Shown here piece by piece: positions 1-64,000 of a stretch of 64,000 nucleotides of DNA (positions are counted from its first letter, which is position 1; each line of letters opens with the position of its first letter). The stretch is from Oscillospiraceae bacterium (GTDB lineage: Bacteria; Bacillota; Clostridia; Oscillospirales; Ruminococcaceae). The stretch spans positions 1 to 64,000 of the forward strand of contig JAAVIC010000017.1 in NCBI GenBank assembly GCA_014799385.1. The letters run 5' to 3'. A program made the position numbers and the translations under genes. The notes under the pieces were generated by a model, which was not told where the DNA came from, did no database searches, and saw only the letters and a list, made by a program, of their open reading frames with translations.

Positions 1-223
1 CTAATGACTTTGAAAATATGTACAATTTTTCCCCTCATTCCGCCTTCAATTTTGTAGGGTGATCCAATCTTTTGCTTTTTGGTCTGTTTATTTTGTGTTT
101 TTTATTGACATAAGAGCAGGATTACAATGAACTGCTCCAAAAATCCACACGGAATTTAGCGCAAGCGCAGCAAAAAACGCCGCCAAGATCTACACATTCC
201 CATCGGTAATTTGAAAAAGGGTT

Positions 224-242
224 TTAGGGGCGAAGCCCCTAA
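224..242. repeat. 8-bp hairpin upstream of mob gene
   Basis: TTAGGGGC and GCCCCTAA flank a GAA loop. The flanking T-rich sequence would let it act as a terminator for a transcript entering from the left. Function is inferred only. Confidence 0.5.
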
Positions 243-325
243 GTCGGCAAAAACCTCGCCGCGAATGCGCGGATTTTCTCAAAAATTTTTCGAGAATCGA
301 AAATATTTTTGAAATATAAATCCGA

Positions 326-354
326 AAAAATTTACGGATGTTCCGTAAATTTTT
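326..354. repeat. 12-bp perfect inverted repeat
   Basis: AAAAATTTACGG pairs perfectly with CCGTAAATTTTT around a 5-nt loop. It lies in the non-coding stretch before the relaxase gene and may be part of the transfer or replication origin region, or a bidirectional terminator. Confidence 0.5.
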
Positions 355-439
355 GCGAGGTTTTTGGATTTTTTTGAAAAAATTTTCCCGAAAAGCGAAA
401 GCGAAAACGAGAAAATTTTTTCAAGAAAATCCACGGGTT

Positions 440-512
440 CTAGGGTGTCCCTAGCGATATGGAAAATCTTGGCAAAACGGAGTTTTGCCAAGATTGCTAT
501 AGAGTGTAGCAA
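440..512. other. Candidate oriT hairpin cluster
   Basis: Three inverted repeats are packed together 150-220 nt upstream of the MobV gene. CTAGGG/CCCTAG lies at 440-454, a perfect 14-bp stem (AATCTTGGCAAAAC, loop GGA) at 465-495, and TTGCTA/TAGCAA at 494-512. MobV relaxases generally act on an oriT just upstream of their own gene, so this cluster is the best candidate. I cannot identify the nick site. The rest of 1-663 is AT-rich and holds no recognisable gene. Confidence 0.45.
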
Positions 513-663
513 CTTTGGCGCACCCCTGTATTTTGTGGCGGAAAATGCCGCGAAAATCGGTTTCGGCGAAATCGTTTCAAGGCTGAAAAAGAATCCGATT
601 TTTGTACGGATTTTTTCAAAATCCGCGAAAAAGCATTTTCAAAAATCTCACGGAGGTAACAAG

Positions 664-2580
664 ATGAGCAATTCAAAAAATGTTTCACTTTCGTTCCGAA
701 TCGACGATGGAGTGATTGAACACAATAACCGCGACTTCATCGCAAAGAACGTTAACCGCGATAGAATTTCACTGAACATAGCCTACAAAAAAGAAAAAAT
801 CGAGGATAAATATCACGAGCTTTTTGACAAAGCTGTTGAGGAATATAACGCAAAACAGAAACGCGCCGACAGGAAAAAATCCGACTATCTCCACGAGATT
901 ATGAAATCAAAAAAGGAAAAACCTTTTCGTGAGATAATCGTGCAAATCGGCGACAAGGATAACTGCGGCATTGGAACAATTAATGAGGAAGCCGCAAAGG
1001 AAATGCTTGATGAGTATATGCTGGAATTTGAAAAAAGAAATCCCAATCTGAAAGTTTTCAATGCCGTTATGCATTTGGATGAGGCGACCCCTCATCTTCA
1101 CATTGATTTCATTCCGATTTGTCACAGCCATAAGCAAGGATTGTCGACTGCCGTTTCGTTAAAGGGCGCATTGCTTGAGCAAGGATTTTATTCTGTAAAT
1201 CGTTCCGCAAATGAGCAAACCATCTGGGCGGAAAAAGAAAAGGATCATCTTGAAGCAATTTTGAAAAAGCACGGATTTACCCGCGACAATAAAAATATTC
1301 ACCGCGATTATATGAAGGTCGACGAATACAAAGAATACGCGCAAAAAATCCAAGAGATGAACTCGCACATAAATGAACTGAAAAAGAAACCCGCCGATGA
1401 ACTCACGATTGAAGAGCTTGCGAAAATTAAAAATCAGAACGATTTTCTCCGCTCGGAAATTCAAAAGCGCGATGAAAAAATTCGGATTTTGAGTAAGCGT
1501 GTCGGCGCAAAATTCGTTCCGTTCGATGTGTATTCGCAGGATAAAATTATGTTTGTTTGCGCGGAGCTTGAACGAATCGGCGTTCCGTTTGTCGCTGAAA
1601 GCAATTCGATTTACATTCCCGAATACGCGCAAAAGACTTGCGCGGCGGTCGCGGCGAAATTTATTCCGCAGAAAAATATTGGAATCCGCGCGGAAATCGC
1701 GCTTGATATTGACCGCCTGATTTATTCCTCGGAGAATCTCACGGATTTGCTCCAAAAATTGAAAACCGAACTCGGCTATGAAATAAAATCCGACGCAAAA
1801 TACATCGCGGTGAAGTCGCCAAAGGCGCAGCGATTTGTGCGTTTGAAATCTCTCGGTGACGAGTATCTTCCGAAAAATCTGGAGAAACGCATCGCCGAAA
1901 AAGAAAAATTCCCGAACGCCGTCGCGGCGAAATCCAAAGCGGCAAACGAAATTGAGCAGCCGTTTTACACGACAATTACGCGTACAATCATCGAGATCCG
2001 CACGCTGCGTTACAGTCCGCGCAAAACAAATCCGAAAAAGATTTACACGTTTGACAACGACCGCGACATCAATTTTCTTTCGGAACAGTTGCTTACAATG
2101 CACGACTTGAATTTGGATTCTCGCGATAAAATTTACGCTGCCGCTGAGGATTTCACGAAAAATATCTCGGAGAAAAACGAAAAAATCAATCAGCTAAATT
2201 CCGAAATTCCCACGCTGAAATCCGATATTGCGCAGATAAAACTTTTATTTTCAGACTTGAAAAATTCCAAGGACACGATGACGCAGATGAAGATTTCAGC
2301 GGCTCGTGAAAAGGCTGAGAAATACGGAATTAAATCCGAAGAGGATATTGAAAATCTGGATCGGCGTTTGAAATTGATTCCGATGTACATTCAGAATTTG
2401 AAATCGGAATTGATTGAGGAACAGCTCAAGCTCGCGCGCGTTAAAACGCTTATCGGCGCATACGAGGAAATTGTTGAGGGCAACTACATTGACAATCTCC
2501 TAAAGGCGCAAAAAGAGCAGGAAAACAAATCGAAACAAGAGCCGGAGCAGCAAAAGCAAGCTCCCGATAGAATAATTTGA
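664..2580 (+). CDS. MobV-family (Pre/Mob) relaxase
   Basis: 638-residue plasmid mobilisation/recombination protein that would nick oriT and start conjugal transfer. Residues 1-70 carry the family's N-terminal Asn/Arg-rich motif. The hallmark metal-binding motif HLDEATPHLHIDF is at about residues 137-149. The C-terminal half (residues ~220-630) is charged and helical, consistent with coiled coil. The frame is open for 100 codons further upstream, but ATG 664 has a strong CGGAGGTAA site and the upstream part overlaps the hairpin cluster, so 664 is chosen. A terminator follows directly. It marks this segment as a mobilisable element. Family assignment is firm; transfer activity is inferred. Confidence 0.93.
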   Translation: MSNSKNVSLSFRIDDGVIEHNNRDFIAKNVNRDRISLNIAYKKEKIEDKYHELFDKAVEEYNAKQKRADRKKSDYLHEIMKSKKEKPFREIIVQIGDKDNCGIGTINEEAAKEMLDEYMLEFEKRNPNLKVFNAVMHLDEATPHLHIDFIPICHSHKQGLSTAVSLKGALLEQGFYSVNRSANEQTIWAEKEKDHLEAILKKHGFTRDNKNIHRDYMKVDEYKEYAQKIQEMNSHINELKKKPADELTIEELAKIKNQNDFLRSEIQKRDEKIRILSKRVGAKFVPFDVYSQDKIMFVCAELERIGVPFVAESNSIYIPEYAQKTCAAVAAKFIPQKNIGIRAEIALDIDRLIYSSENLTDLLQKLKTELGYEIKSDAKYIAVKSPKAQRFVRLKSLGDEYLPKNLEKRIAEKEKFPNAVAAKSKAANEIEQPFYTTITRTIIEIRTLRYSPRKTNPKKIYTFDNDRDINFLSEQLLTMHDLNLDSRDKIYAAAEDFTKNISEKNEKINQLNSEIPTLKSDIAQIKLLFSDLKNSKDTMTQMKISAAREKAEKYGIKSEEDIENLDRRLKLIPMYIQNLKSELIEEQLKLARVKTLIGAYEEIVEGNYIDNLLKAQKEQENKSKQEPEQQKQAPDRII

Positions 2581-2608
2581 ATCCCGATTAATTTCGGGAT
2601 TTTTTTAA
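2581..2608 (+). terminator. Intrinsic terminator after mob gene
   Basis: ATCCCGA and TCGGGAT form a stem around TTAAT, followed by a run of seven T. It starts immediately after the relaxase stop codon. Confidence 0.75.
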
Positions 2609-2624
2609 TACAGGAGGAAAGATT

Positions 2625-3719
2625 ATGAATGCGATTTTTCAATTGGTAAATCCCGCGAACACAATTTCAATAAACCGTCCGTTGGCGCACGCTCTGGGAC
2701 TGAACGAGGCGGTCATTTACGGTGCGCTCATCTCGAAATTTTACTACTACTCCGAGCGCGGAATGCTTGAGGACGGGTGGTTCTACTCCACCGCTCCCGA
2801 CCTCGCCGAGAGTACCGCACTCTCCGAAAAGCAGCAGAAACGCGCTGTGGATAATCTCATCGGCACAGGATTGATTCGCTCCGAGCTGCGCGGAATGCCC
2901 GCAAAACGGAGTTTTTACATAGTCGAGGACGTAACAGTATTGCAAGAGCTCATCGCTTCGGGAGAAGCGAAAATGCGTGAGATTAAACCCGCCGCTGCCG
3001 AGCGTTACGAGAAAAAACGTCCGACCACTCCGAATCCCGAAACTCAGAACCTGATTAATTTTCTCTCAGAAGGATTGGGGGAAACTATGTCCGAAAATGA
3101 TTCCGAAAATCCGGGGGATAACTGTACCGAAATCACCGAAAATACCGATGAAAATCGCGAAAAAATGCCCGCGAACCCGCATTCCTCCATTGCTCCGACA
3201 AAAGGGCGGAGCAAGGTTCGACAAAAGGTAGGAGCAAGCTCCGCCGAAACGTCGGAGCAGCACTTTATTAAATCTAAATATAATAATCCTGAGATAATCA
3301 ATCCATCTATCGCGCATACGCGCGAGGATACGATTGATGAGATTGATTCGCAAACCGAACGAGAATTTTATTTTTCAATCCTGAAAGAAAATATTTCCTA
3401 CGAGGATTTCTGCGCGAATAATCCCGGAGATAAAACGCAGGTTGACGAGCTGATTTCGATAATGTTGGACGTGATTTGCTCGACAAAACCGACAATCCGC
3501 GCAAACGGTGAGGAGTATCCAAAGGAACTGGTAAAGTCCGTATTTTTGAAACTTGACGAGGGGCATATTGATTACGTTCTGACCGCGCTGAAAAAGAACA
3601 AGACCAAGGTGCGCAATATCCGCGCGTATCTGATAACCACACTGTATAACGCTCCACAGACGATTGACAGCTATTATCAAGCGTGGGTGAATCACGATTT
3701 GTACGGAGGGGAAAAATGA
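2625..3719 (+). CDS. Replication initiator-like protein, DUF6017 C-terminus
   Basis: 364 residues. Residues ~10-105 look like a winged-helix DNA-binding domain (sequence around PLAHALGLNEAVIYGAL, then a wing ending FYIVED), as in RepA_N-type initiators. Residues ~140-220 are a low-complexity linker. The C-terminal ~115 residues (ENISYEDF ... NIRAYLITTLYNAPQTID) match my memory of DUF6017, found on replication proteins of Firmicute plasmids and integrative elements. ATG 2625 has an AGGAGG site. Its last bases overlap the next gene (ATGA). It probably initiates replication of the element; no iterons were recognised nearby. Confidence 0.75.
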   Translation: MNAIFQLVNPANTISINRPLAHALGLNEAVIYGALISKFYYYSERGMLEDGWFYSTAPDLAESTALSEKQQKRAVDNLIGTGLIRSELRGMPAKRSFYIVEDVTVLQELIASGEAKMREIKPAAAERYEKKRPTTPNPETQNLINFLSEGLGETMSENDSENPGDNCTEITENTDENREKMPANPHSSIAPTKGRSKVRQKVGASSAETSEQHFIKSKYNNPEIINPSIAHTREDTIDEIDSQTEREFYFSILKENISYEDFCANNPGDKTQVDELISIMLDVICSTKPTIRANGEEYPKELVKSVFLKLDEGHIDYVLTALKKNKTKVRNIRAYLITTLYNAPQTIDSYYQAWVNHDLYGGEK

Positions 3720-4291
3720 TAATTCTTGCAATAGCCGACCTGCACGATTGGAGCGCGGACGAGCTTGAGCTTATCCGCGATTTGGACTTCGACTGCTGCT
3801 GTCTGCTCGGAGATATTCCCAATGTGGCATTGGAAATTATTAAGCGGCTTGTACGCAAGCCGTTATTCGGAGTTTTGGGGAATCACGACGAGCCGAGTAC
3901 ATTGTCCCGCTGCGGAATCCCGAATCTGAACGGGGAATCCGTGACAATAAACGGCGTAACCATCGCGGGATTCGGCGGCTCTCATCGATACAAGAACGGC
4001 GATTATCCGATGCTCACGCAAAAGGAAAGTATTGCCGCCGCCAAGCTATGCCCCAAGGCGGATATTCTGATTTCACACGATACGGCATTTCACGTAATGA
4101 ATCGGCTTGACAACGCGCATTGCGGACTTAAAGGCATTGCAAAATACATCTCGCGGAACAAACCAAAATTGAACATCTGCGGACATTATCACGAGAACAC
4201 GCACCGAAAATACAAGCACTGCGACATTTTGTGCGTGTATAGGTGCGCTTTGGTGACGTTCCCGGAGAATACGGTGAAGGTCATATTTTAG
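3716..4291 (+). CDS. Metallophosphoesterase
   Basis: 191 residues of the calcineurin-like phosphoesterase fold. The five metal-binding blocks are visible in order: ADLHD near residue 8, GDIP near 34, GNHDE near 56, ISHD near 115 and GHYHEN near 150. It hydrolyses phosphoesters; the substrate is unknown. The start ATG 3716 overlaps the preceding stop (ATGA) and has a GGAGGGG site, implying translational coupling with the replication gene. Accessory cargo of the mobile element, possibly nucleic-acid or nucleotide directed. Confidence 0.85.
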   Translation: MIILAIADLHDWSADELELIRDLDFDCCCLLGDIPNVALEIIKRLVRKPLFGVLGNHDEPSTLSRCGIPNLNGESVTINGVTIAGFGGSHRYKNGDYPMLTQKESIAAAKLCPKADILISHDTAFHVMNRLDNAHCGLKGIAKYISRNKPKLNICGHYHENTHRKYKHCDILCVYRCALVTFPENTVKVIF

Positions 4292-4367
4292 GTTGTGCTA
4301 TATGTATCCGCGTGGATTTTTCTTTTTCAGAACGGAAAAATTTTTCAAGGAAATTTTGAAAAAGGGG

Positions 4368-4396
4368 TTGACAAACGCGAAAAAATAGCATATAAT
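4368..4396 (+). promoter_or_regulatory. Consensus promoter for small RNA gene
   Basis: TTGACA (4368-4373) and TATAAT (4391-4396) are separated by exactly 17 bp. No coding sequence starts for 250 bp downstream, so the first product is an RNA. Confidence 0.85.
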
Positions 4397-4402
4397 ATAC
4401 TT

Positions 4403-4627
4403 AGAAACGGTGGAATCACCGTTTGACAGGCGGCAAGAGCTGCCGGGCGGGCAACGAAGCGAAAGCGGGAGTGCTTTGCTAAGTGATGAAGCGTGAAACG
4501 CGCCAACAGCGTTCTCTCGTGGAGCTTGACGGTGGGTTTGCATATCAAACCACAAGTTGGCTAGATATTTCATATCGAAAAGGAAAATATGCTAAAAGGC
4601 TCTGATGATTCGGAGCCTTTTATTTTA
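4403..4627 (+). ncRNA. Structured RNA gene (~220 nt) before PBECR4 gene
   Basis: A transcript would begin near 4403 and end at an intrinsic terminator (AAAAGGCTC/GAGCCTTTT stem at 4594-4621 plus T-rich tail). Hairpins seen: AAACGGTG/CACCGTTT at the 5' end; GGCGGC/GCTGCC; GCG-tga-like stems around GCGAAAGC and GCGTGAAACGC; GGTTTG/CAAACC; CATAT/ATATG. The stretch is GC-rich against AT-rich flanks and has no convincing reading frame. It could be an independent ncRNA, a leader of the following gene, or an RNA partner of it. I cannot assign it to a known RNA family by eye. Confidence 0.65.
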
Positions 4628-4646
4628 CATATTATAGGGTAACAAT

Positions 4647-5753
4647 ATGAGTACAATTTATGATGCAGCGATCGAATTCCAAGAACTTATGAAATTTGAA
4701 TATAATATTGTTTTAGGCTACAAGGGCAGAAGTGTTGAAGTTCCAATTAGATTTGATGAGAATGACTTTCATCATCTTTGCGGTTTACACAAACTTACCG
4801 ATTTGCAGCATATTTCATCGGCAAAAAACAAGCCTGCATTATTCAAAGAAATACTTGATAAAAAAATAACCGATAGTGTTTTGAAACAAAGTTCCTATTA
4901 TTTAAGTGATGAAGTATATGACCGAATAAACAGAGTTTATGAATTACCCACACTTTTGAATCGTTTATCTGATAAAACTACATCGTTATATAAATTTAAC
5001 AAAAATGCGAATAGTGGTTCAAATATTCCCGGAAATTATCTCATAAAAGGACAAGCTAGTGACCAAAAGACCGTATATTTTGTTTTGTTAAACGACTCTG
5101 TTGATCCAAATAAGTATTTTGGAATATCTATTTTTTCTCGTGATTTATCTGATAAAAAACAAAGAGACTTTGCCGACGGTCACACCCCCAATACCTTATT
5201 GTATGTCAGTAAAACCCCTCTAACAGCGGACAAGCAGCTCGACAAGGAAAAGGAAATTGTGCTATATCAGCGTCCATCGTATGCCGCTCCGAACAACAGC
5301 AATATTAAAATAGTTAAATTTACACCGATTACAAGTGTTATTGGTGATACCGCTGCCCTAGCTGTTCCGCGCCCATCATTCGGACAAGCCCTCGTGAATC
5401 TCATCAACAAATGGGCAGATAGAATCCAAGAGGGAATCGAGAATCGCCGCCGTGAGCTTAAATCCGCGAAAAGAGAGATTTACGAATTGAAACAAGCCCT
5501 TTCCGAACGTGATGAACAGCTCGCCCAAAAAGACGAACAACTCAACGCGAAAGACGATGAAATAGCGGTTTTACATAAGCAGAACACAGCACTTACAGTG
5601 GAGATGTACGAACAAAGGAAGCTCATTCAAGCAGCCAATCCGCCCAAAATCCTGTCGCAGAAGCTTGATGAAGCAAGAAAGAAGTGCCGCGAACGGAATG
5701 TTCAGAATCCGCACCGCCGCAATCCGCCGAATCAAAATCGCCATAAGCGGTGA
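4647..5753 (+). CDS. PBECR4 domain protein with coiled-coil tail
   Basis: 368 residues. Residues ~1-190 (FQELMKFEYNIVLGYKGRSVEV, FHHLCGLHKLTDL, later FGISIFSRDLSD and TLLYVSKTPL) match what I recall of PBECR4, a predicted nuclease-like domain of the barnase/EndoU/colicin/RelE group common in mobile elements. Residues ~255-345 are strongly coiled-coil (RRELKSAKREIYELKQAL, repeated DEQL). The tail is basic (HRRNPPNQNRHKR). Start ATG 4647 follows AGGGTAAC. The gene lies 20 nt after the terminator of a structured RNA gene. Catalysis is predicted, not shown. Confidence 0.7.
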   Translation: MSTIYDAAIEFQELMKFEYNIVLGYKGRSVEVPIRFDENDFHHLCGLHKLTDLQHISSAKNKPALFKEILDKKITDSVLKQSSYYLSDEVYDRINRVYELPTLLNRLSDKTTSLYKFNKNANSGSNIPGNYLIKGQASDQKTVYFVLLNDSVDPNKYFGISIFSRDLSDKKQRDFADGHTPNTLLYVSKTPLTADKQLDKEKEIVLYQRPSYAAPNNSNIKIVKFTPITSVIGDTAALAVPRPSFGQALVNLINKWADRIQEGIENRRRELKSAKREIYELKQALSERDEQLAQKDEQLNAKDDEIAVLHKQNTALTVEMYEQRKLIQAANPPKILSQKLDEARKKCRERNVQNPHRRNPPNQNRHKR

Positions 5754-5794
5754 TACATAAGTATAAAAAGCGGAGCGTTTGCCCCGCATTTTTT

Positions 5795-5810
5795 GTGTCA
5801 CCCGTGACAC
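5795..5810. repeat. GTGTCAC palindrome, copy 1
   Basis: GTGTCACCCGTGACAC, an inverted repeat with 7-bp arms. First of three copies flanking the membrane-protein gene; likely a protein-binding site. Confidence 0.7.
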
Positions 5811-5839
5811 ATTTTCTTTTTCAGCCTTGAAAATTTTGC

Positions 5840-5855
5840 GTGTCACGGGTGACAC
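5840..5855. repeat. GTGTCAC palindrome, copy 2
   Basis: GTGTCACGGGTGACAC. The preceding ~24 bases (CTTTTTCAGCCTTGAAAA...) are also similar to those before copy 3, so the repeated unit is about 40 bp. The rest of 5754-6061 holds the promoter of the next gene and nothing else recognised. Confidence 0.7.
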
Positions 5856-5984
5856 GCTTTTTGAATTAAGCGACAAAAGCATTCAAAGCGCGGCATTTTG
5901 TTGTAAAAATCCACAGAATTTCACACTTAAACAAATCTGCTTTTTGTAGGATTTTCCAAACTTAAAAAAACACAGTATTCCCTA

Positions 5985-6013
5985 TTGACATTACCGCGTT
6001 AAAGTGATAAAAT
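5985..6013 (+). promoter_or_regulatory. Promoter of membrane protein gene
   Basis: TTGACA (5985-5990), 17-bp spacer, TAAAAT (6008-6013). Start codon is about 45 nt downstream. Confidence 0.75.
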
Positions 6014-6061
6014 ATAAAGGTGTAAAGATAAATTAAAATTTTTGAAAGGCGGAAATGTGAA

Positions 6062-6790
6062 ATGCCACTTATTATTTTACTTGTCATTATGGGGGTTTTG
6101 TTTGTTGGAGCGATAGTGATAAATTTAGGCATCGCGCTTATAAAAGGTACAGTAGCCAATATTGTCGCAGCGGACGCGATTATCGTTACGGGACTAATGA
6201 TTTTTCTGATTCACGGCAACGGGGTACATATAGTGTTCTCGATTCTTCTGGGACTTGTGGTTGGGGCTTGCTTTGTCGCGCTGACGAAAATTCCCGTGTT
6301 CGGGAAAATATTTGTGGTGATTTGCGGCTTGGGTTGGGCATTCGGACTATATCAATTGATAGACGATTTCGGAATTTTTTATAAGCTGAATAACGACCCG
6401 ATTTACACAGAAGACCCTCACGTTTTATCCGAGCTGTTTGAAAGCGACCCCATCTGGTGGTGGACAATCGTGATTATAATGGTGCTTGTTTTTGTGGGAT
6501 TACATTTGAAATGCGTAATTAAAAGCGCAGACCTTGATGATGCCGATTTGACAGGAGTTCAGCAGGACATTCAGCCGCCAACAAGGGCAGTAAGCAGGGA
6601 AGAACTGCTAAGTATGAGTACCGAAAAGCTTATGCAGCACGCAGGTATCACAAACAGTACACAACCCGCCGCTGCCAAACATTCCGACACTCAGACCACC
6701 GAAACCAAAGAACGCAAGGAGTTTGAAATTTACACACCAACCAACGAGGAAATTGCTAATTCCGTTCCGTATAACCCCAACAGAAAATAA
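6062..6790 (+). CDS. Membrane protein of unknown function
   Basis: 242 residues, not recognised. Hydrophobic segments at about 1-30, 38-60, 62-80, 84-102 and 137-155 suggest five membrane spans. A cytosolic tail of ~85 polar residues follows (QPPTRAVSREELLSMSTEKLMQHAG). It has a consensus promoter and an AAGGCGG ribosome site, and is flanked on both sides by GTGTCAC palindromes, which suggests a stand-alone regulated unit on the mobile element. Confidence 0.75.
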   Translation: MPLIILLVIMGVLFVGAIVINLGIALIKGTVANIVAADAIIVTGLMIFLIHGNGVHIVFSILLGLVVGACFVALTKIPVFGKIFVVICGLGWAFGLYQLIDDFGIFYKLNNDPIYTEDPHVLSELFESDPIWWWTIVIIMVLVFVGLHLKCVIKSADLDDADLTGVQQDIQPPTRAVSREELLSMSTEKLMQHAGITNSTQPAAAKHSDTQTTETKERKEFEIYTPTNEEIANSVPYNPNRK

Positions 6791-6859
6791 ATTCAATAAA
6801 ACGCGACTGATTCCGTATGGGGAATCAGTCGTTCTTCTTTTTCAAACTTGAAAAAAATT

Positions 6860-6875
6860 GTGTCACTGGTGACAC
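6860..6875. repeat. GTGTCAC palindrome, copy 3
   Basis: GTGTCACTGGTGACAC, preceded like copy 2 by CTTTTTCAAACTTGAAAAA. It sits just upstream of the promoter of the large RNA candidate. Confidence 0.7.
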
Positions 6876-6911
6876 GTGAATTGTAGAAATTACATTTTTT
6901 CAAAAAAGGGC

Positions 6912-6940
6912 TTGACAATCCCTGAAAAATGTGGTAAAAT
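6912..6940 (+). promoter_or_regulatory. Promoter of large RNA candidate
   Basis: TTGACA (6912-6917), 17-bp spacer, TAAAAT (6935-6940). Confidence 0.75.
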
Positions 6941-6944
6941 AGAT

Positions 6945-7542
6945 AAAGGCAAATAAAAAACGCTCGCAACCTAGCGGAGTGCACTAACACTGCGCTAGGC
7001 GACCAGACAGAAACTGCAATTTCTGAATGGCTTTTACGAACGTCTTTATTGTGCTACTTTGAGCCTTACGGTTTATTATAGCACATTAAACATACTTTTG
7101 TCAAGAGCTTTTCGGATTTTTTCGCATTCGTCCGGGAGGCTCTTTAGCTTTTCCACATTTGAGTCTCGGGTTTTGCCTTACAAATTGAATCCCTCTATCG
7201 CGAGAACAAGCCTTCTGCTGTAAGGACTTCCGCCACGACAACCGTTACCGATTCCATTCTTGGTTGAACGGTCGAGCGAGTACCCCGACGGGATGCCGGG
7301 TAAACAGAGCAGTCACACCAGCCGCAAAATCGGTGCGGAAAGAAGGAACGGGTGGAGCAGTGTGCGATGCCGCTGTGGACGAACCATCAAAAGCAAAAGT
7401 GTAGCGATTAGGAGAACCCAATCGTATAACTCACGGGGCGGCAACCGTCCCACTGGAAGCCGTTCCGTGTTTTATATAAATTTTATTTTCTGCTTTGCAG
7501 AGCTTATACCCCCACAAATGGTTGTATAAGCTGTGCTAAGCG
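6945..7542 (+). ncRNA. Candidate large structured RNA (~600 nt)
   Basis: A near-consensus promoter drives ~600 nt with no credible gene; the one open frame (7260-7529) is arginine-rich and has no ribosome site. Dense pairing is visible: CCTAGCG-g-AGTG/CACT-g-CGCTAGG at the 5' end, CAGAAA/TTTCTG, TGTGCTA/TAGCACA, AAGAGC/GCTCTT, CCTTACA/TGTAAGG, CCGC/GCGG, and a long 3' stem AGCTTATAC/GTATAAGCT extended outward by GCTT/AAGC. It ends beside tRNA-Gln. Size, complexity, mobile-element setting and tRNA neighbour recall large ornate RNAs such as ROOL and GOLLD, but I cannot confirm family membership. Confidence 0.55.
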
Positions 7543-7545
7543 ATT

Positions 7546-7621
7546 TGGTTGGGGCGGAAGGATTTGAACCCTCGGAATGGTGGAGTCAGAGTCCACTGCC
7601 TTACCACTTGGCGACGCCCCA
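7546..7621 (-). tRNA. tRNA-Gln (CTG)
   Basis: Cloverleaf on the minus strand: acceptor TGGGGCG/CGCCCCA, anticodon loop CTCTGAC with anticodon CTG, T-loop GGTTCAAATCC, discriminator A and encoded CCA. 76 nt including CCA. Confidence 0.93.
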
Positions 7622-7787
7622 AAATCTAACAATATTATTATATCACAATCGATAAGATTTGTCAAGTACTTTTTGAACTTTTTACAAAAATATTTTGGCT
7701 GAAAGAGTGAGGATTATACACAAATTCTGTAAATTTCGAGAAAATCTCAAAAAACACAAAAAAATCTAAAAAAATTCTAAAAAGTGC

Positions 7788-7816
7788 TTGACAAATCGAA
7801 ATAAATGTGGTATAAT
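7788..7816 (+). promoter_or_regulatory. Promoter of tRNA-Met-tRNA-Glu unit
   Basis: TTGACA (7788-7793), 17 bp, TATAAT (7811-7816), ending 17 bp before the first tRNA. The rest of 7622-7833 is AT-rich and carries nothing else. Confidence 0.85.
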
Positions 7817-7833
7817 AATCTAGTCATAGATAT

Positions 7834-7910
7834 GGCGGTATAGCTCAGTTGGCTAGAGCACTTGGTTCATACCCAGGGTGTCATTGGTTCGAATCCGATT
7901 ACCGCTACCA
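7834..7910 (+). tRNA. tRNA-Met (CAT)
   Basis: Acceptor GGCGGTA pairs with TACCGCT (G-U at the end). The anticodon loop is TTCATAC, anticodon CAT; T-loop GGTTCGAATCC; CCA is encoded. The paired first position argues for an elongator-type, not initiator, tRNA. An Ile tRNA with modified CAT is possible. Confidence 0.9.
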
Positions 7911-7913
7911 TAT

Positions 7914-7988
7914 GGCCCGTTGGTCAAGAGGTTAAGACATCGCCCTTTCACGGCGGAATCATGGGTTCGATTCCCGTACGGGTCACCA
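7914..7988 (+). tRNA. tRNA-Glu (TTC)
   Basis: Acceptor GGCCCGT/ACGGGTC, anticodon loop CTTTCAC with anticodon TTC, T-loop GGTTCGATTCC, encoded CCA. Three nt after tRNA-Met, same transcript. Confidence 0.93.
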
Positions 7989-8003
7989 GCATTAAGCTGT
8001 TTC

Positions 8004-8042
8004 AGAAAATCCCAATGAAGAGATCATTGGGATTTTCTGTTT
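8004..8042 (+). terminator. Terminator of tRNA operon
   Basis: Perfect 15-bp stem AGAAAATCCCAATGA/TCATTGGGATTTTCT with loop AGAGA, then T-rich sequence. Confidence 0.85.
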
Positions 8043-8090
8043 TTATATGATTATATGGAAACCCTGTCCTGTCAATGTTTTACAATCAAG

Positions 8091-8121
8091 AAATCCCCCT
8101 GTTTATACAAGGGGGATTTTT
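8091..8121. terminator. Probable terminator of minus-strand operon
   Basis: AAATCCCCCT/AGGGGGATTT stem with an 8-nt loop (GTTTATAC plus A). It lies 70 bp past the end of the flavodoxin gene and can work in either direction. Confidence 0.6.
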
Positions 8122-8188
8122 CGATGTAAAGGCTTTTGCAGTCCACCTTAGGAGAACCGCATAAATAAAGGGTTTGTTTACGGAGAAA

Positions 8189-8665
8189 TCACGTAACGGA
8201 TTTCTTGTTCTCCGCAGGGCGAAGTTCCGAGATCTCCTCAAAGAACATCACAGCCCCCGCGATTTCCTCCTCGGTCGGGTGATTTTTGTTCTTGCCGCCA
8301 AAAATCTTGAACGGTCCGAATGTATCAAACCCCAGACAGCCGTATTTACCTAGCATCTGGCAATTCTTGGAATGAGCGGTCTGCTCAAGTTCCTCGGTGT
8401 ATTCGGGATTGTCCTTTCCGCAAGTGTAAAGCAAGAATACTTTACACTCGCGCGGCATCCAGTTTGCCGCAAACGACGCAATATTACGGTAGAACGCGCC
8501 ATACTCAATCCCCGACGCAAAGCCTATAAGCTCATACTCCGACAAATTCGCAGACTTCGTTTCTGCAACGTCAAACAAGTCAACATCATACTTTTCGGCA
8601 ATCGCCTGCACCAACTTGAGGGTGTTTTCGTGATGCTTCGATTCGTAAATAATAGCTGTCTTCAT
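8189..8665 (-). CDS. Flavodoxin family protein
   Basis: 158 residues. The N-terminus (MKTAIIYESKHHENTLKLV) has the flavodoxin phosphate-binding loop form, strand then S/T-rich loop. Residues ~50-60 (GFASGIEYGAFYRN) and ~85-110 (LLYTCGKDNPEY) fit flavin-contacting loops. It would bind FMN as a low-potential electron carrier or protoporphyrinogen-oxidase-like enzyme. Start ATG 8665 has an AAGGAGA site; an upstream in-frame ATG lacks one. Ten nt after the PAS gene, last in a minus-strand run. Confidence 0.82.
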   Translation of the reverse strand: MKTAIIYESKHHENTLKLVQAIAEKYDVDLFDVAETKSANLSEYELIGFASGIEYGAFYRNIASFAANWMPRECKVFLLYTCGKDNPEYTEELEQTAHSKNCQMLGKYGCLGFDTFGPFKIFGGKNKNHPTEEEIAGAVMFFEEISELRPAENKKSVT

Positions 8666-8675
8666 ATCTTTCTCC

Positions 8676-9044
8676 TTATGTGAAATTATACGGCTCGTTC
8701 GCCTCGGGATCACGATATTCGTGCTTTTCGTAATAACCGATCAAATCGCCGTTTTCATCGCGCAAGGCGACCATATACACATCTTTATTTTCTCGTTCGT
8801 TGTGCGTGGTGAACATAATGTTATGGGACTTGTCCGCCCCAAACCACTCCACAACGCGCCGAATCATCTCGCACGACTTTGGATTATGACAGTCAAGCAG
8901 GTTCTTTCCCACGATGTCGCCGTACTTTTTATATCGCTCCTTCGCGGAATTGTTCATATAAATAATCTCGTGCCGCAAATTACAGATAACAACCGCCGCA
9001 CGGTCTTGATCAATCACGCTCTTAAAATAGGCAGTAATTTCCAT
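8676..9044 (-). CDS. Stand-alone PAS domain protein
   Basis: 122 residues forming one PAS fold: AVVICNLRHEIIYMNNSAKERYKKYGDIVGKNLLDCHN is the typical PAS core with the Asn-containing 'MN' turn and the 'G-L-D/CH' segment, and RDENGDLIGYYEKH is the last strand. No output domain is attached. The cysteine/histidine-containing loop (DCHNPKSCEM) could bind a cofactor. Start ATG 9044 has GGAGGGGG. It lies in the same operon as flavodoxin, so a redox-sensing role is possible but inferred. Confidence 0.75.
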   Translation of the reverse strand: MEITAYFKSVIDQDRAAVVICNLRHEIIYMNNSAKERYKKYGDIVGKNLLDCHNPKSCEMIRRVVEWFGADKSHNIMFTTHNERENKDVYMVALRDENGDLIGYYEKHEYRDPEANEPYNFT

Positions 9045-9055
9045 TTCCCCCTCCT

Positions 9056-9391
9056 CTATATTCCCAGAATCCAGAACTCGTTGTTTTTGGAAAAGTTTTC
9101 CTCCGCCCACGGCCTAAGCTCGTCAAACAGCTCCTTGATTTCTCCGCCGCAGCCCTCGGAAATCTCGCAAATCCGCTCCCAATCGGGCTTTGTGACTCTA
9201 TTATCGCCCCAGTCATTATATGAATCAAACACCTTTGAGAACACGCGTTCGTATAATTCAAGCCCGACGCGTATATCATCATGAAGATACAGGCTCGAAT
9301 CGCTCCAGAATGTCTGTTCGTCCCATTCGCCCATAAAGAACTCATGATAAATCGTCCCGGAACGTTTGTCATTTTTAACAAAATATTTCAT
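9056..9391 (-). CDS. Hypothetical 111-residue protein
   Basis: Acidic, aromatic-rich soluble protein (MKYFVKNDKRSGTIYHEFFMGEWDEQTFW...). No family recognised. It begins 14 nt after the DUF1015 gene and ends 11 nt before the PAS gene, so it is probably translated in the same operon. Ribosome site is weak (GGTGAAG). Confidence 0.65.
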   Translation of the reverse strand: MKYFVKNDKRSGTIYHEFFMGEWDEQTFWSDSSLYLHDDIRVGLELYERVFSKVFDSYNDWGDNRVTKPDWERICEISEGCGGEIKELFDELRPWAEENFSKNNEFWILGI

Positions 9392-9404
9392 CAGGCTTCA
9401 CCGA

Positions 9405-10658
9405 TTACTGTTGATTTCGTATAACTCTTGCCTCGCAGTAGAACCGCTTATCATTCGCGTGTCCCATGGAGAACGTCTTGCGCGGAAGCGCGCCGTCCTT
9501 GATGACAGTCGGAAATAGCTCCGATTTCGTCATACTATCCAAAAGGAAGCCAACGGAATTGGGAGATTTGCACAAATTCTTTACAACATCTTCGCCGTGG
9601 ATATAGTCTATTTTTCCCGGATTTTCCGCGAGATACTTGTCCAGAAACGTCTGCAGCGACCCGACTGTGAGATTGGAAGTCGGCTTGGTTATCCCATATT
9701 CGCTGATCTCATCGGCAATTACCACGCGGAATCTCTGCTCACCACTATCGGACAATCCAAGCGCGTCAGTCATTTTGCACATAAGATTTTCAACATCAAC
9801 ATCGGTTATTACTCTGTGTATAGCCTCGAACTCCAGCGCGGGACTGTGCAGATTGACAACCTCTACAAGCGCATACCGAGCCAATTCGGCATCGGGAGAC
9901 CCCTCACGCTTCTTTCGCTCGTAGCACTCCTTCGCCGTCGCAAGCGAGTGGTTTCCATCACCCATTGCGTACAGCAGAACGTCCTCGTTTTCAAGCCCGT
10001 AACGAGCGTTGAAATCAGCTCTGTCAGCCAATCTATCCAATGCGGAAAGTACCGATTGAGCGTCCTCTCCGCTCACGATTTCGCCCTCCAGATGTCCGCC
10101 GTTCTGCATCAACTCAAAATTATATACTCTCTGTAATTTCTTCCCGAGTAACGGCTCAATCACAGTATTGCCCGGATCGTCAATCAAAATCATAATATGC
10201 GGAAGCTCCAAAGCTGCGTCCATACGTATTTTAACGCGCGGCGGAATCCGCGAGGCAACGGTTGCTTCGGTTGCCCGAACCTGCGATTTGCTCCCCTTGT
10301 TGTAGTCGTACATCTCAAGGTCGATTGCACCCACCAAACCCGCTCTGAGTCTGCCGTCATCTTGTGTTCGCTTAGTCAGAATAAAGCAGTCTTTGTGCAA
10401 ATTGAACAAATCGGTAGATAAGTACTCGTCCATCGTCCGATTAATTGCCTTAATTTTATTCTCACAATCGGGAGATTCGAGAAATATCTCGGGCAAAATC
10501 AGGTTAAGCGTTGAGGGCGAACTCCCGACAATCCGCGCCGTTTCCTCCCAATAATCAGGCTCGCCGGTGTATTGGTCGCACGCAACCACCGCCCACCTTG
10601 TCATTTCCGCATCGCTAAGCTGCGGCAGCAGTATATTCGCAGTTGAAAAAGCAGTCAT
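9405..10658 (-). CDS. DUF1015 family protein
   Basis: 417 residues. The start MTAFSTANILLPQ, the segment RWAVVACDQYTGEPDYWEET and the motif GDGNHSLATAK (around residue 215) are hallmarks of DUF1015. This family has a DG(N/H)H-type motif comparable to that of ParB-related serine kinases, so a phosphotransfer role has been suggested; that is not shown here. Good AGGAG site. Located between a PHP-domain gene and small genes in a minus-strand operon. Confidence 0.85.
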   Translation of the reverse strand: MTAFSTANILLPQLSDAEMTRWAVVACDQYTGEPDYWEETARIVGSSPSTLNLILPEIFLESPDCENKIKAINRTMDEYLSTDLFNLHKDCFILTKRTQDDGRLRAGLVGAIDLEMYDYNKGSKSQVRATEATVASRIPPRVKIRMDAALELPHIMILIDDPGNTVIEPLLGKKLQRVYNFELMQNGGHLEGEIVSGEDAQSVLSALDRLADRADFNARYGLENEDVLLYAMGDGNHSLATAKECYERKKREGSPDAELARYALVEVVNLHSPALEFEAIHRVITDVDVENLMCKMTDALGLSDSGEQRFRVVIADEISEYGITKPTSNLTVGSLQTFLDKYLAENPGKIDYIHGEDVVKNLCKSPNSVGFLLDSMTKSELFPTVIKDGALPRKTFSMGHANDKRFYCEARVIRNQQ

Positions 10659-10687
10659 AATTTCACTCCTATATATTTAATGAACGA

Positions 10688-11374
10688 TCAGGGTAATGTA
10701 CGCTCAAGCGGCACTACAAGGTCGTTTACAAGCTGTCGATAGTAGTCCGCAGGCGTCAGAATCGGCTCCGGAACCTCAATCCCGCCGCCGAAAAGCCTAT
10801 CGGCGCAGTGGGTATCCGACCCGCCCGTTGCGTGAATATTATTCATCTTCGCGAATACTTTCGCCAGATCATTGTAATTCGTATCCGGACTATGGCTTGC
10901 GTTCACCACCTCAATTCCGTCTACATCTTGTGGGTATAGCCGAATGTGGTGTATGTACGGGGCTTGCCGAAACGGGTGCGCTTGAACAACAAACCCGCCG
11001 TCCTCGCGAACCTTGCCGAAAAGCGCTTTTTCATCGGCTTCGGTGAGATAGAACTCGTGTTCCAGCAGCCATTTTTTGTCAATTCCATAGATAAGGAAAT
11101 CAGTCGCGCGGACGTTGTACTCAATCCCGAACAACACTGTCAGCCCAACCCGCGAACCCGCCTCCAGAGCGTGTTCATAGCCACGGCAGTACAATTCCAC
11201 CCTGTCCTCCCACGGAAGCTCGCGCGGGACGGTCGTGTTTCCGTTCAGCCAATGGTCGGTGATAAAAATTCCATCGTACCCCGCATCTTTATGCGCTTTG
11301 ACCATCTCCGCCGCAGACGAATACGCACAGGCGCTACCCTCGGAGGTATGCAGATGTGTTTCATACTTATACAT
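10688..11374 (-). CDS. PHP domain phosphoesterase
   Basis: 228 residues of the PHP metal-dependent phosphoesterase fold. Metal-ligand motifs: ETHLHTSEG at the N-terminus, ITDHW near residue 42, GIEYN near 88, QAHPFR near 135 and GGSDTH near 190. The family includes histidinol phosphatase and nucleotide phosphatases; substrate unknown. ATG 11374 follows AGGAG at a usable distance and is preferred over an upstream in-frame start that would run into the polA 3' end. Confidence 0.85.
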   Translation of the reverse strand: MYKYETHLHTSEGSACAYSSAAEMVKAHKDAGYDGIFITDHWLNGNTTVPRELPWEDRVELYCRGYEHALEAGSRVGLTVLFGIEYNVRATDFLIYGIDKKWLLEHEFYLTEADEKALFGKVREDGGFVVQAHPFRQAPYIHHIRLYPQDVDGIEVVNASHSPDTNYNDLAKVFAKMNNIHATGGSDTHCADRLFGGGIEVPEPILTPADYYRQLVNDLVVPLERTLP

Positions 11375-11439
11375 TTTGTAATGCTCTCCTATAAATCGAC
11401 AATTTGTATCCGCATAATATTCATCTTGCTGAATATTAC

Positions 11440-13950
11440 TTAATGCGAATCGTACCAAGTTTTACCAATTTTCGCGTCCACCAGGAGCGGAACGGCGAGT
11501 GAGACCGCGCTTTCCATCTCTTCCTTGAGAATCCGCAAAGCCGTGTCAGCAGACGCCTCGGGGCACTCAACAATCAACTCGTCGTGAACTTGGAGAATCA
11601 GCTTAGCCTCGGGGAGTTCGCTATTTAGCCTATTAAACACGTGAATCATCGCGATTTTAATGATGTCTGCCGCAGTGCCTTGAATCGGCGAGTTCATCGC
11701 AATCCGCTTTCCAAGCGCCTTCACGGTTTTATTGGTCGACAAAATCTCCGGGATAAAACGCCGCCTCCCAAATAATGTCAGCGAATAACCGTCCTTCTCC
11801 GAATCCGCGCAAACCCGCTCCATATAACGCTTTACACCCGAAAAATGCGCGAGATAATCATCAATGTATCTCTTTGCATCGCCGACCGATGTTCCGATGT
11901 CATTAGCGAGCGAAAACGCTCCGATCCCATACACAATGCCGAAATTCACGGCTTTTGCCTTGCGGCGGAGGTCGGGGTCATCGCTGTCGGCGGGCTGCCC
12001 GAACACGCTCGCGGCGGTTTCCGAGTGAATGTCGCGTCCCTCGCTGAACGTCCGAATCATCACCTCGTCCTCGGCAAGCGACGCCAACACACGCAGCTCG
12101 ATCTGGCTGTAATCCGCGTCAACAAGCACTTTTCCGGGGGACGCAACAAAAAACTTTCGGAAATTCCTGCCAATTTCTGTGCGAACAGGAATATTTTGTA
12201 TATTCGGCTCTGCGGAGCTGATTCGTCCCGTTCGTGTTTCGGTCTGCTTAAACGTTGTGTACATGCGTCCATCGTCCGAAACCGCATTCTGAAGCCCTTT
12301 GACGTAGGTATTGTACAGCTTAGTGAGCCGCCGATATTCCAAAATCGGACTAATGATCGGGTGTGTGTTAATCAGCCCCTCAAGAGTCTCCGCATCGGTC
12401 GAGAAGCCGGTTTTCGTCTTTTTTCCGGCGGGTAGTCCAAGCTCCTCAAACAGTACGGTTGAGAGCTGTTTTGGACTTGATATCTTAAATTCGTGTCCCG
12501 CTAATCTGTGAACCTCTTGTTCAATTTCACTAATTTTAGGGAGTATTTCTTCGCCAAATTTGTTCAATCCGTCAATGTCTAGCGCAATTCCATCATGCTC
12601 CATGGACGCAAGAACTTTTGCAAGCGGAATCTCGATTTCTTGCAAAACTTTTAACTCTCCGAGTTCGCAAATCCGCTTAAAAAGAGCTTTATTAAGCGAG
12701 ATAATTGATTTTATAGGCGCAAACGAATCGAAATCAATTTTATTTTCCGCGCAAACCCGCTCCAAATCGTAGTTCCCGGAATTTACGTTCAGCAAATATG
12801 CCGCCAAAGTTGCGTCAAACGTGACATTTTTCAAATCGAATCCTGCATTTATACACTCTGTATAAATAGCTTTCGCGTTGTCGGTATGCTTTGGTTCGTC
12901 ACTTTCGAGAACAGACTTCAGATCCTCATCAAGCGGCTCTGTGCCGCGGTATACGGCGATTTTGCCACCTTCAAGAATCACATTCAGCGCATCGTCATCG
13001 TATTTTGCGCTGTCGGGAGCGAATCTTGGCTTAACCGAGTCGTTTTCCGAGGATTTCTGCGGCGCGGAGATGCTCACGGATTTTGCCAAAACACCCTCTA
13101 AATTCAGTTTCTTAATTGCAGAGTTCATTCCTAAATCTTGCAAAATTCCAAGCACCTCGGACTTATCTCCGTCCGCGAAACAATAATCATCGAGATTCTC
13201 GGAAATCGGTGCTGTTAAACAAATCTCGCCGAGTGTACGTGACAGCTCCGCATCGGATTTTCCGCTTTCCAATTTCGTGCGAACAGATTTTGTAACCTCA
13301 ATTTCTGCAAGATGCTCATAGATAAATTGCACGGAATGGTACTTTTGTATCAAACTCAGCGCAGTTTTCTCGCCGATTCCCGTGACCCCGGGGATATTGT
13401 CAGACGTGTCACCCATCAGCGCCTTTACTTCAAGCATTTCACGCGGGTTCACACCATATTGTTCACGTATTTTATCGGGAGTGTACAAAATATCTTCTTT
13501 GTTGGTCGCAAGCCGCACCGTTACGTGATCGTTTACCAACTGAAAGCTGTCGCGGTCGCCTGTGGAAATCACGCAATCCGCGCCAATATCCGCTGCCGCA
13601 CGCGACAGTGTTCCAATGATGTCGTCCGCTTCATAGCCCTCTAACTCAACGACCGGTACCCCCAAAGCATTCAAAATCTGCTTAATGATGGGCATTTGCG
13701 CCGCCAGATCCTCCGGCATTGCGTGCCGTGTACCCTTATACTCGCTGTATAATTTGTGGCGGAAAGTCGGCGCTTTCAGGTCAAAAGCCGCTGCAATTCG
13801 GTCGGGCCGCTCCTCCTTTAACAGTTTGAAGTATATGTTCATAAATCCCGTTAAAGCGTTCGTGGGAAAGCCTTTGGAGCTAGTCAGCATACGAATCCCA
13901 TAAAACGCGCGATTCATAATGCTGTTTCCATCAATCAACAGAATTTTCAT
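11440..13950 (-). CDS. polA: DNA polymerase I
   Basis: 836 residues, the usual length. N-terminal 5'-3' exonuclease (LLIDGNSIMNRAFYG; ALMGDTSDNIPGV). The middle 3'-5' exonuclease-like region lacks the DxE active-site motif, so proofreading is probably absent, as in many Firmicutes. The polymerase domain shows motif A (DYSQIELRVLA), motif B (RRKAKAVNFGIVYGIG) and motif C (QVHDELIVE). It fills gaps in repair and removes RNA primers. ATG 13950 has GGAGGAAATT; an in-frame TTG four codons earlier overlaps that site and is rejected. Confidence 0.97.
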   Translation of the reverse strand: MKILLIDGNSIMNRAFYGIRMLTSSKGFPTNALTGFMNIYFKLLKEERPDRIAAAFDLKAPTFRHKLYSEYKGTRHAMPEDLAAQMPIIKQILNALGVPVVELEGYEADDIIGTLSRAAADIGADCVISTGDRDSFQLVNDHVTVRLATNKEDILYTPDKIREQYGVNPREMLEVKALMGDTSDNIPGVTGIGEKTALSLIQKYHSVQFIYEHLAEIEVTKSVRTKLESGKSDAELSRTLGEICLTAPISENLDDYCFADGDKSEVLGILQDLGMNSAIKKLNLEGVLAKSVSISAPQKSSENDSVKPRFAPDSAKYDDDALNVILEGGKIAVYRGTEPLDEDLKSVLESDEPKHTDNAKAIYTECINAGFDLKNVTFDATLAAYLLNVNSGNYDLERVCAENKIDFDSFAPIKSIISLNKALFKRICELGELKVLQEIEIPLAKVLASMEHDGIALDIDGLNKFGEEILPKISEIEQEVHRLAGHEFKISSPKQLSTVLFEELGLPAGKKTKTGFSTDAETLEGLINTHPIISPILEYRRLTKLYNTYVKGLQNAVSDDGRMYTTFKQTETRTGRISSAEPNIQNIPVRTEIGRNFRKFFVASPGKVLVDADYSQIELRVLASLAEDEVMIRTFSEGRDIHSETAASVFGQPADSDDPDLRRKAKAVNFGIVYGIGAFSLANDIGTSVGDAKRYIDDYLAHFSGVKRYMERVCADSEKDGYSLTLFGRRRFIPEILSTNKTVKALGKRIAMNSPIQGTAADIIKIAMIHVFNRLNSELPEAKLILQVHDELIVECPEASADTALRILKEEMESAVSLAVPLLVDAKIGKTWYDSH

Positions 13951-14004
13951 AATTTCCTCCAAACTTTGGTTAAAAAGCAGCGGGTTATTTGTAGAAAAAC
14001 CAAT

Positions 14005-14643
14005 TTATTGTGTAACTTCCGCTGCGTTTTCATTGTTTTCCTCGGATTTTTCGCACCCGCACAGCACCTCGCGCATCTGCTTGGCAAGCTCGCGCATCTC
14101 GCTGGTGAGCGGTGGAAGCGAGATTATCACCGGTTCTTCATCCGGCAAATCGTCCGTGAAATTTCTGAGTAACGTGTAGTCCTCGCGCCGCACCAGCAGC
14201 GGGTTCAGGCTCTCTAGGTACCCTCTGCACCATGCCGCGCACAACACCGCGAAATCCACGAGAGAGCATATCAACATCACCACTCCGTATGTAACAAACG
14301 CGGATTTTTGTTCAGCAAACGCGCTTGAAACGAACCACGTTATTGTGAGCAGCAAATCCACTCCGCAGGAAATCTCCTTAAGCGGCTTCATATCGCCAAC
14401 CGCAAGCAATGCCAATCCGCAGCCCAACACTCCGCACAGCACAGTTGCAACGACCGCCAGACCGCCCCCCAAGAGAATCGAAAGAACAATTCCAATTATT
14501 GACAATCCACAATGAGTATAGAACGATAACCGAATTATTCGCCGAATTATATTCACTTTAGTGCGGCGAGATGCAACAAAATCCTCGGCAATATTACCGT
14601 GAGTATAAAAATGTATCAATTTTTTCTTGATTTCGTACATCAT
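14005..14643 (-). CDS. Hypothetical multi-pass membrane protein
   Basis: 212 residues. About four hydrophobic segments lie between residues 35 and 145 (including LSIIGIVLSILLGGGLAVV and VVMLICSLVDFAVLCAAW). The ~65-residue C-terminal tail is acidic. N-terminus is basic and cytosolic. Not recognised. It sits between nadE and polA on the same strand with short gaps, so it is probably cotranscribed. Tandem ATG at 14643/14640; no strong ribosome site. Confidence 0.7.
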   Translation of the reverse strand: MMYEIKKKLIHFYTHGNIAEDFVASRRTKVNIIRRIIRLSFYTHCGLSIIGIVLSILLGGGLAVVATVLCGVLGCGLALLAVGDMKPLKEISCGVDLLLTITWFVSSAFAEQKSAFVTYGVVMLICSLVDFAVLCAAWCRGYLESLNPLLVRREDYTLLRNFTDDLPDEEPVIISLPPLTSEMRELAKQMREVLCGCEKSEENNENAAEVTQ

Positions 14644-14663
14644 TTCTTACGGAAGCTCCCAAA

Positions 14664-16586
14664 TCATTCAATATTTTCCAGTTCGTCCAACCATAACTTT
14701 GCAATTGCGTCACTCGGCATACGCCAATCTCCGCGCGGTGAGAGCGACACCGACCCCACCTTAACACCATCGGGCAAGCAGCTCCGCTTGAACTGTTGCG
14801 CGAAAAAGCGCTTGTAGAACGACCGCAGCCAACGCAAAATTTCCGATCGATCATAGCCCTCAAATGCGCTTTCCGCAAGCCTTAGCACCTTTTTCGGCGG
14901 AAATCCCCAACGAATCGCGTAGTACAGGAAAAAATCGTGCAGCTCATACGGACCGACCAAATCCTCGGTGATCTGTGATATTTCGCCGTTTTTCGCAGGC
15001 AGCAGCTCGGGACTTACGGGCGTATCGAGAATATCCCGTAAAACCTTTGACAGAGCGGGTTCAGTGGCATTTTCCGCGTAGTAATCCACAATATGCCGCA
15101 CAAGCGTCTTGGGAACAGAGTTGTTCACACCATACATACTCATATGATCTCCGTTGTAGGTCGCCCAACCGAGAGTCAACTCCGACAAGTCGCCCGTGCC
15201 GATAACCAAGCCGTTTTCTTCGTTCGCAACGTCCATCAGCACCTGTGTTCGCTCACGTGCCTGGCAATTCTCATATGTTACATTCAGATTTCCCTCATCG
15301 TGTGAAATATCTTTGAAATGCTGCCGCACGCTGTTCGAAATGTCGATTACGCGCAATGTTGTACCTAGAATGGAGCACAACTGCTCTGCGTTGGATTTTG
15401 TGCGCCGCGTTGTTCCGAAGCACGGCATCGTAATCGTGATAATGTCGCTCATAGAGCGGTTTTGCAGCTTCATCGCCTCCACGCACACCAACAGCGCAAG
15501 ACACGAATCCAAACCGCCCGAAATGCCGATAACAACGGACTTACAGTGCGTGTGCTCAATGCGCTTTGCAAGTCCGTGCGCCTGCATCGCGAGAATATCA
15601 TGGCAGCGTTTGGATTTTTCACCCGAAGAACTCGGCACGAACGGCATCGGCTCGATTTTACGGGTCAATTCGTTCTTTTTAAGGTTGAACGTGAACGGTC
15701 CGCAAGCGCAGTCATTGGGAACATTTCGGAACGATGTGTTCCGCCGACGCTCGTGACAGAGCCGTTTCACGTCGATTTCGCTTATCGTCAGCCCCTTGGT
15801 GAACAGCCCCGAATCCGCCAACAGCGTGCCGTTCTCGGCAATCAGGCGATGACCGCCGAACACGAGGTCCTGCGTGGATTCGCCCTCGCCCGCGCTCGCG
15901 TAAATGTACCCGCACATCAACCGCGCGGACTGCCCTCGAACGAGCTCGCGGCGGTAATCGTCCTTGCCGATTATCTCATTTGATGCGGAGAGATTCGCGA
16001 TTATCGTTGCACCGCGCTTTGCCAAGCCGATTGACACCGGCTCGGACGCCCACAGATCCTCGCATATCTCAACGCCGAATTTCAGCTCGGGCAGGTTCTC
16101 ACACTCGAAAATCAGCCGATTCCCGAAATAGTGATACTCGTCCCCGATTCGTATCGAGCCATGAATCTCATCATCTCCGGGAGCTTCGGTGAACTGACGC
16201 ATCTCGTAAAATTCATTATAATTGGGAAGATAAGTCTTTGGAGCGACTCCTAAAATTTTGCTGTTTTGAAATACAACAGCGCAATTATACAGTTTGTTAT
16301 TGTAAGAGTCTGCCAACGGACAGCCGACCGCAATCAGCATATCGCTCCCCTCGGATTCCTTTACGATACGCATCAGAGCGTTTTCCGCGCCGTTTAACAG
16401 CGTCTGCTGGTAAAAAAGGTCATGACAGGTGTAGCCCGTAACGCACAGCTCCGGGAACACGAGAATGTTCACGCCTTTATCACGCGCCTCGCTCATCAGA
16501 GCGATTATCGAATCCGCATTGAATCCGCAGTCCGCGACCCGAATCTTCGGTGTTGCCGCCGCGACTTTAATAAATCCATCAATCAT
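14664..16586 (-). CDS. nadE: Glutamine-dependent NAD+ synthetase
   Basis: 640 residues, the two-domain form. The N-terminal nitrilase-type glutaminase shows the triad segments: Glu in LVFPELCVTGY, Lys in PKTYLPNYNEFYE and Cys in GVEICEDLW. The C-terminal synthetase has the ATP PP-loop SGGLDS, plus GTGDLSELTLGWATYNGDH. It makes NAD+ from nicotinic acid adenine dinucleotide using glutamine as ammonia source. First gene of a long minus-strand run behind a promoter at 16639-16667. Confidence 0.97.
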   Translation of the reverse strand: MIDGFIKVAAATPKIRVADCGFNADSIIALMSEARDKGVNILVFPELCVTGYTCHDLFYQQTLLNGAENALMRIVKESEGSDMLIAVGCPLADSYNNKLYNCAVVFQNSKILGVAPKTYLPNYNEFYEMRQFTEAPGDDEIHGSIRIGDEYHYFGNRLIFECENLPELKFGVEICEDLWASEPVSIGLAKRGATIIANLSASNEIIGKDDYRRELVRGQSARLMCGYIYASAGEGESTQDLVFGGHRLIAENGTLLADSGLFTKGLTISEIDVKRLCHERRRNTSFRNVPNDCACGPFTFNLKKNELTRKIEPMPFVPSSSGEKSKRCHDILAMQAHGLAKRIEHTHCKSVVIGISGGLDSCLALLVCVEAMKLQNRSMSDIITITMPCFGTTRRTKSNAEQLCSILGTTLRVIDISNSVRQHFKDISHDEGNLNVTYENCQARERTQVLMDVANEENGLVIGTGDLSELTLGWATYNGDHMSMYGVNNSVPKTLVRHIVDYYAENATEPALSKVLRDILDTPVSPELLPAKNGEISQITEDLVGPYELHDFFLYYAIRWGFPPKKVLRLAESAFEGYDRSEILRWLRSFYKRFFAQQFKRSCLPDGVKVGSVSLSPRGDWRMPSDAIAKLWLDELENIE

Positions 16587-16638
16587 CAGAATCTCCCGTC
16601 ATTATGCAGTTTCCCGCAATTTACACATTCTATTTATT

Positions 16639-16667
16639 ATTATACACCATTTTACGAAAAATTTCAA
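16639..16667 (-). promoter_or_regulatory. Promoter of nadE operon
   Basis: On the minus strand: TTGAAA, 17-bp spacer, TATAAT, about 55 nt upstream of the nadE start. Confidence 0.75.
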
Positions 16668-16764
16668 GTAGGAAATAAAAAAAGCGCGGACTTTATGAAA
16701 AAATGCGCTCCTTTTCGCCATTTGGCATAAAGAGCGCAATTTATACATTGAGTAATATTACTCC

Positions 16765-17763
16765 TTAATTTTCGGAATCGTCCATACCCTTGATTTCCAT
16801 TGACAAATCATTGATAGAATCAACAATCTTCTCAATATCGGTATGCAGACCGCGAATCTGGATGCTGATGTCACCCATGGACTTTTTGATTCCGTTGAGG
16901 GTGTGCTCGATTTCGCCCGTCTGCTTGGAATTCTTGTTAGCGAGGGTACGAACCTCTTGCGCGATTACGTTGAACCCAACGCCCGCCGCGCCCGCGCGCT
17001 TTGCCTCGATGGAAGCATTAAATCCGATAAGCGTAAGCTGCGTAGAGGAATTTTCGATGGTCTTAACAATGCTGTCGGTGCTGTCAACCGCCTTCACAGA
17101 GCTTTCCACTGCAGATTTAATGTGCTCACAGCCCGTTTCAACGTGCTTTACGTAGTCAACAACACGATTGATCTTACGAGCAATGCCGCTCTCTGCGGAA
17201 TTTCCCGACATACTCTCGCGCGCCTCCTCGCCGCTCTTGGCGATCCGAACACGATGGAAGCCCGCCTCCACCATGGGAGTGATCATACTGAACAGCAGCT
17301 CGGAAGCGGAGAAAATGCGGGTTTCGGAGATCACAGGCATCTTGCTGATCATTGCCGACAACTCGGAATATTCAAACCCGTTAGCTGACGCAAATTTGCG
17401 TATTTGCTGTTCGGAGGGGTGCTCGCAGATTATCTGTCCGCCGATGAAAGTTCCAAAGTACTTTCCGTTGTAAATGATCGGAACGATGAATTCCATAATG
17501 CCGAGGTAGGACTCAAATACAACCGGTCTTTCGGACTGCTTTGCCTCTTCAACATACTTTGCGGCAAGGCGGTTGTGGTCATCGCGCAGCTTTCTGATAA
17601 GTTCCGCGCCGATTGCGGTCATATTGCTCCACCGAGTGATCTCGCCGGAAGCGTCCATTACAACAGCCGCCATACCCGTTGCATCGGAAAACGAATCCTG
17701 CAGCGACTGCAGCTCGCTTTTGCCGACTAAATCCGTAAGGGAAAAAATTTCAAGCTCTTCCAT
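16765..17763 (-). CDS. Soluble PocR-type/methyl-accepting chemoreceptor-like protein
   Basis: 332 residues without membrane segments. Residues ~10-170 match a PocR ligand-binding domain (LQDSFSDATGMAAVVMDASGEITRWSN at its start; GTFIGGQIICEHPS). Residues ~215-320 are a shortened chemoreceptor signalling hairpin with the tip-like sequence GFNASIEAKRAGAAGVGFNVIAQEVRTLANKN. It would sense a small cytosolic ligand and signal to CheA/CheW, although no che genes are nearby. Start ATG 17763 has AAAGGCG. Its own promoter lies at 17804-17832. Confidence 0.85.
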   Translation of the reverse strand: MEELEIFSLTDLVGKSELQSLQDSFSDATGMAAVVMDASGEITRWSNMTAIGAELIRKLRDDHNRLAAKYVEEAKQSERPVVFESYLGIMEFIVPIIYNGKYFGTFIGGQIICEHPSEQQIRKFASANGFEYSELSAMISKMPVISETRIFSASELLFSMITPMVEAGFHRVRIAKSGEEARESMSGNSAESGIARKINRVVDYVKHVETGCEHIKSAVESSVKAVDSTDSIVKTIENSSTQLTLIGFNASIEAKRAGAAGVGFNVIAQEVRTLANKNSKQTGEIEHTLNGIKKSMGDISIQIRGLHTDIEKIVDSINDLSMEIKGMDDSEN

Positions 17764-17803
17764 ATGTATCGCCTTTCTGAACACAAAAATGATTTATAAT
17801 CCT

Positions 17804-17832
17804 ATTATACAACATTTTTTAGGATTATTCAA
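17804..17832 (-). promoter_or_regulatory. Promoter of chemoreceptor-like gene
   Basis: Minus strand TTGAAT, 17-bp spacer, TATAAT. Confidence 0.7.
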
Positions 17833-17924
17833 GAGGATTTTTGGATTTTGCTCAAATTTTTTTCGGACATTACAACTTGTGTCACGATATTTTGGAATTT
17901 TGCACAAAAAAATTGAAAATGGTA

Positions 17925-17953
17925 TTGCAAAATCGTGGAAAATATTGTATAAT
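17925..17953 (+). promoter_or_regulatory. Promoter of 18080 operon
   Basis: TTGCAA (17925-17930), 17 bp, TATAAT (17948-17953). The leader of ~120 nt contains a conserved module (18010-18055). Confidence 0.7.
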
Positions 17954-18009
17954 AACAATGGAGTATTGTATGAGGGAACTTGTTGTAAGGTACGAAAACC
18001 TATCGTAAC

Positions 18010-18055
18010 GCAGATTTAGCTCGTTATAACAAAAACAAGTTACCGGTGATTTGCT
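18010..18055 (+). repeat. Conserved leader module without palindrome
   Basis: The pattern GC(A/G)GATTTAGC..GTTATAA..AAAACAAGT...GGTGATT is shared with 20967-21009. In the other copies a ~113-bp palindrome follows; here GGTGA runs straight into TTTGCTATCTAAATAAGGAG, which resembles the sequence just after the palindrome elsewhere. It therefore looks like a version lacking the palindrome. Confidence 0.6.
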
Positions 18056-18079
18056 ATCTAAATAAGGAGTTTATGCACT

Positions 18080-18709
18080 ATGGAGTTTATCAGTGAACGC
18101 ACGGCATTTACAATGTTATCGGACACCGTGGTAAAAGCGGGAGTTTCGTTGTTTAACGCGGTGAAATATATCTATATGATTGCCGATAAGGATTTTTATA
18201 ATATCAATGTAAAGGATATTTTCAAGATTGCGTTGAAAAACATTACGGATACAACTTGCCTGTACAACACCGGAATAAAGCTGGACAAGGAACGCTGCAA
18301 GGAGATGAACTCGCCCGAGTATGAGCGGGTATTGTCGCTGATGGTGTATTCGTTCGCAGTGAGGCTGCCGGAGCTGAAGAACATCAAAACCAAGGGCGGA
18401 CAGCTCAACGACAAGCAAATCAAGACGATTTACGATATGGTTCTGTCAAAGGGCGCGGGAAATTTCGAGAATGTGATTCCGGACGATTTCGAGGAGATAC
18501 GGCGAATGGTAAAGCTCGGCAAGCCTGTCCCGGCATATGACGCGGAATGGTATAAGGGCTACATCTACGGATATGTTCCCGCGTTGGCAACGGTCACCAA
18601 CAAGAATCTGTTTCTGTTGGGAAGCTGTGATATACTGTTCACGCTGTTCCACGGTTCGCTTGAGGAGGAACTGGAGAGCCTGCTGAACTCCCTCTCCGCC
18701 GCGGTATAA
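18080..18709 (+). CDS. Hypothetical 209-residue protein
   Basis: Mostly helical soluble protein, no family recognised. Notable features are the N-terminal segment FTMLSDTVVKAGVSLFNAVKYIYMIADKD and a Tyr/Gly-rich stretch near residue 155 (EWYKGYIYGYVPALA). First of four closely spaced plus-strand genes ending with degV. AAGGAG site 10 nt before the ATG. Confidence 0.7.
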   Translation: MEFISERTAFTMLSDTVVKAGVSLFNAVKYIYMIADKDFYNINVKDIFKIALKNITDTTCLYNTGIKLDKERCKEMNSPEYERVLSLMVYSFAVRLPELKNIKTKGGQLNDKQIKTIYDMVLSKGAGNFENVIPDDFEEIRRMVKLGKPVPAYDAEWYKGYIYGYVPALATVTNKNLFLLGSCDILFTLFHGSLEEELESLLNSLSAAV

Positions 18710-18720
18710 GGGAGCGCGGT

Positions 18721-19023
18721 ATGGCGAAAAAGTCTGTTAAATGCGTCTTTTGCGGCGAGGAAACGGAATTTACATTACGCGTAAACTTCACGGTTTACTG
18801 CCCCAAATGCAAACATATGATTCACAATGAATGTGAGAAAGGATTCGGACCCGTAACTCCGTACTTTTTCTTGGCGGGAGATGACGAAATCGCGAAGGTC
18901 GATTCCGTGAAGAACCGATATATTCTGTATCTCGGCGGCGAGGAGATTCCGCTTGAAAAAACGTATTACGACGCGATAAATGAGGCGGACGAAATACTGT
19001 CCGAGAGACTCGGATTCGCTTAA
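18721..19023 (+). CDS. Small zinc-ribbon protein, hypothetical
   Basis: 100 residues. CVFCGEE near residue 8 and CPKC near residue 30 give two CxxC knuckles of a zinc ribbon, followed by HMIHNECEKGFG. No further domain recognised. GGGAG ribosome site, 11 nt after the previous gene. Confidence 0.7.
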   Translation: MAKKSVKCVFCGEETEFTLRVNFTVYCPKCKHMIHNECEKGFGPVTPYFFLAGDDEIAKVDSVKNRYILYLGGEEIPLEKTYYDAINEADEILSERLGFA

Positions 19024-19033
19024 CGGAGGAACA

Positions 19034-19579
19034 ATGGCGAGTGAAATCTACTTTTTTATGACAAAGGAAGATTTGTTACATATGCTTACGCGGGTTGAGG
19101 AATCAATCGGCGTTAAGTATATTGAAAACGCGGCGTATTACTCAAAGGATATACCGATTTACGATTCGCTTACGGATTACGAATATCTCGGAATCTGCAG
19201 AACGGGCGACCACCAAAGCGAGAGCTTTCTCGTGCTGGAAAAGTCCGAGGAGCTTCACCCCGAGGAGCGCCTCCAATTTGACGGCAGAACGCGGTATCTT
19301 GTCGACCAGAGCAACCACCCCGATTCCGTTGGGTTATGGCTCGGCGGTATGTATCGGGATAAGTTCATTGTCTGCGGTCATATGGGGGCAATCAGCGCAA
19401 GCGATAAATCCAAACGGATATTCAATGCGTTTCGGAAATGTATTAAGGCTCAGTGCAAATACAAAAAGGGAAGATATTATTTCAGCGATAACGTAAAAGA
19501 AATCTCAGGCGGAGTCCGGCTGATAACGATAAGCGTCAAATCTCCGCCGGAATACGATTTGAAAATAGAGGAGGAATAA
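19034..19579 (+). CDS. Hypothetical 181-residue protein
   Basis: Soluble alpha/beta protein (MASEIYFFMTKEDLLHMLTRVEE...), not recognised. The segment YLVDQSNHPDSVGLWLGGMYRDKFIVCGHMG suggests a beta-rich core. ATG 19034 has GGAGGA. Ends one base before the degV start, so coupling is likely. Confidence 0.7.
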   Translation: MASEIYFFMTKEDLLHMLTRVEESIGVKYIENAAYYSKDIPIYDSLTDYEYLGICRTGDHQSESFLVLEKSEELHPEERLQFDGRTRYLVDQSNHPDSVGLWLGGMYRDKFIVCGHMGAISASDKSKRIFNAFRKCIKAQCKYKKGRYYFSDNVKEISGGVRLITISVKSPPEYDLKIEEE

Positions 19580-19580
19580 A

Positions 19581-20420
19581 ATGGGAAAAGTTAAAATTTG
19601 CGCGGACAGCGTATGCGATTTGTCGGATGAGTTGAAATCCCGATACGGAATCAGCATCGTGCCGCTGTATGTGAACAAGGGTGACGAGACCCTCAAAGAC
19701 GGTGTGGAAATCACGCAAAAGGACGTTTTCGCGTATTACCGCGAAACGGGCAAGCTCTGCACCACTGCGGCAGTGAACGTTGAGGACTTTACGGAGTTCT
19801 TTAAGGAGCAGCTCGAAGGCTATGACGAGTTGGTGATGATAACTATCAGCTCGGAGTTTTCGAGTTGTTTCCAGAACGCAAACATCGCGGCGGAGGACTT
19901 CCCGAACGTTCGTGTGGTCGACTCGCGGAATTTATCCACGGGAGAGGGTCTTGTGGCGGTTTCAGCCGCAAAGCTCGCTCAGCAGGGCTTGTCCGCGGAC
20001 GAAATCGTCAAAAAACTGGAGGAGATAATCCCCAAGGTTGACGCAACGTTCTTTGTGGCGAACGTTGAGTATCTCCACAAGGGCGGGCGGTGTTCGTCCA
20101 TAGCGGTTCTTGGCGCGAATCTGCTGAAGCTCAAACCGTGCATTGCGGTACAGAGCGGCAAAATGACGGTGGTGAAAAAGTATCGCGGCGGCATTGAAAA
20201 GGTGATCCGCGATTATGTCAAGGACAAGCTGGAATCCGCCGAGGTGGACGATGATTTGATTTTCATCACGCACACCACTTCGGAGGCGAACACCTCGCTC
20301 ACCGCCGAGGAGATCCGCAAGTACAAGGAGTTCAAGGAAATAGCCACAACGGACGCGGGCTGTACCGTTGCGTGTCACTGCGGCGAGGATACCCTCGGAA
20401 TTTTGTTTATCCGCAAGTAA
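19581..20420 (+). CDS. DegV family fatty-acid-binding protein
   Basis: 279 residues. The opening KICADSVCDLSDEL, the fatty-acid-binding TTAAVNVEDF segment and EYLHKGGRCSS near residue 160 are DegV signatures. DegV/FakB proteins hold fatty acids for phosphorylation by FakA during uptake of exogenous fatty acids; no fakA gene is here. GAGGAGG site overlaps the end of the preceding gene. Confidence 0.92.
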   Translation: MGKVKICADSVCDLSDELKSRYGISIVPLYVNKGDETLKDGVEITQKDVFAYYRETGKLCTTAAVNVEDFTEFFKEQLEGYDELVMITISSEFSSCFQNANIAAEDFPNVRVVDSRNLSTGEGLVAVSAAKLAQQGLSADEIVKKLEEIIPKVDATFFVANVEYLHKGGRCSSIAVLGANLLKLKPCIAVQSGKMTVVKKYRGGIEKVIRDYVKDKLESAEVDDDLIFITHTTSEANTSLTAEEIRKYKEFKEIATTDAGCTVACHCGEDTLGILFIRK

Positions 20421-20480
20421 AGAATATCGGATTCTACGCATATAATACACCGTAAAGCTATCATTACGGAGGTTGTTATT

Positions 20481-20876
20481 ATGATGGAGAATGTATCGAA
20501 ATACGCGTTTATGGAACAGGACAGACCGATTCTTAAGGCGGAACTTGTCGGCAACAAGGATTATCCGAATGTGAAAGGGGATATTTATATGTATATCCTC
20601 GACAACGGATTTTACCTTCAAGGCGACTTTTCGGGACTGCCCAAAAATTCGGACTTCGCGTTCCATGTCCATGAAGGATTGCTCTGCGAAGACCCCGGCG
20701 ATAAAATGCTTTTTCTGCCGGACGTAATGTCGGACGCACTCGGAAATGCATCGGCGCAGATATTCTTGGATAGAATCGATGTGAACACCCTCGCCGACCA
20801 CCCTATTATGATTCATCTCAAAGCAGACGGTCAGGAAATCACTGTCGCTTGCGATGTTCTGGAGAGGGTGCTGTAA
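20481..20876 (+). CDS. Cu/Zn superoxide dismutase-like protein, degenerate
   Basis: 131 residues. GDFSGLPKNSDFAFHVHEG matches the SodC motif around the first copper histidines. DALGNASAQIFLDRIDVNTLADHPIMIHLKAD matches the C-terminal strands. The zinc-loop histidines normally between these blocks are replaced (EDPGDKMLFLPDVM), and there is no signal peptide. So it keeps the SodC fold but probably not normal dismutase activity. GGAGG site; tandem ATG at 20481/20484. Confidence 0.65.
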   Translation: MMENVSKYAFMEQDRPILKAELVGNKDYPNVKGDIYMYILDNGFYLQGDFSGLPKNSDFAFHVHEGLLCEDPGDKMLFLPDVMSDALGNASAQIFLDRIDVNTLADHPIMIHLKADGQEITVACDVLERVL

Positions 20877-20892
20877 TAAATAATTGGCAATT

Positions 20893-21009
20893 GTTCGAGT
20901 TATAAGCATAATCTGCTGTTCGGAGTAGAGGTTTAGAACGTTTAATTCCGAACGACCTTACGGGGTGCGGATTTAGCGTGTTATAATTCAAAACAAGTGT
21001 TTGGTGATT
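20893..21009 (+). repeat. Conserved leader module, copy upstream of ahcY
   Basis: Alignable over ~110 nt with 61209-61326, with shared blocks such as AACGACCT..CGGGGTG, TTTAATTCC and a closing GG(T/C)GA. GTTCGGA/TCCGAAC can form a stem. It directly precedes palindromic element A. Confidence 0.6.
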
Positions 21010-21012
21010 AGT

Positions 21013-21125
21013 GCAAATTCGAAATGCGAGCGGCGCGGAATACCGCGCAGCGGTGTTCCGTGACGCTCAGGCAAGCGCAAATGAAAATTGCAAAGCAATT
21101 TTCATTTGCGCGGTTTCGGATTTGC
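21013..21125. repeat. Three-way-junction palindrome, element A
   Basis: Outer stem GCAAATTCGAAA/TTTCGGATTTGC. Arm 1 is CGGAATACCGC/GCGGTGTTCCG inside GAGCG/CGCTC; arm 2 is GCGCAAATGAAAATTGC/GCAATTTTCATTTGCGC. First of two copies in tandem before ahcY. Confidence 0.8.
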
Positions 21126-21168
21126 CATTAAAATAATAATAACTCACGGCAACAAACCGGAGAGAAAC

Positions 21169-21280
21169 GCAAATTCAAAATGCAAGCGGCGCGTTACACC
21201 GCAATGCGGTGTAACGGGTCGCTTAGCGAGCGGAAATGAAAATTGCAAAGCAATTTTCATTTGCGCGTTTTTGAATTTGC
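21169..21280. repeat. Three-way-junction palindrome, element B
   Basis: Outer stem GCAAATTCAAAA/TTTTGAATTTGC. Arm 1 is GTTACACCGC/GCGGTGTAAC; arm 2 is AAATGAAAATTGC/GCAATTTTCATTT. It ends 23 nt before the ahcY ATG. Confidence 0.8.
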
Positions 21281-21303
21281 CATTAAAAATAAGGAGAATT
21301 AAA

Positions 21304-22551
21304 ATGAGCGAAATCAGAAATTTGGATTTATGGGAAAGCGGCGCGAGAAAAATTGCGTGGGTAAAGCGCAATATGCCGTTGCTGCGCGGGATTGAGGAGG
21401 AGTTCGCGGCGGAGCAGCCGTTCAAGGGCTTGAAGGTTGCTTTGTCGGTGCATCTTGAGGCGAAAACCGCGTATCTGTGCAAGGTACTTGCGGCAGGCGG
21501 CGCGGAGATGTACGTCACGGGCAGCAACCCGCTGTCCACTCAGGACGATGTTGCGGCGGCGCTGGTTCACGATGGACTGAACGTGTTCGCGTGGTATGAC
21601 GCGACCGATGAGGAATACCACTCGCACATATCAAAGGTAATCGAGATTTCCCCGAATATTATTATAGATGACGGCGGAGATCTGGTTAATCTGATTCATA
21701 ACGAGCACCCGGAATTGATTCCGAACGTACTCGGCGGCTGTGAGGAAACGACCACGGGAATCTTGCGGCTGTTGGCTATGGACAGAGAGAAAACACTGAA
21801 ATTCCCGATGGTACTCGTAAATGACGCGGACTGCAAGCATTTGTTTGATAACCGGTACGGCACGGGGCAATCCGTGTGGGACGGTATCAATCGGACAACC
21901 AACCTTATCATTGCGGGCAAGGACGTTGTAGTTGCCGGGTACGGCTGGTGCGGAAAGGGCGTTGCAATGCGCGCCAAGGGACTCGGAGCGCGCGTAATCG
22001 TTACGGAGGTCGACCCGATCAAGGCAATGGAAGCGGTTATGGACGGGTTCAAGGTTATGCCTATGAACGAAGCCGCGAAAATCGGTGATTTCTTCGTTAC
22101 GGTAACGGGCTGCGCGGACGTAATCGGCGAAACCGCGTTCAATAATATGAAGGACGGCGCGATTTGCTGCAACGCCGGGCATTTCGATGTTGAGGTGAAT
22201 ATGGCGAAGCTACGCGAAATGGCAGTGGAGAGCCACATTGCGCGAAATAATATAGTTGGTTACAAGCTGAAAAACGGCAACACGATTTTCGTAATCGCGG
22301 AGGGCAGACTTGTAAATCTTGCTGCGGGCGATGGTCACCCGGCGGAAATTATGGATATGAGTTTCGCAATCCAGGCGCTGTCTGCGGAATATATTGCAAA
22401 GAACTCGGACAAGCTCAAGTCGGGCGAACATATGACGGTAAACGTTCCCAAGGAGATCGACCGCAAGGTTGCCGAACGGAAGCTCTCTGCATGGGGAATC
22501 GGAATCGATAAGCTCACCCCCGAACAGGAAAAGTATCTGGGAATATCATAA
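21304..22551 (+). CDS. ahcY: Adenosylhomocysteinase
   Basis: 415 residues, the short bacterial form. It hydrolyses S-adenosylhomocysteine to adenosine and homocysteine in the activated methyl cycle. Visible: ALSVHLEAKTAYL and VTGSNPLSTQDDVAAAL in the substrate domain, DDGGDLV, the NAD-binding loop VVAGYGWCGKGVAMRAKGLGA, and CNAGHFDVE. AAGGAG site at 21290 selects ATG 21304. Two palindromic elements occupy its leader. A purine nucleoside phosphorylase gene downstream could consume purine nucleosides. Confidence 0.96.
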   Translation: MSEIRNLDLWESGARKIAWVKRNMPLLRGIEEEFAAEQPFKGLKVALSVHLEAKTAYLCKVLAAGGAEMYVTGSNPLSTQDDVAAALVHDGLNVFAWYDATDEEYHSHISKVIEISPNIIIDDGGDLVNLIHNEHPELIPNVLGGCEETTTGILRLLAMDREKTLKFPMVLVNDADCKHLFDNRYGTGQSVWDGINRTTNLIIAGKDVVVAGYGWCGKGVAMRAKGLGARVIVTEVDPIKAMEAVMDGFKVMPMNEAAKIGDFFVTVTGCADVIGETAFNNMKDGAICCNAGHFDVEVNMAKLREMAVESHIARNNIVGYKLKNGNTIFVIAEGRLVNLAAGDGHPAEIMDMSFAIQALSAEYIAKNSDKLKSGEHMTVNVPKEIDRKVAERKLSAWGIGIDKLTPEQEKYLGIS

Positions 22552-22587
22552 TTAAAATCAATTTATTACGCGCAACGCTCCAACGGG

Positions 22588-22632
22588 TGAAGTTTTGGCG
22601 CGCTTAAATCCAAAATCAACTTACGGGGGTGA
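22588..22632 (+). repeat. Leader module fragment before element C
   Basis: AACGGGTGAAG...GCGCTTAAATCC.AAATCAACTTACGGGGGTGA is similar to the 3' part of the module at 61209-61326. Confidence 0.45.
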
Positions 22633-22635
22633 CGT

Positions 22636-22748
22636 GCAAATCCGAAATGCGAGCGGCGCGGAATACCGCGTAGCGGTGTTCCGTGCCGCTCAGGCAAGCA
22701 CAAATGAAATCCGCAAAGCGGATTTCATTTGTGCGTTTTCGGATTTGC
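22636..22748. repeat. Three-way-junction palindrome, element C
   Basis: Outer stem GCAAATCCGAAA/TTTCGGATTTGC. Arm 1 is GAGCGGC-g-CGGAATACCGC/GCGGTGTTCCG-t-GCCGCTC; arm 2 is GCACAAATGAAATCCGC/GCGGATTTCATTTGTGC. It ends 10 nt before the response-regulator ATG, leaving no Shine-Dalgarno site. Confidence 0.85.
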
Positions 22749-22758
22749 TATTAAAATC

Positions 22759-23433
22759 ATGTTTAATATATTAGTGGTTGACGACCACGCGCATATTCGG
22801 CGGCTGTATGAATACACGCTTGAAAAGAACGGCTATCGCCCGTTCACTGCGGAGAACGGCGAACAAGCGTTGGCGGTTCTCGGAAAACAGCATATTGATT
22901 TGATGATACTTGACGTGATGATGCCGAAAATGGACGGCAACACGTGCCTGAAAACAATACGCGAAAGCGGAAATAACGTGCCTGTGCTGATAATCACCGC
23001 CAAGGGCGAATCCGAGGACGTGCGTAAATCGTTTATGCTCGGCACGGACGATTTTATGGTCAAGCCCGTGGACGAGGTGGAAATGCTGCTGCGAATCAAG
23101 GCGCTTCTGCGGCGGAGTAAAATCAGCGAGGAACAGCGGATCACGGTCGGCGATTCGGAGCTTATTTATGATTCCTTTTCGGTGGTGAGGGACGGAGTTA
23201 CCGTGGTGCTGCCACGCAAGGAGTTCCAGATCCTGTTTAAGCTGCTGTCGTTCCCGAATAAGACGTTCACGCGGCAAAACCTTATGGATGAGTTCTGGGC
23301 AATGGATTCCGACAGCGAGGAGCGAACAGTTGACGTTCATATTAACCGTCTGCGCGAACGGTTAAAGGACAACCCCGATTTCTCAATCGTAACGGTTAGG
23401 GGATTGGGATACAAGGCAATCAAAAACAGTTGA
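22759..23433 (+). CDS. OmpR-family response regulator
   Basis: 224 residues. Receiver domain MFNILVVDDHAHIRR with phospho-acceptor Asp in MILDVMMPKMDG (~residue 53) and Lys in FMVKPVDEVE. The C-terminal winged helix ends HINRLRERLKDNPDFSIVTVRGLGYK. It pairs with the histidine kinase at 24129, although a Nudix gene separates them. ATG 22759 sits right behind palindromic element C and lacks a Shine-Dalgarno site, so translation may depend on the leader fold. Confidence 0.93.
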   Translation: MFNILVVDDHAHIRRLYEYTLEKNGYRPFTAENGEQALAVLGKQHIDLMILDVMMPKMDGNTCLKTIRESGNNVPVLIITAKGESEDVRKSFMLGTDDFMVKPVDEVEMLLRIKALLRRSKISEEQRITVGDSELIYDSFSVVRDGVTVVLPRKEFQILFKLLSFPNKTFTRQNLMDEFWAMDSDSEERTVDVHINRLRERLKDNPDFSIVTVRGLGYKAIKNS

Positions 23434-23440
23434 CAATGTA

Positions 23441-23569
23441 CAGACTGTCGATAATCCCCCATCTACTTCGTCAGCCGCACACGCGGCAGCATTTAAGGCT
23501 AGCCGCGATACGCAGAGTGACCGCAAAGCGGTCATTCGTCCTCGTATCTGGGGGCTTCTCGGCAGTCTG
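23441..23569. repeat. Multi-arm palindrome, element G
   Basis: Outer stems CAGACTG/CAGTCTG and CCCCCA/TGGGGG. Inner arms are GCCGC/GCGGC, and GATACG/CGTATC enclosing TGACCGC/GCGGTCA. Same architecture as elements A-F but unrelated in sequence. It lies between response regulator and Nudix genes. Confidence 0.7.
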
Positions 23570-23619
23570 AAAGGTGTCTTTTTATACAAGCTGAATGTAC
23601 ACTGCCATCGGAGGATAAA

Positions 23620-24126
23620 ATGAAGGAACTTGATTGTAGATTTACGGCGGAGAATCAATATTTTCAGTTCAGAGTCGGAGCAATAATCGTAGAAAACGGC
23701 TGCGTGCTGTTTGCAAGCAACGCAAATTCGGGCTGTTACTATTCAATCGGCGGCGGAGTGCATATGGGTGAAACCGCCGAGGACGCGGTTCTGAGAGAGG
23801 TTTACGAGGAAACGGGAGTGCGTTACGAGATTGACCGCTTGGCGGTGATTCACGAGAATTTCACCGAGAAATTCGGCAAAATGAAAGGCTTTGACTTTCA
23901 TGAGGTGTGTTTGTATTTTTTGATGAAGCCGCGCGGAACGCAGGAGCTGCATTCCGACAGCTGCACGCGGTTCGGCGACAAGGAGGAAATGCACTGGATT
24001 CCGATTGAGGAACTTGGAAATTACAGAGCGTTCCCGAGTTTTTTGGCAGACTATCTCGGTCGGGAACATATTGGCATTGAACACATTATCACGGACGAGA
24101 GGAATAACGAATCCAATCAAGAATAA
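23620..24126 (+). CDS. NUDIX hydrolase
   Basis: 168 residues. The Nudix box (GX5EX7REUXEEXGU) is exact in GVHMGETAEDAVLREVYEETGV at about residues 46-67. It cleaves a nucleoside diphosphate linked to another group; the specific substrate is unknown. CGGAGG site. Its stop is 2 nt before the histidine-kinase ATG, so the two are probably coupled, an unusual position inside a two-component operon. Confidence 0.92.
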   Translation: MKELDCRFTAENQYFQFRVGAIIVENGCVLFASNANSGCYYSIGGGVHMGETAEDAVLREVYEETGVRYEIDRLAVIHENFTEKFGKMKGFDFHEVCLYFLMKPRGTQELHSDSCTRFGDKEEMHWIPIEELGNYRAFPSFLADYLGREHIGIEHIITDERNNESNQE

Positions 24127-24128
24127 TA

Positions 24129-25190
24129 ATGAAAAACAAATCGAAAAAACGAAATCCCTTTTGGATAGTCAATCGCCTTGGAATGAAGCTCACGATTCTG
24201 TCGAGCATTATCATTCTGGCGGCGGACATTCTGACATTCACAGCCGCCATTGTAGTCGGATTTCTGATGGGCGGAACAAACAACACCACTCAGGTCGTCG
24301 GCACGGTGGTCGCAAGTATCATCATCGGAATGCTGCTGTCGTTTATTATCGGGAATACGGTTCTCAAGCCGCTCTCCGAGTTGGTTAAGGCTACCAAAAA
24401 AGTCGCGAACGGGGATTTCAACACAACTCTGCCTGTTGGCTGGACGGAAAAACACACCGTCCGTGAGCTTCGGGAGCTTATCAAGGACTTCAACGAGATG
24501 ACCGAGGAGCTGCGAAACACCGAAATTTTTCGTAACGACTTTATCTCCAACTTTTCGCACGAGTTCAAGACACCGCTTGCCTCTATCCGAGGATTCGCGC
24601 GGCAGCTCTGCGAGGGGGATTTAACTCCCGAACAGCAGCGGGAGTTCTCGAAAATCATTCTGGACGAAACGGAATTTTTGTCCGTTTTGTCGCAGAACAC
24701 TCTGCTGCTTACGGGCTTGGAAAACAAGGACATCATTTCGGACAAGACGCTCTTTTCGTTGGACGAGCAGTTACGTGACTGTATGATTCGCCTTGAGCCG
24801 CAATGGTCGGAAAAGGACCTTGAAATCGAAATGGACTTGGACGAAATCTCGTTTTTCTGGAACGAGCAATTGTTGTCGCACGTTTGGAACAATCTGTTCG
24901 ACAATGCCGTGAAGTTTTCCCAAAGCGGCGGGAAAATCAATGTTTCGTGCAAGGAGAACGGCGGCGTAATCACCGTTTCCGTGGCGGACAGCGGTTGTGG
25001 AATCCCCGAGGAGTCTGTCCCGCACATCTTCGAGAAGTTCTATCAGGCGGATTCCTCGCACGCTACCAAAGGCAACGGACTGGGTTTACCGCTAGTCAAA
25101 AAGATCGTTGAGCTTTGCGGCGGCGAGATACATGTGGAATCCACGGTCGGTGCGGGGACTGTGTTTACCGTGACGCTTCCGCATAGTTGA
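24129..25190 (+). CDS. Sensor histidine kinase
   Basis: 353 residues. Two membrane segments (~20-50 and ~55-80) with almost no extracellular loop, then HAMP (~80-130). H-box FSHEFKTPLASIRG with the His near 142, N-box NNLFDNAVKFS, G1 VADSGCGIP and G2 GNGLGLPLVKKIV. The tiny sensor loop suggests intramembrane sensing or input from a partner. Partner regulator is at 22759; the Nudix product may be an accessory. Confidence 0.93.
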   Translation: MKNKSKKRNPFWIVNRLGMKLTILSSIIILAADILTFTAAIVVGFLMGGTNNTTQVVGTVVASIIIGMLLSFIIGNTVLKPLSELVKATKKVANGDFNTTLPVGWTEKHTVRELRELIKDFNEMTEELRNTEIFRNDFISNFSHEFKTPLASIRGFARQLCEGDLTPEQQREFSKIILDETEFLSVLSQNTLLLTGLENKDIISDKTLFSLDEQLRDCMIRLEPQWSEKDLEIEMDLDEISFFWNEQLLSHVWNNLFDNAVKFSQSGGKINVSCKENGGVITVSVADSGCGIPEESVPHIFEKFYQADSSHATKGNGLGLPLVKKIVELCGGEIHVESTVGAGTVFTVTLPHS

Positions 25191-25295
25191 CAGCGTAACA
25201 TTTTGGTTTGATTTTCAATGATCTACACAAGCTAGGCGTGCGGATGACCGTCCGCAGCAATATCTTTTTGTGTTTTAAGCCATTATCGCGAATTA

Positions 25296-25469
25296 AGGCA
25301 ACACCGCACAATTACCGGCTAACGCCTTTGCCGCACGCTTGCTTGCAAATTTTCCGTCATTTTTGCCAAAAACTCCTTGAAATACGACAGTATTCCTTCG
25401 TCGTTTTCGGCAATCTGACGTAAAATTTGCTTAACGCAATCGTACGACAATAATTGTGCGGTATTGCCT
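25296..25469. mobile_element. MITE-like element with 19-bp terminal inverted repeats
   Basis: AGGCAACACCGCACAATTA at the left and TAATTGTGCGGTATTGCCT at the right match at 18 of 19 positions over a 174-bp unit. The interior on the minus strand has a short open frame (…ILRQIAENDEGILSYFKEFL…) without ribosome site. No clear target duplication seen. Rest of 25191-25814: no gene recognised. Confidence 0.55.
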
Positions 25470-25715
25470 AAACATTCGTACCGGAAAATATGAAGTATTT
25501 TCCCGGCGGCAGCCGTGAGCGTATAACCCGCGCACATTGGTCGATTGTACTTCGGTTTACGGGCTTTTTAAGCGCCGACGAGTCCCGTTGATCCTTGGAG
25601 GAGCTTTGAAAGTCCCTCTCACTTCTGTCCGAGATTGTTCCCGTTTTCGAGCACTTTATTCAAGCCGCCGTCCCGACTTTCGGCAAGACGGACAAGCTCC
25701 CGGTTTCATTACGGA

Positions 25716-25779
25716 ATTACATTGTTTCTTCTTGTGCCGATTTCAGTATACTTCAAAGGGAACTGCAAAACAATGTAAT
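25716..25779. repeat. 12-bp inverted repeat pair
   Basis: ATTACATTGTTT and AAACAATGTAAT, perfect, 40 nt apart. It may be a remnant of another small element. Confidence 0.45.
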
Positions 25780-25814
25780 GTGAACAGGCTCTATAAATTG
25801 TCGAGGTGAATTTA

Positions 25815-26198
25815 ATGAACTTTATTGATGAAATTTCACGGCTGTATGACGGGAACATTCTCCCGAACGAACCGTATACGGGGGAACGGGCGGATATTCC
25901 CGAGGAGCTTTTTGAAATTCTGCAAACGGCAGACGGGATTCGGGAAACAATGCCGAATCCCGAAACTGGCGAGCCGATGTCTATCGCTTGGATTTTATAT
26001 CCCTACGATTATATGGCTACAGAGAGTGAATTTTACCATAACGAATACGGGGTTGATGGAACGGTGTTCGCCGATGACGGCGCGGGGAATCCGTATATTC
26101 TCAAGTCCAACGGGAGCGTTTCTCTCTTTGACGCAATAGACGGGGAGGAATCAACGGCTGCCAACTCTTTGGAGGAGTTTTATCAAATCTTACATTGA
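25815..26198 (+). CDS. SMI1/KNR4 (SUKH)-like protein
   Basis: 127 residues, acidic. The segment VFADDGAGNPYILKSNGSVSLFD near residue 75 is typical of SUKH proteins, which often serve as immunity proteins against secreted toxins. No toxin gene is adjacent. ATG 25815 is 8 nt after GAGG and is preferred over GTG 25806, which overlaps that site. Confidence 0.7.
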   Translation: MNFIDEISRLYDGNILPNEPYTGERADIPEELFEILQTADGIRETMPNPETGEPMSIAWILYPYDYMATESEFYHNEYGVDGTVFADDGAGNPYILKSNGSVSLFDAIDGEESTAANSLEEFYQILH

Positions 26199-26211
26199 GG
26201 AGTAAAATCAA

Positions 26212-26679
26212 ATGGTCATAAAACCCGCTTTAATATCGGATTTGAATATAATTAGGGAAATTACCCGCGCAACTGTTTCCGAAATCTATCCGCATTACTA
26301 TTCAAATGGAGCGGTTGAGTTTTTCCTCAATCACCACAACGATAATAATATCACGAATGATATTACAAATAACCGAGTTTTCCTATGCGTGGATTGCGTG
26401 GATTCAAAACAAGCCGCGGTCGGAACGGTTACGATTAAAAACAACGAGATATGCCGTTTGTTTGTATTGCCCGCATACCAAGGAAACGGATATGGAAAAG
26501 CATTAATGGATTTCGCCGAAACAAAAATATCCGAAAAATATAACGAAATCAAACTTGCCGCTTCTCTTTCGGCTAAAACCATTTACCTTAAAAGAGGTTA
26601 TAAGGAAATCGAGTATAACACCATAAAAACAGATAACGGCGATTTCCTGTGTTATGATGTTATGGTAAAACAAGTGTAA
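26212..26679 (+). CDS. GNAT family N-acetyltransferase
   Basis: 155 residues. The acetyl-CoA loop is LPAYQGNGYGKALMDFAE near residues 87-104; the C-terminal LKRGYKEIEYNT is the usual last strand. Acceptor substrate unknown. GGAGTAAAA site 13 nt after the SUKH gene. Confidence 0.88.
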   Translation: MVIKPALISDLNIIREITRATVSEIYPHYYSNGAVEFFLNHHNDNNITNDITNNRVFLCVDCVDSKQAAVGTVTIKNNEICRLFVLPAYQGNGYGKALMDFAETKISEKYNEIKLAASLSAKTIYLKRGYKEIEYNTIKTDNGDFLCYDVMVKQV

Positions 26680-26701
26680 TACTAATTTAGGAGCGAATAC
26701 T

Positions 26702-27472
26702 ATGTCGGATTGGGATTCAAAACAATACCTGAAGTTCAAGGCGCAGCGCACGCAGCCTTCGATTGATCTGGCGGCGCGGCTTGACGGTTCTCCGAATGAG
26801 ATAATCGACCTTGGGTGCGGTCCGGGAAATTCCACGCGCGTGCTGAAAAACCGATTTCCAAACGCGCATATAATCGGCGCGGACAACAGCGAAAATATGA
26901 TTGCAAAGGCGCGCGAGGATAATCCCGATTTGGAATTTACGCTGTTGGATCTGAACGGTGATTTAAGCGCGTATTACGGCAGGTTTGATGTTGTTTTCTC
27001 CAATGCGTGCTTGAATTGGATACCGAATCATCGTGAGATTATCCCGAGAATATTCGGGCTGTTAAGGAGCGGAGGCGCACTGGCGGTGCAGATTCCGATG
27101 AACTTCGATGAGCCTGTACACCAAATTATTGCGCGGATTTCCGAAAGCGAAAAATGGCGCGATAAAATCCCCGAAAAGCGGATTTTCCATACGCTGAAAA
27201 TCCCCGAATATCACGATATTTTAAGCTCTCTTACGGACGATTTTGAAATCTGGCAGACAATTTACTGTCACCGTATGCCGAGCATTGAGAGCATTATCGA
27301 GTGGTATCGCTCCACGGGTATGCGGACATATCTCGCTTGTCTGTCCGAGGAGGACGGCGCGGAGTTCATCGCGGACGTTTCGGCGGAGCTGGAACGCGAA
27401 TATCCCAAGCAGAAAAACGGGGAGATTATTTTCAGATTCCCGAGGTTTTTCTTTATTGCCACGCACGATTAA
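26702..27472 (+). CDS. SAM methyltransferase, trans-aconitate methyltransferase-like
   Basis: 256 residues. The SAM site is EIIDLGCGPGNSTRVL (residues ~33-48) and ADNSENMI. The motif FSNACLNWIPNH and the tail (MPSIESIIEWYRSTGMRTYLACL) are as in trans-aconitate 2-methyltransferase (Tam). It would methylate a small carboxylate. Good AGGAG site. Its SAH product fits the nearby ahcY, though only by proximity. Confidence 0.85.
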   Translation: MSDWDSKQYLKFKAQRTQPSIDLAARLDGSPNEIIDLGCGPGNSTRVLKNRFPNAHIIGADNSENMIAKAREDNPDLEFTLLDLNGDLSAYYGRFDVVFSNACLNWIPNHREIIPRIFGLLRSGGALAVQIPMNFDEPVHQIIARISESEKWRDKIPEKRIFHTLKIPEYHDILSSLTDDFEIWQTIYCHRMPSIESIIEWYRSTGMRTYLACLSEEDGAEFIADVSAELEREYPKQKNGEIIFRFPRFFFIATHD

Positions 27473-27550
27473 GATAAAAATCGAGAGCGAACCAAACAAA
27501 ATACGCGCTTAAAAACGCGTTAAAATTAAATAAACTGAAAGGGGTGAAGT

Positions 27551-27664
27551 GCAAATCCGAAATGCGAGCGTCGCAATTTACGCTCTGCGTGAATTGCGAC
27601 GCTCAGGCAAGCACTCTTGAAATACCGCTATTGCGGTATTTCAAGAGTGCGCTTTCGGATTTGC
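27551..27664. repeat. Three-way-junction palindrome, element D
   Basis: Outer stem GCAAATCCGAAA/TTTCGGATTTGC is identical to element C. Both arms differ completely in sequence: GAGCGTCGCAATTTACGC/GCGTGAATTGCGACGCTC and GCACTCTTGAAATACCGC/GCGGTATTTCAAGAGTGC. It ends 7 nt before the next ATG. Confidence 0.85.
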
Positions 27665-27671
27665 TATTAAG

Positions 27672-28496
27672 ATGGTTTATGAAAAGCTGAAAAAATGCTA
27701 TGAGGCGGTGGAGAAAAAGGTGACGTTCAAGCCCTCTCTCGCGCTGATTCTCGGGAGCGGACTTGGCGACTTCTGCGACACTATGGAAGTCAAGGAAACT
27801 CTGCCGTACAGCGAGATTCCCGGATTCCCGACAAGTACGGTCGCGGGTCACAAGGGGCAGTTTGTGTTCGGATACTCAAATGGTGTTCCGATTGTCGCTA
27901 TGCAGGGCAGAGTGCATTACTACGAGGGCTACCCGGTTCAGGACGTGGTGCTCCCAACGCGGCTTATGCATATGATGGGCGCGAAAACGCTGTTCCTCAC
28001 TAACGCGGCGGGCGGTATAAATCCGTCATTCCACGCGGGGGACTTTATGCTGATTAGCGACCACATTTCTCTGTCGGTTCCCTCGCCGCTTATCGGCGCG
28101 AACATTGACGAGCTTGGAACGCGTTTCCCGGATATGAGCGAGGTTTACAGCCGCCGCTTGCGGACGATTATCGAGAATGCCGCCGCTGCGGAGGGCGTTC
28201 CGCTAAAGAGCGGAGTTTATCTCCAGACAACGGGTCCGAACTACGAAACTCCCGCGGAGATTCGCGCGTACGGGCGGCTTGGTGCGGACGCAGTGGGAAT
28301 GTCTACCGCGATTGAGGCGATGGCAGCGCGTCACTGCGGAATGGAGGTCTGCGGAATTTCGTGTATCTCCAATCTCGCGGCGGGAATCTCTTCCAATCCG
28401 CTGTCGCATAAGGAGGTTCAGGAAACCGCCGACCGCGTTGCGCCGTTGTTCAGGCGGCTGGTGGCGAGAAGTATTTCCGAAATCGCAAAGGGTTGA
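27672..28496 (+). CDS. Purine nucleoside phosphorylase
   Basis: 274 residues of the trimeric PNP class. LILGSGLGDF near residue 26, TVAGHKGQFVFG, MQGRVHYYEGY, LFLTNAAGGINPSFHAGDFMLISDHI and GPNYETPAEI are family signatures. It splits purine (deoxy)nucleosides with phosphate in salvage. ATG 27672 follows palindromic element D with no Shine-Dalgarno site. A terminator lies just after the stop. Confidence 0.95.
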   Translation: MVYEKLKKCYEAVEKKVTFKPSLALILGSGLGDFCDTMEVKETLPYSEIPGFPTSTVAGHKGQFVFGYSNGVPIVAMQGRVHYYEGYPVQDVVLPTRLMHMMGAKTLFLTNAAGGINPSFHAGDFMLISDHISLSVPSPLIGANIDELGTRFPDMSEVYSRRLRTIIENAAAAEGVPLKSGVYLQTTGPNYETPAEIRAYGRLGADAVGMSTAIEAMAARHCGMEVCGISCISNLAAGISSNPLSHKEVQETADRVAPLFRRLVARSISEIAKG

Positions 28497-28513
28497 GATA
28501 TGAAAATCCCCGT
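28470..28513 (+). repeat. 44-bp direct repeat, copy 1
   Basis: Covers the last codons of the PNP gene, its stop and the first half of its terminator. An identical 44-bp copy lies at 29372-29415. Confidence 0.9.
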
Positions 28514-28533
28514 CCGGGTGGGCGGGGATTTTT
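28503..28533 (+). terminator. Terminator of PNP gene
   Basis: AAAATCCCCG/CGGGGATTTT stem around a 10-nt loop, followed by TTTTTA. Confidence 0.8.
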
Positions 28534-28535
28534 AT

Positions 28536-29046
28536 TCAAAATGGCTTACAGTGACCGCAAGCTGTATATCCGTTACTTTTCGCACCTTGCAAATTCGTTG
28601 TTGTTGCGTAATTTTCCGGAGCGATTTTACCAACATCTCTGCAATGAAGTTTGTGAACCTTATGAGTAGAGGTGTTAAGTACATATGTAAATTTCTTTTG
28701 GGGGTGTAACAGACACTGTGGAAGATGATGTTTCCGTAGGTTTGGTTGGAGTTGTTGCTGAAACAGTCGATTGGGGTTTGGTTTCAGTTGATGTGGACGT
28801 TTCCGCTTCGGATTCACTAGGAGCAGGTTCGGGCACATCAAGAGATTGTATTTCCGACTCAGTAGAAGAAATAATATTGTTCTTACTACTGTTAAAAACC
28901 GAATCAGTTGTTGTACTTATTGATGTATTACTATTATTTGGTAAGTTGGTTTTATTTGAATCCTTGTCGGTCAAAGTCCCTATTCCGCCTAACAACAAAA
29001 CTCCACTTATGGTAGATACAAGTATTGTTTTTCCTTTTTTAGCCAT
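28536..29046 (-). pseudogene. Exported Ser/Thr-rich protein with Cys/His domain, frameshifted
   Basis: Starts at ATG 29046 behind GGAGGAG with MAKKGKTILVSTISGVLLLGG, a signal or membrane anchor. About 80 Ser/Thr/Pro/Glu-rich linker residues follow. In another frame the gene continues to 28536 with YVLNTSTHKVHKLHC...GYTACGHCKPF, a small Cys/His domain often found at C-termini of secreted nuclease-like proteins. Removing one base from the G5 run at 28700-28704 joins both halves. It is a natural pseudogene, a phase-variable tract, a +1 frameshift site, or a sequencing error. Confidence 0.75.
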
Positions 29047-29087
29047 TTTTCTCCTCCGCAGCTTTTCGCTTTTCCCATAAATTAAAA

Positions 29088-29111
29088 AGTGCGCAGCCGA
29101 AGCTGCGCACT
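29088..29111. repeat. 10-bp hairpin with CGAA loop
   Basis: AGTGCGCAGC/GCTGCGCACT. It lies just upstream of the frameshifted gene on the minus strand. Confidence 0.55.
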
Positions 29112-29134
29112 GAAACACGCTAAGCTCCGATTGC

Positions 29135-29239
29135 TGCTACACAAATTCGACACTTCTGAAAAGCATACGAAATAAAGCCTGCGCATTTGCCAATGACAAT
29201 GCTGCATGTTTATCAAAAGTCATATGAATTTGTGTAGCA
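29135..29239. repeat. 105-bp unit with 14-bp terminal inverted repeats
   Basis: TGCTACACAAATTC and GAATTTGTGTAGCA are perfectly complementary. MITE-like; no gene inside. Confidence 0.55.
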
Positions 29240-29371
29240 CCTTAATTATAACAGATTTTCCCCTGCTTGTCAATAGTTTTATCAAAATTTTCTAAAACTC
29301 CTTGACCTAATCGCTGATATGCGGAGATTTTGTCGCTTTTGGCAAGGCAAATTTTTTCACCCCCTTGACGG

Positions 29372-29415
29372 AGTATTTCCGAAATCGCAAAGGGTTGAGA
29401 TATGAAAATCCCCGT
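29372..29415 (+). repeat. 44-bp direct repeat, copy 2
   Basis: Identical to 28470-28513 but outside any gene; it duplicates the PNP 3' end and half its terminator. A separate hairpin (AAACGGTGAA/TTCACCGTTT) follows. Confidence 0.9.
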
Positions 29416-29555
29416 TCTATAACTAAAACGGTGAACATTTCATTCACCGTTTCGGTTCATACTACTTCTTTATCAAACTGCAGACTCTGTCTACAGTTTA
29501 ATTCCGCCGTGCTATGCACGGCGGTGGCGGTGAAGCCGCCAAGAAAGATAGTTCA

Positions 29556-29645
29556 ATACTAATTGTGTCAAAATCTTTGATTTTGACTGCCGCCGTTAGG
29601 CGGCATCAATCAATTGACTTTTGCCCATTGATTGACAATTAGTAT
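29556..29645. repeat. Multi-arm palindromic element
   Basis: Ends ATACTAATTGTGTCAA and TTGACAATTAGTAT pair with a 2-nt bulge. Inside are the arms TCAAAATC/GATTTTGA, GCCGCC/GGCGGC and CAATCA/TGATTG. It lies just beyond the 3' end of the ABC-F gene and may also end its transcription. The remainder of 29047-29670 holds only hairpins. Confidence 0.65.
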
Positions 29646-29670
29646 AATATCGTTATGCCCTAAACTTGCT

Positions 29671-31146
29671 TCACAAATAAATCTGTTTTGTCGCAACTTG
29701 TTCACAGAAACGTTTATCATGCTCCACAAACAGCAGTGTTGCTTCGGAAGCTTTCAACAGTTCTTCGATTTGTATTCTTGACAGCACATCAATATAGTTC
29801 AGCGGTTCGTCCCAAATATAGATATGGGACTGTTCCGATAAACTTCTTGCAAGCATTACTTTTTTCTTTTGACCTTGACTGTAGCTTTCAATTGGACGAG
29901 AAAAAAGCTCCCGTGAAAAGTCCAACTTCCGCAGAATTGCTTTAAACAGCGTCTTGTCCACTCGATATTTTTCGGCGTAGCCGTCAAGATCGCCAAATAA
30001 ACCGTCCGTAGATTGACAGACATATGATATTTTCAAATTGGCGGCTTTTGTTATTGTTCCGCTATGATCTTCAAGCTCGCCCATGATCAGCTTGATAAGG
30101 CTTGTTTTGCCGCTTCCGTTTTGTCCGCAAACCGCGATACGGTCTCCTTGAAAGATCGTAAAGCTTATATTGTTGAAAACAGTCTTGCCGGCATAGCTTA
30201 GCGAAACATTTTGAAAGGTTATAAGCTTGGAGCTGTGATACTTCAAAGGCAACAGCTTCAGTGGCGGCGCTTTGTCAATGTTTTGTAAAAGCCTGTTCTT
30301 TTCCAAAATGTCTTTCTCAATGCGGCTCTCCATAGTTTTTGCGCGCTTCATTAATTTTGCGGCTTTGTGACCGATATATCCCCTATCGGGTCTCAACCCG
30401 GAATTTCTTGTGCCGAATTTGCCGCTTTCTGTTTTGTCCGACCAAGAGGAAACGTTTTTTGCTGTTTGCTCCAATTGATTGATCTCCTTTTTCAACCGTT
30501 CGTTTTGATCTTGCTCAAACTGTTCCTGACGTTCACGGTTTTCATTCCATGAACTGAAATTTCCCTTTTGAACTTCAATATTCATTTTGTTGATAGCCAG
30601 AATATGGTCGATACAGGAGTCAAGAAAATCCCGGTCGTGAGAAACAAGGATAAATCTCGATTTTCTTTTCAAGTAAGCCGCAAGAACCTCTCTAGCGTGA
30701 GTGTCAAGATGATTTGTAGGCTCATCGATCAACAGAAAGCTGTTTTCCCGTAGAAACATTCCCGCGATAAGCGCTTTAGTCTGTTCTCCATTAGAAAGTG
30801 TATCGAAAGGACGATACAAAAGTTCATCGTCCGCTTCAAGAAGACTAAGTTCGCGCCGTATCTGCCAATCCTCCGCTTGCGGCGATATATTGCGAATAAC
30901 GTCAATTGTGAAATACAAGTTGTTGGGGGCATACGGAAAATATTCGAAATCTACCGATGATACAATTTTTCCAGTATATTCCAATCCCCCCATAAGCAGC
31001 TTGAGCAGAGTTGTTTTTCCTCGACCGTTGCGTCCGGTTAAACCGAGTTTCCACACCGTATCGATTTGCAAGTTTACATTTTCAAAAACCTTTTCAATGC
31101 TCCCGTCATAACCGAATGAAAGGTTCCGAATATTGATAAGTGACAT
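29671..31146 (-). CDS. ABC-F ribosomal protection protein, Lsa-type
   Basis: 491 residues, two ABC domains and no membrane part. Domain 1: Walker A GRNGRGKTT, signature LSNGEQ, Walker B LLIDEPTNHLD. Domain 2: Walker A GQNGSGKTS, signature YSQGQKKK, Walker B IWDEPLNYID. The linker (residues ~190-290) includes SSWSDKTESGKFG, typical of Lsa/Vga-type proteins that displace lincosamides, pleuromutilins or streptogramin A from the ribosome. ATG 31146 follows GGAGGG. The frame stays open upstream to 31248. A leader with short peptide and terminator suggests induction by attenuation. Confidence 0.88.
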   Translation of the reverse strand: MSLINIRNLSFGYDGSIEKVFENVNLQIDTVWKLGLTGRNGRGKTTLLKLLMGGLEYTGKIVSSVDFEYFPYAPNNLYFTIDVIRNISPQAEDWQIRRELSLLEADDELLYRPFDTLSNGEQTKALIAGMFLRENSFLLIDEPTNHLDTHAREVLAAYLKRKSRFILVSHDRDFLDSCIDHILAINKMNIEVQKGNFSSWNENRERQEQFEQDQNERLKKEINQLEQTAKNVSSWSDKTESGKFGTRNSGLRPDRGYIGHKAAKLMKRAKTMESRIEKDILEKNRLLQNIDKAPPLKLLPLKYHSSKLITFQNVSLSYAGKTVFNNISFTIFQGDRIAVCGQNGSGKTSLIKLIMGELEDHSGTITKAANLKISYVCQSTDGLFGDLDGYAEKYRVDKTLFKAILRKLDFSRELFSRPIESYSQGQKKKVMLARSLSEQSHIYIWDEPLNYIDVLSRIQIEELLKASEATLLFVEHDKRFCEQVATKQIYL

Positions 31147-31160
31147 ATACATCCCTCCGT

Positions 31161-31206
31161 GTTCGATAAAAAATAAAAGACCGCAGAAATGATCCGCAGT
31201 CTTCCG
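31161..31206 (-). terminator. Attenuator hairpin before ABC-F gene
   Basis: On the minus strand AAGACTGC and GCGGTCTT form an 8-bp stem with one G-U, followed by TTTTATTTTTTA and then the ABC-F ribosome site. Transcription would stop here unless an alternative fold forms. Confidence 0.7.
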
Positions 31207-31358
31207 AACACAGAGATACGCCCATAGAAAATGGAACGCGCCGCTCATGGCTGAGCGTTATAATTCGAGAAAGTGCGAACATTCCTGCCCACATATCAAC
31301 ACACGGCAAACAGCACAGGTATAGATCCTGTGCAACCCATTTAGTGATATGCAAAAAT

Positions 31359-31379
31359 TTAGCAAGAAACTGTGCGCAT
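31359..31379 (-). CDS. Leader peptide MRTVSC
   Basis: Six codons (Met-Arg-Thr-Val-Ser-Cys-stop) preceded by GAGGTGGAAAG, starting ~35 nt after the -10 box. Short leader peptides of this kind control ABC-F and erm genes by ribosome stalling. A GCACAGG/CCTGTGC hairpin lies just downstream. The role is inferred from position. Confidence 0.6.
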   Translation of the reverse strand: MRTVSC

Positions 31380-31411
31380 CTTTCCACCTCAAATCTTTTT
31401 ATTGTTTTTTT

Positions 31412-31440
31412 ATTATAACACAAGTCGGATATTTTGTCAA
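31412..31440 (-). promoter_or_regulatory. Promoter of ABC-F leader
   Basis: Minus strand TTGACA, 17-bp spacer, TATAAT. The transcript would carry a ~265-nt leader. Between here and 31612 nothing else is recognised. Confidence 0.85.
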
Positions 31441-31612
31441 GTAGTTATTTTAATTTGGTGTCAACTTTTTTATAATTGAAGCGCGATAAAGAACATTTTA
31501 AATCGTTACAGACAAACGGTATGATTATGCACAATTTTACATCTAACAAAAGTAAAGATGTAATCAAAGATTTTCACTTGTCAAGGGTGTTACAAATTTT
31601 TTCAAAAACCCC

Positions 31613-31641
31613 TTGACAAAGGTCTTTTTTTGTGGTATAAT
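31613..31641 (+). promoter_or_regulatory. Promoter of ylxM-ffh operon
   Basis: TTGACA (31613-31618), 17 bp, TATAAT (31636-31641). Confidence 0.85.
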
Positions 31642-31692
31642 GTTTATTGTTGGTGTAAAGGGAATTTACATTACACTCCCGAAAGGCGCTTT

Positions 31693-32028
31693 ATGAACGA
31701 TAATATTGTACTACTGCTTGATTTTTACGGGGAGCTTCTCCCGAAAAGTCAACAAACCGCGCTCGATTTGCGGCTTAACTCGGATCTGTCGCTCGGCGAA
31801 ATAGCCGAGGAAATGGGCGGAATCTCGCGGCAATCGGTGAACGATTTCCTTAAAAAGGGAAAACAACGGCTTATCGAGCTGGAGGAAGTCCTCGGAAACG
31901 CAAAGAGGTTTCTGGAGATTTCGGGCGAGCTTGATGATATAAAGTCCGCGCTCGCGGAACTGCCGGAGGAACACTCCGAGCGGCTGACACAGGCGGTTGA
32001 GCGTATTCGGGGAATTTTAAGAAACTAA
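31693..32028 (+). CDS. ylxM: YlxM-type HTH protein of SRP operon
   Basis: 111 residues with sigma-70 region-4-like helix-turn-helix (DLSLGEIAEEMGGISRQSVNDFLKKGKQRL). YlxM binds components of the signal recognition particle in Firmicutes and is encoded before ffh, as here. ATG 31693 has GAAAGGCG and lies ~50 nt past the promoter. Confidence 0.9.
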   Translation: MNDNIVLLLDFYGELLPKSQQTALDLRLNSDLSLGEIAEEMGGISRQSVNDFLKKGKQRLIELEEVLGNAKRFLEISGELDDIKSALAELPEEHSERLTQAVERIRGILRN

Positions 32029-32045
32029 CACAGGGGGCTTTGGCT

Positions 32046-33392
32046 ATGGCTTTTGAGGGGCTTTCACAGAAATTAAATAACGTTTTCGCGAAGCTGAAGG
32101 GTCACGGAAAGCTCTCCGAAAAGGACATCAAGGACGCTATGCGCGAGGTGCGTATGGCACTGCTTGACGCGGACGTGAGCTTTAAGGTCGCGAAGGATTT
32201 CGTCAATCGCGTAAGCGAAAAGGCTCTCGGGGCGCAGGTTCTCGAAAGTCTGACTCCCGCACAGCAGGTTATAGATATTGTTCACCAAGAGCTTATCGAG
32301 CTGATGGGAAATACCACCGCAAGACTGGATTTTCCGTCAAAGCCGCCGTGCGTTATTATGATGTGCGGACTTCAGGGCGCGGGTAAAACCACGCACTGCG
32401 CGAAACTCGCGAAGTGGCTCGAAGGACAGAACCGCAGACCGCTGTTGGTTGCGTGCGACGTTTACCGTCCTGCGGCTATCGAGCAACTCCACGTTGTCGG
32501 TGAAAAGGTCGGCGCGCACGTGTTTGACGAGGGTCAGGGGAATCCCGTGGAGATCGCTCAGCACGGTATCAAATACGCAAAAGACCACGGGTTCGATACG
32601 GTTTTGTTGGATACGGCGGGACGTCTGCATATCGATGAAACGCTTATGCAGGAGCTGCGAGACATCAAGTCCACCACACAGCCGAACGAGATTTTGCTTG
32701 TTGTGGACTCCATGACGGGTCAGGACGCAGTGAACGTTGCCGAGAGCTTTAACGGCGCGCTGGACATTACGGGCGTGGTGCTCACCAAGCTGGACGGCGA
32801 CACGCGCGGCGGCGCGGCTTTGACGGTGCTTGAAATCACGGGAAAGCCAATCAAGTTCGCGGGCATCGGTGAAAAGCCCGAAGACCTTGAGCCGTTCCAC
32901 CCGGACAGAATGGCAAGCCGAATCCTCGGAATGGGCGATGTGCTGACGCTGATTGACAAGGCGAAAGCGAATATTGATGAGAAAGAAGCCGAAAAGGCGG
33001 TCAAGAAGCTGCAAGAGAACAAGTTCGACCTCAACGATTTGTACGCGCAGTTTGAGCAGATCGAGAAGATGGGCAATGTTCGTTCGCTGCTGAATATGAT
33101 TCCCGGTGTTGCGGGGAAAATCAAGGACGAGGACATTGACGACAAAAAATTGCCGCACACCAAGGCGATAATCACGTCAATGACCAAGCGCGAGCGCGAA
33201 AAGCCGTCCATAATTGACGGAAAGCGCAAACGCCGAATCGCGGCGGGTTCGGGGACTTCCGTGGAGGAGGTAAACCAACTGCTGCGGCAATTCGAGCAGA
33301 TGCAGAAGTTTATGAAGCAGATGGGCTTCGGCGGCGGCAAGAAAAGACGTTTCCCGAAATTTCCGGGAATGGGCGGTTTTCCGGGAATGTGA
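32046..33392 (+). CDS. ffh: Signal recognition particle protein Ffh
   Basis: 448 residues. N domain; G domain with P-loop GLQGAGKTTHCAKLA, DVYRPAAIEQL, DTAGRLHID and TKLDGDTRGGAAL; and M domain with Met-rich C-terminus (QFEQMQKFMKQMGFGG). It binds signal sequences and 4.5S RNA and delivers nascent chains to FtsY. ATG 32046 is chosen, as it is spaced correctly from GGGGG; an in-frame TTG at 32040 is too close. Confidence 0.97.
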   Translation: MAFEGLSQKLNNVFAKLKGHGKLSEKDIKDAMREVRMALLDADVSFKVAKDFVNRVSEKALGAQVLESLTPAQQVIDIVHQELIELMGNTTARLDFPSKPPCVIMMCGLQGAGKTTHCAKLAKWLEGQNRRPLLVACDVYRPAAIEQLHVVGEKVGAHVFDEGQGNPVEIAQHGIKYAKDHGFDTVLLDTAGRLHIDETLMQELRDIKSTTQPNEILLVVDSMTGQDAVNVAESFNGALDITGVVLTKLDGDTRGGAALTVLEITGKPIKFAGIGEKPEDLEPFHPDRMASRILGMGDVLTLIDKAKANIDEKEAEKAVKKLQENKFDLNDLYAQFEQIEKMGNVRSLLNMIPGVAGKIKDEDIDDKKLPHTKAIITSMTKREREKPSIIDGKRKRRIAAGSGTSVEEVNQLLRQFEQMQKFMKQMGFGGGKKRRFPKFPGMGGFPGM

Positions 33393-33413
33393 ATACTTTG
33401 AGGAGGGCTGAAA

Positions 33414-33623
33414 ATGCCAAGCGAAATCAAGGCGACAATTGTAATGGCGGCAATCGGTATTCTTATCATATTGATTGGAGTTCTGCTGATGTTCTTTACG
33501 CTCGCGAACTTGGGCTGGGTAAGACTTCTGCGTCCGTCCTCGCGAATCAAGCACGGAATTTTGTCCGCGTTTGTGCTGATTGTCGGGATTCTGTTTGTTT
33601 TGTTTAATTTTTTACCCGATTAA
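33414..33623 (+). CDS. Small two-span membrane protein 1
   Basis: 69 residues with two hydrophobic segments (residues ~9-30 and ~48-66) joined by a basic loop (RLLRPSSRIKHG). Similar in layout to the next gene (shared GVLLM.F), so probably paralogous. GAGGAGG site. Unknown function; position between ffh and rpsP. Confidence 0.7.
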   Translation: MPSEIKATIVMAAIGILIILIGVLLMFFTLANLGWVRLLRPSSRIKHGILSAFVLIVGILFVLFNFLPD

Positions 33624-33676
33624 ACATTTGATGAATATGGTCGGATTCTGACAACATTCAAGGGGAATTTGATTTA

Positions 33677-33880
33677 ATGGGCGATATAGCGTCAACCGTT
33701 ATAATGGTTATCGTCGGAGCGGCGATTTTTGCGTATGGGGTTCTGCTGATGATTTTCGCAATCATGGGCAAGGGTTTTGCAAAGAAGCTCGATTCCGCTC
33801 ACAGGGCAAGGCTCGGTTTTTCGGCGGTGATGACTATGATTATCGGGCTTTGGCTTGTGGCAATGAATTTTACCGAATAA
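33677..33880 (+). CDS. Small two-span membrane protein 2
   Basis: 67 residues, spans at ~8-30 and ~46-64, loop GKGFAKKLDSAHRARLG. Paralog-like neighbour of the preceding gene. AAGGGGA site. Confidence 0.7.
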   Translation: MGDIASTVIMVIVGAAIFAYGVLLMIFAIMGKGFAKKLDSAHRARLGFSAVMTMIIGLWLVAMNFTE

Positions 33881-33932
33881 AACAAGTGTTTGCTTGTTTT
33901 TATATAATTAAAACCGAAAGGAGAAAAATAAT

Positions 33933-34160
33933 ATGGCAGTTAAGATCAGACTCAGAAGAATGGGTGCGAAGAAAGCTCCGTTCTATCGTGTTGTTGTTGC
34001 TGACTCGCGTTTCCCGCGTGACGGTCGCTTTATCGAGGAAATCGGTTACTATGACCCCACCAAGGAGCCTGCGGTTGTCAACATCGACAAGGATAAGGCT
34101 AACGAGTGGATCAAAAAGGGCGCACAGCCTACCGACACCGTTAAAAGACTGTTAAAGTAA
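33933..34160 (+). CDS. rpsP: Ribosomal protein bS16
   Basis: 75 residues, [26 protein letters not shown] is the family N-terminus. Small-subunit assembly protein. AAAGGAG site. The usual downstream rimM-trmD-rplS genes are not present after khpA here. Confidence 0.97.
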
Positions 34161-34280
34161 ACTGGTTATTTAGCTAAGGTATTTTAATTCATCGCAACCT
34201 TCGGCGTTTCCGCTCATCGAGGATTCGCCACAGCAAATTTACCACGCATTTAACCTCTATTTCTATTGGAGGGAAAACCT

Positions 34281-34517
34281 ATGATGAAAGAACTTCTTAT
34301 AACCATCGCCTCAGCTTTAGTTGAGGACAAAACAGCCGTTGATGTAACCGTTGACGAGCCCAATGAGGAGGGCGTTGTAGTTTACCATCTGCACGTAGGA
34401 CCCGAGGATATGGGACGCGTTATCGGCAAGCAAGGCAGAATCGCGAAAGCGATCAGAACAGTTATGCGTGCGGGCGCTGTTCGTGTAAACGAGAAGATCT
34501 CAGTAGAGATCGACTGA
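34281..34517 (+). CDS. khpA: KH-domain RNA-binding protein KhpA
   Basis: 78 residues, single KH domain with the GxxG-type loop VIGKQGRIAKAIRTVMRA. It binds RNA with KhpB/Jag and affects cell division and sRNA function in Firmicutes. Directly after rpsP, the conserved order. GGAGGG site; ATG at 34281 or 34284. Confidence 0.93.
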   Translation: MMKELLITIASALVEDKTAVDVTVDEPNEEGVVVYHLHVGPEDMGRVIGKQGRIAKAIRTVMRAGAVRVNEKISVEID

Positions 34518-34528
34518 TTCACAAAATT

Positions 34529-34561
34529 ATCCGCCGTGGAGATTCCACGGCGGATTTTTTT
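34529..34561 (+). terminator. Terminator after khpA
   Basis: ATCCGCCGTGG/CCACGGCGGAT stem, loop AGATT, then seven T. Ends the SRP-ribosomal operon. Confidence 0.88.
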
Positions 34562-34584
34562 GTCTTCATCTTGATATCGCACAT

Positions 34585-35727
34585 TTATTCCGAATCGAGC
34601 ATAATTTCTTTAACAGAGATTTTCCCGATTTTCCGCGAGTAGAGGTACACTATGACCTCATAAATTATTACAAACGATACCGCCGCGATAATCAATGCGC
34701 GGAGATTAAAATCAAACTCGGGAACGTTCTCGATGTCCTTGAATACCACCTCTACGGCGATTTTCAGCAGAAGATACTGATACCCCGTTCCAACGGCGAA
34801 TCCAATAAGCGCGGCAGGGCGATAGCCGCTCAACACAGCCGTTGAACACTCTTTGCTTGAATAACCGAAAACACGCATTATTGAAACGCTTTTCGCGTTC
34901 GACCTGACAATGGTCGTAACCGCGATAAACAGCGTCACAAATGCCAGAGTCAAACCTATCCCCATCATCATAAACGCCATCATTTCGCTTGCAAGCTCAT
35001 CCATTTCGAATGACATCTGCACCATCGCCGAATAGCAGAATGCCGCAAACGCAATAAAGAACACAAGCGATTTTCTGCCCCTTACTGTTGCTCTTTTCAT
35101 ATCTTTCAGAAAAGGCAAATCTTTGCCGTCCTTTACCGCCTTGATTTTGGAAACGCTCTTTCCCCTCAGCAATTCAAGAACGGGGGTTTTCATTTTTAGC
35201 ATGCTGTAAACCACAGACATCAGGGCAAATATGACAGTCGGCAGAATCACAAGAGAAATCAGCAATTCAAAGTGGAATCCGGGTTCAAATTCGGGCAGCA
35301 GTTTATCCTCGTTCTGAACGGAATAGAATTTCGGCATAAGGCAGAAAGCTCCCGCAAACCCGATTGCCGAGCCGAAAAATACACTCAGCCCAAATACCCA
35401 AAATCCGCTTGATATACGCAGGTTTGAATATCCGAGAGCCTTTAATATCCCCAGCTCCTTGCGGTGGGAATCTATGTAGTGCTTGATATAAAAGCACAGC
35501 ATCACAACGGAGGTTATCAGTAAACAGCCGCCGCTGACGGCGCTCACCACTGTCCCCGACATAACCAACGCGTCAAAGAGAGATTTGATTTCCACGGAGT
35601 TAATTTGGTCTTCAATGCTCTGCAAGTCGATATTGTAATTCAAAAACAGTGTGCAGACAAACACCGCGCAAATGGAAATAATGATGATTCCAATCAGTTT
35701 GAAAGTGTCTTTAATTCCTATAACCAT
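34585..35727 (-). CDS. FtsX/MacB-like ABC permease
   Basis: 380 residues. Eight or so hydrophobic segments in two FtsX-type blocks, with cytosolic signatures HRKELGILKALGYSN (first) and NAKSVSIMRVFGYSSKE (second). Partner of the ATPase gene whose stop lies 2 nt upstream of ATG 35727; GTG 35736 is a weaker alternative. Large extracellular domain is not obvious, so it is a short MacB-type exporter. Controlled by the TetR gene in the same operon. Confidence 0.85.
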   Translation of the reverse strand: MVIGIKDTFKLIGIIIISICAVFVCTLFLNYNIDLQSIEDQINSVEIKSLFDALVMSGTVVSAVSGGCLLITSVVMLCFYIKHYIDSHRKELGILKALGYSNLRISSGFWVFGLSVFFGSAIGFAGAFCLMPKFYSVQNEDKLLPEFEPGFHFELLISLVILPTVIFALMSVVYSMLKMKTPVLELLRGKSVSKIKAVKDGKDLPFLKDMKRATVRGRKSLVFFIAFAAFCYSAMVQMSFEMDELASEMMAFMMMGIGLTLAFVTLFIAVTTIVRSNAKSVSIMRVFGYSSKECSTAVLSGYRPAALIGFAVGTGYQYLLLKIAVEVVFKDIENVPEFDFNLRALIIAAVSFVIIYEVIVYLYSRKIGKISVKEIMLDSE

Positions 35728-35729
35728 TC

Positions 35730-36422
35730 TTACCACCCTATCTCATATGCGTTTTTTTGCGCTTGATTGCGGTATTGCTCCACTATTTTTCCGCTGTTCA
35801 TTCGTATTACCGTCTTTGCCATATCCGCGATATTCGCGTTGTGCGTTACCATTATAATCGTGAATTTCAATTCGTCTTGCAGTTTGCAGATATAGTCGAG
35901 AACCGACCGCCCCGTTTCCTCGTCCAGCGCGCCCGTAGGCTCATCGAGGAACAGCACCTCGGGCTTTTTCGCCAATGCTCTGGCAACGGACACGCGCTGC
36001 TGTTCGCCGCCGCTCAGCTCGTGCGGAAACTTTCCGCGCTTTTCCGACAATCCGAGAGCGGCTATCACCTCGGCATAGTCGTTGTTGTGCGCAAGCTCCG
36101 CGCCCATTTTGACGTTTTTGTCAACGTTCAGATTCGGCAAAAGATAATACTGCTGAAAAATAAAACCGATTTTCTTTTTTCGGAACGCGGTCAGTTTTTC
36201 ATCGGTAAGAGCCGCGATATTCTCGCCATCGTACAAAACGCTTCCGCTGTCGGGACGCTCCAGCCCCGAAGCAACGTTTAACAGCGTGGACTTTCCCGAA
36301 CCCGACGCTCCCAGAATCACCGCGAAGTCACCGTGTTCGACATCAAGGGAAATCCCCTTGAGTATCTCAGCTTTGTTGTCATTTGCTCCGTATGACTTTC
36401 GAACATTTTCAATTTTAATCAT
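35730..36422 (-). CDS. ABC transporter ATPase, LolD/MacB type
   Basis: 230 residues. Walker [14 protein letters not shown]-loop [10 protein letters not shown], signature [15 protein letters not shown], Walker [17 protein letters not shown] and H-loop THNANIA. It powers the adjacent FtsX-like permease. Overlaps the TetR gene stop by 4 nt, indicating one transcript. Confidence 0.93.
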
Positions 36423-37015
36423 TGCCCTCTCTCCTTACTTAAAATGCCAATTAACCAATCCGTTTCGGGCAGCGTGCCGCTTTCGAGCATTTCGGGGTGA
36501 ACAGCAAGCTGCTCCATTACCCCCTGGACGCTGCTCCAGAATGTGAACGACAGCATATACGAGTCGCCATCGCGGAAGTAGCCGTACTGCTGCCCGGCCT
36601 CAATAATCTCCGCCGACTGCTCGATTTGATTCACACTCATGGCAATCTCTCTGATATGCGGCGGGATTCCGTTTCCGCGCTGCGCTTGCCCCATAATCGT
36701 GAACAAATAAATTGTACGCGGATACTCTTTGGCGTACTGAAACATTATTTTAAGGAATCCCTCGAAATAATCAAGCGGATTCTCAAAGTTCATCTCCCGG
36801 GGAATATTTGTCGCTCCCGTGCCAAAGCGGACTATCTCCTCGAACAGCTTTTCCTTGGATTCGAAATAATGGAACATCAAGCCCACGCTCATATCGGCAG
36901 CCTTGGCAATATCGCCGATTTTTGTATCGGCATATCCGTTTTTCGCGAACAGCTCGATAGCCTTATCAATAATAAGCTGTCTGCGCTGCTCTCTTTGTTC
37001 ATCGCGTATTGACAT
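36419..37015 (-). CDS. TetR family regulator
   Basis: 198 residues. N-terminal HTH RRQLIIDKAIELFAKNGYADTKIGDIAKAADMSVGLMFHYFESKEKL is canonical TetR; the rest is the helical ligand-binding domain. First gene of a three-gene operon with an ABC exporter, so it likely represses the operon until a substrate binds. A long palindrome overlapping the transcription start is the probable operator. Confidence 0.93.
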   Translation of the reverse strand: MSIRDEQREQRRQLIIDKAIELFAKNGYADTKIGDIAKAADMSVGLMFHYFESKEKLFEEIVRFGTGATNIPREMNFENPLDYFEGFLKIMFQYAKEYPRTIYLFTIMGQAQRGNGIPPHIREIAMSVNQIEQSAEIIEAGQQYGYFRDGDSYMLSFTFWSSVQGVMEQLAVHPEMLESGTLPETDWLIGILSKERGQ

Positions 37016-37026
37016 ATTTCACCTCG

Positions 37027-37057
37027 TTGAATTATAATTCACTGAATTTATATTCAA
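37027..37057. promoter_or_regulatory. Probable TetR operator
   Basis: 31-bp imperfect palindrome, TTGAATTATAATTCA and TGAATTTATATTCAA around a central C. It lies right after the -10 box and before the TetR start. Confidence 0.7.
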
Positions 37058-37058
37058 T

Positions 37059-37087
37059 ATTATATCATAACAATTTTATTTTGTCAA
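37059..37087 (-). promoter_or_regulatory. Promoter of TetR-ABC operon
   Basis: Minus strand TTGACA, 17 bp, TATAAT. Confidence 0.85.
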
Positions 37088-37152
37088 CTACTTTTTGAAA
37101 AAATTTTTCGCGTACTCATTTATAATATCTGTGCCGTTTTTTTATTTTGCTC

Positions 37153-37181
37153 TTGATTTTATCGGAGAAATGATGTATAAT
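37153..37181 (+). promoter_or_regulatory. Promoter of ppa-maf
   Basis: TTGATT (37153-37158), 17 bp, TATAAT (37176-37181). Confidence 0.75.
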
Positions 37182-37228
37182 TAAGGTAGGCGGATTCCGC
37201 TAAAAACGATGTGAAAGGACTACTTATT

Positions 37229-37804
37229 ATGAATATCTGGCATGACATAAACCCAGCGCGAATCACTCCCGAGGATTTCATCGCTATCGTGGAGATTGAA
37301 AAAGGCAGCAAGAAGAAATACGAGCTTGACAAACAGACGGGATTGATAATACTCGACCGAATTTTGTATACCTCTACGCACTATCCTGCGAATTATGGCT
37401 TTATTCCGCGGACGCTGGCGGACGATGGAGACCCTCTGGACGTGCTGATCCTCTGTAACGAGCCGATCGATCCGTTGGTGGAGGTGCGGTGCTATCCCAT
37501 TGGAGTGATCACTATGCTTGACAACGGCAAGAACGATGAAAAAATCATCGCAATTCCGTTTGAAGACCCCACCTACAATGCCTATCGCGGAATCGAGGCT
37601 CTGCCGTCTCATCTGTTTGAGGAAATGCGGCACTTCTTCTCGGTTTACAAGCAGCTTGAGGGCAAGGAGACCGCTGTTAACGAAGTTCAGGGGCGTGATA
37701 ACGCGGTGAACGTAATCAAGCAATGTATCGAGAACTACAATGAAATTTACGCTCCGCAGCACCCGTTCATACCCGAGCACGCTCCCAAGGCGGTAAAAAA
37801 GTGA
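37229..37804 (+). CDS. ppa: Inorganic pyrophosphatase, family I
   Basis: 191 residues. [44 protein letters not shown] and [13 protein letters not shown] are the soluble family I active-site blocks. It hydrolyses pyrophosphate and pulls biosynthetic reactions forward. ATG 37229 follows AAAGGA. Overlaps maf. Confidence 0.96.
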
Positions 37805-38346
37805 TTCTGGCGAGTCAATCTCCGCGAAGGCGCGAGCTGTTGGGGTTCATATGCTCCGAGTTTGAGGTGATTCCCGCTGTGGGCGAGGAAATAATTCCCG
37901 AGGGGGCAGCTCCCGCAGAGGCGGTTCTGGCGCTCTCGCGGCAAAAGGCGGAGGAAATCGCGGCGCAATTCCCGAATGAAACGGTTATCGGAGCGGATAC
38001 GGTGGTTTCCATTGACGGGGAGATACTCGGAAAACCCCGCGATGAACAGGAAGCCGCCGATATGCTGAAAAAGCTCTCGGGGCGCGTTCACAGCGTGTTT
38101 ACGGGTGTTTGCGTGGTTTTCCCGGACGGAAGAACCGAGAATTTCGCCGAGGAAACCAAGGTCGAGTTTTATCCGCTGTCGGAGCGTGAAATCGCCGACT
38201 ACATTTCCACCGGCGACCCTATGGACAAGGCGGGCGCGTACGGAATCCAAGAACGCGGTGCGAAAAACGTCAAGGGCATTGTCGGGGACTTTTACAATGT
38301 TATGGGATTGCCCGTATCAAGGCTGGCGAGGGTATTAAACGTATAA
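37801..38346 (+). CDS. maf: Maf family nucleotide pyrophosphatase
   Basis: 181 residues. [13 protein letters not shown] at the N-terminus, [12 protein letters not shown] near residue 65 and [10 protein letters not shown] near 140 are Maf motifs. It removes pyrophosphate from non-canonical or nucleoside triphosphates. GTG start at 37801 overlaps the ppa stop (GTGA), giving translational coupling. Confidence 0.93.
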
Positions 38347-38348
38347 TA

Positions 38349-38381
38349 CAAGGCGGCACCGTTTTCTCGGTGCTGCCTTGA
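38349..38381 (+). terminator. Terminator after maf
   Basis: CAAGGCGGCACCG/CGGTGCTGCCTTG stem, TTTTCT loop, then ATTTATTCTTTT. Confidence 0.75.
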
Positions 38382-38411
38382 TTTATTCTTTTATCTTCCC
38401 ATAGTTCCGCC

Positions 38412-39371
38412 TTATAAGTATGGGCTGTCCTCAATGTGGTCTACATTTTCAATCAGTTCAAAACCATCAAGCGTATAAGCTGTGCCATCAATGCTCAGTG
38501 TCGCGCGGACAAACGCAAGATCGCCGATTCCGACTCCGTTCATATCACACACCGTGTCCTTGATGTTTCCGAGATTATATGAGCCGAGTTCGCTGATATA
38601 GCGGTAATCGGTGTTAAAAATAGTTTCAACGATGTAACTTGAGGAATATCCCGTTTCCCAATCCGGGTTTTTCGGAAAGACCGGAAGTTTGTTTTCGGTG
38701 GGATAGAACATCATCAGTCCTCCGTCGGGTTCATACAGACTGCGCGAATTTACCTCCAAAAAGCCCTCCAGCGTAACTGTACCCTCAAGAGAGTATAGCT
38801 CCGAATATCCGTCGTACGACTCATAATAGCGTTCGCGGAACGTATAGTTCTCATAATCGTTAATATAAAAAAATGACGCTGCTTTCTTGATTTTCAGACC
38901 GCAGATCTCATCGCCGACATAATAGCGTTTCCACTCGCCTTGCTTTTCGGGTATTTCGCCCTTGAACTCGTATTCATCAAACATTTCGGGATTGTGATAA
39001 CTGTTGTAAATATGGCATGTGGGTTCCTTGAGATACACAAAACCGTCGCAGTATATCCTTGCCCACAAATCATCTTTCGTAAGCGTTTCGGCGGTTTTGT
39101 CAGTGTCCTCGAGGCGCGAGATTTCGCTCGTGTAAATCGGCTTTCCGTCAAGCCCGATAAGGAATGTAGGCTCGCCCTCGGGTTCGGTCGGAGTGCTTTC
39201 CGCTGGCGAATTTTCCTCCGTGCTCTCCGTTTGCGTGGATTCTGCAGGACTGTTCTCCGCAGTGCTTTGCGAATTATCCGAGATTTCGGTGTTCTTGTCG
39301 GAGCAGCCCAAAAGCGACAGTCCGAGAATTACTGCTAATCCTAAAATGTTAATTGTGTCACTTGCCTTCAT
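38412..39371 (-). CDS. Lipoprotein of unknown function
   Basis: 319 residues. Signal peptide with lipobox LSLLGC (Cys ~23), so attached to the outer face of the membrane. A repetitive linker follows (ENSPAEST.TE twice), then ~250 residues without recognised domain, rich in Tyr and acidic residues. ATG 39371 has GGAGGTAA. A 12-bp hairpin lies in its leader. It neighbours, but points away from, the GTPase-Hsp70 operon. Confidence 0.8.
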   Translation of the reverse strand: MKASDTINILGLAVILGLSLLGCSDKNTEISDNSQSTAENSPAESTQTESTEENSPAESTPTEPEGEPTFLIGLDGKPIYTSEISRLEDTDKTAETLTKDDLWARIYCDGFVYLKEPTCHIYNSYHNPEMFDEYEFKGEIPEKQGEWKRYYVGDEICGLKIKKAASFFYINDYENYTFRERYYESYDGYSELYSLEGTVTLEGFLEVNSRSLYEPDGGLMMFYPTENKLPVFPKNPDWETGYSSSYIVETIFNTDYRYISELGSYNLGNIKDTVCDMNGVGIGDLAFVRATLSIDGTAYTLDGFELIENVDHIEDSPYL

Positions 39372-39390
39372 TGTAGTTACCTCCATATTT

Positions 39391-39429
39391 TTCGCGGCTC
39401 TCCTTGTCTGCAACCGGGAGAGCCGCGAA
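39391..39429. repeat. 12-bp hairpin in lipoprotein leader
   Basis: TTCGCGGCTCTC/GAGAGCCGCGAA with a 15-nt loop. No T-run, so an RNA leader structure or a small repeat rather than a terminator. 39430-39672 is otherwise AT-rich and featureless. Confidence 0.55.
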
Positions 39430-39672
39430 TTAAATCTGCGATTTCGGAAATGATTCATTGGATTTTCTTATCTATCGCCTCCTTTAACTAACCGCTCTGC
39501 CTGTCTGCATCAGTGAGAGCCGCGTTTGTTTTGTTGTTCTTATTTTACCACATTCGATTTTGGATTTCAATAATTATTACAAAATTGTAACCGATTGTTA
39601 CAGAATTGTAACCTTTTTGTTACGCCATAATTTTCCGGTCTATTTTTTTTAATTAAAATGCGGTAAAATCTG

Positions 39673-39701
39673 TTGACAAAACTCTCTGATTATGTTATAA
39701 T
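39673..39701 (+). promoter_or_regulatory. Promoter of GTPase-Hsp70-vWA operon
   Basis: TTGACA (39673-39678), exactly 17 bp, TATAAT (39696-39701). No other promoter this strong was noticed before 53654. Confidence 0.85.
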
Positions 39702-39731
39702 TATGATGTACGAGTTTGCTTTTAGATATGT

Positions 39732-41720
39732 GTGGTGATACGAGTGAACACTGGACTTGGTTTTTGGATATGTGTTATATTAATATGTATAGTGGGATTT
39801 TACCCGCTGGTTAAATATGTAATCCCTGCGCTACTTACCGTGGCGGGGTCATTGGTCGTGGTTTTCGCGCTGGTTGGATTGGGCGTGGGCATCGTCAAGG
39901 CGATTATCAACTTCAGCAAGGCGATCAAGTATACTTCCGCGCGGCGCGAAATGCTGTATCAGCTTAAGAGTATTTATACGGCGGATCTGGTTATACGCGA
40001 CCACCCGGTCATATTCACTATGAAACGCAAGGACACGCTCCACAACGCTTTCAAGGTAGATGATGAGTATCGTCAGATCAACGGTTTGGAAACGCGTGAG
40101 CTGCGTTCGGAATTTCCGACGGCGGATTCTTACTGCTATGAGGATATCGCGGCGAAATCTTACTTTTTCGGTCCCGCGATAGAGGATACGTGGACGATCA
40201 TCAAATCCGCGTTTCAATACAATTTCAAGACATTGCCGAAGTTCAGTCATAGCAGCATCGGGATTCTGAAAGTGACGCTGAACATCTGGACGGCGGTTGA
40301 GATTTTCATCATCGCGACTTTCGGTTCCATAGCTACATTGGTTCTGGCACTGTTCTTTCTGGTAGTGTTTCTTGCAATCGAGGTGCCCGCGCTGATTCTG
40401 GCGGGAATCTCACTGTTTTTCGAGAATCTGTACTATTTATCGCATAGAATTACCTATCGCTGTCCCTCCTGCAAAAATAAGTACAACATTCCGCGCTACG
40501 TGTGCCCGAATCCCAACTGCGGGATCGTTCACAAAAGACTGCGCCCGGGACTGTATGGTATCCGCAAGAGGAAATGCGTCTGCGGACGCGTGATTCTTCC
40601 GCTGAGGGCGCGGGCTGGAGGGGCGGTTTACGATACGTATATCCCCGACTTGCCGATGGTGGGGCAATCCAAACATCGGCGGCGGTTGGAATATCGTGAT
40701 ATTCCCGGAAAATGCCCGTTATGTGGAGTAGACTACACGGCGGGGCTTACCAAGCCCACCAGTATCGCGCTTATCGGCGGAGCTTCTGCCGGAAAGACCA
40801 CGTTTAAGGTGGCGTTCAGCTATGTTTTTCTGGACGAGGCGGCTGTTACGGCGGGTCTGGATTATAGCTTTCCCGATAAGCAGAGCGAGAACGAATACGA
40901 GAAATCCATACGGTATTTTAAGGGGTTGGATATAATTCCGGCAACGAACCGCGGCGCGCAGACAGATATTTCCACATTCAGCTTTTCGCTGGAAAACAAA
41001 GGCTTTACCGCGTCAAGAATGATACATATCTATGATATGCCGGGAGAGGTTTTTGAAACGGGCGACGCGAAAGAGGGTTGGCGGAATTACCAATTCACCG
41101 AGGGTATGGTGTTCCTTATCGACCCGTATTCGATGCCGGAAATTAAATCGAACCATTCGGATGAAATAGTAGGCGGCAGTATGGGAATCTGCACAATGGG
41201 TATGAACGATCTGGTGAACTCACTGATAAATACTCTGCGAAATGAAAAAGTGCGGAAAAAAGGCGGAAAATTCGCGATTCCGGTGGCGCTTACCATTAAC
41301 AAGGTGGATTCGCTGGCACTGAAGCGTATGTGCGGCGGCGATGCGGTAGAGGCACTGATGAAGGGCTGTCCCGAGGTATTTGGTGAGGACTACTTTATGG
41401 CGGTGGATTATGTGTGCCGTTGTTTTCTCGCAAAGAACAACGGAATGGGATTTATTGCCAACCTTGACCACAATTTCAGCACGGTGCATTTCTTCTTCAG
41501 CTCGCCGATGGGATATATTCCCAAAAGCACGCTTACGCGGTTTCGCCCGGTGAACGTTCTGCCGGTAATGCAATGGATGATGCGCAAGGCGGATTCGGAG
41601 CTTGCGCGGGTTTGGAAACCGGAGATTCCGATTCGGGATCTTACCGAATCCGAAAAGCAGCTCTATAAAACACATCCCGAATATTATGAGCAGTTTGTCG
41701 AGCCGCTCATTATGAATTAA
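39732..41720 (+). CDS. Membrane-anchored zinc-ribbon GTPase
   Basis: 662 residues. Hydrophobic segments at ~8-28, ~31-55 and ~190-235 anchor it. Zinc knuckles follow from ~244 (CPSCKNKY, CPNPNCG, CVCG, CPLCG). The GTPase domain has P-loop GGASAGKTT near 348, G3-like YDMPGE and G4 INKVD. The combination resembles TRAFAC 'double-GTPase' proteins of predicted conflict systems; that link is from memory. Start is uncertain: GTG 39732, 39735 or 39744, without a clear ribosome site; the promoter leaves a short leader. First gene of the operon and its likely membrane anchor. Confidence 0.8.
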   Translation: MVIRVNTGLGFWICVILICIVGFYPLVKYVIPALLTVAGSLVVVFALVGLGVGIVKAIINFSKAIKYTSARREMLYQLKSIYTADLVIRDHPVIFTMKRKDTLHNAFKVDDEYRQINGLETRELRSEFPTADSYCYEDIAAKSYFFGPAIEDTWTIIKSAFQYNFKTLPKFSHSSIGILKVTLNIWTAVEIFIIATFGSIATLVLALFFLVVFLAIEVPALILAGISLFFENLYYLSHRITYRCPSCKNKYNIPRYVCPNPNCGIVHKRLRPGLYGIRKRKCVCGRVILPLRARAGGAVYDTYIPDLPMVGQSKHRRRLEYRDIPGKCPLCGVDYTAGLTKPTSIALIGGASAGKTTFKVAFSYVFLDEAAVTAGLDYSFPDKQSENEYEKSIRYFKGLDIIPATNRGAQTDISTFSFSLENKGFTASRMIHIYDMPGEVFETGDAKEGWRNYQFTEGMVFLIDPYSMPEIKSNHSDEIVGGSMGICTMGMNDLVNSLINTLRNEKVRKKGGKFAIPVALTINKVDSLALKRMCGGDAVEALMKGCPEVFGEDYFMAVDYVCRCFLAKNNGMGFIANLDHNFSTVHFFFSSPMGYIPKSTLTRFRPVNVLPVMQWMMRKADSELARVWKPEIPIRDLTESEKQLYKTHPEYYEQFVEPLIMN

Positions 41721-41742
41721 AAATACAGAAAGCGAGATTGCT

Positions 41743-42603
41743 ATGGACGAGAAATTTCAGGCGATTTTCGCGGGCGAGGAGCTTCCGGATAATGAAGGAA
41801 TGCCCGTGATAAATATCCCGATTCAGGCGGAGAGTCCGATTTCGGAGTCTGTGCCGATGCCTACGAATGAAACGGAATCCCAGGCGGAATCCTCAACAGA
41901 AACTCCGCGTGAGGAATCCCCTATTGAGGAACCACCGACAAAGGGAAACGATTCGGCGATCTCCCCGGAGGAATCGGCGGAATCCGAAGAGGACAACAGT
42001 CTTGAACGTATGTGGGAATGCTTTGACGAGCTGAACTGCGCGAACGATGCGTCAAACGCGAAGCTCTCTGCCATAATGTCGCAGCTCGATTCGATGAGCC
42101 GTGAGATCTCACGGCTGGCGGCTTACGACAAGGCGGTCGATACTCTGAAAGTATCCCTCGCGGCAAATCAGAACTCCGAGAAGAACCTCTACAAGGAGGT
42201 CGAGGAGTACAAGAAAGATACATATTTCACGAATATCAAGCCTTTTTTGATGTTCCTTGTGGATATGTTATGTGAGATGAAGAAATCTTTGTCTCAATAT
42301 CGTGATGACAAGGAGGAGTTTATCGCCGAGAACAACGAGAACTCCTATAATGAAATTGTCGGCTTGCTTGAATTTTTTATCGGTTCGTTTGAGAATCAGA
42401 TGAAGATTCAAGGCGTGGATATTATCTCGTTTGAGGCGGATTCGGACTACATCACGGGGCAGCAGCGGATATCCAAGACCGTCAAGACCGACGACCCCGC
42501 GAAAAACGGCAAAATAGCGGCGGTGCTTTCCGACTGCTATATGTACGGAACGACCGTACTTCGTCCCGCAAAGGTTACGGCATATAAGTTAGAGCTTGTT
42601 TAG
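41743..42603 (+). CDS. GrpE-like nucleotide exchange factor
   Basis: 286 residues. Residues ~20-85 are a disordered acidic Ser/Glu/Pro-rich region. Residues ~85-215 are long helices, as in the GrpE dimer stalk. The C-terminal part (GVDIISFEADSDY...GYxxx-like YMYGTTVLRPAKVTAYK) matches the GrpE beta-wing with its VLRPA signature. It would release ADP from the Hsp70 proteins encoded next. Not the housekeeping grpE: extra acidic N-terminus and different context. The stop codon lies inside the left end of a palindromic insertion. Confidence 0.75.
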   Translation: MDEKFQAIFAGEELPDNEGMPVINIPIQAESPISESVPMPTNETESQAESSTETPREESPIEEPPTKGNDSAISPEESAESEEDNSLERMWECFDELNCANDASNAKLSAIMSQLDSMSREISRLAAYDKAVDTLKVSLAANQNSEKNLYKEVEEYKKDTYFTNIKPFLMFLVDMLCEMKKSLSQYRDDKEEFIAENNENSYNEIVGLLEFFIGSFENQMKIQGVDIISFEADSDYITGQQRISKTVKTDDPAKNGKIAAVLSDCYMYGTTVLRPAKVTAYKLELV

Positions 42604-42751
42604 TATCTCGAGGTGCGCAGATTTCGCAGCAGATTTTGCGGATTTCGAGGCGATTTTTCGCAGACATACTTGATGTATTTCAAGAAAAATCAACGAAGAA
42701 ATACGCAAAAGCTGCAAGAAAGATGCGTGCGGAGAGATGCTAAACAGGCTC
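42592..42751. mobile_element. Palindromic MITE-like insertion
   Basis: GAGCTTGTTTAGTATCTC and GAGATGCTAAACAGGCTC are terminal inverted repeats with 16 of 18 matches over 160 bp. Inner pairing includes GATTTTTC/GAAAAATC. It supplies the last codons and stop of the GrpE-like gene and separates it from the Hsp70 gene. Confidence 0.7.
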
Positions 42752-42807
42752 TTAGGGTAATTTCCCGATTGGAAAATTCAGATATTTTATTTTTGGAGGA
42801 TAATCTA

Positions 42808-44457
42808 ATGAGTGAAACTACAACAACCACATTCGGCATTGACCTTGGCACGACCTATTCGTGCATCAGCTACCTTAAAGACGGACACCCCACGGTTTGC
42901 GTGAACGTTGAGGGCGAGCGTACCACACCCTCTGTGGTGAGAATGCTTACCTCCGACCCCGAACCCGTTGTCGGAAAGACCGCAAAGGATACCTCGATTA
43001 TTTATCCCGATGACACGATTCAGTTTGTAAAGAGCAAAATCGGTAAGGTAGAAACGTTTGAAATCGGCGATGAAAGCAACCGCCGCACCGTTTCTCCGGT
43101 TCAGGTTTCGGCGGAGATACTCAAAAAGCTGGCGGCGGACGCTTCTCAGTACACGGGAATGACCGTTAAGGACGTGTGCATTACCGTTCCCGCGTATTTC
43201 GGCAACAACGAAAAAGCCGCTACAAAGCAGGCGGGAATAGACGCGGGTCTTAACGTTATCAGCATTGTGGAAGAGCCTACCGCGGCGGCGTTCTACTACC
43301 TCTGCGAACGTGACGATACGGACGCGACCGTGTGCGTATATGACCTCGGCGGCGGTACATTCGATGTTACCGCGTTGGAGAAGAACGGCACGGAGATACG
43401 CGTTCTCACAACTCAGGGCGACCACGATCTCGGTGGTAAAAACTGGGACGCGGAGCTTATCAGCTATGTTGAGTCGAAGTTCCGCGAGGAAACCAATCTT
43501 GACCCCGAAGAGGAGCTTGACGTTGACTTCATTCAGGATTTGCAGCTCAAATGCGAAGAGGCGAAAAAGCAGCTTACATTCTCGCAGACCGCTTCCATCG
43601 CTATGAAGCTGGACAACAAGCACAAGGCGAATATCACCGTTACGCGTGAGGAATTTGAGGACATTACCTCGGCTTTGCTGCAAACCTCTATCGACCTTAC
43701 TTCCAAGGTTTTTGACGAAGTAGAGGCTTCGGGAAAGAAAATCGACAAGCTGCTTTTGGTAGGCGGTTCGAGTATTATGCCGCAGGTAAACGCTGCTGTT
43801 CAGGAGGCTTTCGGAAGCCGTGTTGACGAGATTCTCGTCAACGACCCGAACGAATCCGTTTCCAAGGGCGCGTGCATTTTCTGCGCGTGGAGCTTGCTGC
43901 ATTCCACACCGGCTGAGTCTGCGGAGTCGGGCGAGCCGACACTCCCCGGAGAGGTTATCGGCACTTCCACCAACGAGGAAACGGGCGAAACCATTATCAC
44001 CCTTGCGGGCACGGACGGCGGAACACGAGAGGTTGTTGTTCCCACAACATTGGGCGGCAGTATCAAGGACATCATCACCATTGCCACAAAGAGCTTCGGA
44101 ATCCAGACGTTTGTAGGTGATGTGGAGAAGATCACCAATCTCATTATCAAAGACCAGCAGCTCCCCGCAACATTTGAGCAGGAGTTCGGCACTCACACCG
44201 ACAATATGAAGGATGTCAGCATTGTACTGTATCAGTCAGAGGTTAAGGATACCACCTGCGATATGGAGTGCGGCACGTTGATCTGCGAATCGGTGCTGTC
44301 GGGTCTTCCAGATAATCTCCCGAAGAACTCCCCCGTGCTTATTCACATTGAACTGAGCAAGGAAGGTATTATCGACATTACCGGCTCGTATCAGGGTACT
44401 CCGCTTGAGGGTTGCCTGAATACAAGCTACGCGGAGGGCGTAGGAACCAAAAATTAA
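42808..44457 (+). CDS. Hsp70 (DnaK-like) chaperone without lid
   Basis: 549 residues. ATPase motifs GIDLGTTYSCISY, phosphate-2 YDLGGGTFDVT and adenosine LLLVGGSSIMPQV lie within residues 1-380. A substrate-binding beta-domain-like region follows (~450-540: QQLPATFEQEFGT, SIVLYQSEV, KEGIIDITG). The helical lid of true DnaK is absent. It probably acts on partners within this operon rather than as a general chaperone. ATG 42808 has GGAGGA; the upstream open frame runs through the palindromic insertion and is rejected. Confidence 0.9.
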   Translation: MSETTTTTFGIDLGTTYSCISYLKDGHPTVCVNVEGERTTPSVVRMLTSDPEPVVGKTAKDTSIIYPDDTIQFVKSKIGKVETFEIGDESNRRTVSPVQVSAEILKKLAADASQYTGMTVKDVCITVPAYFGNNEKAATKQAGIDAGLNVISIVEEPTAAAFYYLCERDDTDATVCVYDLGGGTFDVTALEKNGTEIRVLTTQGDHDLGGKNWDAELISYVESKFREETNLDPEEELDVDFIQDLQLKCEEAKKQLTFSQTASIAMKLDNKHKANITVTREEFEDITSALLQTSIDLTSKVFDEVEASGKKIDKLLLVGGSSIMPQVNAAVQEAFGSRVDEILVNDPNESVSKGACIFCAWSLLHSTPAESAESGEPTLPGEVIGTSTNEETGETIITLAGTDGGTREVVVPTTLGGSIKDIITIATKSFGIQTFVGDVEKITNLIIKDQQLPATFEQEFGTHTDNMKDVSIVLYQSEVKDTTCDMECGTLICESVLSGLPDNLPKNSPVLIHIELSKEGIIDITGSYQGTPLEGCLNTSYAEGVGTKN

Positions 44458-44473
44458 CGCAATAATATGTATT

Positions 44474-44497
44474 GCGGCAAGCAGCACCGCTTGCCGC
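44474..44497 (+). repeat. Intercistronic hairpin between two Hsp70 genes
   Basis: GCGGCAAGC/GCTTGCCGC, 9 bp, loop AGCACC, no T-run. It could stabilise mRNA ends or set the expression ratio of the two Hsp70 genes. Confidence 0.6.
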
Positions 44498-44534
44498 GAT
44501 ACTGTATTTCAGCGTCACAATGGAGGAACAAATT

Positions 44535-46634
44535 ATGCCGCGTATAGTGGGTATCGACCTTGGAACGACCTATTCCGTGATTGCGTGCGTTGATGATGTC
44601 ACCAAAATGCCAAAAATAATACCGAACAAATACGGAAAATCGGTCACTCCCTCGGTTATCGGATTCCGCGAGGACGGGTATGTAATTGGCGAGGACGCGA
44701 AAGCTATGGAGGAAATGGGCGATGTCAATACAGCGTCGTTTTACAAGCTCCATATGGGCGACCATAGCTACAAATACAGCTTTTTCGGAAAGGAATACAC
44801 GGCGGCGGATCTGTCGGCGATGTTTATGCGGCGGCTTATCGAGGACGCGGAAAAATCTGTCGGAGACGTGATTTCCAAGGCAGTGATTACCGTCCCCGCG
44901 TATTTTGAGGACGCGGCGAGGAACGATACAATAAATGCGGGCAGATCAGCGGGACTGGAGGTCCTGAACATCATCAACGAGCCGACTGCGGCGTGCGTGG
45001 CTTACGGGTTAAGCGGCGGTGACAAGAATGTTCTGATTTACGACCTCGGCGGCGGGACGTTTGACGTTACGATTGCAAAGGTGACGGGCGATTCGATTGA
45101 CGTTATCGGAACTATCGGACATCATCGGCTTGGCGGCCGCGACTGGGATTCCGCCGTTGCGGACTGGCTGACGGAGCGGTTTGAGAGCGAAACCGGCGTG
45201 GATTTGAGCGCGGATTCCGAAATGGCGGCGGAGCTTATGGTGAAAGCCGAGAATGCCAAAAAGCAGCTTACAGCCTCTGTGGAAACCGATATTACGGTGG
45301 ATGACGGAACGCGGAAACGCAAATTCAAGCTCACGCGCGGCGAATTTGAGGACCTTACCGTGTATCAGTTGGGGCTTACTACCGACCTTATCGCGCGGCT
45401 CTTTAAGGACACGGGACTTAGTTGGAGCGATATTGACGGAGTTGTGCCTGTGGGCGGCTCTACAAAGATGCCGATGGTGAAAGACTTTATTCTTTCAAAT
45501 GGGGTTAAGATTCTAAGCGGAGTTCACCCCGATGAGGCAGTGGCAATCGGTGCGGCTGTTCAGGCGAATATCGGGCGCGTCTGCGCGACTCTCCCCGGCA
45601 CGGAAAGTCCGAAAAGCTCCCTCGGAATGAAGCGCGAGGAACTGAATCTCACGCTGATGCCCGGGGCGCGTATGATAAGCGATGTTATTCCTCACTCGCT
45701 GGGAATGATTATCGAAAATGCCGAGGGGACGCGGTATATCAACGATATTATGATTCCCCGAAACACAAAATGCCGTGACGCGCGGAAAACCAAGCGCCGC
45801 GAGCTTTCCGTAAGCAGCGAAAAAAGCCGCAATCGTCTGGATATCTATCTCCTTCAGGGCGAAAGCAGCTCCCCGGAGAAATGCACGGTCGCGAAAAGGT
45901 ATGTATTCCGCGATATTGACTATGTTGACGGCGGAAAATCGGTCATTGAAATCTCGTTCGCGCACACCATAAACGGGACGATAGACATTAAGGCGATACA
46001 GACGGAAACAGGTCTGGAGCTTCCGTTTTGCGAGGAGTCGATTCCCGAGGATATGTCGTGGGTGAAAAAACCTCCGCGCGGAGCGGCTGTGGGGGCGCTT
46101 GTGATGGCTCTCGACCTTTCGGGCAGTATGCGCAGGGAAATCGCGGGAGTGAAGTCCATAGACGCGGCAAAAGTGGCTATGAAGGGCTTTGCGGAGAAGT
46201 TTCGCGGAACGGATATCGCAATCGGAATCATCGGTTTTTCCGATGCGGATATGGTCATGTGCCGTCCCACCACCGATATGAAAAAAGTTTTTGCGGCGAT
46301 AAACGAGCTTTCCATCGGAATGACGGGCGGCGGCAATTACTGCAATCCGCTGACTTCAATGTTCGAGGAGCTGCGGCGGTTTGACTCCGACCCGTTTTTA
46401 TACGCGATAGTCCTTACGGACGGCGAATGGTACACCAATGCCTGCTGCGGCGCAGCTGCAAAAAAGGCGGACTTCATAAGTCACGGAATGGACATAATCG
46501 GTATGGGGTTCGGCGATGCGGATTATGAGTTTCTGAAGTCGATTTCCACGCGCGAGGAGCTTGCGAATGTGGACGATATTACTCATCTCAGCGCGAATTT
46601 GTCCAATATCGCTAAGGAGATTCTGAACCAATAA
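44535..46634 (+). CDS. Hsp70-vWA fusion protein
   Basis: 699 residues. Hsp70 ATPase domain (GIDLGTTYSVIAC; YDLGGGTFDVTIAK; PVGGSTKMPMV), a reduced substrate-domain-like region (~385-510), then a C-terminal von Willebrand A domain from ~515 with MIDAS motif MALDLSGSM, the conserved GGGNYCNPL threonine/serine-loop region and VLTDGEW. vWA domains bind metal-dependent protein ligands. Fusion to an Hsp70 motor is unusual and suggests ATP-driven assembly or disassembly of a vWA-held complex. ATG 44535 has TGGAGGA. Confidence 0.92.
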   Translation: MPRIVGIDLGTTYSVIACVDDVTKMPKIIPNKYGKSVTPSVIGFREDGYVIGEDAKAMEEMGDVNTASFYKLHMGDHSYKYSFFGKEYTAADLSAMFMRRLIEDAEKSVGDVISKAVITVPAYFEDAARNDTINAGRSAGLEVLNIINEPTAACVAYGLSGGDKNVLIYDLGGGTFDVTIAKVTGDSIDVIGTIGHHRLGGRDWDSAVADWLTERFESETGVDLSADSEMAAELMVKAENAKKQLTASVETDITVDDGTRKRKFKLTRGEFEDLTVYQLGLTTDLIARLFKDTGLSWSDIDGVVPVGGSTKMPMVKDFILSNGVKILSGVHPDEAVAIGAAVQANIGRVCATLPGTESPKSSLGMKREELNLTLMPGARMISDVIPHSLGMIIENAEGTRYINDIMIPRNTKCRDARKTKRRELSVSSEKSRNRLDIYLLQGESSSPEKCTVAKRYVFRDIDYVDGGKSVIEISFAHTINGTIDIKAIQTETGLELPFCEESIPEDMSWVKKPPRGAAVGALVMALDLSGSMRREIAGVKSIDAAKVAMKGFAEKFRGTDIAIGIIGFSDADMVMCRPTTDMKKVFAAINELSIGMTGGGNYCNPLTSMFEELRRFDSDPFLYAIVLTDGEWYTNACCGAAAKKADFISHGMDIIGMGFGDADYEFLKSISTREELANVDDITHLSANLSNIAKEILNQ

Positions 46635-46678
46635 TGCCGTAATCGGAAACGAAGAGATTTTGTTTTGGGAGATTTTTT

Positions 46679-49630
46679 ATGGCTAACAATTATTATGAAT
46701 GGCTTGGGCTGCCTGTGGAGAACTTTGAAAACGATCCCACGGTGCTGTCTGAAATTGTTGAGAAGAAGATTGTCGAATGGCAGTCGCACAAAAAGCTCGA
46801 AATCACCAACAGGGCGTATATACACGGTCCGCAGATTCGCGCAGCCATAAGAAATCCCGAAATGTGGGAGGAGATATACCGCGAATACAAGGAGCAGGTC
46901 GATGACAACATAGCCGACCAGCTTCAACTGTTTGTGAACGATAAACTGGAAATCGCGGCGGAGGACGTGGAGACCATCGCGAAGCAGAACAGCGTCAGTG
47001 CGCGGTATGTAAAGCAGATCTGCAATTCGCTGAAATACAAGGTCGGGGGAAGCTCGGCGGTACCCGTTCCGGAATATACCATCGAGAATATGGAGCCGTC
47101 ATCATTCCGTAAGTTCAGCAGCGTACAGAAACTCATCGAGGAGCTTGGTTCCAAGAATCTTATGGAACTACTTGCGCGAACGGATGTTCTGGGTGTTGCA
47201 ATCGGCGCAAACTCCCCGAACGCGAAAGTCATTGAAACGCTTGAACAAGTCCATAAGAAGTGGATGAATGTATCCGCAACGGGCGATAAAGCCACGCAGA
47301 AATCCCATCTGGACAAGATTTACTCCGGGTTTACGAAGCATTTGAAAACCATTCCGTTTTCGGAATATATCGATTGTCTGAAGTACACTAAGGCGAAAGA
47401 GGCGCTTTCCGAGCTTACCGCGCTTAAGGTTCGCGAGCTGAGCGAAATCGCGTTTAACACCAAGGTTTCGCAGCTTTTTGAGTTCACCGAGGATCAAAAC
47501 AAGGCGCGGAGCATTCTCGCGGCATTTTGTTCCTCTAAGGGTATCGGGTATCCGCTGCCGCGCGCTATGCTGGCTATGTGTCCTTTTTGCGGGAACAATT
47601 TCGAGCGCACGGAACCGATTCAAAAAAACTGCCCCGTATGCGGTCACTCGCTGATGGTGCAATGCCCGAAATGCAAGAAGCTCCGTCATATCATTACCGA
47701 GCCGGAATGCGACGGAATCAATATCGGGAGTTTCCCGCTGCTGGAAAAGACGCTGGAATCCATTAACAAGGACTGCGATGTGTTGAGCCTTGAATCCGCG
47801 CGGGATAAGCTGAACGACCTTAAATCACGGTGGAATGGTTTCCCCGGCGCGGATAAGGCGGAGGAGCGGCTCTCAAAACTGGAGCGCGAATACGGTTCGG
47901 ACATCGCGAAAATCGCCGAGCACTGCCGCCGCAACGAGTTGTACTCCGCGCGCGGAATTATCGACCGCATCGACCGCTCGTTCCCGGGATTCAAGAGGGG
48001 ATACGCGAACGTTTACAGCTCCGTGGAATATGCTGAGGGGGAGTTTGCCGAGGCGGTGAAAAATCCCGATGTTTCGGCTCGAATCAATCTGCTGCTTGCA
48101 ATCAACGACATTGTGGCGGATTTCCCCAAGCTGAACACGGAGCTTCAGAAATATCCGATTTCGCCCGTAACGGATCTGCGCGCGGATATGGATTCAAACG
48201 CGGGCATCGTTACGCTTTCGTGGCGCTCCGAGAACAAGCCGAACAGCGTATTCTACGTGATAAGGCGCAAGACCGATACCCCCGTGGCGAACGCTGCGGA
48301 CGGCAATGAAATCGCGCGGACGCAAATGCTCTCGTTCGGGGACAACACTATCCGCGAGGGCGTGGTGTATTATTACGCGGTTTATGCCGTGCGCGGTCCG
48401 ATTGCGTCCGCTATGACAACGATGACAGAGCCGGGAACAGGGGTGATACCCGTTATCGCTCTGAAAAAGCCCGATGTCACGATTATTCCGAAAAACAGGA
48501 GTATCGACCTTTCGTGGGGCGCGGATAACGGGAAAATGCGCGTGTTCTTTTCCGACAAGGAGATCACGCAATATGACGAGGGTACGCCCGTAAGCAATCT
48601 TCTGCCCTCGGGCGCGCTTATCGAGGGTTTGACCAACGATAAGCCCTATTGGATAGCGGTTTACAAATATGTTTTATGCGGCGGAAAGGAATATCGCTCA
48701 AGACTGGCGATCTATCCGCAGATTACGCCGATAGTGCCCGTTTCGCCGCCGAGATTCCGAATCTCTCGCGGCAACAAGGACGGCGAATATATTCTGCGCG
48801 ATGAGTCGAACTCATCGGGTGACATTGTTTTGTTTTACTCGGAAACGCGCGTTGGAATTTCCGAAAACGCGGCTATCAGCTTTTCCGAAATGGAGAGCAA
48901 GGCGAAACGTCTGGACGCGTCAAAGCTCGCCGACGGTAGCTTTACGGTGGATATGGCGAGACGGAAAACAATGCTGGTTTATCCCACGATAGTGATGTCC
49001 GGCTCGTTAATGGTCGGAAATATCCTCACGCTGCAATATATCAAGCAATCCGCTGTGGACGTGAGCGTTTCGGGCAGCTCGCTGTGCATTATGCTCGATG
49101 AATTTCCCGAGGGAATGGATCAGATCATCATTTGCTACAATTTTGACGGTTATCCTATGGATTCAACCGACTGCGAGCGCGGACACAGGATAAGCGTTTC
49201 AAAGGTGAATTATCTGCGGGATAAAATCGTGCGTATCCCGAATGTGAAACAGGGGGATTATTACATCTCCGTGTTTGCGAAAAGCGGACGCGATGAAATG
49301 CTTATCGCGAACAAGCTGGCGAAACTCGCCAAAACATCGACTATCGTCTATTCGATGACAAAAACGCTTTCGGGAGTGAATATCACGCTGAAATACGAAA
49401 ATTCCGAGAGCCGCTATATTCCGCCGCTTACGTTCGCTTACGCCGAGGGAGCTGTTCCGTTAAGTAAGGAAAACGCGGCGGGATACGCGGAATTGCCCGA
49501 AATTCCCAACGCGCGCCGTTCGGAACTTATCGCCGTCAAATGCAAGCTGCCTAAAAACGCTTACGGAAAGGTGTTCTGCGCGGATTCAAGATATTCGCTG
49601 ATTGCTGAGGGTAGTATGAAACTCAACTAA
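46679..49630 (+). CDS. J-like, zinc-ribbon, FN3-like multidomain protein
   Basis: 983 residues. Residues ~1-75 (NNYYEWLGLPVENFENDPTV..) resemble a J-domain without the HPD motif, a plausible docking part for the Hsp70s. Zinc ribbons at ~300-345 (CPFCGNNF, CPVCG, CPKCKK). Helical repeat-like region ~345-490. Then at least two fibronectin III-like beta domains (~495-590 and ~595-690) and further beta-rich sequence to the end. No enzyme motif seen. Likely scaffold or sensor. GGGAG site. Confidence 0.75.
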   Translation: MANNYYEWLGLPVENFENDPTVLSEIVEKKIVEWQSHKKLEITNRAYIHGPQIRAAIRNPEMWEEIYREYKEQVDDNIADQLQLFVNDKLEIAAEDVETIAKQNSVSARYVKQICNSLKYKVGGSSAVPVPEYTIENMEPSSFRKFSSVQKLIEELGSKNLMELLARTDVLGVAIGANSPNAKVIETLEQVHKKWMNVSATGDKATQKSHLDKIYSGFTKHLKTIPFSEYIDCLKYTKAKEALSELTALKVRELSEIAFNTKVSQLFEFTEDQNKARSILAAFCSSKGIGYPLPRAMLAMCPFCGNNFERTEPIQKNCPVCGHSLMVQCPKCKKLRHIITEPECDGINIGSFPLLEKTLESINKDCDVLSLESARDKLNDLKSRWNGFPGADKAEERLSKLEREYGSDIAKIAEHCRRNELYSARGIIDRIDRSFPGFKRGYANVYSSVEYAEGEFAEAVKNPDVSARINLLLAINDIVADFPKLNTELQKYPISPVTDLRADMDSNAGIVTLSWRSENKPNSVFYVIRRKTDTPVANAADGNEIARTQMLSFGDNTIREGVVYYYAVYAVRGPIASAMTTMTEPGTGVIPVIALKKPDVTIIPKNRSIDLSWGADNGKMRVFFSDKEITQYDEGTPVSNLLPSGALIEGLTNDKPYWIAVYKYVLCGGKEYRSRLAIYPQITPIVPVSPPRFRISRGNKDGEYILRDESNSSGDIVLFYSETRVGISENAAISFSEMESKAKRLDASKLADGSFTVDMARRKTMLVYPTIVMSGSLMVGNILTLQYIKQSAVDVSVSGSSLCIMLDEFPEGMDQIIICYNFDGYPMDSTDCERGHRISVSKVNYLRDKIVRIPNVKQGDYYISVFAKSGRDEMLIANKLAKLAKTSTIVYSMTKTLSGVNITLKYENSESRYIPPLTFAYAEGAVPLSKENAAGYAELPEIPNARRSELIAVKCKLPKNAYGKVFCADSRYSLIAEGSMKLN

Positions 49631-49644
49631 GAGAGGTATCGGTT

Positions 49645-50772
49645 ATGGCTTTTTGTCCTTTTTGCTTTAACGAAATTAATTTGAAAACTTTGAATATGCG
49701 GTGTTCGTCTATCAGTTGTCTTGAGCCGGGAACAACCGAGGTTCACATTATTGACCGAAAAAAGGCGCGTGTTGACCGTCATGGTTTCGGAACGTGCGAC
49801 ATCTGCGGACGAACGACCCATAAGCTCGTCTGCGATTCCTGCGGGCATGATTTGCCTGATACGATTCGCGAGAGCGAAACCAAGATAATCTCGATTATCG
49901 GCGCAAAGGGCAGCGGAAAAAGCTACTTTGTGGCGGCGCTGCTGCGCCAGATTATGGAGGAAGGGTTATTATCCTACATCAACGATTCCTCGACAATGTT
50001 TATTTCCGATGGGCGGGAGATATACAACAAACGCTACAAAAAAAATATGGACGATGGAGTTCCTCTGGACGGTACGCGGCTTGTAACCAATATCGTGCGG
50101 GATAATCCGCCTGTGTTGGCGCAGATTACATCCGCAAAACAGCGCGGATTCGGCAAAGGAAAGAGTCTCGTGTCATACACCTACTCGTTTTTTGACGCGG
50201 CGGGCGAGAGCTTTTCCGACCCATCAGTGCTTGCGTCTATCACTCCATATATCGCGCACTCCGAGGCGATTATCTTTATCCTCGACCCGCGTCAGATCCA
50301 CGAGGTGAATAAAGCGGTTTCGGCGGTTATGCCGAAGCTGCCGCCCGTGTCGGACGATACATACGAAAATACCGTAAACAGTGTGGCGGACGTTATCCGC
50401 AACAATAAGCGTCTGGACTCGCAAAAGGCGATCAAAGTTCCGGTGTGTGTGGCTTTCTCCAAGTGGGATTTGCTTATCAACACGCCGAATCTGCTCCCGG
50501 CGGACTTTATGATCAACAATCCGAACACGTTTTCATTCCGTGGATTTAATCCCGATATTATCCGCAATTCGGGCGAGGAAATCCGGTCGCTGCTTCGGCA
50601 ATGGGCGCCCGGATTCCTTACGACCGTTGAACAGCAATTCGAGGACGTAATGTATTTCGGATTCTCGGCATGGGGTATGGGCAGTAAGGACGGACGGAAT
50701 ATCCCCGCGATTGCGCCGTTTCGGGTAGAAGATCCGTTTCTGTGGATACTTAACCGAAACGGACTTTTGTAA
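49645..50772 (+). CDS. Zinc-ribbon P-loop GTPase, soluble
   Basis: 375 residues. N-terminal zinc ribbons (CPFCFNE; CDICGRTTHKLVCDSCGHDLP). GTPase domain from ~85: P-loop IIGAKGSGKSYFVAAL, G3-like FFDAAGESF and G4-like FSKWD. Related in plan to the membrane GTPase at the operon start but without membrane spans. With the following gene it forms the GTPase/GTPase-associated pair. GAGAGG site. Confidence 0.82.
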   Translation: MAFCPFCFNEINLKTLNMRCSSISCLEPGTTEVHIIDRKKARVDRHGFGTCDICGRTTHKLVCDSCGHDLPDTIRESETKIISIIGAKGSGKSYFVAALLRQIMEEGLLSYINDSSTMFISDGREIYNKRYKKNMDDGVPLDGTRLVTNIVRDNPPVLAQITSAKQRGFGKGKSLVSYTYSFFDAAGESFSDPSVLASITPYIAHSEAIIFILDPRQIHEVNKAVSAVMPKLPPVSDDTYENTVNSVADVIRNNKRLDSQKAIKVPVCVAFSKWDLLINTPNLLPADFMINNPNTFSFRGFNPDIIRNSGEEIRSLLRQWAPGFLTTVEQQFEDVMYFGFSAWGMGSKDGRNIPAIAPFRVEDPFLWILNRNGLL

Positions 50773-50789
50773 CGAGAGGGGGAGGAAAT

Positions 50790-53654
50790 ATGGCTATCGA
50801 ACGCGCAATTTATGCCTCGCTGCCTTTGGGAATCGAAAAGGACAGCGCGGGATTTCAATTTTTTTCGTATACCGAGGGGTTTCTGCATATTCTTGACGCG
50901 GACAGCTCGGGGATTGTTCGCGGATTGGCTGAAAACGGCTACACCAAGCATAGCGGAAACGAATGGCTGACGGACCTGCCTCTCGACTGCGATATGAGCA
51001 CGGTAAATGAGAACGATTTTCGCGTGACGATTCCCGAAAGTGTGGCAGCGGCGAATGCTGCGGAAATCCGCGCGCGCCGATTCAATCCGTACTCTTTTTC
51101 TTACAGACCGACAGAGATTGGCGGCGCGGAGATGGGCGTGTTTTCGTTCGGTAAGCTGATGGGCATCGACTGGAGCGGAGCGCGTCCCGGAAATATTTAT
51201 CTGTATACCGTGATTTGCGGCAAGGATGATATCAAATCCGCGCCGATTATGTATCACTCCTCTCCAACCGTGTGCTGTGACATTCCCAGAGGCGTGTTTT
51301 ATCCCGAAACAGGAAGTATCTCAAAGCCCGATTTCCTAAAATACTCCGACACTCTCGATGATGAATATGATGTTGCCCCTGTGGAATATTCGGCGGGGTT
51401 TGAACGGATCTCGCTCGATGATATTAAACGGTTTATCGCAGACGATGACAACCGCGAGATTCTCTGCTCGATGGTGTACGCGCTGATGGAAAACAAGGAC
51501 GGAAACATTCGGCGGAGAATCGTAATTGCGGACGAGCCGGAGAACGTTATGATGTGGATTGCGGCGATTTCGTTTGTTTTTCCGCAGGAAAATCTGTACG
51601 GACTCAGCTTTTCGACTTACACGCATGATCCGGCGGATTTTGACATAAACGGTGTGTTCGTTCCCGCGAAAAACGGGTGCTTTCCGTCATCGCGTTCGGG
51701 GTATGACTATAATTCCGCGCGCGGAGCATACGCGGTTTACGACTTCGGAGTGGGCGAATACGCTCCCGAAGTGAATCCACGTGAGTGCCTGTTTACGGAC
51801 GCGCTGAAAAGCAAGAGCGCCGCGCCGCTGATGGAGGCTTACAAGACGTTTATTGCGCGGCACTCGAATTATCGCGGCTTGGATTCCTATTACGCAAAGG
51901 GGTACAGCTTCTATGCGTTTATAACTGGTAAGATGAAGTACTCTCTTGATGACGCGGTTGATTTCGCCGAAAAGTACGCGCTCTCCGACGATAAAAAGGA
52001 GCTTTTGATCAAGATTCTGAACGATTTTGAATCCATAAGCGAAAGTCCCGAAAATCTCCACACCGCGCACGGGTATATGAAATTCTGCTGCGATAACAAG
52101 GTTTCAACGCGTGAGGAAATCAACAAGTTTTTCGTGGAAAAATACAACGAGATATTCCGCGCGGATTCTCCCGACGATGTTCTTCAGGCGGCGGAAAACA
52201 AGTGTATGAAAATGTGCGGAATCACCGACGAGGATTTGGGGATTCTGTTTGTGAAGGTCAACGGCACGGCGGAGCTTGCGCGGTTTGCCGCGTCCACGAA
52301 AAGCGTTCGCAGGCTGATGTACATCAATAACGCGGTGCTGCTGAATGCAGCCAAAGAGAGCATAGCAATCGGAAGCGAAACCAACGAGGGAAAAATCGTG
52401 ACCGTAACGATTGCGCGTATGATAAACGAGGATTCGGAGAAGTCCGCGAAACAAGCGGAGGATTATATCCACCAATGTTGGGGATACATTAAGAACTGTG
52501 AATCACAAATCGGCATATGCGATTCCGTGATGGCGGCAGTTGTTCCAAAGCGGCTGGAACGCTGCGCAAAGCGGGTTCGAGGAATCGTTGCGGATATGTA
52601 CAAATCCGGGGACAGTGATGTTCGCCGCGCGGTTTTTTCCGCGAGCTCTCCGTTTTCGGAGGACTATATCACCGAGATAATTTCGCGTATCTCCTCCGAG
52701 AGGGACGTTCGTTCGCGGATTTCGGGGTCTGATGATTTCTGTTATTATGCCGGAGAAGCGATAGCGAAATATTGCGATTCCATTAAAAATATCGTCAAGG
52801 ATTCCGTGACGAATCTTCCGAAGTTGTCGGGAGATTTGAAGCCGCAGACTATCTATTCGGCGTTTGGAGTGTTAAAAACGCTGTACGAGCACTGCCCCGG
52901 GAAGATTACCGCTGTGGACTTTGAGTTTATTTACACCGAATATATCTGCGCGGTTCAGGAAAACGCGCCCGACTATATCATCGGAAAATCGCATATGGCG
53001 GCTCTTACCGAAATTCGGGATATGGTTGCCAAAACAAACGGAGATACTTATGACGGGGTTTTCGGGCTGTTTGAATCGCTGGCGCGGCTGTCCGATGAGC
53101 TGGAGTCGCCGATGGAATCAACCTGCTTCTGGTCGGCGGAGAACCTCACCTTTACCCCCATTAACGTTTCCAAAATCGAGGACGATACGCTTCGTGAAAT
53201 TTACATCAGCTCCGTGGGTAAGCTGTGCGGGCTGTTCTGGGCAAGAAACGACACGTTCCCAACGTTCTGGACGCCGGTGGAGTGCGATTCCGCAGACGCG
53301 GACAACGTTCACCGCATAATCTTCACGGCAATGTATAAAACCGCGCTGAAAGAGATGAAACACAATTCAGACGCGGCAGCGTTTGTTATAAAGTTTGCCA
53401 TCGCGCGGAAATACACGGAAGTGATTTCCACGATGAATGAATGGCTGGACGAATGTAATGTCAAGCGGAATGTCGCAGATATTCTCGCGCGGGATTGCAA
53501 AGCGAAATCCGAGCAAAGAAAAGGCTCGGACGAGGGAATTTTGTCCGAGGTGGATTTATCGGAGCTTCAAGCCGCGTTGGAAACCGTTCGGAAACATTAC
53601 GAAAAGAGCGGCGGCGGACTGCTTGGCGGAATCAAGTCGCTGTTTCGGAAGTGA
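50790..53654 (+). CDS. GTPase-associated protein 1 (GAP1)-like
   Basis: 954 residues. The N-terminal ~200 residues (MAIERAIYASLPLGIEKDSAGFQFFSYTEG..; later RPGNIYLYTVI) resemble the GAP1 N-terminal domain seen beside double-GTPases in predicted conflict systems. Residues ~205-330 hold a conserved-looking middle part (VMMWIAAISFVFPQENLYGLSFSTYTHDP). The C-terminal ~550 residues are helical with no recognised motif. It probably partners with the two GTPases. GAP1 assignment rests on remembered family features. Last gene, followed by a terminator. Confidence 0.65.
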   Translation: MAIERAIYASLPLGIEKDSAGFQFFSYTEGFLHILDADSSGIVRGLAENGYTKHSGNEWLTDLPLDCDMSTVNENDFRVTIPESVAAANAAEIRARRFNPYSFSYRPTEIGGAEMGVFSFGKLMGIDWSGARPGNIYLYTVICGKDDIKSAPIMYHSSPTVCCDIPRGVFYPETGSISKPDFLKYSDTLDDEYDVAPVEYSAGFERISLDDIKRFIADDDNREILCSMVYALMENKDGNIRRRIVIADEPENVMMWIAAISFVFPQENLYGLSFSTYTHDPADFDINGVFVPAKNGCFPSSRSGYDYNSARGAYAVYDFGVGEYAPEVNPRECLFTDALKSKSAAPLMEAYKTFIARHSNYRGLDSYYAKGYSFYAFITGKMKYSLDDAVDFAEKYALSDDKKELLIKILNDFESISESPENLHTAHGYMKFCCDNKVSTREEINKFFVEKYNEIFRADSPDDVLQAAENKCMKMCGITDEDLGILFVKVNGTAELARFAASTKSVRRLMYINNAVLLNAAKESIAIGSETNEGKIVTVTIARMINEDSEKSAKQAEDYIHQCWGYIKNCESQIGICDSVMAAVVPKRLERCAKRVRGIVADMYKSGDSDVRRAVFSASSPFSEDYITEIISRISSERDVRSRISGSDDFCYYAGEAIAKYCDSIKNIVKDSVTNLPKLSGDLKPQTIYSAFGVLKTLYEHCPGKITAVDFEFIYTEYICAVQENAPDYIIGKSHMAALTEIRDMVAKTNGDTYDGVFGLFESLARLSDELESPMESTCFWSAENLTFTPINVSKIEDDTLREIYISSVGKLCGLFWARNDTFPTFWTPVECDSADADNVHRIIFTAMYKTALKEMKHNSDAAAFVIKFAIARKYTEVISTMNEWLDECNVKRNVADILARDCKAKSEQRKGSDEGILSEVDLSELQAALETVRKHYEKSGGGLLGGIKSLFRK

Positions 53655-53656
53655 CC

Positions 53657-53690
53657 AATCCCCCGCAGGGAAATTCTCCCGCGGGGGATT
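53657..53690. terminator. Terminator shared by convergent genes
   Basis: AATCCCCCGC/GCGGGGGATT with inner GGGA/TCCC. It lies between the GAP1-like gene and the convergent TM1266-type gene. Confidence 0.75.
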
Positions 53691-53696
53691 AATTAT

Positions 53697-53963
53697 TTAA
53701 TTGGCTTGTTCATCGTATTTGACGCTTGAAAATGCGGTCTTTGCCGTAATTCCGGGAAGCCCGCCGATTTTTCCCGCAAGCGTGGATATTGTGTTCTGCG
53801 GCGCGTCAACGGCGATGCTTATGATGTGGATTTTCCGCGCCCTGTACGGGATACCCATTCTGCCGATTATGTAATCCCCATACTCGTGAAGTATCTCGTT
53901 AAGCCGCTTTACGGTCTCCGAATTTTCTACGATTATACTTATTACAGCGACTCTCGTTTCCAT
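53697..53963 (-). CDS. TM1266-family putative iron-only hydrogenase regulator
   Basis: 88 residues with ACT/NikR-like fold. METRVAVISIIVENSETVKRLNEIL and GRMGIPYRARKIHIISIAVDA match the family found near hydrogenase maturation genes. No hydrogenase gene is in this window. ATG 53963 has GGAGGTAA; own promoter at 54000-54028. Confidence 0.85.
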   Translation of the reverse strand: METRVAVISIIVENSETVKRLNEILHEYGDYIIGRMGIPYRARKIHIISIAVDAPQNTISTLAGKIGGLPGITAKTAFSSVKYDEQAN

Positions 53964-53999
53964 ATTACCTCCGAATATCAAAAATCAGAACTTTTTATT

Positions 54000-54028
54000 A
54001 TTATATCACGGAAACACAGATTTGTCAA
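54000..54028 (-). promoter_or_regulatory. Promoter of TM1266-type gene
   Basis: Minus strand TTGACA, 17 bp, TATAAT. A plus-strand TATAAT at 54066-54071 probably serves the divergent permease gene. Confidence 0.8.
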
Positions 54029-54100
54029 CTAAAATTATTTAAGGATTATTTAATAATTTCTATGCTATAATAAAATCACAAAAAGGAAAGGAGCGGTAAA

Positions 54101-56449
54101 ATGTACCTGCGAATACTGAAAAAGGACATCAAGCGCAAGAAAACAATGAACGTTATACTGCTGATTTTTGTGATTCTGGCGGCAACGTTTATAGCGAGCA
54201 GCGCGAACAACCTGATAACGTTGAACGGCGCGTTGGATAATTTCTTTGACAAGTCAAATGTGCCGGACTATTGGTTTGCCACGACCAATGCCCCGGATTT
54301 AGAGCGATTTGAGGAGTTTGCGGAGGAGAACGGATACGATTACAGCATATCGCGGCTTATCCAAATCGAACCGAAAAATGTTCTTGTGGAAGGCAAAAAG
54401 TTTGAGTATTCCAACACATTAGCACTGTCCACCCTTGGCGGAATAAAGATTTTCGACAAAAACAACGAGGAAATCACCCATATAAACGATGGCGAGATAT
54501 ACGTCACCGGCGAGATTTTCCAGTCAACGGAAAACGACTTTCATGAGGGCGGAAAAATATTTATAAGCCAAGGCGGAATTGAAAAGGAATTCACTCTTAA
54601 AGGCTACACCAAGGACGCTCTTTTCGGCTCGGCAATGGTTGGAATGACGAGATTTCTCGTCAGCGAAAACGATGCGGCACTGTTCGGCGGCGATGGAGCG
54701 ACGATTTGCAGCTCAGTCGAAGTCCACACAAAGGATGCCGATTACAGCGACAAATTCAATGCGCTGAGCATAAATGCCGTATTGTCAGCAGACGGTTCAA
54801 TGGCCAAAATGATGTATATGATGGATATACTTATTGCGGCAATTCTGCTTGTGGTAAGCGTGTGCCTGATACTTATCTCAATGGTAATTCTGCGGTTTAT
54901 CATCAATTTTACGATTGCGGAGGAATTCCGCGAGATCGGCGTTATGAAAGCTATCGGAATTAAAAACTTCGCCATACGCGGGCTGTATGTAGTGAAATAT
55001 TTCGCTATCGCCGTGATAGGCACGGCGGTTGGTCTGGGACTTAGTTTCCCGTTCAGTAGGATAATGCTGAACGGAGTAACGCAGAAAATCGTTATTTCGG
55101 GCGAGGACAATTTCCTGATAAATATCGGCGCGGCAATTCTGGCGGGCGCGGCAGTTGTGCTGTTCAGCTATCTCTGCACACGGAAGATACGCAAATTCTC
55201 ACCGATAGACGCAATACGCAGCGGCGAAACAGGCGAGCGATTTAAGAAAAAAGGATTTTTGCGGCTCGGGAAATCGCGTATCCCAACTGTTACGTTTATG
55301 GCACTGAACGACATTTTCAGCGGTATCAAGAGCTATGTTTCGATGATAATAATTTTCATTCTGGGAACGCTATTGGTAATTATTCCTGTGAACACGATAA
55401 ATACGCTGCGTTCGGATAAGCTGATAACTACATTTAATATGGTCGAAAGCGACCATGTTATTTCACAGGAGCTGCTGTTCAATCCAAACGAGGACAACAA
55501 AGCGATGGTAGAGCGGAAGTTCTCCGAGGTGAGGGAAATGTTCTCCGAAAACGGGATTGAGGTTGACGTTTTCCAAGAGATAATGTTCCTCTCAAATATC
55601 TCAAAGGGAGAAAAAAGAACCAATTCAGTCTCGTTCCAAGGAATTGGCGGAGTGACTGCCGATATGTATACGTATCTTGAGGGAACATCGCCGCAGAATG
55701 TTCACGAGGTCGCGCTGACCTACATTGTCGCAGACCGTATCGGCGCGGAGATCGGCGATGACGTGGAAATCAAAGTCGGTGAGGACACGAGAACATACAC
55801 CGTCACCGCGATATATCAGAGTATGAACAATATGGGCGAGGGTGTGCGTTTTCACCAGAACGCGGAGCTTGATTACAACTACGCGGCGGGCTGCTTCGGG
55901 CTTCAGGTAAACTACAAGGATAACCCCGACAAAGCCGAGCTTGCGGAGAGAAAAAAGCTGCTCGAAAAACTTTATCCCGAAGCGAATATTTACACTCCCG
56001 GAGAGTATATCGGCTATATGATCGGCAACGTCGCCGAACAGCTTGACAGTATGAAAGTGCTTATTTTAAGCATAATTCTCGGAATAAACGCGCTTGTGGC
56101 ATTGCTTATGGTAAAGAGCTTTATCACCAAGGAAAAGAGCGAAATCGCGCTGATGAAAGCTATCGGTTTCAAAAACAATCCGCTTACGCTTATTCAGACA
56201 ATGCGAATCGGAATCGTGCTGCTGATTTCCGTGATTGTCGGCGCGTTGATCTCCTCACCGCTGACTCCGTTGATAATCACGCCGTTTTTCAAAATGATGG
56301 GCGCGTACAGTATCACGTACGATATACGCGCGGTCGAGGTTTATGTTGTGTATCCGCTGATAATGCTCGGAATAACAGCACTCGCGGCGTTTGTTTCGGC
56401 GCAGGGACTGAGGAAAATATCCTCATCGGAAATCTCGAATAATGAGTAA
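54101..56449 (+). CDS. FtsX-like ABC permease (large)
   Basis: 782 residues. One N-terminal span (~16-36), an extracellular domain of ~190 residues, three spans with cytosolic signature EEFREIGVMKAIGIKN, one span near 410, a second extracellular domain of ~220 residues, and a final three-span block with EKSEIALMKAIGFKNNP. This is the MacB/BceB-like superfamily of lipid or peptide exporters and flux sensors. AAGGAG site. Works with the ATPase at 56588; a palindromic element separates them. Confidence 0.88.
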   Translation: MYLRILKKDIKRKKTMNVILLIFVILAATFIASSANNLITLNGALDNFFDKSNVPDYWFATTNAPDLERFEEFAEENGYDYSISRLIQIEPKNVLVEGKKFEYSNTLALSTLGGIKIFDKNNEEITHINDGEIYVTGEIFQSTENDFHEGGKIFISQGGIEKEFTLKGYTKDALFGSAMVGMTRFLVSENDAALFGGDGATICSSVEVHTKDADYSDKFNALSINAVLSADGSMAKMMYMMDILIAAILLVVSVCLILISMVILRFIINFTIAEEFREIGVMKAIGIKNFAIRGLYVVKYFAIAVIGTAVGLGLSFPFSRIMLNGVTQKIVISGEDNFLINIGAAILAGAAVVLFSYLCTRKIRKFSPIDAIRSGETGERFKKKGFLRLGKSRIPTVTFMALNDIFSGIKSYVSMIIIFILGTLLVIIPVNTINTLRSDKLITTFNMVESDHVISQELLFNPNEDNKAMVERKFSEVREMFSENGIEVDVFQEIMFLSNISKGEKRTNSVSFQGIGGVTADMYTYLEGTSPQNVHEVALTYIVADRIGAEIGDDVEIKVGEDTRTYTVTAIYQSMNNMGEGVRFHQNAELDYNYAAGCFGLQVNYKDNPDKAELAERKKLLEKLYPEANIYTPGEYIGYMIGNVAEQLDSMKVLILSIILGINALVALLMVKSFITKEKSEIALMKAIGFKNNPLTLIQTMRIGIVLLISVIVGALISSPLTPLIITPFFKMMGAYSITYDIRAVEVYVVYPLIMLGITALAAFVSAQGLRKISSSEISNNE

Positions 56450-56465
56450 ACTGCGAAATTCGCAG

Positions 56466-56563
56466 GCAATTCGCGAAAGCGAGCACAAAAGCGCAGCGCA
56501 GCGGAGCTTTTGTGCTCGGCTAGTACAAACCGCCTTCGGCGGTTTGTACGGTTCGTGAATTGC
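56466..56563. repeat. Three-way-junction palindrome, element F
   Basis: Outer stem GCAATTCGCGAA/TTCGTGAATTGC; arm 1 CGAGCACAAAAGC/GCTTTTGTGCTCG; arm 2 GTACAAACCGCC/GGCGGTTTGTAC. It lies in the 138-bp gap between permease and ATPase genes and ends before an AGGAGG site. Confidence 0.8.
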
Positions 56564-56587
56564 AAATTGAAATAGGAGGCTAATGCT

Positions 56588-57352
56588 ATGACTAACATTT
56601 TAGAGGTCAAAGACCTTTGCAAAACTTACGTGGTAAACAAGCGGCAGAACAACGTTCTCAAGAATGTGAACTTCCGCATTGACGAGGGCGAAATGGTGGC
56701 TGTAATGGGTCCGTCCGGTTCGGGTAAATCCACACTGCTGTACGCGGTCTCGGGAATGGACCATATCACCTCGGGACGGGTGGATTTCTGCGGAAAAAAC
56801 ATCGCCAAGATGAATCAAAAGGAGCTTGCGAATCTTCGTCTTGACGAAATGGGATTCATCTTCCAGCAGATGTATATGCTGAAGAACCTCTCGGTTCTCG
56901 ACAATATAATCCTCCCCGCGTGCCAATCCGGCAAGATAAAAGAATCCCGCCGCGAAACGACCGAACGAGGTCACGCGTTAATGCGCAAGATGGGGATAAT
57001 CGAGGTCGCCGATAACGACATAAACGAGGTTTCGGGCGGTCAGCTCCAACGCGCGTGCATTTGCAGAAGTATGATAAACAAGCCGAAGATGATTTTCGCC
57101 GATGAGCCTACGGGCGCGCTTAACCGTTCCTCCTCGGACGAGGTTATGGAGGAGCTTGCCAAGCTCAATGCCGAGGGAACTACCGTAATGCTTGTAACTC
57201 ACGATGTGAAAGTCGCGGCGAAATGCACGAGAGTTTTGTACATTGTCGACGGGAACATTCAGGGCGAATACAAGCTCGAAAAGTACGACAAAACCAAGCT
57301 CCGCGACCGCGAACGCGCGCTTAACGGCTGGCTTATGGAAATGGGTTGGTAA
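56588..57352 (+). CDS. ABC transporter ATPase
   Basis: 254 residues. Walker [14 protein letters not shown]-loop FQQMYMLKNL, signature variant VSGGQLQRACICRSM, Walker B MIFADEPTGALN and H-loop THDVKVA. MacB/LolD-type partner of the FtsX-like permease. AGGAGG site at 56574. The next gene starts 9 nt downstream. Confidence 0.93.
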   Translation: MTNILEVKDLCKTYVVNKRQNNVLKNVNFRIDEGEMVAVMGPSGSGKSTLLYAVSGMDHITSGRVDFCGKNIAKMNQKELANLRLDEMGFIFQQMYMLKNLSVLDNIILPACQSGKIKESRRETTERGHALMRKMGIIEVADNDINEVSGGQLQRACICRSMINKPKMIFADEPTGALNRSSSDEVMEELAKLNAEGTTVMLVTHDVKVAAKCTRVLYIVDGNIQGEYKLEKYDKTKLRDRERALNGWLMEMGW

Positions 57353-57361
57353 GAGATAAAA

Positions 57362-58024
57362 ATGACAGATATTCTGATTATCGAGGATAACAAAGAACTG
57401 GCTATGGTGCTGTGTGATTTTCTTCGCGCGGAAAATTACACGGTGTCCGTTGCCGAAAACGCAGAGAAAGCCTTGTCGCTGTATCAAAGATACGGCGCAA
57501 GGCTTATTGTGCTTGATATAATGCTGCCCGATAAGGACGGGTTCTACGTGCTAGAGAAGATCCGCGCGGAGAGCGTCACTCCGATTTTGATCGTCAGCGC
57601 GAAAACAGACAAAAACGACAAGCTCTTAGGTCTTGACCTCGGCGCGGACGATTACATCGAAAAGCCGTATGACATCGACATTATGCTGGCTAAGATTCAC
57701 GGAATTTTCAAACGAAGATACGCGCATGACGAGTTGTGTGACGGGGAACTGCGCGTGAATAAAATCAACCGCGTTGTATATAAAAACAACATTCCGATTG
57801 AAATGACCGCCAAGGAATTTGAGCTGCTTGTGCTGCTTATCGAGAACAAGGGACGAACCCTCTCCAAGGAATACATCTTCAACACGATATGGGGCAGCGA
57901 CAGCGAATCCGAGCAGCAGACGCTTACCGTCCACATAAAATGGCTGCGCCGTAAAATCGAGAAAGACCCGAAAAATCCGCAAAAGATACTGACGGTCTGG
58001 GGTACGGGGTATAAATATTTATGA
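57362..58024 (+). CDS. OmpR-family response regulator
   Basis: 220 residues. Receiver with Asp in LIVLDIMLPDKDG (~51) and Lys in YIEKPYDIDIM; C-terminal winged helix ending HIKWLRRKIEKDP...VWGTGYKYL. It presumably controls the ABC transporter genes with which it is cotranscribed. Its stop overlaps the kinase ATG (ATGA). Confidence 0.93.
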   Translation: MTDILIIEDNKELAMVLCDFLRAENYTVSVAENAEKALSLYQRYGARLIVLDIMLPDKDGFYVLEKIRAESVTPILIVSAKTDKNDKLLGLDLGADDYIEKPYDIDIMLAKIHGIFKRRYAHDELCDGELRVNKINRVVYKNNIPIEMTAKEFELLVLLIENKGRTLSKEYIFNTIWGSDSESEQQTLTVHIKWLRRKIEKDPKNPQKILTVWGTGYKYL

Positions 58025-59265
58025 GAGCCTGGAATAAAATTTTCGCGGTTATTTCCGTAATCGTTGTTTTGGTTTTCTTTGCGGCGAATCTGCTGATGCG
58101 CAATCTTAACACTCCTCAAAACGGCAGACCCTACCGCGTGGAAATCAACCGCCTCGCGCTTCAAATCGAGCAAAACGGGCTGCAAAGCGCGGATTTGTCA
58201 CAATGTGAATTTGTTTACAATATCGCCTCCTTCGGCGAGGACTTTTTCGATACCGACGGAGATTACTCAATTCGCGAGATAAACGGAGAACTGTACAGAT
58301 TCGATTACAGAACGGGAAACAACTCGTCAAACACGGAAACAATCGTCATTGTAAACGTGATTCTCGGCGTAATGACGGCGGTGACCTTCGGGGTTTTGAT
58401 TTACATTCGCGAGAAAATCCTGCGTCCGTTTGACAGACTGACAAATGTTCCTTACGAGCTCTCCAAGGGGAATCTCACCTCTCCCGTCAAGGAAAACAAA
58501 AATCGCTTTTTCGGAAGATTTTTGTGGGGAATCGACCTGCTCCGCGAGAATATCGAGCAGCAAAAGCAACGCGAATTGGAGCTGCAAAAGGAAAGGAAAA
58601 CCTTGCTGCTGTCGCTTTCACACGATATAAAGACGCCGCTTTCCGCGATAAAACTGTATTCAAAAGCGCTGTCGAAAAATCTCTATCCCGACGCGGAAAA
58701 GCAGCGCGAGATCGCCGAATCGATAAACGAAAAAGCGGACGAAATAGAGGGCTATGTCACGCAGATAGTCACCGCCTCGCGCGAGGATTTCCTCAGCCTT
58801 GACGTAGAAAACGGGGAGTTTTATCTGTCGGAGCTGGTGCAAAATATCGCCGCTTATTACAGCGAGAAGATGTCGCTCGTCAAAACGGAATTTGTTGTCG
58901 GGGAATACAACAACTGCCTGCTTTTCGGTGATTTGAATCGCGCCGTTGAGGTTATGCAAAACGTGATTGAAAACGCGATAAAATACGGCGATGGCAAGTA
59001 CATCGAGATTATGTTCCCGGACGATGACGAGGGTGTTCTGATTTCGGTGAGGAACAGCGGCTGCACTTTAGACAAGTCCGAGCTTGCGCACATTTTCGAG
59101 AGCTTTTGGCGCGGCGCAAATTCCGAAAATATTCGCGGAAGCGGACTGGGACTGTACATCTGCCGACAGCTTATGCACAAAATGAACGGCGAAATCTTCG
59201 CGGAAATCTCCGGGGACTATATCACGGTCACATCGGTTTTCGGAAGAGCGGGACAATGCAATTAG
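58021..59265 (+). CDS. Sensor histidine kinase
   Basis: 414 residues. Spans at ~7-27 and ~103-125 with a ~75-residue external sensor region, HAMP (~125-175), H-box LSLSHDIKTPLSAIKL near 200, N-box ENAIKYG, G2 GSGLGLYICRQL. It forms a transporter-sensor module with the preceding three genes, as in antimicrobial-peptide detoxification systems; ligand unknown. Confidence 0.93.
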   Translation: MRAWNKIFAVISVIVVLVFFAANLLMRNLNTPQNGRPYRVEINRLALQIEQNGLQSADLSQCEFVYNIASFGEDFFDTDGDYSIREINGELYRFDYRTGNNSSNTETIVIVNVILGVMTAVTFGVLIYIREKILRPFDRLTNVPYELSKGNLTSPVKENKNRFFGRFLWGIDLLRENIEQQKQRELELQKERKTLLLSLSHDIKTPLSAIKLYSKALSKNLYPDAEKQREIAESINEKADEIEGYVTQIVTASREDFLSLDVENGEFYLSELVQNIAAYYSEKMSLVKTEFVVGEYNNCLLFGDLNRAVEVMQNVIENAIKYGDGKYIEIMFPDDDEGVLISVRNSGCTLDKSELAHIFESFWRGANSENIRGSGLGLYICRQLMHKMNGEIFAEISGDYITVTSVFGRAGQCN

Positions 59266-59320
59266 AGTTTGTTCGCTCTGATTTCAAAGCGGCTTCGCTT
59301 CAATTACGAAATAAAGTATA

Positions 59321-59361
59321 AACCGCTCCGGTTTGTGCTGTCTGCACAAATCGGGGCGGTT
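59321..59361. terminator. 18-bp hairpin after kinase gene
   Basis: AACCGCTCCGGTTTGTGC/GCACAAATCGGGGCGGTT with two G-U pairs, between convergent genes. Only a weak T tract follows. Confidence 0.6.
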
Positions 59362-59396
59362 CGTTACGTAATATAACTTTTATTTGTTCAAGCGAA

Positions 59397-60749
59397 TCAG
59401 TTCTTCAAGCTTTGGAGCGGTGCGGGTATTCTGCCGCCGCGCGAGATGAATTTTGAGGAGCTGAACGGGCTTACCTTCATAATCGGTCCGCTGCCGAACA
59501 GACCGCCAAATTCCAAGGTTTCGCCCTCTTTCATACCGATTGCGGGGATTACGCGCACGGCGGTAGTTTTGGAGTTCACCATACCGATTGCCGCCTCGTC
59601 CGCGATGATTCCCGAAATCGTATCTGCGGGCGTATCACCGGGAATTACGATCATATCCAGACCAACCGAGCATACGGCGGTCATCGCTTCGAGCTTCTCC
59701 AGTGACAGAGAGCCGCGGTTCGCCGCGTCGATCATTCCCGCGTCCTCGGAAACAGGGATAAACGCGCCCGACAGTCCGCCAACGTGCGAGGAAGCCATTA
59801 CGCCGCCTTTTTTCACCGCGTCGTTCAGAAGTGCAAGACACGCGGTCGTGCCGTGCGCACCACAGCTCTCCAAGCCGATTTCTTCAAGAATATGCGCCAC
59901 GGAATCTCCGACAGCGGGGGTCGGCGCGAGTGACAGGTCGACAATGCCGAACGGCACACCAAGCCGTTTTGAGGCTTCCGTGCCGACAAGCTGCCCCATT
60001 CGTGTGATTTTGAACGCGGTTTTCTTGATAACGTCCGCGATTTCGCTGATATTCGCGTCAGGGTGCTTTGCCAGAGCCGCGCGAACCACTCCCGGACCGG
60101 AAACTCCGACATTGATCTCGCAATCGTATTCGCCCACGCCGTGGAACGCTCCCGCCATAAAGGGATTGTCCTCGGGCGCGTTGCAGAATACAACGATCTT
60201 CGCCGCGCCGAAGCAGTGGTCGTCCTTGGTAAGTTCGGCGGATCGGCGGATAATATTGCCCATCATCGCCACCGCGTCCATATTGATTCCCGCCTTTGTC
60301 GAGCCGATATTGACGGACGAGCAGACATTGGTGGTTTCGGCAAGCGCTTCGGGAATCGATTCTATCAGCTCCTTGTCGCCCGCCGAGAATCCCTTGTGAA
60401 CAAGCGCGGAGTAGCCGCCGATGTAGTTTACGCCCGTACCCTCCGCAACGCGTTGGAGCGTCTTGGCGAACTTCACGGGGTTTCCCGCCGCCGCGGACAC
60501 AATCGCAATAGGTGTGACGGAAATTCGCTTGTTGATGATCGGGATACCGTACTGTTTTTCAATTTCCTCGCCTGTTTTAACGAGGTTTTCCGCTTTGCGC
60601 ATCATCTTCTCGTAGATTTTGTCACACGCGCGGTTAGCATCACTGTCAATGCAGTCCAGAAGTGAAATCCCCATAGTTATCGTGCGGATATCGAGGTTTT
60701 CCTCCTGAATCATTTTTATAGTTTCTAAAATGTCGCCTGTATTCAGCAT
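59397..60749 (-). CDS. PFL family protein (UPF0210/DUF711)
   Basis: 450 residues. [33 protein letters not shown] is the family N-terminus, and GHG-like [21 protein letters not shown] and [16 protein letters not shown] are conserved. Function unknown; related to pyruvate-formate-lyase-like folds by annotation. It is almost always paired with the ACT protein UPF0237, as here (18 nt upstream). ATG 60749 fits the GGGGGA site better than the in-frame TTG 60758. Confidence 0.92.
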
Positions 60750-60767
60750 ATTGTACAAAAATCCCCC

Positions 60768-61037
60768 TTAAATTTTATGCATACTGTTGAAAATATCTTC
60801 GTGCATAACGTGAACCTGAAGATTCATCTCCGCGCCCGTGTTTTTGAGCTTTTCGGCGAAGTCGATGTAATCAATGGTCAGCTCCGAAATTTCAATCAGC
60901 ATTGTCATTGCGAACAAATCTTGCATGATCGTCTGGGTCACATCCATAACATTTGCCTTGTACTCTGCGCAGATTCCGCTCACTTTCGCGAGAATCCCCA
61001 CTGTGTCCTTGCCGATAACAGCCACTACTGCTCTCAT
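60768..61037 (-). CDS. ACT domain protein (UPF0237)
   Basis: 89 residues, a single ACT domain (MRAVVAVIGKDTVGILAKVSGICAEYKANVMDVTQTI). ACT domains bind amino acids; this one probably regulates the adjacent UPF0210 protein. AAGGAGG site. Confidence 0.93.
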   Translation of the reverse strand: MRAVVAVIGKDTVGILAKVSGICAEYKANVMDVTQTIMQDLFAMTMLIEISELTIDYIDFAEKLKNTGAEMNLQVHVMHEDIFNSMHKI

Positions 61038-61107
61038 AGTTCCTCCTTCGCGGTCAAAATGCATAATTTTTCTCCCGCATATGTTGATTTTTTATTGCTT
61101 CTACTCT

Positions 61108-61136
61108 ATTATAGAAAAAAATTTCAAAAAAGTCAA
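61108..61136 (-). promoter_or_regulatory. Promoter of UPF0237-UPF0210
   Basis: Minus strand TTGACT, 17 bp, TATAAT. Confidence 0.8.
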
Positions 61137-61145
61137 TCTATATTA

Positions 61146-61174
61146 TGGACAAATTGAAAATTTTGTGGTAAAAT
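61146..61174 (+). promoter_or_regulatory. Promoter of 61455 operon
   Basis: TGGACA (61146-61151), 17 bp, TAAAAT (61169-61174). It predicts a ~275-nt leader containing the conserved module and element E. Confidence 0.6.
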
Positions 61175-61208
61175 ATAATGTATGAGTGTTATATAATTTG
61201 TTGGTAAG

Positions 61209-61326
61209 TTATTCGGATTATAGTCATAAGCCGCTGCTTGGGGTGAACATTCAGCGCGTATAATCTCAAACGACCTACCGGGGTGTGAAGTTCAAGTGCG
61301 TTTAATTCCAAGCAACCAACAGGCGA
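61209..61326 (+). repeat. Conserved leader module, copy upstream of PHP gene
   Basis: Alignable with 20893-21009. Contains AACGACCTACCGGGGTG and TTTAATTCCAAGCAACCAAC, then GGCGA and the palindrome. Confidence 0.6.
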
Positions 61327-61331
61327 CAAAC

Positions 61332-61434
61332 GCAAATTCAAAACGCAAGCGGCGCGTTACACCGCGCAGCGGTGTAACGGGTCGCTTAGCGAACGCAAAC
61401 GAGCGTTAGCTCGTTTGCGTGGTTTTGAATTTGT
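61332..61434. repeat. Three-way-junction palindrome, element E
   Basis: Outer stem GCAAATTCAAAA/TTTTGAATTTG; arm 1 GTTACACCGC/GCGGTGTAAC; arm 2 ACGCAAACGAGC/GCTCGTTTGCGT with loop GTTA. It ends 20 nt before the PHP-gene ATG, with an AAGGAG site in between. Confidence 0.8.
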
Positions 61435-61454
61435 TTTTTAGATAAGGAGACAGT

Positions 61455-62291
61455 ATGGAATTGATTGATATTCATAATCATTCGACTTTATCGTCGGACG
61501 GCTCGTCGGAGCCTTTGGATATGGCGAAACGAGCCTGTGAGCTTGGTGTAAAGCATTTCGCCCTTACGGATCATATCGAGCTTGATGAGTTCCATGACGG
61601 CGAGTGGGATTATTGGGCGGCTATCGACAAGACGCGCCCGACTTTTGAGATGCTGCGTTCGGAGTTTGACGGGAAGATGAAAATCTACTACGGCGCGGAA
61701 ATCGGTCAAGCCATGTATAATTTACATACCGCAGAGAAAATCCTCGCGGAACACGATTATGACTTTGTTCTCGGGTCGGTTCATCGGACGGTTCATTATG
61801 AACATATGAGCCGAATCCCCGATAATGAGTTTGACAGAAAGCGTGTACTCATTGAGTATTGGGAGGATATGCTGAATCTTGTCGAGTGGGGAAATTTCTG
61901 CTCGTTGGCGCATATCACGTTTTTGCTGAGGTTTGTCAATGTGGACACTCCCGCAGGATTGGTGGTTGAAAAGGATAAGCGTTCTCAGGCGGCTTTTGAG
62001 GTCTACAAGCCGATAATCGACAAGATTCTGGAAATTATTGTCAAGAAGGACATCGCGCTGGAGGTGAACTCCTCGGGGTATCGCCGCGGATTGGGCGGTC
62101 CGATGGCTTCCGCGCCGTTTATTAAGCGGTATAAGGAGCTTGGCGGCAAGATGATCACGGTCGGCTCGGACGCTCACCAGACTTCGGATATCGCAAAGGA
62201 TATTCCGCGTTGCTACGAGCTTTTGCGGGATCTGGGGTTCGATGAGGTTTGTGTGTTTGAAAAGAAAGAACCAAAATTCATTAAAATCTGA
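61455..62291 (+). CDS. PHP-type phosphatase, histidinol-phosphatase-like
   Basis: 278 residues. Metal motifs IDIHNHSTLSSDG, LTDHIE, YGAEIG, GSVHRTVHY, EVNSSGYR and GSDAHQ are in the order of the HisK/YtvP class of PHP phosphatases. It may dephosphorylate L-histidinol phosphate; no other his genes are nearby, so substrate is uncertain. Confidence 0.88.
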   Translation: MELIDIHNHSTLSSDGSSEPLDMAKRACELGVKHFALTDHIELDEFHDGEWDYWAAIDKTRPTFEMLRSEFDGKMKIYYGAEIGQAMYNLHTAEKILAEHDYDFVLGSVHRTVHYEHMSRIPDNEFDRKRVLIEYWEDMLNLVEWGNFCSLAHITFLLRFVNVDTPAGLVVEKDKRSQAAFEVYKPIIDKILEIIVKKDIALEVNSSGYRRGLGGPMASAPFIKRYKELGGKMITVGSDAHQTSDIAKDIPRCYELLRDLGFDEVCVFEKKEPKFIKI

Positions 62292-62305
62292 TTGGAGGAA
62301 TAGAT

Positions 62306-62791
62306 ATGAATACAGAAAAGCTGTTGAATATTCTGCGGCGGAACGCGCGGCTTTCCAACGCGGATATAGCGACAATGCTCGGAACTTCCGAGGACGAGGT
62401 TGCACGTGAAATTGCCAATCTCGAACAGTCGGGGATCATTATGGGCTATTCGGCGATAATCAACGAGGAAAAGGTTGACGAGAATGGTGTGACGGCGATT
62501 ATCGAGCTGAAAATCACCCCTATCAAGGACAGGGGATTTGACGACCTCGCGCATACAATTATGGAGTACGAGGAAGTGGACAGCGTGTTCCTGTTATCGG
62601 GCGCAAACGATTTGTCGGTGACGATTTCGGGTTCAAGTTTGAGGAATGTTGCGCTGTTTGTATCCGAGCGGCTGGCGGTGCTGGACGGGGTTCTGTCCAC
62701 CACAACGCACTTCATTCTGCGCAGATACAAGGAGAAGCACCACGTGTTCAACGAGGAAAACTTCGATGAAAGGAGTATGGTTTCCCCGTGA
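62306..62791 (+). CDS. Lrp/AsnC family regulator
   Basis: 161 residues. N-terminal HTH (EKLLNILRRNARLSNADIATMLGTSEDEVAREIANLEQSGII) and C-terminal RAM ligand domain. It probably responds to an amino acid and controls the aminotransferase gene that overlaps it. GGAGG site. Confidence 0.92.
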   Translation: MNTEKLLNILRRNARLSNADIATMLGTSEDEVAREIANLEQSGIIMGYSAIINEEKVDENGVTAIIELKITPIKDRGFDDLAHTIMEYEEVDSVFLLSGANDLSVTISGSSLRNVALFVSERLAVLDGVLSTTTHFILRRYKEKHHVFNEENFDERSMVSP

Positions 62792-63963
62792 TGGACTATA
62801 ATAAGCTGATTCCCCAAAAGATTCAAGATATTCAGCCCTCGGGGATACGAAAGTTTTTCGATATTGCTCAGCAGGTCGAGGGCGTGATTTCGCTGTCTAT
62901 CGGCGAGCCTGATTTCAAGACTCCGTGGGCGGCGCGAAAAGAAGCAATCAATATTCTTGAAAAGGGCAAGACCGCCTATACCGCAAACAGCGGTCTTATG
63001 GAGCTTCGCCGAACGGTTTGCGGATACTTAAAGGATTTTATACACACCGAATATAACCCCGATAACGAGGTTATAATCACGGTCGGCGGCTCGGAGGCTA
63101 TCGATCTGGCGGTTCGCGCGCTGATTGAGCCGGGCGATGAGGTGCTTGTTCCCGAGCCGAGTTTTGTGTGTTACTCGCCGATAGTGGCGATGATGGGCGG
63201 CGCGGCAGTGCCTATCGTAACCCGCGCGGAGGATAAGTTCCGCTTGACGGCAGACGCTCTCAAGGAGAAAATCACTGACAAGACCAAAATGCTTGTATTG
63301 CCCTATCCGAACAACCCCACGGGCGCGGTAATGCGCCGCGCGGATTTGGAGGCAATCGCCGAAGTATTGCGCGGAACGAATATCGTGGTGGCAAGTGATG
63401 AAATCTACGCGGAAATGACCTACAACGGCGAAAAGCACGTTTCTATCGCCGAGATGGACGGAATGCGCGAACGAACTCTGGTTATCAGCGGATTCTCGAA
63501 GGCATACGCGATGACGGGCTGGCGGCTCGGTTATGTCGCAGGTCCTCAGCCGATAATAAAACAGATGCTCAAGCTCCACCAGTACTGCATTATGTCAAGC
63601 CCCACGGTAAGCCAATACGCGGCAATCGCGGCGATGGAGAGGTGCAGCGAGGACGTCAAGCATATGGTTGATGAATATGATATGAGACGGCGGCTTGTCG
63701 TTAAAGGATTCAACGATATGGGGATGACGTGCTTTGAGCCTGAGGGCGCGTTTTATGTGTTCCCGTGCATTAAATCCACGGGAATGAGCAGCGCGGAGTT
63801 CTGCGAAAAGCTCGTCTACGATAAGAAAGTCGCGGTTGTTCCCGGGTCGGCGTTCGGCGCAAGCGGAGAGGGTTTTGTGCGCGTTTCTTACGCGTATTCG
63901 GTGGCGCATTTGACCACCGCTTTGACGCGGATTCGCGAATTTCTTGAGGAGCTGAATAAGTGA
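62791..63963 (+). CDS. Class I/II PLP-dependent aminotransferase
   Basis: 390 residues, aspartate aminotransferase fold. SLSIGEPDFKTPWAA, YTANSGLMELR, PNNPTGAV, ASDEIYAEMTY, and the PLP lysine in SGFSKAYAMTGWRLGY (~235). The Lrp-adjacent arrangement suggests amino-acid-responsive transamination; specificity (aromatic, alanine or aspartate type) cannot be read. ATG 62791 overlaps the lrp stop; GTG 62788 is an alternative. Confidence 0.92.
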   Translation: MDYNKLIPQKIQDIQPSGIRKFFDIAQQVEGVISLSIGEPDFKTPWAARKEAINILEKGKTAYTANSGLMELRRTVCGYLKDFIHTEYNPDNEVIITVGGSEAIDLAVRALIEPGDEVLVPEPSFVCYSPIVAMMGGAAVPIVTRAEDKFRLTADALKEKITDKTKMLVLPYPNNPTGAVMRRADLEAIAEVLRGTNIVVASDEIYAEMTYNGEKHVSIAEMDGMRERTLVISGFSKAYAMTGWRLGYVAGPQPIIKQMLKLHQYCIMSSPTVSQYAAIAAMERCSEDVKHMVDEYDMRRRLVVKGFNDMGMTCFEPEGAFYVFPCIKSTGMSSAEFCEKLVYDKKVAVVPGSAFGASGEGFVRVSYAYSVAHLTTALTRIREFLEELNK

Positions 63964-64000
63964 GTATTACCGAAATGACACTGACTGCCAATGCCAAGGT
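63960..64000 (+). CDS. Probable ispE, 5' end only
   Basis: GTG 63960 overlaps the aminotransferase stop (GTGA). The 13 visible residues (MSITEMTLTANAKV) match the start of 4-diphosphocytidyl-2-C-methyl-erythritol kinases, which begin with a strand leading to the (A/P)AKINL motif. The gene runs out of the window. Confidence 0.5.
   Translation, partial: MSITEMTLTANAK

Follow-up and report, generated by a model that had tools for sequence, protein, structure and literature searches.

DO-GTPases, their partner GTPase-associated protein 1 (GAP1), and the GAP1-N2 class of systems were defined by Kaur et al. 2020 (PMC7159879). In the portions of that paper used here, the defining trait is a TRAFAC GTPase with a conserved Glu in Walker B (DxxGE), and the class has two GTPases, one of them with four N-terminal and one C-terminal transmembrane (TM) helix. 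These systems have a variable effector and are associated with a multicellular habit. A theme of HSP70, GrpE, and a DnaJ-FNIII protein accounts for about 14% of GAP1-N2 neighbourhoods; the FNIII protein is typically fused to DnaJ or TPR, and a subset has a second HSP70 lacking the peptide-binding domain. In the published scheme, the DO-GTPase itself is the counterpart of MoxR. We found no experiments on this predicted conflict-system family in the open-licence papers that were searched.

We analysed a 64-kb stretch of DNA (the window) that carries seven intact plus-strand genes between positions 39732 and 53654, as established by the listing of open reading frames and Pfam. Their order is DO-GTPase2, GrpE, HSP70, HSP70 with VWA, a 983-aa protein, DO-GTPase2, and GAP1. 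The consensus promoter and the seven genes of the original prediction are present, and its terminator corresponds to a terminator-like hairpin:

39573..39613, no strand assigned: two 20-nt palindrome-like direct repeats with 21-nt spacing, a possible operator of the operon or of a divergent lipoprotein-like gene
39673..39701, plus strand: perfect sigma-70-type promoter, TTGACA-17-TATAAT, with a 17-nt spacer and an extended -10
39732..41720, plus strand: membrane-anchored DO-GTPase with hydrophobic N-terminal segments (about residues 1-65 and 176-233), two CxxC pairs, and the motifs GGASAGKT, DMPGE, and NKVD
41743..42603, plus strand: GrpE-like nucleotide exchange factor whose N-terminus is long and of low complexity
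42808..44457, plus strand: lidless Hsp70 (NBD and SBD-beta); the frame is open from 42613, and the likely start is ATG 42808
44469..44502, plus strand: 14-bp hairpin separating the two Hsp70 genes, with the same sequence in L002 (a near copy of the window)
44535..46634, plus strand: Hsp70-vWA fusion (NBD, SBD-beta, and a vWA with MIDAS DxSxS in the place of the lid)
46679..49630, plus strand: putative scaffold or sensor protein with two degenerate, HPD-less J-like repeats (weak similarity), a zinc ribbon (about aa 301-339), and FN3 repeats (aa 502-667)
49645..50772, plus strand: second DO-GTPase, which has CxxC zinc-ribbon pairs at its N-terminus, the motifs GAKGSGKS, DAAGE, and SKWD, and no N-terminal membrane segment
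50790..53654, plus strand: GAP1 of the N2 type
53672..53690, plus strand: terminator-like hairpin between convergent genes

Pfam and hydropathy recover the predicted two GTPases, one of them membrane-anchored, the GrpE-like factor, and the two Hsp70s, one of them fused to vWA. Scores exceed the curated cut-offs for DO-GTPase2 (41.2 bits for gene 1 and 30.4 for gene 6), GrpE (36.1), HSP70 (301 for the first and 335 for the second), and VWA_2 in the C-terminal part of that second Hsp70 (40.3 bits). The Walker A and DxxGE Walker B motifs of DO-GTPases were found in all nine GTPases checked, and a G4-type motif in eight of them. The two N-terminal hydrophobic segments of the first GTPase, which would make about four TM helices with no C-terminal segment, agree with the predicted membrane tether, and all five relatives checked have a hydrophobic segment in this protein. 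The GAP1-like protein was also correctly foreseen: its GAP1-M domain scores 33.0 bits (cut-off 24), while GAP1-N2 reaches 20.1 bits, below the cut-off of 24, in the window and is clear in the homologue from locus L061 (74.4). The gene sits downstream of a DO-GTPase gene, as in the GAP1-N2 class. The GAP1 profile had no match among solved structures at E 1.

By its encoded domains, the operon is a member of the GAP1-N2-type DO-GTPase systems with the HSP70/GrpE theme, a predicted conflict family. It has in common with them, as far as the consulted parts of PMC7159879 describe them, the DO-GTPase pair (one member with putative N-terminal TM segments), zinc ribbons, GAP1, the FNIII protein, and HSP70, GrpE, and a second HSP70. 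It also departs from these parts of the text. The second Hsp70 of the window has an SBD-beta fused to vWA, whereas an NBD-only Hsp70 was found in locus L054; a degenerate J-like part without HPD stands in place of the DnaJ domain or TPR of the FNIII protein; and no effector was recognised in the window operon, though a TNT domain lies beside grpE in locus L049. With the MoxR-vWA ternary systems of the same paper, of which only part was available, the operon shares a chaperone coupled to vWA and a coordinating third protein, but its vWA is fused to Hsp70 and none of the seven proteins matches a MoxR/AAA family above cut-off. The replacement of the AAA/MoxR motor by Hsp70, proposed as a novelty in the original prediction, was dropped as a discovery: the MoxR role of the DO-GTPase and the HSP70 theme were already published, as the consulted parts of Kaur et al. 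2020 (PMC7159879) attest.

We searched for related loci with GAP1-M as the anchor, in three samples that overlap. It matched 9 of 394 genomes in the order sample, 13 of 391 in the class sample, and 12 of 398 in the phylum sample; within the genus, the GAP1 of the window occurs in 1 of 37 genomes. We retrieved 31 regions around GAP1-M matches, excluding that of the window. Three of them (L061, L054, and L049) contain five or more of the six remaining components. Among the remaining 28, a DO-GTPase was found in 11 and no further component in 17 (E 1e-4); nine of these 28 regions are shorter than 15 kb and lie at contig ends. L061 has all seven genes in the order of the window. So does L054, where an NBD-only Hsp70 is added and the membrane GTPase and grpE lie about 1.6 kb apart. 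L049 has six of the seven, with the Hsp70-vWA gene missing and the membrane GTPase at the opposite end. A profile of the SBD-vWA portion was also searched. In the order of G1064, the genome that holds L061, it matched 158 of 189 genomes, mostly through plain DnaK, and revealed a further locus with all seven genes in the same order (L162). In the order of G606, only G606 itself, which carries L054, matched along the entire profile. In the phylum sample at E 1e-17 it matched 4 of 398 genomes: that of the window, G1064, G907, and G1167. The match in G907 led to a fragment (L189) with the Hsp70, the Hsp70-vWA, and the start of the FN3 protein, and the match in G1167 belongs to another Hsp70-vWA family.

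The Hsp70s are 35-40% identical to their counterparts in the window and the GTPases 27-31%; GrpE, the FN3 protein, and GAP1 reach 17-23%. Three genomes from two other families (those of L061, L162, and L054) thus have the same genes in the same order, with identities of 17-40%, and because of this the seven genes are one system. The original prediction had framed them as a single system of the predicted TRAFAC-GTPase/GAP1 class; the check for independent scattering found the genes collinear in distant genomes. The notion that they are unrelated neighbours placed by chance under one promoter could draw on the patchy distribution alone, and is refuted by this collinearity and by the mostly short gaps between the operon genes.

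The genes also show no sign of decay, since the comparison with L002, a metagenome-assembled uncultured Clostridia bacterium, revealed no internal stops and dN/dS values of 0.017-0.103 over the seven genes (gene 1 is partly covered in L002). These values show purifying selection on the operon genes. Composition, intact catalytic motifs, conserved gene order, and the loss of canonical regulatory contacts can all be read directly from the sequence.

The predicted J-like/FN3 scaffold stands in its FN3 part. The 983-aa protein matches no Pfam family above cut-off, but a four-sequence profile of it matches solved FN3 structures (3mpc, E=2.2e-5; neogenin weakly). The J-like part fared less well. The two N-terminal repeats have a weak similarity to J-domains in profile alignments (P 4.2e-4 and 4.4e-4, against 0.73 and 0.38 for two control segments), Pfam recognises no J-domain in this part of the proteins from the window, L061, L054, and L049, and the profile of the first repeat gave three weak matches among solved structures, none of them named a J-domain. 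The HPD motif is absent from all six J-like/FN3 proteins, that of L049 being an N-terminal piece.

This absence is relevant because HPD is termed invariant in J-domains and contacts R167 and the interdomain linker of DnaK, R167 being a key site of J-domain action and the linker being needed for allostery (PMC8215388, PMC7289447, both consulted in part). The same partially consulted sources describe HscA and HscC as Hsp70s that lack the GrpE signature and are thought not to use GrpE. We aligned 12 operon Hsp70s (two each from the window, L002, L061, and L162, three from L054, and one from L049), leaving out the fragment L189; they amount to about 10 independent sequences because L002 so nearly duplicates the window. 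The canonical set comprised 19 DnaKs, one from the window's own genome and 18 from 20 kept loci, with the L054 fusion and L147 (without a DnaK) excluded. More canonical DnaKs were matched than those whose loci entered this set, and all the controls come from related clostridial-type genomes. The starts of the two Hsp70s in the window are probably ATG 42808 for the first and ATG 44535 for the fusion, each preceded by GGAGG.

The catalytic residues (D8, K70, E171, D194, and T199) are intact in 11 of the 12 operon proteins, the exception being the NBD-only protein of L054 with T199S. The regulatory contacts are not. R167 is present in 19 of 19 canonical DnaKs and in none of the 12 operon Hsp70s (the Hsp70 of the fragment L189 has K at this position), and the GrpE-signature loop has 15-16 residues in 12/12 operon proteins versus 21 in 19/19 canonical ones. 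The linker motif, searched with a regular expression, was found in none of the 12 (one is NBD-only and so linkerless) and in 18 of the 19 controls; the DnaK of the window's own genome was missed by the expression and has a near-identical linker, LLDVTPLS. Contig C2 of the same genome carries a canonical DnaK distinct from the operon Hsp70s, together with one recognisable DnaJ, in line with the claim that the operon has a dedicated chaperone set. The best reading of the lost contacts is that the operon Hsp70 pair would no longer respond to the cell's DnaJ nor, probably, to its GrpE.

The original prediction had proposed an Hsp70/GrpE/J-like cycle. A normal cycle of this kind is unsupported, because the J-like protein has no HPD and neither Hsp70 retains R167, the linker motif, or the GrpE-signature loop. 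The corresponding rival explanation holds that GrpE, a working J-domain, and normal Hsp70s simply fold the GTPases and GAP1. The parts of such a chaperone set are indeed encoded together, with ATPase sites intact in all but one of the Hsp70s. But the J-like part has no HPD and goes unrecognised by Pfam in four loci, and the contacts that the operon Hsp70s lack throughout include two (R167 and the full loop) that no canonical control has lost. We regard this explanation, already weakened, as quite improbable. With the DnaK-DnaJ-GrpE system, the operon shares an Hsp70 NBD, an SBD-beta, and a GrpE family member; unlike it, the operon has no lid, linker motif, R167, full GrpE-signature loop, or HPD. 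The grpE gene has nevertheless been kept although the operon Hsp70s lack the signature loop, and the operon GrpE must therefore act differently or on something else.

Another likeness may be found in the mitochondrial import motor. Its J-like partner Pam16 has a J-like domain without HPD, in a membrane-associated Hsp70 machine. The resemblance is one of description, drawn from partial sources, and Pam16, unlike the operon protein, is eukaryotic and has Pam18 as its partner.

The plain operon Hsp70s end soon after SBD-beta. In the fusion, SBD-beta aligns to residues 393-502 of DnaK, and some 20 positions further on, at the site of DnaK's lid, the matches to vWA set in. The fusion also occurs in five other operons or fragments, one of them a near relative; all six fusions have the metal-site DxSxS, and the later Asp is present in the four that were aligned. 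In a tree of the NBDs, 13 operon Hsp70s group together in a clade that excludes canonical DnaK (support 0.99), within which the seven plain proteins, including the NBD-only one, are monophyletic (0.99), and the six fusions make two supported groups (0.81 and 1.0) that branch together as drawn. From these plain and fusion groups, we infer that the Hsp70 pair probably predates the spread of the operon.

The available parts of PMC7159879 make no mention of an Hsp70-vWA fusion, and we recognised nothing further on such a fusion, or on experiments with the family, in a literature that was mostly open-licence. The CoCoNuTs (PMC11090510, consulted in part) are also predicted defence operons with Hsp70-like proteins, and have separate TerY-like vWA proteins; unlike the operon, they have McrBC-type GTPases and nucleases, and the consulted part mentions no Hsp70-vWA fusion. 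The fusion, with vWA apparently replacing the lid, thus appears to be an addition to the published scheme. So do, on the same type of data, the Hsp70s without R167, linker motif, and full GrpE-signature loop beside an HPD-less J-like protein.

Taken together, we favour, as more likely than not, a membrane-tethered GTPase switch served by an insulated chaperone pair, probably acting in conflict or in surveillance of the envelope. The membrane GTPase and the zinc-ribbon GTPase would form the switch, whose state GAP1 would read or set, and the J-like/FN3 protein would act as a sensor or scaffold that brings the Hsp70 pair to it. Both Hsp70s are predicted from their sequences to hydrolyse ATP while being unresponsive to the cell's DnaJ and probably to its GrpE, and the vWA of the second could grip a partner through its metal site. 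The ATP-driven assembly or release of the pair, reset by the operon's GrpE-like protein, would then set the threshold at which the GTPases fire at the membrane. Who binds whom, and in what order, is what we infer. A more specific proposal is tentative and, in our judgement, rather unlikely: an orthogonal Hsp70 machine in which HPD and R167, the linker, and the GrpE signature were given up together, a vWA grip that depends on metal took the place of the lid, and the GTPase/GAP1 switch gates ATP hydrolysis by way of J-like docking domains that lack HPD. If this is true, the Hsp70 system would be controlled by GTPases and stand apart from the cell's own chaperone network. An operon with catalytically intact Hsp70s but neither side of the HPD/R167 contact would offer a clean test of other ways of gating Hsp70, and would be a handle on the predicted conflict-system family.

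The surroundings of the operon bear on its role. Its flanks are ordinary and include ABC transporter genes, a TM1266-like regulator, and genes that we take, from their sequence, to encode a pyrophosphatase and Maf. No effector was recognised in the window operon, in agreement with the original prediction, which had seen no nuclease, protease, or pore effector; PADLOC gave nothing convincing for the seven proteins (best match LmuB, 19.3 bits). The neighbours of the relatives differ. In L049, a gene with a TNT toxin domain lies 2 bp upstream of grpE; in L162, a DpdF/Cas3-like helicase (553 bits) and a NERD-helicase (193 bits) are encoded just upstream; and L061 has a WYL regulator upstream. A two-TM protein is encoded downstream of GAP1 in L061 and L162. 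Ten flanking or linked proteins were submitted to PADLOC, of which five matched and five gave nothing, a count that comes without a background rate and includes one match (L062) away from any Hsp70 operon. Copies of the system were found neither in plasmids (four tblastn queries), nor in phages (one query), nor in viral contigs (three scans).

A surveillance or conflict role seems to us slightly better than an even bet. Membership of a predicted conflict family, the patchy occurrence (GAP1 in one of 37 congeners), and the toxin-domain and defence-type neighbours of the relatives speak for it. The lack of an effector, the ordinary flanks, the lack of a convincing PADLOC match, and the lack of plasmid, phage, or viral copies speak against it. 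The purifying selection between the window and L002 reveals no arms race at the scale of close relatives.

The fair rival is an envelope-stress or membrane-assembly machine, in which the Hsp70 pair and the GTPases would mature or repair a membrane complex with no part in conflict. The hydrophobic segments of the membrane GTPases, the two-TM protein after GAP1, the ordinary flanks, the purifying selection, and the common type of promoter are all in its favour. A paper on PSP (PMC11237479, of which part was consulted) ties a DO-GTPase family protein to membrane stress, and the second GTPase gave many weak matches to P-loop proteins, the stress protein YcjX (E 0.03) among them. Such a machine is harder to reconcile with the patchy distribution in the genus, with the toxin-domain and defence-type neighbours, and with the pace of long-range divergence, which is higher in GAP1, GrpE, and the FN3 protein (17-23% identity) than in the Hsp70s (35-40%). 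We consider it unlikely, though worth keeping beside the surveillance or conflict reading.

The Maf gene is present in 38 of 41 genomes of the genus. In 20 regions beside it, of which four have less than 5 kb downstream, neither a TM1266-like gene nor any of the seven operon genes gave a tblastn match. The matches of these regions to the right-hand flank of the window were only at the level of paralogues (ABC transporter and two-component proteins, 25-38% identity). A tblastx analysis of 13 of these regions agrees with this; in L114 it gave short scattered pieces under one summed E-value, which we took as noise. What lies beyond Maf in these regions is not what follows it in the window, and they therefore provide no clean empty site. 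Nor was there support for a large insertion extending as far as an MreB-like gene of the same contig.

Finally, the regulatory signals were compared with expectations for the window. Terminator-like sites as a class are not in excess (17, versus 19.9 in shuffles). Perfect promoters of the TTGACA-17-TATAAT type number 11 in the 64 kb, versus 0.05 expected. Hence, the operon promoter is real, strong, and ordinary, and we no longer treat it as a special sign. The core GTTACA-N(2-6)-TGTAAC of the upstream repeats is found once in the window, versus 0.00 expected.

The Hsp70-vWA fusion also occurs in a separate, second family of operons (loci L163-L179 and L190), comprising 17 further loci in 16 of the 189 genomes searched with the SBD-vWA profile in the order of G1064, and present too in G1167, a match from the phylum sample. 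Two loci serve as examples:

L163:2911-14849, second-family operon
L177:1-15042, second-family operon

Where the region is complete, these operons encode a plain Hsp70, a divergent Hsp70 and the Hsp70-vWA protein, whose length in L169 and L179 is about 1060 aa. A further gene of the complete regions codes for a protein of roughly 930-1180 aa, which is weakly SrfB-like in L163 and matches no family in L177. In L177, a gene for a phage-baseplate/T6SS-type OB protein sits upstream. Searches of the second-family loci with the window-family profiles gave no match for DO-GTPase, GAP1, GrpE or FN3. In a tree including four of these loci, their Hsp70s group in a clade of their own (support 0.99), suggesting that the fusion originated, or was recombined, on two occasions.

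The relatives of the window operon have the following neighbours:

L049:13433-14464, TNT-domain gene, separated by 2 bp from the grpE downstream of it in a related operon
L162:1-4326, DpdF/Cas3-like helicase and NERD-helicase genes, immediately upstream of a complete homologous operon
L061:14949-15710 and L162:16799-17566, small two-TM protein gene, directly 3' of GAP1

The TNT domain belongs to the tuberculosis necrotizing toxin family; Kaur et al. (PMC7159879) do not use the words TNT, NADase or necrotizing in their main text. Both helicase genes are of defence type. The two-TM protein, for which Pfam gives nothing above the cut-off in either operon, is possibly a membrane output.

The window operon contains two sequence elements and is flanked by a convergent gene:

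42608-42757, repeat of about 150 bp, in the grpE/hsp70 gap
44469-44502, strong 14-bp hairpin, between both Hsp70 genes
53697-53963, minus strand, TM1266-like putative iron-only hydrogenase system regulator

The first is a small repeat element within the operon, with three more copies in the genome (96, 79 and 78% identity); the near relative's operon, L002, is about 135 bp shorter in the stretch containing it. The hairpin is unchanged in L002 and may adjust how much of the two Hsp70 proteins is made relative to each other. The TM1266-like gene is preceded by its own perfect promoter.
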